21,031 bases of DNA from a virus. The notes beneath the pieces are model-generated. The model was given only the letters and a program-made list of their open reading frames with translations, did no database searches and was not told the origin of the DNA. The stretch is from the IMG/VR virus record IMGVR_UViG_3300023237_000094, positions 1 to 21,031 of that record. The stretch is one strand, 5' to 3'. Shown piece by piece: positions 1 to 21,031 of the stretch; the first letter of the stretch is position 1; every line of letters starts with the position of its first letter. The position numbers and the translations under genes were made by a program.

Positions 1-182
1 AGGCGATAGTATACCGCACCGTTTGGTAATAAGGCGTGAAACAAGATGGCTTTGCCGGAGATTGATGCAAACCCGAAGACCACACACTCCTCACTTTCTC
101 CATGATGATTTTTAAGATCATAAAGATACTCTTTCCTAACGGAACAATACAGTGGTGGTATATTTGAATTAAGATATGCCAT
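1..182 (-). CDS. Conserved phage hypothetical protein, 3' part cut by window edge
   Basis: An open frame starts with ATG at 182 and stays open to the window edge, giving about 60 residues that begin MAYLNSNIPPLYC and continue VRKEYLYDLKNHHGE. It starts 3 bp after the polymerase stop codon (186-188), so it is the next gene of the replication operon. Upstream there is only a weak GGAT, so it may depend on translational coupling to the polymerase. I recall similar N-termini (short, Tyr-rich, followed by EECVVFG) in marine phage genomes as a conserved protein of unknown function. No domain or catalytic motif can be named from this fragment, and its true length cannot be seen here. Confidence 0.75.
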   Translation of the reverse strand, partial: MAYLNSNIPPLYCSVRKEYLYDLKNHHGESEECVVFGFASISGKAILFHALLPNGAVYYR

Positions 183-185
183 AAT

Positions 186-2042
186 TTATCCATAGATATC
201 ACCCCAGGTTTTACCTGATTCATAATCTACTTTATTTGGTACTGCTAATGTAACAGCATTTTCCATGATTTCAATTATTTTTTTAGCCTGTTCTGGAGAT
301 TTAACAGAGATATCTAGTTCATCATGTATCTGGATATGTGGTATAATTCCTTCATTATATAAATCTAGCATCGCTTTCTTGGTCATGTCCGCTGCGGAAC
401 CTTGAATTAATTTATTTAATGCTTTGTAAGTCATAGCTCTTTTAATTCTTCCCCGACCATAGGTTCGTTCTGCCTCTTCAAGAGTCATTGGTGTATGCAT
501 ACCAAATGTTTTTGGTTCCCATTTATTAAATCTACATCGTCTACCTAATAAAGTTCCAAGAGATCCAGAAATTTGTACATCCGCTGAAGTTCTATTCATT
601 AGTTCTTTAACAAAAGGTACATTCTCATGATACTGATTAAATAAATTTTCCGCTTCTTGTTTCGTACTCAAACCAAGTTCAGCTTGTAATTTTGCTTTCC
701 CCATACCATAAAATAATCCTAAGTTAATAGTCTTCGCTTGGGATCTAGAGATGCCCGCCATGTCAGCAACCGTTTGATGAAAGTCTACCTCATTGTTTTT
801 AAATTTTTCTACCATCTTAATAACAGATTCATTAAAACAAATAGGTTCTGTAGAAGCCGCATAGTGAACAACCAATCTAGGTTCTTGCTGTGAATAATCA
901 AAACAACCCCAAGTATGATTTTCTTCTGGTAAAAACAAACCTCTAATCATAGGACCTAATTCTTTATTACGCGCTGGAATTTGTTGTAAGTTAGGATTAG
1001 AATAACTAAATCTACCGGTAACGGTTCCCCCTTGATCAGATCGAATAGGGTTAATATCCGCATGAATACGTCCTTTATGAGAGTGTTTTAAAATAGTATC
1101 AATAAAAGTAGTGTGAGCCTTGTTTAACTCCCTAGCTTTTGCTATCTTCTGTACTAAAGGATGTTTATGTTCTTGAAGAAAATTTTTAGTGAAAGAAGGA
1201 GCCTGTGTTTTCTCTGTTAACTCATAAGGTAAATTTAGTTTTTGAAAAACTTTGGCAATGGATTTTGCTGCCCATATTTGAGTGTCTATTCCTGTTCCTT
1301 GTTGTACCTCTCTTAACAATATTTTTTCTTGTGTTGATAGTTTTTCTTTCAATTTGTGAGCGCTTTCAACATCTACTCTCACGCCTTTAAATTTCATATC
1401 AATCAAACAAGGAAAAAGTTGAGTTTCTAAATCAAATATTTCTGTTAAATTTTGTTTGTTAATTTCTCTAGATAATACTTTAAACAATTCTAAGGTTAGT
1501 TCCGCATCTTTTTCTGCATAGCTTCCTACATACATAGCCGGAAGTTTATACATTTCTGATTTTGCGTCTACTCCAGCTGCTTCGGCTGCTTCTTTTAAAC
1601 CTCGTTCATCTTTAACTTCTCTTAGATATTCATAGCCAATACTATTTAAAGTATAAGAGAAACGATTCTCATCAATCAAAGATGACATCACCATAGTATC
1701 TACAATATGGCCATTGATGTGGATCCCCGCTGCTCGAATCCAGCACACATCATACATAGCATTGTGAAATATTTTAGCGGCATCGGTTGCGCACACCTCT
1801 TTAAACCATTCTAATACAATAGTTTTATCTAGGTTTCCTTCTCTATGAGCGATAGGATAATAACCAGACCAGCCTTCTACGGCTACTGCAATACCAATAA
1901 TTTCTCCGTGACCAATAATGGCCCCAGATCCTTTTGTTTTTAAATCAGGATCTCTAGTTTCTAAGTCAATCGCAATATATTTTGCTTTACTTAAATCGGG
2001 AAAACTATCTGGACATATCCACTCTGTTGCTGCTTCAAACAT
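186..2042 (-). CDS. polA: Family A DNA polymerase with 3'-5' proofreading domain
   Basis: Replicative phage DNA polymerase, 618 aa, without the 5'-nuclease domain of bacterial Pol I. The DEDDy exonuclease comes first: D26/E28 in IAIDLET, D98 in NAMYD, and Y175/D179 in YAEKD. The polymerase domain has motif A at about 382 (DYSQQEPRL), motif B at 433-446 (RSQAKTINLGLFYG) and motif C HDE at 573-575. By alignment to E. coli Pol I, the Phe762 position is Leu441, and motif A has Gln and Pro where DYSQIELR has Ile709 and Leu711; the Glu710 equivalent is kept. A GTG at 2063 would add seven residues (LFIFIFM), but I prefer ATG at 2042. Neither start has a Shine-Dalgarno sequence. A mini-ORF with a good one ends inside the polymerase start, which suggests coupling. 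It sits in the replication operon downstream of primase and helicase genes. Confidence 0.96.
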   Translation of the reverse strand: MFEAATEWICPDSFPDLSKAKYIAIDLETRDPDLKTKGSGAIIGHGEIIGIAVAVEGWSGYYPIAHREGNLDKTIVLEWFKEVCATDAAKIFHNAMYDVCWIRAAGIHINGHIVDTMVMSSLIDENRFSYTLNSIGYEYLREVKDERGLKEAAEAAGVDAKSEMYKLPAMYVGSYAEKDAELTLELFKVLSREINKQNLTEIFDLETQLFPCLIDMKFKGVRVDVESAHKLKEKLSTQEKILLREVQQGTGIDTQIWAAKSIAKVFQKLNLPYELTEKTQAPSFTKNFLQEHKHPLVQKIAKARELNKAHTTFIDTILKHSHKGRIHADINPIRSDQGGTVTGRFSYSNPNLQQIPARNKELGPMIRGLFLPEENHTWGCFDYSQQEPRLVVHYAASTEPICFNESVIKMVEKFKNNEVDFHQTVADMAGISRSQAKTINLGLFYGMGKAKLQAELGLSTKQEAENLFNQYHENVPFVKELMNRTSADVQISGSLGTLLGRRCRFNKWEPKTFGMHTPMTLEEAERTYGRGRIKRAMTYKALNKLIQGSAADMTKKAMLDLYNEGIIPHIQIHDELDISVKSPEQAKKIIEIMENAVTLAVPNKVDYESGKTWGDIYG

Positions 2043-2091
2043 AAAAATAAAAATAAATAACACACATGGTTACTAAAAGAGCAAAATTCAT
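2035..2091 (-). CDS. Candidate 18-aa hydrophobic leader peptide coupled to polA
   Basis: ATG at 2091 is preceded by GGTGGAG with 6 nt spacing, the only good ribosome-binding site near the polymerase start. The frame encodes 18 residues, MNFALLVTM then CVIYFYFYV, mostly hydrophobic and aromatic. Its TGA (2037-2035) lies just inside the polymerase gene, overlapping its first codons by 8 nt (ATG TTT GAA of polA against GTT TGA). The polymerase ATG has no Shine-Dalgarno of its own, so ribosomes finishing this peptide could restart there. The geometry is seen directly. The coupling role, or a membrane role for the peptide, is inference. It could also be a chance short ORF. Confidence 0.45.
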   Translation of the reverse strand: MNFALLVTMCVIYFYFYV

Positions 2092-2115
2092 GTAAGGCTC
2101 CACCCGATTTTATTT

Positions 2116-2355
2116 CTAAGACTCATTTTTTAACCTTTCTATTTCTAATTCACAATAATGAATTACTTTTTTTAAATCTTCCACTCCGTTTTTATCTTTA
2201 TAACGAACCACGTACTTGATAACATTTCCCTGAAAGAAACTCAAGTCATTCGCAGTAATAAAAGTATAGGGTTGAATTTTATGTTTAGAATAATGATTTC
2301 CACCTTCTTGCCTAGAGGTTGGAAACAATCGGTCCATATCTTCTTTAGTCGTCAT
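2116..2355 (-). CDS. DUF3310 phage protein
   Basis: A 79-aa protein with the pattern I associate with the DUF3310 family: GGNHYSKHKIQPYTFI at about residues 18-33, then FFQGNVIKYVVRYKDKNG and EDLKKVIHYCELEI. The family is common in tailed phages. It is sometimes labelled a nucleotide kinase-like protein, but I know of no firmly assigned activity. ATG at 2355 is preceded by AAAGGAG 10 nt upstream. That ribosome-binding site lies inside the 19-codon mini-gene just before it, and the two frames overlap around the ATG. It lies between the SF1 helicase and the DNA polymerase, which points to a role in replication or nucleotide supply. That role is inference. Confidence 0.85.
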   Translation of the reverse strand: MTTKEDMDRLFPTSRQEGGNHYSKHKIQPYTFITANDLSFFQGNVIKYVVRYKDKNGVEDLKKVIHYCELEIERLKNES

Positions 2356-2404
2356 ATGTTTTATACTCCTTTTGTAGTTCTTCGTTGCAATGCCAACAGT
2401 TCAT
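2345..2404 (-). CDS. 19-aa CWHC mini-protein, possibly a truncated zinc-ribbon gene
   Basis: ATG at 2404 overlaps the helicase TGA (ATGA arrangement) and is preceded by AGGAG with 8 nt spacing. The frame gives MNCWHCNEELQKEYKTYDD and stops at 2345-2347, inside the start of the DUF3310 gene. The MNCWHC..EL opening matches, from memory, a family of small phage zinc-ribbon proteins that continue with a Trp-Gly-Gly-Asp-rich stretch and a second CxxC. Here only the first CxxC (C3, C6) remains. The strong start signal and tight overlaps support translation. It may be a decayed zinc ribbon kept because its translation couples the helicase and DUF3310 genes. Confidence 0.5.
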   Translation of the reverse strand: MNCWHCNEELQKEYKTYDD

Positions 2405-3924
2405 ATTATTTCTTCTCCTATGTTGTATTGGTAATCGTAATCATGATTCATGATGTACAATGTTTCTTTGGCTCTCGTTACTCCCACAAAAAACAAACGG
2501 TGTTCTGTGTCTTTATCTCGGAGAGCCGAGTCATAGATAATTTTTTCTAAGTCTGTAAATAAAATAACATTATCGCACTGTTCTCCCTTTACTCCATGAA
2601 TAGTAGATATTTTAATTCTAGAAGGTTGGCTTAAATCTTCTCCTCGTTCTAACAAATCTTTAATATATAATTTTTGTTCCTCTTCTATGTTTAATAGCTC
2701 CCAGCTGCCCGTCACTTGTAGCCCGTGGTTAAGCATAAGCTCATCTAAATCAACCGTGTCTAATCCCTCTAAAGACTTGCCACCAGAGAATCTAAACTTA
2801 ACCTGTTCATCTTTATAAGTTAAATATTCATATACTAATTGTGCTTCACTAGCAGAAACACTAGCACCTTTGTTTAATCGATCCCAAATATTAATAGCTT
2901 CAATAAGTTCTAAAGGTAGTAAAGGATTATATTTACAATTAAATCTGTGTCCTAATGTCAGCATATGATCCACAATAGGTTTCATTTGATTATTAGTTCT
3001 GGTTAATATCATCCAGTTTCCTTTACTAAAATCAATATGTTCTAAAGAAGCATCTTCGATAACTTCTCCTTCAGCGTCTCTTGGTATCCAAACCTTATCT
3101 CTTCGTTGCTCTACGTTAGATAAGATGCTCATAGCTACTCGATGCACGCTTCTAGGGACTCGTCTAGATTGCTCCTGTGCATCTAGGGTCCCTTTTAGAT
3201 TAATAAAAATAGTAGGATCAGCACCTTGAAACGAATAAATTGTTTGATCGTCATCCCCTGCAATATAGGAACGCTTACATCGGGATTCAATGTAAAAAAA
3301 CATATCCCATTGCAAGGGACTTAGGTCTTGTGCTTCGTCAAGAAAGACTGCGTCGAGGGAGGGACATTTATCTTTCTTAACAAACTCGGATATCATGTCT
3401 GAAAATTCATACATGTTAAAATCTCTTTTATAATCGTCTAAGTCCTGTTTAATCTGCTGACATAAACCCATATCAATAGAATCAATAATATCTAATTCTA
3501 ATGCCGCATCTTCTAGTTCTGTAATTTTTTTAGATTTAGCATATTCAATGACTTTCATATAATTGTTTCTATATTCAGGTACCCCATTATCTCCCGTAAC
3601 GGTTTCAAATTCTAAGTCCCTACAAATCTGAGAATAGTTTTTAAAACCATTCCAGTTATTTCCCTGTAGCAGTTGGGTGTTAGTATTAATTTCTAGTTCC
3701 CTAGTGCCTAAAGAATGTAGGGTGCTAACGACAATATCTTTACTAGGATATAATTCTTTAATTCTTTTTCTTGCTTCATTAGCTGCTGCATTACTAAAAG
3801 AAATATAAATAATTTTACTGGGATCTGTTGTGATCAATTCATTAGCTAGATGGTGATTAATCAAACGATAAGTTTTTCCTGTTCCCGGAGGTCCTGGAAT
3901 AATAGTTCTATTTAAAGGGAGCAT
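2401..3924 (-). CDS. Superfamily 1 UvrD/Rep-like DNA helicase
   Basis: A 507-aa SF1A helicase that unwinds duplex DNA using ATP. The order of motifs is clear: Walker A GPPGTGKT at 11-18, motif Ia SFSNAAANEA at about 42-51, STLHSLG at 67-73, Walker B DEAQD at 196-200, motif III GDDDQTIYSFQGAD at 223-236, motif V STIHGVKGE at 440-448 and motif VI VGVTRAKE at 480-487. It is shorter than cellular UvrD (about 720 aa), in line with compact phage Dda/UvrD-type enzymes. It starts 17 nt inside the end of the primase gene. Its TGA overlaps the start of a mini-gene. Position next to primase and polymerase suggests a replication or recombination helicase; whether it is the main replicative helicase cannot be seen here. 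Confidence 0.93.
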   Translation of the reverse strand: MLPLNRTIIPGPPGTGKTYRLINHHLANELITTDPSKIIYISFSNAAANEARKRIKELYPSKDIVVSTLHSLGTRELEINTNTQLLQGNNWNGFKNYSQICRDLEFETVTGDNGVPEYRNNYMKVIEYAKSKKITELEDAALELDIIDSIDMGLCQQIKQDLDDYKRDFNMYEFSDMISEFVKKDKCPSLDAVFLDEAQDLSPLQWDMFFYIESRCKRSYIAGDDDQTIYSFQGADPTIFINLKGTLDAQEQSRRVPRSVHRVAMSILSNVEQRRDKVWIPRDAEGEVIEDASLEHIDFSKGNWMILTRTNNQMKPIVDHMLTLGHRFNCKYNPLLPLELIEAINIWDRLNKGASVSASEAQLVYEYLTYKDEQVKFRFSGGKSLEGLDTVDLDELMLNHGLQVTGSWELLNIEEEQKLYIKDLLERGEDLSQPSRIKISTIHGVKGEQCDNVILFTDLEKIIYDSALRDKDTEHRLFFVGVTRAKETLYIMNHDYDYQYNIGEEII

Positions 3925-5455
3925 CTTTAGCTTTGTTCTTTCTTATATTAATTGAGTCTAACTCAATCTTATTTACTTCCCAAATTCTTTCTGTTTTTTC
4001 ATCTATTTTCTTAAATACCTGCTTACCATCAAATAGATTCTGCACTAATCTCATGGTCTTATTTTTTGGATAAGTTTTATCTGGCCAAGACTTAGTTCTA
4101 ATTAAGGATCTCCAGAAGTCTTTCCATCTAAAATAACAAACACCATCTTCCACAAATGCTTTTGATTTTTTAATATCGGACATAGATTTACCAGGCGCCC
4201 TACTTACAAAATCTACTAATACTTCTTTTAATTGAATATCTATTCTCATGTCATCGGGAGCCGGTAAGGGTTCATCCATCTCGTTTAATAATTTAGAAAT
4301 CATTTTTCTCCATGAGAGTTTAGAAATAGGAAGTAAGGGTTTATTTAGTTGAGTTAAACAAACAACAGAAAATTTTTCTGGATCATGTAATATCTCAGGC
4401 TCTACTTCTAATGTTTCTCCATCTACAGTTACAAAAAATAAAGGTGGATCCGAATCTAGCTTTTTAATTTGTGTAATCTCTGGCATAGCTGCACCTTCTT
4501 TCCCATACTTTCTAGTATGACAAAGTTTTTCCTGACAAAATCCACAGATAGGTTTGTCGTTACATTTGTAATCGTAATTTTTTTTTTCAATAGAGTTAAT
4601 AACACTGATTACATCATTAGCTTTTAGGGGAGGATTAATATATCTTGGTATGTTATATTCTTCAACTTTATTTTTCCAAGTATCTGGATTAACTTTTCTT
4701 AAATAAACTCCGATATTAAATAAACCATTATTTCTTCCTGCATGATCTACATCTTCTCCTTCTACAATAGCCCCATTAGATAATATGGTTTGTAAACAAG
4801 GTGGTCCATCAGGAAAAATAGTTTCTTCAGTTTGATTCTTTTCAAATTGAACATCTATTAGTTGATTTTTTGTTAAAACATGTTTATCATAATAAGCCGA
4901 AAATTCTTCCATCTTTAATGCTTTGCCTGCATCATCAAATGCATAACGAACGGAACGATTTCCACCATGATAAGGCATATTTAAAAAATTACCCACATCT
5001 CCTCGTTCTGCTTTCACACTATTTTGTTTAGGAAATATTTCCGTCTTTGCATATCCTAATACAGATGCCATTGCTTGCAACTTGGCTCTCATTAAAGATG
5101 CTGGTACAAACTCACTAGTAAAACAAAACACGTGGGCTCCACCTGATTTAGATCTACAGAGAATTAAAGGTAAATTTAATTTTCTTATTTTTTGTATGAA
5201 AGCAGTATGATCAAAATTATATACATCAATGTCCATCGCTCCCCACCTACATTCGTTGTTCTCGTTAATAGGAACAATTCCTAAAGCGGGTTCTACTCCA
5301 TCAATATGTGATTGCCATAACTCATTTGTTATCGGCTGTTTAATAGTAAATGATCTTACTTCTTGTTTTCCGTTTGGTCTAATCTCGGAAGTTTTTTTAG
5401 TTTGACCGTAGGCAGTTTCCAAGCCTTTAAAAATTTCACGTAATCTTTCTAACAT
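3908..5455 (-). CDS. AEP-type DNA primase / primase-polymerase
   Basis: A 515-aa protein with an archaeo-eukaryotic primase-like core. The metal-binding DxD is D75/D77 in WGAMDIDVY. The SGGxHxxF nucleotide-binding motif is at 104-111 (SGGAHVFC). TEIFPKQ and GNFLNMPYHGGNR follow at about 138-167. A cysteine cluster at C298, C304, C307 and C312, followed by RKYG, looks like a zinc or iron-sulfur site of the kind found in PriCT-like C-terminal regions. The last third is not recognised. The start at 5455 has AAGAGGG about 4 nt upstream. A 10-bp hairpin lies just before that site. It should synthesise primers for the family A polymerase downstream. There is no sign of a fused DnaB-type helicase, so it is not T7 gp4-like. 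Confidence 0.85.
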   Translation of the reverse strand: MLERLREIFKGLETAYGQTKKTSEIRPNGKQEVRSFTIKQPITNELWQSHIDGVEPALGIVPINENNECRWGAMDIDVYNFDHTAFIQKIRKLNLPLILCRSKSGGAHVFCFTSEFVPASLMRAKLQAMASVLGYAKTEIFPKQNSVKAERGDVGNFLNMPYHGGNRSVRYAFDDAGKALKMEEFSAYYDKHVLTKNQLIDVQFEKNQTEETIFPDGPPCLQTILSNGAIVEGEDVDHAGRNNGLFNIGVYLRKVNPDTWKNKVEEYNIPRYINPPLKANDVISVINSIEKKNYDYKCNDKPICGFCQEKLCHTRKYGKEGAAMPEITQIKKLDSDPPLFFVTVDGETLEVEPEILHDPEKFSVVCLTQLNKPLLPISKLSWRKMISKLLNEMDEPLPAPDDMRIDIQLKEVLVDFVSRAPGKSMSDIKKSKAFVEDGVCYFRWKDFWRSLIRTKSWPDKTYPKNKTMRLVQNLFDGKQVFKKIDEKTERIWEVNKIELDSINIRKNKAKDAPFK

Positions 5456-5474
5456 ATATCCCTCTTAAATTTCT

Positions 5475-5498
5475 TTGGGTGGTATTGCTACCACCCAA
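5475..5498 (-). promoter_or_regulatory. Perfect 10-bp hairpin with GNRA loop upstream of primase
   Basis: On the sense (minus) strand TTGGGTGGTA, loop GCAA, TACCACCCAA forms a perfect 10-bp stem with a GNRA-class tetraloop. It lies between the stop of the 236-aa gene (5508) and the Shine-Dalgarno AAGAGGG of the primase. It is followed by AGAAATTTAAG, not a U-tract, so it does not look like a normal intrinsic terminator in that direction. In the plus direction it is followed by TTGTCTTAATT, also weak. It may stabilise the 3' end of the upstream message, mark an RNA-processing site, or modulate primase translation. Confidence 0.65.
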
Positions 5499-5507
5499 TT
5501 GTCTTAA

Positions 5508-6218
5508 TTACTTGCTTAAACTTGCGTTAAAGTCTTTCGCTCTTTGATATAAAGTGACATCTACGACAGGTCCTACTGTTTTCACAGCATAACCATACCA
5601 AGAATTACCTTTACCCGTATTTAATACGGTAGAAATGTTATACAAGTGACTGTAAGAAGCTGGTGTAAAAGAACCATTTTCATCTTTTAGCACTTGAGAC
5701 ATTTGTAAAGACTGCCACTTTCTACTTATTTTACCTTGAGAAGAACTCATAGATATCAAAGCAGTTTCAGCCAACCCCTCATCTCCCACGATGAGTACGT
5801 AATTTTGATGCACTGTTAAAATATAATTACCGGATTGTAATCTATCTTTACCTGCATCTTTAGTTGTCTTAGTTAGAATATCAGAAGTATCCGGATAAAT
5901 TTGTTCCGGTCTTCCTGAGCCTGTACCAAAGTCAGCCCATTCTTGATATTCTAATTTGTAGTAACACGGTATTACATTAATACCTGCATCACCTGCATAC
6001 AGTTTTTTGGTAACTGTATTTAATAACATTCCAGGTTCTGCACTTTCTACGTAATTTTGATTACGTTTTTGTGCTTCTCCTGAACTGTTTTGTAAAAGTT
6101 TCAAGATTGGTAAGGCAAGACTTTCTTGTCTTATATTCTCAAAACCTTTCTCGGCGTCTTCTCTAAATAATATAGCAGAAGGCATCGGTGCCGCTTTTTT
6201 TACTTGTACTTCGTTCAT
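5508..6218 (-). CDS. Conserved replication-block protein, possible ssDNA-binding protein
   Basis: A 236-aa protein without a catalytic motif that I can name. It opens with a basic stretch and then AILFREDAEKGFENI and LALPILKLLQNSS. The middle carries INVIPCYYKLEYQEWADFG, followed by a run of beta-strand-like segments (GNYILTVHQNYVLIV, GKISRKWQSLQMSQ, SHLYNISTVLNTG). I recall related proteins in phages beside primase and recombination genes, and suspect an OB-fold ssDNA-binding role. That is inference from position and composition only; the tail is not strongly acidic as in typical SSB. The start is well supported by AAGGAG about 6 nt before ATG 6218, and only 2 nt separate it from the preceding stop at 6221. 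Confidence 0.85.
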   Translation of the reverse strand: MNEVQVKKAAPMPSAILFREDAEKGFENIRQESLALPILKLLQNSSGEAQKRNQNYVESAEPGMLLNTVTKKLYAGDAGINVIPCYYKLEYQEWADFGTGSGRPEQIYPDTSDILTKTTKDAGKDRLQSGNYILTVHQNYVLIVGDEGLAETALISMSSSQGKISRKWQSLQMSQVLKDENGSFTPASYSHLYNISTVLNTGKGNSWYGYAVKTVGPVVDVTLYQRAKDFNASLSK

Positions 6219-6220
6219 AT

Positions 6221-6769
6221 TTAACTCCTTGTTATTTTTGTACGGTTACCTTCGTAAGTTTTAAAAAGATCAGAGGGCATCTCTTGTCCAGATTCGAGAT
6301 ACTCTCTGACCACAGCCTTGAGTGTCTGGGAATGTACACCAATTTTCTGGACTGGTTCAAAACCCTGACCTCGTGCAAGGACAGCATAAGTTGCCGCCTT
6401 GTTATCTTCGCCACGACCAAAGGTAACAGTGATATCATTTTTAATAATATCACCTCGACCGTTATTGCGAAGCCATTCAAAAGCCTCCTGTTGTCTATCT
6501 TCAGGAATAGATGCGCTGTAAAAAGGTTTTACCTCTACAGACTCACCATCTTTTAGCTTTAATTTTGTAATGTTCATTTCTTTCATTATAGCCGGAATTT
6601 CAAACTCCGCTAAAACTCTTGCTTGTTCTTTTAATTTTTTAACGCCGTCTTCTGCGTTTTCAATTTCATCTTCTAAATTTTTTAATTGATGAACTTTATC
6701 GGTAAGTTGTTTTGGATCAACCACTGCTTTCATCGAATCTATTTTGTCGTCTCTAAAATTTATGTTCAT
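6221..6769 (-). CDS. Unknown protein with N-terminal coiled coil, first gene of replication operon
   Basis: A 182-aa soluble protein that I do not recognise with certainty. Residues about 20-60 are Glu/Lys/Leu-rich (LTDKVHQLKNLEDEIENAED and onward) and should form a coiled coil. A short beta-rich segment follows (ITKLKLKDGESVEVKPFYSA). The C-terminal half has EAFEWLRNNGRGDIIKNDI, then VHSQTLKAVVREYLESG. It is the first gene behind a near-consensus promoter at 6798-6826, and its start has AGAAAGG 7 nt upstream within a 12-bp tandem repeat. Being first in the operon, ahead of the possible ssDNA-binding protein and primase, suggests an early replication accessory factor. This is inference from position. 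Confidence 0.85.
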   Translation of the reverse strand: MNINFRDDKIDSMKAVVDPKQLTDKVHQLKNLEDEIENAEDGVKKLKEQARVLAEFEIPAIMKEMNITKLKLKDGESVEVKPFYSASIPEDRQQEAFEWLRNNGRGDIIKNDITVTFGRGEDNKAATYAVLARGQGFEPVQKIGVHSQTLKAVVREYLESGQEMPSDLFKTYEGNRTKITRS

Positions 6770-6777
6770 GTTATAAC

Positions 6778-6800
6778 CTTTCTAATATTCTTTCTAATAT
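6778..6800 (-). repeat. Two-copy 12-bp tandem repeat in replication-operon leader
   Basis: On the minus strand ATATTAGAAAGA (6800-6789) is followed directly by ATATTAGAAAGG (6788-6777), differing only in the last base. The first copy overlaps the last bases of the candidate -10 element and the second supplies the ribosome-binding site. It could be a pair of operator half-sites or a slippage product. No palindrome is visible within the unit. Confidence 0.6.
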
Positions 6801-6826
6801 ATAATCCTTTAAAATACGTTTGTCAA
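6798..6826 (-). promoter_or_regulatory. Sigma70 promoter for the replication operon
   Basis: On the minus strand TTGACA (6826-6821), a 17-bp spacer and TATATA (6803-6798) make a near-ideal sigma70-type promoter. It would start transcripts near 6791, about 22 nt before the first codon of the 182-aa gene. The -35 hexamer lies at the very end of the upstream gene, overlapping its stop codon region. It is the best promoter-like match I found, and it is placed where a separate transcript for the replication genes would be expected. Confidence 0.75.
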
Positions 6827-7176
6827 GCCTCCGAACTAACTTTTTGATATAAGTCAATTTCAATTGGATAATATCTTCTTTCCTGTTTATCCCACTTCAA
6901 TAAGTTGTATTTACCGTTAGTAATATCGGAAACAATAGAGCCGGCAACACAAATAATAGCCGGATCTCCTGTTAATAATAAGTAATCTTGGGGTGTGTAA
7001 TTTTGTAGCAGTTTTCGTAATTTAAAAATTAAAGGTCCTGCACTCAAAATCATTTGTGCATTCTCGGGTAATAAAACTTTCAACGTGCCAAATTGGGAAG
7101 CACCAATAATATTAATTTTTGGCCTACCTTCCCTACTACCAGGGACATCTTGTATGACGTATACTGTATTATTCAT
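6823..7176 (-). CDS. Conserved marine-phage hypothetical protein
   Basis: A 117-aa protein, MNNTVYVIQDVPGSREGRPK onward, that I recall as a widespread small protein of unknown function in marine phages. The conserved stretches are LKVLLPENAQMILSAGP (about 32-48), DYLLLTGDPAIICVAGSIVSD (about 64-84) and KYNLLKWDKQERRYYPIEIDL (about 89-109). It has no signal peptide, and the mixed alpha/beta look gives no catalytic motif. It is transcribed divergently from the plus-strand helicase. The ATG at 7176 has almost no Shine-Dalgarno, and its candidate promoter would leave a leader of only a few nucleotides, so a leaderless message is possible. Its 3' end contains the -35 box of the next operon. Confidence 0.85.
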   Translation of the reverse strand: MNNTVYVIQDVPGSREGRPKINIIGASQFGTLKVLLPENAQMILSAGPLIFKLRKLLQNYTPQDYLLLTGDPAIICVAGSIVSDITNGKYNLLKWDKQERRYYPIEIDLYQKVSSEA

Positions 7177-7179
7177 TTC

Positions 7180-7208
7180 TTGACTTTACATACACTAATC
7201 TATATATC
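7180..7208 (+). promoter_or_regulatory. Candidate promoter for the plus-strand helicase
   Basis: TTGACT (7180-7185) and TATATC (7203-7208) are separated by 17 bp and point toward the helicase start at 7234. TATATA at 7201-7206, with a 15-bp spacer, is an alternative -10. It is interleaved with the opposite candidate promoter at 7187-7215. Confidence 0.45.
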
Positions 7209-7215
7209 TTTTCAA
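7187..7215 (-). promoter_or_regulatory. Candidate promoter for the 117-aa gene
   Basis: On the minus strand TTGAAA (7215-7210), a 17-bp spacer and TATGTA (7192-7187) precede ATG 7176. Transcription would start within a few bases of that ATG, giving a nearly leaderless message, in line with the lack of a ribosome-binding site. It shares its DNA with the opposite promoter at 7180-7208. Confidence 0.4.
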
Positions 7216-7233
7216 TAGAAAGAATAAATTATT

Positions 7234-8667
7234 ATGCATTATAAGTTTAAAAGCAAGCCTTTTGCACATCAATTAAAAGCGCTTGAAATGTCTTGGGATA
7301 AAAAAGTATTTGCCTATTTCATGGAAATGGGGACTGGTAAATCTAAGGTTCTTATTGATAATATTGCCATGCTTTACGATAAAGGTAAGATTAATGGAGC
7401 TCTTATTGTAGCTCCTAAAGGTGTTTATAAAACCTGGCATGATGAACAGATACCAGATCATATGCCAGAGCACATAGAAAAAGAAATGGTGTTATGGGAA
7501 TCGGGAGCAGGAAAAAAGAAAGAAGAAGAACTTAATAAATTATTTAAGTCTTCCGACGATCTTCATATTTTGATCATGAACGTGGAAGCATTGTCTACTA
7601 AAAAGGGAAAAATATTTGCAGCTAAATTTTTATCTTGCCATGCATCTATGATGGCAGTTGATGAATCTACTACTATTAAAAATCCTACGGCTATTAGAAC
7701 TAAAACTATTATTGATTTAGGTAAAGATGTTAAATACAAAAGAATTTTAACTGGATCACCGGTTACCAAATCCCCTTTAGATTTATTTACTCAATGTTAT
7801 TTTTTAGACCCATGGTTGTTAGATCAACAGTCCTACTATAGTTTTAAAACTAGATACGCCATCATGAGACAAATTAATGTTAGCGGAAGAATGATTCAAA
7901 TTGTTAGTGGCTATAGAAATTTAGGGGAACTATCCAATCAATTAAAACCATTTTCATTTAGATGTTTAAAAGATGATTGTTTAGATTTGCCAGCAAAAAC
8001 ATTTATGAAACGAATCATTCAATTGACCGATGAACAACAAAAAGTTTATGACCAAATGAAAAAACTTGCTCTTGCTGAACTCAATGGAAAATTAACCACT
8101 ACGGTAAATGCTATCACACAAATTATGCGATTACATCAAATTACATGTGGGCATTTCAAATCTGACGACGGAACTGTTCAAAAATTAAAAAACAATAGAT
8201 TAGATGAACTCATGGATGTGTTATCAGAAATGGAAGGAAAAGCAGTTATTTGGGCCCACTACCGTTATGACATTGAAGTAATTGTATCAGCCATTAAAAA
8301 AGAATATGGGGACAACACGGTAGTTACTTATTATGGAGATACGACTACGGACGACAGACAAAAAGCAATTAAGTCTATTCAAGATCCAGAGAGTCCTGTT
8401 CGTTTCGTTGTAGGTACTCCACAAACGGGGGGTTATGGAATTACCTTAACCGGCGCGTCTACCATGATTTATTATTCTAATGGATATGACTTAGAAAAAC
8501 GACAACAATCGGAAGCTAGAATAGATCGTATTGGTCAAACTAGAAATATGACTTACATTGATTTGATTGCAGAAAAAACTATAGATGAAAAAATAGTTAA
8601 AGCATTACGAGACAAAGTAAATATAGCCACCCAAGTTATGGGTGAGGAATTAAAGGAGTGGATATAA
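7234..8667 (+). CDS. SNF2-family (superfamily 2) helicase/ATPase
   Basis: A 477-aa SF2 ATPase of the SNF2/RapA-like type, the only plus-strand gene in the window. Near the N-terminus is a Q-like motif (FAHQLKAL, 10-17). Walker A is EMGTGKS at 31-37, and VAPKGVYKTW follows at 59-68. The Walker B position reads VDES (142-145), so DEST replaces DEAH. Motif III is LTGSP at 172-176. The C-terminal RecA-like domain carries AVIWAHYRYDIEVI, GGYGITLTGASTMIYYS and motif VI QSEARIDRIGQ at 425-435. Such enzymes translocate on double-stranded DNA. It is compact, with no extra domains, like phage versions that may help remodel DNA or displace bound proteins. Its ribosome-binding site is weak (AGAAAGA). Its stop lies inside an inverted repeat. 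Confidence 0.93.
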   Translation: MHYKFKSKPFAHQLKALEMSWDKKVFAYFMEMGTGKSKVLIDNIAMLYDKGKINGALIVAPKGVYKTWHDEQIPDHMPEHIEKEMVLWESGAGKKKEEELNKLFKSSDDLHILIMNVEALSTKKGKIFAAKFLSCHASMMAVDESTTIKNPTAIRTKTIIDLGKDVKYKRILTGSPVTKSPLDLFTQCYFLDPWLLDQQSYYSFKTRYAIMRQINVSGRMIQIVSGYRNLGELSNQLKPFSFRCLKDDCLDLPAKTFMKRIIQLTDEQQKVYDQMKKLALAELNGKLTTTVNAITQIMRLHQITCGHFKSDDGTVQKLKNNRLDELMDVLSEMEGKAVIWAHYRYDIEVIVSAIKKEYGDNTVVTYYGDTTTDDRQKAIKSIQDPESPVRFVVGTPQTGGYGITLTGASTMIYYSNGYDLEKRQQSEARIDRIGQTRNMTYIDLIAEKTIDEKIVKALRDKVNIATQVMGEELKEWI

Positions 8668-8674
8668 ATATCCA
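8659..8674. repeat. Inverted repeat spanning the helicase stop codon
   Basis: TGGATAT, AA, ATATCCA is a perfect 7-bp inverted repeat with a 2-nt spacer. Folded as RNA it would be a 6-bp AT-rich stem with loop TAAA, and the helicase stop codon TAA falls across the stem/loop junction. There is no T-tract, so it is at best a weak terminator. Confidence 0.4.
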
Positions 8675-8793
8675 TTCTTCAGAATTATAAGGTATCATTA
8701 ATTTATTATAGTTGTAATTAGCCATATATGGGAGGTACTGCCGTATTGTCAAGCGTCTATCTCGCATGTCTACGTTGAGATATGGAAGACTTT
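8668..8793. other. Convergent intergenic region between helicase and speD
   Basis: This gap lies where rightward helicase and leftward late transcription meet. TATCTC (8759-8764 region) and GAGATA (8776-8781) form a 6-bp stem with a 13-nt loop, with GTC and GAC available to extend it across a bulge; TTTTT follows at 8791-8795, so it may be a weak rightward terminator. On the minus strand TTGACA (8752-8747), 18 bp, TATATG (8728-8723) resembles a promoter that would read antisense into the helicase gene. A 43-codon minus-strand ORF (8636-8767) crosses it without a ribosome-binding site. None of these is secure. Confidence 0.4.
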
Positions 8794-9354
8794 TTAAAGA
8801 TATTTAGTTGGAATTTGTATATGACCCAATGTTTTTCCTTTGTTAGATCCCTCTTTGATAGTGTATCCAGATCCATCGGTATTGATGTCTACTTCTTTTC
8901 TATTATTAAATAATATTTTTTCTGCCTGTTCTTTTATTTTTTCATTATAATTTGATAATGGTTTAATGGTTCCACCACCAATATCTGTTAAGTTATTTTC
9001 TCTATCTAAAAATTTATAGTCTATTTTAATAACTTCAAAATCTTTTGTAATTTTTTTGCAAATAGTCTCAGGATCAAATGCCCCACAAGAATATACATCA
9101 AATTGCATTATTGCTGGAGATGGTTCATCCCAAACATGCATAACAATATGAGATGTTTCAATAATGGCTGCTCCCGTAATTCCACGATTACCTGGCACGT
9201 CATGATAAACAACATAAGGACCCATTAAAACTTTCATGTTAATAGATTTAATAAAATCTCCTAACCAATTAGTTAGGAATGCAACATCCATTGGGGGACT
9301 TACTGCTTCAGCGCGAATAATTAAATGTTTATGAACTAATACTTCGCCCGCCAT
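8794..9354 (-). CDS. speD: S-adenosylmethionine decarboxylase-like protein (SpeD family)
   Basis: A 186-aa relative of pyruvoyl-dependent AdoMet decarboxylase, which makes the aminopropyl donor for spermidine. The self-processing and active-site region is ETSHIVMHVWDE at 66-77. S68 would become the pyruvoyl group, H73 matches the processing histidine five residues later, and C90 in DVYSCG matches the catalytic cysteine. The residue before the serine is Thr67, where the family usually has Glu (AESHI). Two extra residues lie between the TWPE-like segment and the DxxxCG segment. About 50 residues after the core (IKEQAEKILFNN onward) exceed the usual length of short prokaryotic enzymes and are not recognised. 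GGAG sits 6 nt before ATG 9354. As a phage auxiliary gene it may alter host polyamines; relatives with amino-acid decarboxylase activity make the substrate uncertain. Confidence 0.85.
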   Translation of the reverse strand: MAGEVLVHKHLIIRAEAVSPPMDVAFLTNWLGDFIKSINMKVLMGPYVVYHDVPGNRGITGAAIIETSHIVMHVWDEPSPAIMQFDVYSCGAFDPETICKKITKDFEVIKIDYKFLDRENNLTDIGGGTIKPLSNYNEKIKEQAEKILFNNRKEVDINTDGSGYTIKEGSNKGKTLGHIQIPTKYL

Positions 9355-9365
9355 CTCGTTCTCCG

Positions 9366-9611
9366 TTAGTTGCCAGTAGATTTAAAAATTGCAAGAACTG
9401 CAGCCAATAATCCAGCTATCAAAATGTATAAAAGTTTGTTTATTTTACTTTCTGTACTTTCTACTTTTTTTTCTATTTTAGAAATAGAACAACCCATGTG
9501 TTTTAAATGATTTGTTTTAATAACGTTAATATCTTTTTTTAAACCTGTAACATGGCCATATAAAGCCACTAAGTGCTCTCCAGTTGTTTTTGGTGTTTTA
9601 CCGTTTGCCAT
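9366..9611 (-). CDS. Small coiled-coil protein with C-terminal membrane helix, XhlA/holin-like
   Basis: An 81-aa protein. Residues about 25-58 are a charged heptad-like helix (ISKIEKKVESTESKINK is part of it). They lead into one hydrophobic segment, LLYILIAGLLAAVLAIF (about 60-76), and a short polar tail. This order, coiled coil then single C-terminal transmembrane helix, is that of XhlA-type lysis-associated proteins and other small phage membrane proteins. Its place at the end of the late gene block fits a lysis or virion-membrane role. No endolysin or spanin is seen beside it, so the lysis idea is only inference. The ATG directly abuts the TAA of the preceding 1372-aa gene (TAAATG), with a poor Shine-Dalgarno, suggesting coupled translation. 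Confidence 0.8.
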   Translation of the reverse strand: MANGKTPKTTGEHLVALYGHVTGLKKDINVIKTNHLKHMGCSISKIEKKVESTESKINKLLYILIAGLLAAVLAIFKSTGN

Positions 9612-12600
9612 TTAACTTAATCCTCTGTGTTGCAGTCTAATTTGTTTCTCACTTTCACTTAATAAAGCATTCTCACTCGGCGTCAACCCTTGATTTAATT
9701 GTGACATCTGCGGCATCGGAGGGCTAATTATTTGAGGATTCGGCATAGGTTGCGGAGCTAAAGGTGGCACCTGAGTCACCTGCTGCTCGCTGCTAGCTCC
9801 TGGAAGCGAGCCTTGTCTATCGTCAAACATCCAGTCTTTAGGATTAATATAATCATAGAAATCTGCTCCTAGAGGTATATCTTTCATTGCGTTTCTCAAC
9901 TCTCTAACAACGTCTTTGGTAGCATCATCGTAGGGCTCATCAAATGTTAAGTTATCAAAATTATCCTCTAATTTTTGGTACTGTTCTTTGTATTTTTTTT
10001 GAATAGGTTTAGATATTTCAAATGGATAAAAATACCCTCGTGAAATTTTATTAAAAGCGTTACGTTCTTGTCTTTCATCAAACTGTTTACGCATACTTTC
10101 CGCGGACATATCCAAGGTATAACCGGCTTCAATTTCATTAGCCATTTTATCCATGACTTTATATCTCTGTGCGTTAGCTACGATATACCTTTGAATAATA
10201 TCGTTGCTAGAAATTTCACCACCTTTTAAAGTATCACTAGTTAGTAATCCTCTTGTATTTCTAATTCCTTTTTTAAATTCATAGATTTTAAATTCAATGT
10301 TTTTTTCAGGTTCTACCTTCATAGCTCTAAGCCCATACATTCCAGCAAGTTCATCATACACATTAAATTTTTGACCACGTATATTTGGCTTGTTTTGTAA
10401 AGATAAAATTAAACGTTCCATTTGTTGATAGGAAAGAGGAGCTGTATTTTTAAGTGTATAATTTAAAGCTTTTGAAAATTTTTCTCCATCAGGAGCCTCC
10501 GGATTCCATAAATTATTTCCTTCTGAAGTCTGTCCGTTTCTTGCATATAAACTAAGCATAGTTTCATACCAAATGGATGGTTCAAAATAAGGAGCTATAA
10601 ATCGTTTAAATCCTTGAGCTAATCCATCAAATACACTTACCTTTAAAGGCGTTCCCGGTTTAAAAGTTCTATCTTGTGCAGTTTGAGCAATTACAGCTTG
10701 AATAGGATTAGTAACGGTATCATAGACAAAAGCTCCACTGGCATCTATGTACTTCCAAGTTCCATCCTCGTCTCTAGTAATAAACAAACTAGTTCCTTTC
10801 GCATAGGGTGCTAACGATAAAGTTCTAATAGCAGATTCTACTTCTTCGGTTCCTCCATATAACCCTCGTAAGATATAGTTTGTTGCAGGAATTATTCCAC
10901 CCACCGTTGCTCCAAAAGATATTAATCTTTTTTTACCTACATAGGAAAGAACAGGGTCTGCACTTTCTTTTAGTCCCAAAGAATAAATATTTCCGGCAGT
11001 TCTAGTTACTTCTGCAGGAAACGACACAAAGTTACTAAAAGGAGTTTTTCTCATGTTTTTAACAAAATCACCTACTCTAGAATAATTAGGCACCGTGTCC
11101 CTTACAATTTTAGTAGCCATTCTAAGAAGTTCTAATTCAGTTGGCATTTTAGCTATAGTTCCTTTTTTGAATGCAGCTTTATAAGCGTTGGTGTATGTGT
11201 CGTTTTCTTGTAGTACGTTAAACACTTTCCAAAAATCATCTTCCGCAACATATAGATCTGCCGCTATCTTATAGGTTTTTTTTATTCCTTTTCCAAACGA
11301 ACCAAAAAATTTCATAAATATATCTCCACCTTTACCCATGTCATCTAACATTCCGGCAATTTCACTAGCGTTCATACTGGAACTAACTACATTTTCATCC
11401 AATAAAAATTTGTATAACCTTTGATCTTTAGGAGTGTTTCTGTATAGTAATTGAGGTTGTATTGTATTCCATGCTTTTTTGAAACTCCTTAAGCTAGTTA
11501 TTGGGTTCTTTGTCAAATTTCCGGTACCTGAAGCAAATAAAGAAGAAGTTAAAAAGTTACGAGTATGGGCAAAAGGTCCTAAAATAGTTTTAGATATTTG
11601 AGTTAATCCTTTTGGAATTAAAATTAAATGTTGATAAACTATGTTTTTAGCAACATTATCCATTAATAAATTTTCTGTAAATTTCAATGCGTCGTCATAT
11701 TCGGTTGTAGTAAATCTTCCGTTTATTGGATTAGCCCAAACGTCTTCTTGTAAAGAAGATTGAATTTTTAAACCTGGATCTTCAATAACTATTTTAGTAG
11801 GAAAAGCTTTTTCCGCTTCTATTCTAGTAGGATAAGCAATACCGCGTTCCCCTCGCTTAACCAAGTCATCACTAGTCTTTAACATACTTTGATAAAATTC
11901 ATCTTTGGCAGTTAAGGTTCCTAAGTCTTGCATAGTATTAACTATAGTACTTCTTAAATCTCTTTTTTGACCAAACAGTCTTTGTAGTTGTCTTAAGTCT
12001 GCTTCTGTTTTTACAAAATCAGTAGGTTTAAATCTACCTCCTATAATATTATCTGCTATGTTTACTAATTGAGACTGTTTGTCATCTAAAACACTTAATC
12101 TACTAACGATAAATTCAGGAGTTTTAGTTAATGGATTTAGTTTTACGTTTTTAACTATGTTATTAGCCACAATAGTTAATTCAACATCATCTAATTTGAC
12201 TCCGTTTTCAAGTCCATACCGTTTAAACATATTTTTTAATTGATCCATTGCTTCTGCCGTAGGTTTATACCTTTGAAAAGGAAGAATGCTGTCGTCTGTA
12301 AATATTTTATATTCAGACGTAAAAATATTTCTCATACGTTCCGACATAATTTCGCCAAATTTATTGCTTGCTGTAGTAATATTTCCGCCATTTAACAACG
12401 TATTTTTAAAAACATTAAATTGATTTCTAGCTTTCATCATTTCTCCTACTAAAGAATTGACTTGATTACCGTTTAAACCAATTTCTTTTGCAAATTCTGT
12501 GAATTGATCTAATTTTTTTGCAGGAAAAGATGTAAACACTAACTTACCGTTTTTAACTATGTCGTCTCCAGAAGTTAATAATTCATCTAACCTTCCTACT

Positions 12601-13730
12601 AATCTTTTTATTTCAAGAGTTCCTTTTCCAATTTTAGCTTCTTTTGCAATGTTAAATAGAGTTTTATCAATATCTACGATTAAGTCTTTAGCCGTCACTT
12701 GACTGGATGTAATTTTTCCTTCTACTCTTTTTAATCCTTCGTACAATTCGGATGATTTACCACCTCGTGCTCTAAAAGGAGCACCTATATATTTATCCAC
12801 TAATTGATCTATTTCGCTATTACTAAAGGCCATATCTTTCCCTCTAGTAGACAATGCTTGTGCTATTTTTCCCACCCCATACATAATGGGTACACTAATC
12901 ATAGTGTCCTCCACCCCTATTCTAAATCGATTGGCTAATTTTCTTATAGCATCATCTTTAGCTCCTGGTTTAATTTGTCTATCTAATTTAGTGGGTCCAC
13001 CAAATTTATCTCCCCAGGATCCAATAGTTTCAATATCGGTTACCATCGCAGTTCCGGCACCACCGCCAATAGCCACTGCAGAAAATTTTTGTTTTCCGCT
13101 TAACTGATTCCATTGATTTGCTTTTAATTGAGCTTTAAGAATATTTTTATTAGGAGTTATTAATTTATCTGCTTTAGCTGCATTAATATAAGCATTGGAA
13201 ACTTGTTTTGCTTTGAGTCCTGCTTTAATTACACCGGATGCGCCCATTCTCGCTGCCCCATATAATTGAGTAAACATTTCGGTAAGTGCACCTACAGCAG
13301 TATCTCTGGCTGCTTCTTCTGCGACTCCTGTTAACTTACCTAATACAGAGTCCTTAAAAGTTTTTTCTAATTTAGCAGCGTAACCTTCACTTAATTTAAT
13401 ATTATCTTCTTTCAATGCATCCGCTATCTCTGCAGTTAAAGATACAAATCCATAGGGAATTTTTACTAAACCACTTAAAAGTGCTCCTGTTACACTAGTA
13501 AGTACATTAATATCCTGACTTCTTTCTGCAGTACCTGCTGCAATGATTTCATCTAATGTTCTTAAATCTGCGTACTCTTCTCCTTTAATTTCTGGGGGAC
13601 GTCCTCTAAATTTTGGACCAATCCATTTTCTAGGTTGGCTATAAGTAGTGCCTTCTTGATCCGTTTGAATGGTTTCAACTATATCTCCGAACTCATCGAA
13701 GGTGGGTAGGTCTTCTCTTTCGTCAGCCAT
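9612..13730 (-). CDS. Giant virion-associated protein, probable DNA-ejection protein
   Basis: A 1372-aa protein, the largest gene here, with no catalytic motif that I can identify. It starts with an acidic, disordered-looking tail (about 1-70). A hydrophobic stretch (INVLTSVTGALLSGLVKI, 74-91) follows, then long mostly helical, Lys-rich regions. A Gly/Ala segment (AVAIGGGAGTAMV, about 218-230) and another near residue 960 (FGATVGGIIPATNYIL) could touch membranes. The region around FSNFVSFPAEVTRTAGNIYS resembles, from memory, large phage internal or polyvalent-type proteins. The final 55 or so residues are Pro/Gln/Met-rich and end LSESEKQIRLQHRGLS. Size, helical character and position in the late block fit an internal virion/ejection protein. 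TAAGGAGG sits 4 nt before ATG 13730 and overlaps the preceding stop, a very strong ribosome-binding site. Confidence 0.8.
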   Translation of the reverse strand: MADEREDLPTFDEFGDIVETIQTDQEGTTYSQPRKWIGPKFRGRPPEIKGEEYADLRTLDEIIAAGTAERSQDINVLTSVTGALLSGLVKIPYGFVSLTAEIADALKEDNIKLSEGYAAKLEKTFKDSVLGKLTGVAEEAARDTAVGALTEMFTQLYGAARMGASGVIKAGLKAKQVSNAYINAAKADKLITPNKNILKAQLKANQWNQLSGKQKFSAVAIGGGAGTAMVTDIETIGSWGDKFGGPTKLDRQIKPGAKDDAIRKLANRFRIGVEDTMISVPIMYGVGKIAQALSTRGKDMAFSNSEIDQLVDKYIGAPFRARGGKSSELYEGLKRVEGKITSSQVTAKDLIVDIDKTLFNIAKEAKIGKGTLEIKRLVGRLDELLTSGDDIVKNGKLVFTSFPAKKLDQFTEFAKEIGLNGNQVNSLVGEMMKARNQFNVFKNTLLNGGNITTASNKFGEIMSERMRNIFTSEYKIFTDDSILPFQRYKPTAEAMDQLKNMFKRYGLENGVKLDDVELTIVANNIVKNVKLNPLTKTPEFIVSRLSVLDDKQSQLVNIADNIIGGRFKPTDFVKTEADLRQLQRLFGQKRDLRSTIVNTMQDLGTLTAKDEFYQSMLKTSDDLVKRGERGIAYPTRIEAEKAFPTKIVIEDPGLKIQSSLQEDVWANPINGRFTTTEYDDALKFTENLLMDNVAKNIVYQHLILIPKGLTQISKTILGPFAHTRNFLTSSLFASGTGNLTKNPITSLRSFKKAWNTIQPQLLYRNTPKDQRLYKFLLDENVVSSSMNASEIAGMLDDMGKGGDIFMKFFGSFGKGIKKTYKIAADLYVAEDDFWKVFNVLQENDTYTNAYKAAFKKGTIAKMPTELELLRMATKIVRDTVPNYSRVGDFVKNMRKTPFSNFVSFPAEVTRTAGNIYSLGLKESADPVLSYVGKKRLISFGATVGGIIPATNYILRGLYGGTEEVESAIRTLSLAPYAKGTSLFITRDEDGTWKYIDASGAFVYDTVTNPIQAVIAQTAQDRTFKPGTPLKVSVFDGLAQGFKRFIAPYFEPSIWYETMLSLYARNGQTSEGNNLWNPEAPDGEKFSKALNYTLKNTAPLSYQQMERLILSLQNKPNIRGQKFNVYDELAGMYGLRAMKVEPEKNIEFKIYEFKKGIRNTRGLLTSDTLKGGEISSNDIIQRYIVANAQRYKVMDKMANEIEAGYTLDMSAESMRKQFDERQERNAFNKISRGYFYPFEISKPIQKKYKEQYQKLEDNFDNLTFDEPYDDATKDVVRELRNAMKDIPLGADFYDYINPKDWMFDDRQGSLPGASSEQQVTQVPPLAPQPMPNPQIISPPMPQMSQLNQGLTPSENALLSESEKQIRLQHRGLS

Positions 13731-13739
13731 GGGACCTCC

Positions 13740-14543
13740 TTATTGGAATAAACTAGTAATAGGCGGGCTTACCGGTTTAAATGTATTATTATCTATATAT
13801 AAATAAATTATATTATCACTTGGATTAAAATAAGTTTTTCCTACTTTGTATGGTGAGGTAGTTTTTCCATTAATTGATCTAGGTGGTGGTGATACTAAGA
13901 AACCGTCTTTACTTTTTTCAAAATTTTTAGTCCTTAGAAAATCAATATCTGGATCTATGTTTTCAACTACTTGTTTTATTTCTTTACTAAGATTATCTAA
14001 TTTTCTGTCTTTAATATAATTTAATTTAGATACATTTTTAGCTTGAGAAAAAGTAATTTCATCTTTGTATTCATTTTTTAATTTTTGAGCTAAGGCATTA
14101 ATCTCATCAATAGGTGTTTTTCCTTTTTGATATGGATTATACCCTGTATTTTTATCTTGTGCTAATCTCTGAGCAAAAGCTTGTTGAAGACCAAATAATT
14201 TTAATTGTTTTTTTTCTGCATCTTGTTTATCTAATCCTGCGTATAAATTCTCAACTGGTTTTTTAGCCGACTGTGAAGCGGTAGAAAGAAATCCTTTAAG
14301 TCCCCCACCACCGGTAGGTCTTCTACTCATAACATCCAATCCGAAATCTATTAAAAATTTAGAAGATGGATCGTAAGAAGATTGACTAGGTTCCATTATT
14401 TTCTGCGCAATTCCAGCGTACTCTTCTGCATTTCTTGCCAAATCCCCTTCTGCATATTTTCCTCTAGGAACTGCCATACTAACAATACCTTCGTTAGTAG
14501 GTCCACCTTTTCTGAACATAGGTCTTTTTAAAATTTTAGACAT
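13740..14543 (-). CDS. Structural-block protein with N-terminal RPMFRKGG motif
   Basis: A 267-aa protein of unknown function. It opens with a short basic motif, LKRPMFRKGGPTNEGIVSM (5-23), followed by RGKYAEGD. I recall this kind of opening (MFRxGG, then GI.S) at the start of several virion-block proteins in marine phages. A Gly-rich hinge (RRPTGGGGLKGFLST, about 74-88) and a helical, Lys/Gln-rich middle follow, and the end is beta-prone. There is no signal peptide or membrane helix. The start at 14543 has AGGA about 6 nt upstream. It lies between the Gln-rich protein and the giant protein, so a virion or assembly role is likely but not shown. Confidence 0.8.
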   Translation of the reverse strand: MSKILKRPMFRKGGPTNEGIVSMAVPRGKYAEGDLARNAEEYAGIAQKIMEPSQSSYDPSSKFLIDFGLDVMSRRPTGGGGLKGFLSTASQSAKKPVENLYAGLDKQDAEKKQLKLFGLQQAFAQRLAQDKNTGYNPYQKGKTPIDEINALAQKLKNEYKDEITFSQAKNVSKLNYIKDRKLDNLSKEIKQVVENIDPDIDFLRTKNFEKSKDGFLVSPPPRSINGKTTSPYKVGKTYFNPSDNIIYLYIDNNTFKPVSPPITSLFQ

Positions 14544-14556
14544 TATTTTCCTGTAC

Positions 14557-15390
14557 CTATCCTATCTTAAAAACATTTCCTGAAGAAGGATTAAACGCTT
14601 TGTAAATTCCAGCTAATGTTGAAGCAGCCCCCAATCCAGTCTGCAAGGCAGTTGGAGATGGAGTTTGTTGCATTTCAGTTCGTCCTGGGTATCCAGCAAT
14701 TAAACCAGTAACACCCGCACCATAAGCGTTAGCAGCTTGTAAAGGTTGATAACCTTGTTGATACGCTAGTTGTTGATCTGCAGTTAATCCTGCTTGAGTT
14801 TGAGCTTGTTGTTGTGCTCCTAATGTAGAAAGACCTGCCATTTGTTGGCCTAATAATTGTTGATTTTGTTGACCTAAATTTATTTGATTTGCAAATTGGT
14901 TTTGTGCCATGTTTTGAGCTTGACCATAACCTTGGTTTAATAAATTAGCTTGAAGAGCAGCTCTATTCATATCACTGTTTGATTGGTATTCAGCTGCTTG
15001 AACTTGTCCTCTTCCTTGACCAAATGCTCCTTGAGCAACTTGATTAGCTGCCATGGGTTGAGCTCCAATTTGAGCTTGACGATCAAATTGAGATAAAGTG
15101 GTATCCATCACATCTTGTTGATAAGGGGACATGTATTGTTGATAAGCTGTAGGTCCTAAATTTTGTTCCGCCGCTTGTAAATAAGGTTGATATCCTCCAA
15201 GTCCTGAAGCTAATCCTTCCGCTTGTCCTTGTAATTGACTCTGTCCAGCAACAAATTGATTGCCGTATAGTTTAGACATGTCTAAACCTTTAATGCCTCC
15301 TACTGCACTAGATAGATCCCCTAAATAAGTTTCACCGGCTGCTTTTATAAAATCTGCTGGTAGTATCTGAGTTTGTTGTAATTCGGCCAT
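14557..15390 (-). CDS. Gln/Ala/Gly-rich structural-block protein
   Basis: A 277-aa, strongly biased protein. Residues about 45-220 are rich in Gln, Ala and Gly, with few charged residues and repeated short units such as LGQQNQQLLGQQMAGL and QAGLTADQQLAYQQGY. They probably form long amphipathic helices. The segment YQQYMSPYQQDVMDTTLSQF (about 83-102) is the most distinctive. A short, hydrophobic Gly/Ala region near the end (LGAASTLAGIYKAF) could be membrane-active. The composition resembles internal virion or DNA-transfer proteins of podoviruses, but I cannot name a family. ATG 15390 shares one base with the TAA of the upstream gene (TAATG), and GGAGG lies 9 nt upstream. Confidence 0.82.
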   Translation of the reverse strand: MAELQQTQILPADFIKAAGETYLGDLSSAVGGIKGLDMSKLYGNQFVAGQSQLQGQAEGLASGLGGYQPYLQAAEQNLGPTAYQQYMSPYQQDVMDTTLSQFDRQAQIGAQPMAANQVAQGAFGQGRGQVQAAEYQSNSDMNRAALQANLLNQGYGQAQNMAQNQFANQINLGQQNQQLLGQQMAGLSTLGAQQQAQTQAGLTADQQLAYQQGYQPLQAANAYGAGVTGLIAGYPGRTEMQQTPSPTALQTGLGAASTLAGIYKAFNPSSGNVFKIG

Positions 15391-16748
15391 TATGCCATTC
15401 CTCCATTTTCAAGTTGTTTCATCATAGCGTACATTTTCTGAGCTCCAACATTTGGATCTCCTCCACCTGCATTTTTAACTGCATCAGCTGTAAACACGAA
15501 TTCATTATTAGATAACATTGCTGGAATATCATCTTCTTTTTCTTTTATACCAATTGGCGGAACAAATCCACCCTGATCTCTATAATCTAGTTCAGATACT
15601 CCACTTTGATTTTGTCTAGGATTACCTACAGGCATTCCCATTTGATCTGCTATTTGAGGAGCTGCCATGATACCATCTTGGACAGAATTTCCATATGCGT
15701 AACCCATTCTTCCACCTTGTGCCATCATAGGCATTTGTGGTTGACTAAAAAAACCTTCTTGAGTAGCCTCTGAAATTATATTTCCTATTCCACCTCCTTG
15801 ATAACCTATTCTTCCACCATTAGCCGCTCGCACCCCGTAATAAGGATTATTAGCACTAGACGGAAGTTGATATCTAGAAGCACCAGCAGTGTTTTGTAAA
15901 TTTGCATTTAAAGTTGTTTTCCATTGTTCTACTCTTGCGGTATATTCTTCCATAGACTCACCAGGTTTTTGTTCCGGTTGTCCACCAGACATCGCTCCAC
16001 CTATTGCTCCTATTCCACCCGCTATCAAAGATCCTGTACCTGGTATTAAACTACTAGCTACACTTCCAACTGAACCAAAAGAAGCTGGTAATAATTGATT
16101 AACTCCTTGTGTAAGACTATTTCCTAAAAGAGAATTACCTAAACCAAATTGTCCACCTCCTCCTAAAAGTCCAGAAGTAGCCGCTTCAGATCCAAATGCA
16201 GGTGCTCCAGTTAATGAAAAACCTCCAGGAGATAATCCAAATCCACCACCGCCCGCGTAAATAGCTGCAGCCATTAAAGCCATTTTTCCTAAATCACTTG
16301 ACGCAACTTTTTTAACAACATTAGCTACACCCTTAACGGCTCCTGAAATTCCTTTAGTTATTCCTTTAAAAAAACTGCCGAATCCATATTGTTCTCTATC
16401 TACTAATCTTCCAATTCCTCCGGAAGCATAACCCATTCTTCCACCAAATCTCGCTTGAACTCTATTCTCATCGGATACTTCTTGCATACCCCCTTGTGCA
16501 ACCGCTTGAATCATTTGTTTTGCAATTCTAATTGCTTCTTCTTGTGGAATACCTTCATCCATTAACATTTTAACAATAGTAACTATTGCTTGTTGTGGAT
16601 CCATTTGTGGTTTAGCTTGCGGTTGAGCTTGCATCTGCTGAGGAGATGCTTGCATCATATCTTGATTATCTTGCATAGATTGTTCATCTTGCATTCCTTC
16701 TCCGCCCATATTATAAAATTGTCTATTCATCTGTGATCTAGATATCAT
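15390..16748 (-). CDS. Gly-rich structural protein with three GGRMGYA-type motifs
   Basis: A 452-aa protein of the virion block. Residues 17-52 are Met/Gln-rich. Residues about 54-85 form a helix (MLMDEGIPQEEAIRIAKQMI). A Gly/Ala/Leu-rich hydrophobic stretch runs from about 127 to 255. Three copies of a short motif occur: GGRMGYA (102-108), GGRIGYQ (311-317) and GGRMGYA (345-351). The C-terminus has DDIPAMLSNNEFVFTADAV (406-424), then GGGDPNVGAQKMYAMM. I recall that ending as a recurrent C-terminal motif in phage structural or tape-measure-like proteins. It could be an internal or tail-associated protein. AAAGGA lies only 2 nt before ATG 16748, so ATG 16730 (M7) is an alternative start, though it has no ribosome-binding site. 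Confidence 0.82.
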   Translation of the reverse strand: MISRSQMNRQFYNMGGEGMQDEQSMQDNQDMMQASPQQMQAQPQAKPQMDPQQAIVTIVKMLMDEGIPQEEAIRIAKQMIQAVAQGGMQEVSDENRVQARFGGRMGYASGGIGRLVDREQYGFGSFFKGITKGISGAVKGVANVVKKVASSDLGKMALMAAAIYAGGGGFGLSPGGFSLTGAPAFGSEAATSGLLGGGGQFGLGNSLLGNSLTQGVNQLLPASFGSVGSVASSLIPGTGSLIAGGIGAIGGAMSGGQPEQKPGESMEEYTARVEQWKTTLNANLQNTAGASRYQLPSSANNPYYGVRAANGGRIGYQGGGIGNIISEATQEGFFSQPQMPMMAQGGRMGYAYGNSVQDGIMAAPQIADQMGMPVGNPRQNQSGVSELDYRDQGGFVPPIGIKEKEDDIPAMLSNNEFVFTADAVKNAGGGDPNVGAQKMYAMMKQLENGGMA

Positions 16749-16759
16749 ATTCCTTTAAA

Positions 16760-16771
16760 ATTGTTAACAAT
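16760..16771. promoter_or_regulatory. 12-bp palindrome, possible operator
   Basis: ATTGTTAACAAT is a perfect 12-bp palindrome. It lies between a candidate promoter (16801-16829) and the ribosome-binding site of the gene starting at 16748, in one of the few non-coding gaps of the late block. It could be a dimeric repressor site. In AT-rich DNA such a palindrome can also arise by chance. Confidence 0.3.
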
Positions 16772-16800
16772 AAGGCAGGTGCAAAGTCCTGAAAACATAT

Positions 16801-16829
16801 ACTTTACTTCGTTTTTTTGTCTAGGTCAA
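16801..16829 (-). promoter_or_regulatory. Candidate promoter inside the late block
   Basis: On the minus strand TTGACC (16829-16824), a 17-bp spacer and TAAAGT (16806-16801) resemble a sigma70 promoter. The -35 covers the stop codon of the upstream glycosyltransferase, the same arrangement as the replication promoter near 6820. It would serve the 452-aa gene and those after it. Confidence 0.4.
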
Positions 16830-17653
16830 TCTTTTTTAAAATCAAGATCATCCATCAAACGACCTGTAAACCTGTATTCACCAATGTGGGTAATATATTC
16901 ATCAACTAAAATATGACATTTACCACCTATTTCAGCCCATCGTTTGCAGAAGCCAAAATCTTCTCCGTAATACTTCTTGGTTTCTGGTTCATGGTAACAG
17001 TCAAAGAAATTATACATAAACTCTTTTTCCACCATCTTACCATTGAGGACGGTAGGTTGATTGATTTTTAATTCAGGTAGTTCTTTAATCATTTTTTTAA
17101 ACACTTGTTTCTTGATTAACATACATCCCGTAGGAGCATGGGTTACTTCTGCTACTCCCCCAATTACCTTTACCTCATTTTTTCCCTCTAGTTTAAGAGG
17201 CCAGGTAAAACCTTGTTTAGACATAGTGTTTCCATCGGTAATGTTTTTATGTTTAATTCGTTTGGCTATCTTTTCCCAGTCCAGGTCTTTTAAAGGATAC
17301 GGAGCTGCAACAATATCTTTATCTGCTGCAACTAATTTCATAATAGTCTCAAAAGAAAATTCAATATCTGAATCAATAAACAACATATGAGAGTAAGGAT
17401 GTTTTATGGATTCTTCCATAAAAGTATTAACACATAAATTCCTACCTTGAGTTACTAAGGAAGATTTTAATAAAGTAAAAGAAACTAAAATACCATTAGA
17501 CATACATTTTTGTTGAAAAGCTAATAACGCTTGTGTGTAGTGAATAGAGCATTCACTATGAACTGGAGTTGCTACAAAGATAGAGGGTAATGTACTAACG
17601 TTAGGTACCTCTGTCTTTTTATTCATCCAGATAGGTTTACTTGGATTTTGCAT
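16826..17653 (-). CDS. GT-A fold glycosyltransferase
   Basis: A 275-aa glycosyltransferase of the GT-A class, close to the GT2-like type. The N-terminal Rossmann-like start is SIFVATPVHSE (24-34). An Arg-containing loop SLVTQGRNLCV follows (65-75). The metal-binding DxD is D94-S95-D96 in MLFIDSDIEF. Then come DIVAAPYPLKD and THAPTGCMLIKKQVF, a second conserved region. YYGEDFGFCKRW near residue 230 supplies the acidic residues (ED) expected of the catalytic base region. It has no membrane helix, so it should act in the cytoplasm. ATG 17653 lies 17 nt inside the end of the GT-B gene, with AAGGAG 7 nt upstream. The paired genes probably modify one target, perhaps a virion protein or host surface glycan, which is inference. 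Confidence 0.87.
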   Translation of the reverse strand: MQNPSKPIWMNKKTEVPNVSTLPSIFVATPVHSECSIHYTQALLAFQQKCMSNGILVSFTLLKSSLVTQGRNLCVNTFMEESIKHPYSHMLFIDSDIEFSFETIMKLVAADKDIVAAPYPLKDLDWEKIAKRIKHKNITDGNTMSKQGFTWPLKLEGKNEVKVIGGVAEVTHAPTGCMLIKKQVFKKMIKELPELKINQPTVLNGKMVEKEFMYNFFDCYHEPETKKYYGEDFGFCKRWAEIGGKCHILVDEYITHIGEYRFTGRLMDDLDFKKD

Positions 17654-18572
17654 TAATAGCTCCTTTCAAAAAGTTGGTCCAGGCATTTCCCTGTTTAGTC
17701 CAATTATAATATTGATTCATATAATTGATCTGGTTTTGTAAGTGTTGTTTCACTCCATCAGAATTTAATTTATTTGCAATAGCATTAATAGCATAAGCAA
17801 ATTGTTTTGCTAAATTTTCATAATTTTTTTGATAAGGAACATAAGTAGAAAATTCAGCGCAGGTTTCAAACAAAGCTCCATAATCTGTAGTAATAGTATA
17901 CAGACCCGCTGCCATAGCTTCTACTGCAGAAATACAAAAAGTCTCTTCAAAGATACTAGGGAAAGCAAATATATGATACTTATGTAAATTCTCTAAAATG
18001 TATTTATTTGGTTTATACCCAATGTAATTTACATTAGGTAATTCTTTAGCTTGATCGTATAGACCTTGATAATGTTTATCATTAACTTCTTTAAAAGCAG
18101 TTCCATAAATCTCGCAGCTAGAATAAACATCTAATGATACCAGTGGATTGGTAACCAATTGCATAGCTGCTAGCATCACGTTTAATCCTCTCCATGGAGT
18201 AGGATGGAATATTAATTTAATAGGATCCCCTGATTTATATTCAAGGTTTCTGGGTGTGATAGAGTCTATACCATTTTTAATAACCGTAGATCGTTCGCAA
18301 GGAATGTCAAACATCATTCTAAATTTCTCATAGTTCCAATGACTATTAAATACATACCAATCATATTTAGAATGGTTAGATTTATCTTTAAACCAAGATG
18401 CTAAATTAGGTTGATCATAGGAATTATGTTGCCAAAGAATATTAACTTTGCTAGGATGTAAAGGTATTTTTTCTGGAACAGAAGTGGTAATCTGTACTTG
18501 ATCCAATAGTTCTTTACTTACATGTCTTTCTAAGAACTGCATCTGCAGTTCCGTTCCACCAAGTGGTTGCAT
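17637..18572 (-). CDS. GT-B fold (GT4-like) glycosyltransferase
   Basis: A 311-aa GT4-like glycosyltransferase. The early glycine loop is PLGGTEL (3-9). The N-domain holds ILWQHNSYDQP and DWYVFNSHWN, where the histidine-rich positions are typical. STVIKNGID (96-103) is the usual N-terminal to C-terminal domain boundary motif. FHPTPWRGLNVML (122-134) is the nucleotide-phosphate loop region. The E-x7-E motif is E210...E218 in EETFCISAVEAMAAG, followed by TDYGALFE. It is shorter than typical GT4 enzymes (about 350-400 aa), mainly in the N-terminal domain, but all main landmarks remain. Its ATG shares one base with the upstream stop (TAATG), and no strong Shine-Dalgarno is seen, so coupling is likely. 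It overlaps the GT-A gene after it. Confidence 0.9.
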   Translation of the reverse strand: MQPLGGTELQMQFLERHVSKELLDQVQITTSVPEKIPLHPSKVNILWQHNSYDQPNLASWFKDKSNHSKYDWYVFNSHWNYEKFRMMFDIPCERSTVIKNGIDSITPRNLEYKSGDPIKLIFHPTPWRGLNVMLAAMQLVTNPLVSLDVYSSCEIYGTAFKEVNDKHYQGLYDQAKELPNVNYIGYKPNKYILENLHKYHIFAFPSIFEETFCISAVEAMAAGLYTITTDYGALFETCAEFSTYVPYQKNYENLAKQFAYAINAIANKLNSDGVKQHLQNQINYMNQYYNWTKQGNAWTNFLKGAINAKSK

Positions 18573-18760
18573 TATTTTTGTCCCATTACTTTTTGTAATA
18601 AGTTTAATCCTTTGTTGGTCACAGTGACCGCAGTATCTATTGCTAAGTCCTCTTCTGAGTGGTTCGCTAAAAACAATTCTTTAGAATCGTAAGTCTTGTT
18701 AGTAGATTTACTTCTAAAAGTATGTTTTGTTTCTGTCTCTATTTTTACTAGGTTATCCAT
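18572..18760 (-). CDS. Small hypothetical protein
   Basis: A 62-aa hydrophilic protein, MDNLVKIETETKHTFRSKST onward, ending LNLLQKVMGQK. No domain is recognised. The composition (Thr, Lys, Glu) and lack of a membrane segment suggest a soluble protein. ATG 18760 overlaps the end of the preceding gene by 8 nt, and the stop shares a base with the glycosyltransferase start (TAATG). These tight junctions on both sides are the main support for it being a real gene. Confidence 0.75.
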   Translation of the reverse strand: MDNLVKIETETKHTFRSKSTNKTYDSKELFLANHSEEDLAIDTAVTVTNKGLNLLQKVMGQK

Positions 18761-19094
18761 TCTCTTGAGATCTATTAATTAACAAATAACTGATAACACC
18801 TCGTATGGTATTAGCAGTATCTGCTTGAAACTTTATACCATCTCCTGCCTCTAAGTTCAAGACTTGTCCAGCAGCTTGGTCCGTAGTATCCGCAGCTAGT
18901 ATTTTGTGAAAAAACTCATAGTCCAAACTAGCAGAAGAATCATTTACATACCCTTCTGTCAGCACATTACCGCTGTGTTGATTAGTTACACTAATACTTT
19001 TTATAATTGCAACGGAACTAGCGTCAATCGTTAATATCGTAGTTAAATTAGTAGTAGTTAAATCAAAACCTTGATTTTTATAAAAATTAGCCAT
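18753..19094 (-). CDS. Small beta-rich virion-like protein
   Basis: A 113-aa protein, MANFYKNQGFDLTTTNLTTI onward. It is made of alternating beta-prone segments with many Thr, Ser and Val (IIKSISVTNQHSG, VLTEGYVNDSSASLDYEFFH, QVLNLEAGDGIKFQA, GVISYLLINRSQ). This looks like a single beta-sandwich domain of a minor virion protein, and I recall similar proteins near tail genes of marine phages. The frame could begin five codons earlier at GTG 19109, but ATG 19094 is preferred because it forms a TAATG junction with the gene before it, as at three other sites in this block. The function is not known. Confidence 0.8.
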   Translation of the reverse strand: MANFYKNQGFDLTTTNLTTILTIDASSVAIIKSISVTNQHSGNVLTEGYVNDSSASLDYEFFHKILAADTTDQAAGQVLNLEAGDGIKFQADTANTIRGVISYLLINRSQENG

Positions 19095-19258
19095 TAGCTT
19101 AGAAACCACTCCATTCTTATTATTTCATTTTTTACAGATTCTTGATAACCAAAATTTAACTCATTCTTTAAAGTATTCAACCCTTCATTAAGTTGTCTTT
19201 GGTTGGAAACATCATACTCCGGTGTTGGTTCTGGTATAACTGCTGATATTAATGCCAT
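19094..19258 (-). CDS. Small hypothetical protein downstream of the tail-hub-like gene
   Basis: A 54-aa protein, MALISAVIPEPTPEYDVSNQ onward, with a Pro-rich start and a helical, charged remainder (LNEGLNTLKNELNFGYQ). A longer frame opens further upstream at 19309, but ATG 19258 is preferred: it follows GGAGGA by about 5 nt and forms TAATG with the preceding stop. The extra 17 codons would lie wholly inside the upstream gene. There is no recognised domain. Its place suggests a small tail or head-tail accessory protein. Confidence 0.75.
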   Translation of the reverse strand: MALISAVIPEPTPEYDVSNQRQLNEGLNTLKNELNFGYQESVKNEIIRMEWFLS

Positions 19259-21031
19259 TATCTTCTTCCTCCAGCATGAATATCTAATCTCAGTGTACCA
19301 TAACGCCAAGCCTCGTCTAAATTTTCATTCTCAATTTTTAAACTTACCTGTCTTCCTCTAACCCTAGTACTTATAAAATTGGTAGAAGTTGTAATAGTAA
19401 AAGGACCAGTAACCAAAGGTCCATTCGCATCGCTTTGACTCGATTGAGCTGGGTAATCTCTAAAGAATAAAGTTATTTTTGCGTTGCCTTCTAAATTTTT
19501 AAAGTCAGGAATAAATCTAGATACTCGCATAATATATTCTCCTTCTCCTGCCAGACCCTGTTCCGATAGGTCATAATCTCCCGATAAAATATAAGAACTA
19601 ATAGCGGTAGTTGCTCCCAAGGAATCTACTTCATTATTCCCTGTTTCTTGTGCCCAGTATTGAGAAGAACCATACCTATTGGTTACCCCTTGAATTCCTG
19701 GAAAAGAAGGAGTTCCTGTTATATTAAATTCTGTTGCATAAGGTAGATTATAGGTATCACTATCTGCATACGTAGTTCTAGCTAGGGAACCGGTTGTCCA
19801 ACTTTGTTCGATAAAATTAAACACAACGTTTCTATTAATTTGTTGAGAAGTATCAGAGGCATAAAACCAACCTACCTCATTATATAAAGTATTGTGATAT
19901 CCGTAAGTAATTTGACTTGCATCATAATTAATTCCCAGGCCTCCTCCTCGAGTTGTGAATACAAAATCTTCTACTAAGGAAGGTAATTGTTTTACCGTTC
20001 CATCATACATAAAAAATCCACCACCAAATCCCATCCAATAAACAGCTCCTTGTGCAAAGACAGCAGCGTGTTGTCCTAAACATCCGCAATTAGAACCCAC
20101 TTGTCGTAAAGAAAAAGTATAAGGTGGTCCTACGAATTGTATGACATAAGCTGCTTGATCCGTGAGTATTAGGACATAATCTTTTCCTTGTACGGCTGTT
20201 ACAATTTCATTTCCTTGGTCTAACGTAAAGGTACCTGCCGTATTGGTTGCAGTAGGGTTCCAAGTGTTAATATCTTCTTGATTAGAAAAACGTACAAACA
20301 TTCTATTTTGAGTAGTAGAATCTCCGACAGTAGTTTCTGTTCCCATTAAAAATAAATGTCTATCTCTATCAGATACCAAACTCATCAATGATCTAGTAGG
20401 AGCATTTGCTACGATAGCTGCTCTAGTCGTTAATGCATTAGGGTCCCCTTCTAAAGGAGTCCAAGTATAGGTTGCACCATTCCTTACGGTTGCAACTAGT
20501 AACTGTCCATAATTGTCCAGGGACCATGAACCCGGATCTAATACCACCGTAGAAGAAGATCTTGCTGTTCCCCATGCCTCTAAACCATAACCACCTGTTC
20601 CAAATCCATAAGCGGGAGTTTCAAACACAGGACCTATAGTTACGTAAGGCGTAACCGTTGCAGAACCTTGTGTAGACATACCGGAACCAGATTCGGTAGT
20701 AGACATAGTAATAGTAAAATCATCATCATCTGTGGAAGTAACTTCATAAGTATTGTTAGTAAATTGACTAGCTGAAAAACCTGTTTCACCACCAGTAGGT
20801 AAGGTAATACTAGTAAAAATAATATAAGAACCGTTTGCAACTCCATGAGCTACTTTATTAAGAGTCACTGTGGTGGATCCAGTAGTAGAACTAAAAGTAA
20901 AACCGGTAATAGGGGTCTCTAAAGGAGTAATATCATAAAACGCTCCTTCATAATAAATAACTAGCACTTTAGAAGTACCTAGTGCTGCGTATCGAACACC
21001 AGTTAAATCAGTCCAAGTGTGTTGTCCTCTG
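19258..21031 (-). CDS. Tail-hub / head-tail-like beta-rich structural protein, 5' end beyond window
   Basis: The frame is open from the window edge (21031) to the stop at 19258, about 591 residues, with RGQHTWTDLTGVRYAALGTS and then KVLVIYYEGAFYDITPLETP at the visible start. GTG 20967 is therefore internal, and the true start lies outside. The protein is beta-rich with repeated Trp/Gly/Tyr segments: YGFGTGGYGLEAWGTARSS, SWSLDNYGQLLVATVRNG, DRDRHLFLMGTETT, AVYWMGFGGGFFMYDGTVKQ. It looks like a beta-propeller. The end, TRVRGRQVSLKIENENLDEA then RLDIHAGGRR, is one I recall as conserved in marine phages. P22 gp10-like tail hub proteins are a plausible analogue, but I cannot confirm this. An inserted Thr/Ser-rich module sits near the visible N-terminus. 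Confidence 0.82.
   Translation of the reverse strand, partial: RGQHTWTDLTGVRYAALGTSKVLVIYYEGAFYDITPLETPITGFTFSSTTGSTTVTLNKVAHGVANGSYIIFTSITLPTGGETGFSASQFTNNTYEVTSTDDDDFTITMSTTESGSGMSTQGSATVTPYVTIGPVFETPAYGFGTGGYGLEAWGTARSSSTVVLDPGSWSLDNYGQLLVATVRNGATYTWTPLEGDPNALTTRAAIVANAPTRSLMSLVSDRDRHLFLMGTETTVGDSTTQNRMFVRFSNQEDINTWNPTATNTAGTFTLDQGNEIVTAVQGKDYVLILTDQAAYVIQFVGPPYTFSLRQVGSNCGCLGQHAAVFAQGAVYWMGFGGGFFMYDGTVKQLPSLVEDFVFTTRGGGLGINYDASQITYGYHNTLYNEVGWFYASDTSQQINRNVVFNFIEQSWTTGSLARTTYADSDTYNLPYATEFNITGTPSFPGIQGVTNRYGSSQYWAQETGNNEVDSLGATTAISSYILSGDYDLSEQGLAGEGEYIMRVSRFIPDFKNLEGNAKITLFFRDYPAQSSQSDANGPLVTGPFTITTSTNFISTRVRGRQVSLKIENENLDEAWRYGTLRLDIHAGGRR

Follow-up and report, generated by a model that had tools for sequence, protein, structure and literature searches.

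A virus record of 21,031 bases (the window, meaning the whole stretch of DNA that was analysed) encodes on its minus strand, at 8794..9354, a 186-aa protein with an ATG start in which a SpeD-like core is continued by a C-terminal tail. The locus raises two questions: which substrate such a decarboxylase uses, and what the tail is and does. The gene is described here as a speD-tail fusion on the basis of its ORF, its Pfam and PHROG matches and the occurrence of 61 distinct ORFs with the same fusion. Because near-identical copies (97-99%) are present in contigs from three metagenomes (L002-L004), in addition to the 61 distinct fused ORFs, the fusion is not an accident of assembly. As judged from sequence comparisons, the product is probably a pyruvoyl-dependent decarboxylase of arginine or ornithine, not of AdoMet, that carries a tethered SAR11-derived module. 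The gene is convergent with a SNF2-type helicase gene (7234-8667). Upstream of it, at 9366..9611 on the minus strand, lies a gene for an 81-aa protein with a hydrophobic C-terminal end, possibly a lysis accessory to judge by position and sequence; a weak match to phrog_937 'hemolysin' (E 0.21) was the only one obtained for this protein.

The decarboxylase core, residues 1-125 (8980..9354, minus strand), is predicted to adopt the AdoMetDC fold. The fusion protein matches the phage AdoMetDC family phrog_3125 as well as PF02675 (AdoMet_dc; E 1e-14, 55.2 bits, cut-off 25), the PF02675 domain ending at residue 118. An AlphaFold model built from 51 rows had a mean pLDDT of 73.5, with the core at about 80-88 and the tail in the low-confidence range of about 47-66, and the best PDB matches of this model in Foldseek were the potato, T. 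maritima and human AdoMetDCs. The serine, histidine and cysteine that an initial annotation had named for pyruvoyl formation and catalysis are in place. Thr67-Ser68 (9151..9156, minus strand; Thr67 codon 9154-9156, Ser68 codon 9151-9153) is the predicted self-cleavage site and pyruvoyl source, while His73 (9136..9138, minus strand) and Cys90 (9085..9087, minus strand), the counterparts of T. maritima H68 and C83, are invariant in a 60-row alignment. The threonine said to precede the processed serine can be read directly in the sequence. The two residues said to be added before the catalytic cysteine are also real: Ser68 and Cys90 are 22 residues apart, compared with 20 for T. maritima S63 and C83 (numbering as given in PMC10407285), and alignment to 2iii contains a two-residue gap, with W-D-E replacing W-P-E. 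The C-terminal tail exists as well, but it measures about 60 residues (126-186) rather than the 50 first reported.

The active-site pattern is widely shared. IMG/VR scans for relatives returned 193 in one case and at least 596 in another, with 80 loci kept from each, and the combination of T-S, W-D-E and a cysteine at +22 occurs in 111 of 112 distinct relative cores, one falling outside the pattern. Because T-S and the +2 spacing are common to these 111 relatives and to the characterised pelagiphage enzyme of HTVC201P, they are a trait of the clade, and Thr-Ser, singled out in the initial annotation, is not peculiar to this protein. The nearest relatives that carry annotation are enzymes of pelagiphages. 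A tblastn search of 50,697 phage records found 15 with a match to the window enzyme, the best at 50% identity; these comprise 11 Pelagibacter phages, two cyanophage S-RIM32 records, one uncultured phage and one Microcystis phage. Thr-Ser and the spacing are the same in all eight pelagiphage and uncultured-phage proteins that were read. In HTVC109P (L086:2492-2860), the annotated start of speD (2597-2863) seems too late, and the ORF from the conserved start encodes 123 aa. Microcystis phage MaAM05 (L091) has a tandem speD pair followed by speE, the second speD being divergent in the W-P-E region.

Three substrates have to be weighed for an enzyme of this kind, and AdoMet is by far the least probable. 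The PF02675 score, well above its cut-off, would suit an ordinary AdoMet decarboxylase, and bona fide AdoMetDCs are reported from phages (PMC9992855). However, the score against the AdoMetDC equivalog TIGR03330, 47.2 bits, is below the cut-off of 75.65, and the window protein has Asp where W-P-E has its proline, a residue equated, by inferred position, with the Pro (gamma) described as conserved in all AdoMetDCs (PMC10407285). Furthermore, no aminopropyltransferase was found among the window proteins scanned, and the HTVC201P protein is reported to lack AdoMetDC function, spermidine not having been restored in a speD mutant (PMC9992855). The phylogeny proposed with the initial annotation did not group the protein with ordinary AdoMetDCs: the window family sits together with the HTVC201P clade, apart from the AdoMetDC-type rows, at an SH-aLRT of 91, in a quick tree of 123 rows and 133 retained columns that has only four AdoMetDC-type rows and long outgroup branches. 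The relation to HTVC201P, the TIGR03330 score and the position in the tree make AdoMet an unlikely substrate, and a shift away from it, as first supposed, is likely and is the best reading of the protein. As a novelty the supposition fails, since such a shift, to arginine, has already been published for a pelagiphage (PMC9992855).

The choice between arginine and ornithine is closer, and arginine appears somewhat more likely. The HTVC201P SpeD homologue (AXH71538) is reported to decarboxylate arginine but neither ornithine nor lysine (PMC9992855). It is the nearest characterised sequence, with 45% identity over residues 4-122 and the same T-S, Ser-Cys distance of 22 and W-D-E. It differs in being a 122-aa enzyme without a tail, in two residues near the serine (Ser-5 is Gln, against Ala in the window family, and Ser+4 is Phe, against Met), and in its setting, as HTVC201P speD adjoins ribonucleotide reductase genes and the small protein is encoded unfused near 38.4 kb. 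An ornithine decarboxylase of the SpeDC type, which would make putrescine directly, is a credible though more doubtful reading. Five freshwater phage relatives of HTVC201P are reported as ornithine decarboxylases by assay (PMC9992855), and HTVC201P itself is placed inside the SpeDC clade (PMC10407285). The SpeDC enzymes of the latter study are alike in fold and cofactor and, if the residue is rightly placed, in the threonine before the processed serine, which would fit the '2-Thr' of their diagnostic set. Against this stands the arginine specificity of the nearest characterised relative. In addition, PMC10407285 gives Gln, Thr, Phe and Tyr as diagnostic of SpeDC; if their inferred positions are right, Thr and Tyr would fit, whereas Gln and Phe would be replaced by Ala and Met in the window protein.

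The tail begins with a linker, residues 126-135 (8950..8979, minus strand), at which the low-confidence stretch of the model starts and which varies in length and sequence among relatives, and continues with a module at residues 136-180 (8815..8949, minus strand). Profile comparisons identify this tail, for which the initial annotation offered no explanation, as a fused SAR11-type small basic protein. To remove circularity, host-only profiles were built from chromosomal copies alone. A profile of 27 copies located 'elsewhere' on SAR11 chromosomes (away from suf genes) found window residues 136-180 at E 1.8e-13, and one of 24 suf-linked copies found the window tail at E 4.9e-5, while at E<=10 these profiles listed neither a single one of 2000 shuffled tails nor any further ORF of the window. 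The tail also matches phrog_32989 (E 3.4e-7), whose members are small phage proteins encoded on their own and whose profile has 54 positions. The pI is 9.3 for the window tail and 9.6 for a SAR11 copy. Structure prediction for the 56-aa SAR11 protein by itself gave a helix followed by beta strands at a mean pLDDT of 77.9. This fold had no Foldseek match at E<=0.001 in PDB or BFVD and nothing over Z 2.8 with VIA-align 2, each a weak exclusion for so short a protein; HMMER against PDB sequences returned only weak helix matches to designed or calcium-binding proteins, and there was no Pfam match at E<=0.5.

An ArfA-type ribosome-rescue factor was considered for the tail and rejected. The protein is small and basic, its LF...GSGY...KG pattern looks ArfA-like by eye, and an ArfA gene has been reported from the pelagiphage HTVC027P (PMC12753301). 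Nevertheless, hhalign against an ArfA alignment gave a probability of 0.1 and E 0.52, a separate ArfA-like ORF exists in SAR11 genomes (80 of 147 have one over the PF03889 cut-off), and HTVC027P has both an ArfA-like protein, gp30, and the module, gp53; identity with ArfA is thus extremely improbable. The ArfA-like ORFs of the SAR11 family (L402-L412) are very short, and HTVC027P gp30 resembles them.

On the chromosomal side, 238 module relatives were retrieved from 84,980 species genomes, and the best 80 of the 238 are nearly all from Pelagibacteraceae; in 76 of these, a sufA-type end motif precedes the ORF on the same strand, no more than 400 bases away. An example is Candidatus Pelagibacter ubique SCGC AAA795-O20 (L211), where the module has a suf operon on one side and, on the other, a glutamine synthetase gene that converges on it. 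With a 22-row profile that includes the window tail, the module was found in 107 of 147 SAR11-family genomes, one copy each, while in a sample of the class 2 of 289 genomes matched (G001 and G007), both of which also belong to the SAR11-family sample. The module is, among the sampled genomes, a single-copy chromosomal protein restricted to SAR11. It lies beside a sufA-like gene in 70 of the 107 genomes, elsewhere in 35 and could not be placed in two, and of the 122 genomes in which sufA-like sequences match strongly, 17 lack it. Six of the loci elsewhere were read, and four adjoin an rlmN-type gene, the copy in L358 being named as such and the other three recognised by matching sequence. Phage-type copies in bins assigned to Campylobacteraceae, Winogradskyella and Nanopelagicales (L182, L186, L192) are probably misbinned phage contigs.

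The same small protein is carried by many SAR11 phages. The unfused module occurs in 28 of the 50,697 phage records, and the same 28 were retrieved with a SAR11 query (E<=1) and a phage query (E<=0.01). They are 26 Pelagibacter phage records (some of them duplicate accessions), one uncultured Mediterranean phage and 023Pt_psg01, and no other phage record among the 50,697 had the module at these E limits. Among the carriers are podoviruses from several genera, HTVC008M, which is a myovirus, and HTVC201P. The HTVC008M copy is in a stretch without an annotated gene (L095:2429-2587; record 18232-18384, minus strand). In HTVC027P, the module gene (gp53) is two genes upstream of the GroES gene. Judged by score, the phage copies each come closest to a certain type of host copy. 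The phage copy at L031 scores 158 against the chromosomal copies of G031 and G048 and at most 87 against the suf type, the G009 chromosomal copy being of the L031-like type; the HTVC027P copy reaches 174 with a suf-type copy, compared with 122 for the other type; and the window tail scores 105 against G016 and G043 and at most 88 against suf-type copies. Among the 210 neighbouring ORFs collected from phages, 81 were scanned and include endolysin, GroES and terminase families, and the neighbours of the module on SAR11 chromosomes and in phages have no common theme.

The arrangement of module and decarboxylase was surveyed over 171 loci, ten of them from annotated phages, with 133 distinct speD ORFs. 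The module is fused in 61 of these ORFs, separate and downstream in six, upstream in nine and not found in the fetched flanks of 57, making fusion the commonest arrangement where a module is found near speD. Flanks exceed 1.4 kb on both sides in 30 of the 54 IMG/VR loci without the module. Where the module is downstream, speD ends near residue 131 and a tail-like ORF of 65-71 aa comes next (L048, L053, L054, L031, L032, L076-L080); in L070-L072, L074 and L081 the tail-like ORF precedes speD. The absence of the module from the fetched flanks of 57 ORFs shows that the tail is dispensable. Purifying selection acts on core and tail alike in fused ORFs, dN/dS being 0.110 and 0.137 respectively (27 disjoint pairs from the 61 ORFs). 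There is no in-frame ATG between core and module in 40 of the 61 fused ORFs, including that of the window, and thus translation there would yield the module solely in fused form, rarer start codons aside; GTG or TTG is found between core and module in 15 of the 61. L049 and L289, on the same contig, combine a fused tail with a separate small-gene copy upstream.

The fusion could also be neutral, two late genes that lay next to each other having been read through, with the tail keeping its own job without benefit to the enzyme; this has a chance only slightly below even. It would account for modules that may be upstream, downstream, fused or not found among the 133 ORFs, for the joint presence of fused and separate copies in L049 and for a linker that is variable in length and sequence. 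It sits less easily with the predominance of fusion near speD and with the tree, on which the fused label needs 14 changes, at least four of them forced by starred branches (one row, L336, being mislabelled as fused), indicating that joining or loss happened repeatedly. Fusions of class-1b SpeD domains have been described in SpeD-SpeDC proteins (PMC10407285) and in SAR11 AdoMetDC-aminopropyltransferase proteins (PMC11107197). The window protein resembles them in having such a domain fused, but the domain is joined here to a module some 45 residues long and not to a polyamine enzyme. No account of the present fusion, or of the SAR11 partner protein, was found in the open-licence literature, judged by titles and the starts of abstracts.

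The setting of the infection bears on what such an enzyme might supply. The window PolA is nearest, among phages, to those of 023Pt_psg01 (59.7%) and HTVC027P (58.9%), and a 569-aa structural protein of the window is nearest to HTVC023P (55%). These similarities relate the window phage to HTVC023P-type pelagiphages, and a host from SAR11, a highly abundant group of aquatic bacteria, is likely because of this relationship. Late genes of the window include a glycosyltransferase gene (17637-18572, PF00534) and one for a conserved phage protein (16826-17653, phrog_1574). An AdoMetDC domain is encoded in 116 of 147 SAR11-family genomes, in most cases within an ORF of some 350 aa, and the four host proteins with this domain that were read are SpeD-SpeE fusions; AdoMetDC-aminopropyltransferase fusions from two SAR11 strains are reported to work in E. 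coli (PMC11107197). Because such hosts own a functional fusion of this kind, a phage would need only to feed putrescine into it.

In the proposed mechanism, the fusion gene would give rise to a class-1b AdoMetDC-fold proenzyme, which would undergo self-cleavage at the Thr67-Ser68 bond, residues 1-67 forming the beta chain and residues 68-186 the alpha chain. The first residue of the alpha chain would become the pyruvoyl cofactor, with His73 and Cys90 probably assisting, and the enzyme would then decarboxylate a basic amino acid and would not act on AdoMet; arginine, giving agmatine, is a somewhat likelier substrate than ornithine, giving putrescine. The diamine supply of the infected cell might thereby be raised, and putrescine, formed via agmatine if arginine is the substrate, could be fed into the host SpeD-SpeE fusion. 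The sequence shows that the part forming the alpha chain also carries, on the linker, the small basic SAR11-derived module, which was joined to speD where both genes were neighbours and which, once tethered, would presumably keep its free-standing job.

The novelty of this protein is its fusion partner, a SAR11 protein found in many SAR11 phages, the enzyme itself being of known type. A bolder and rather unlikely proposal is that the module is a SAR11-specific host-takeover factor taken up by unrelated SAR11 phage families, whose copies are similar to the type of particular SAR11 lineages, and that the fusion steers the decarboxylase to the machine on which the module acts, with diamines made where the phage needs them. 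A small protein shared by SAR11 chromosomes and phages would help to recognise SAR11 phages as a marker and might point to a step in takeover. Its fusion to a decarboxylase in some of these phages provides a handle on the function of the module, as enzyme activity can be compared between forms that have the module and forms that lack it.
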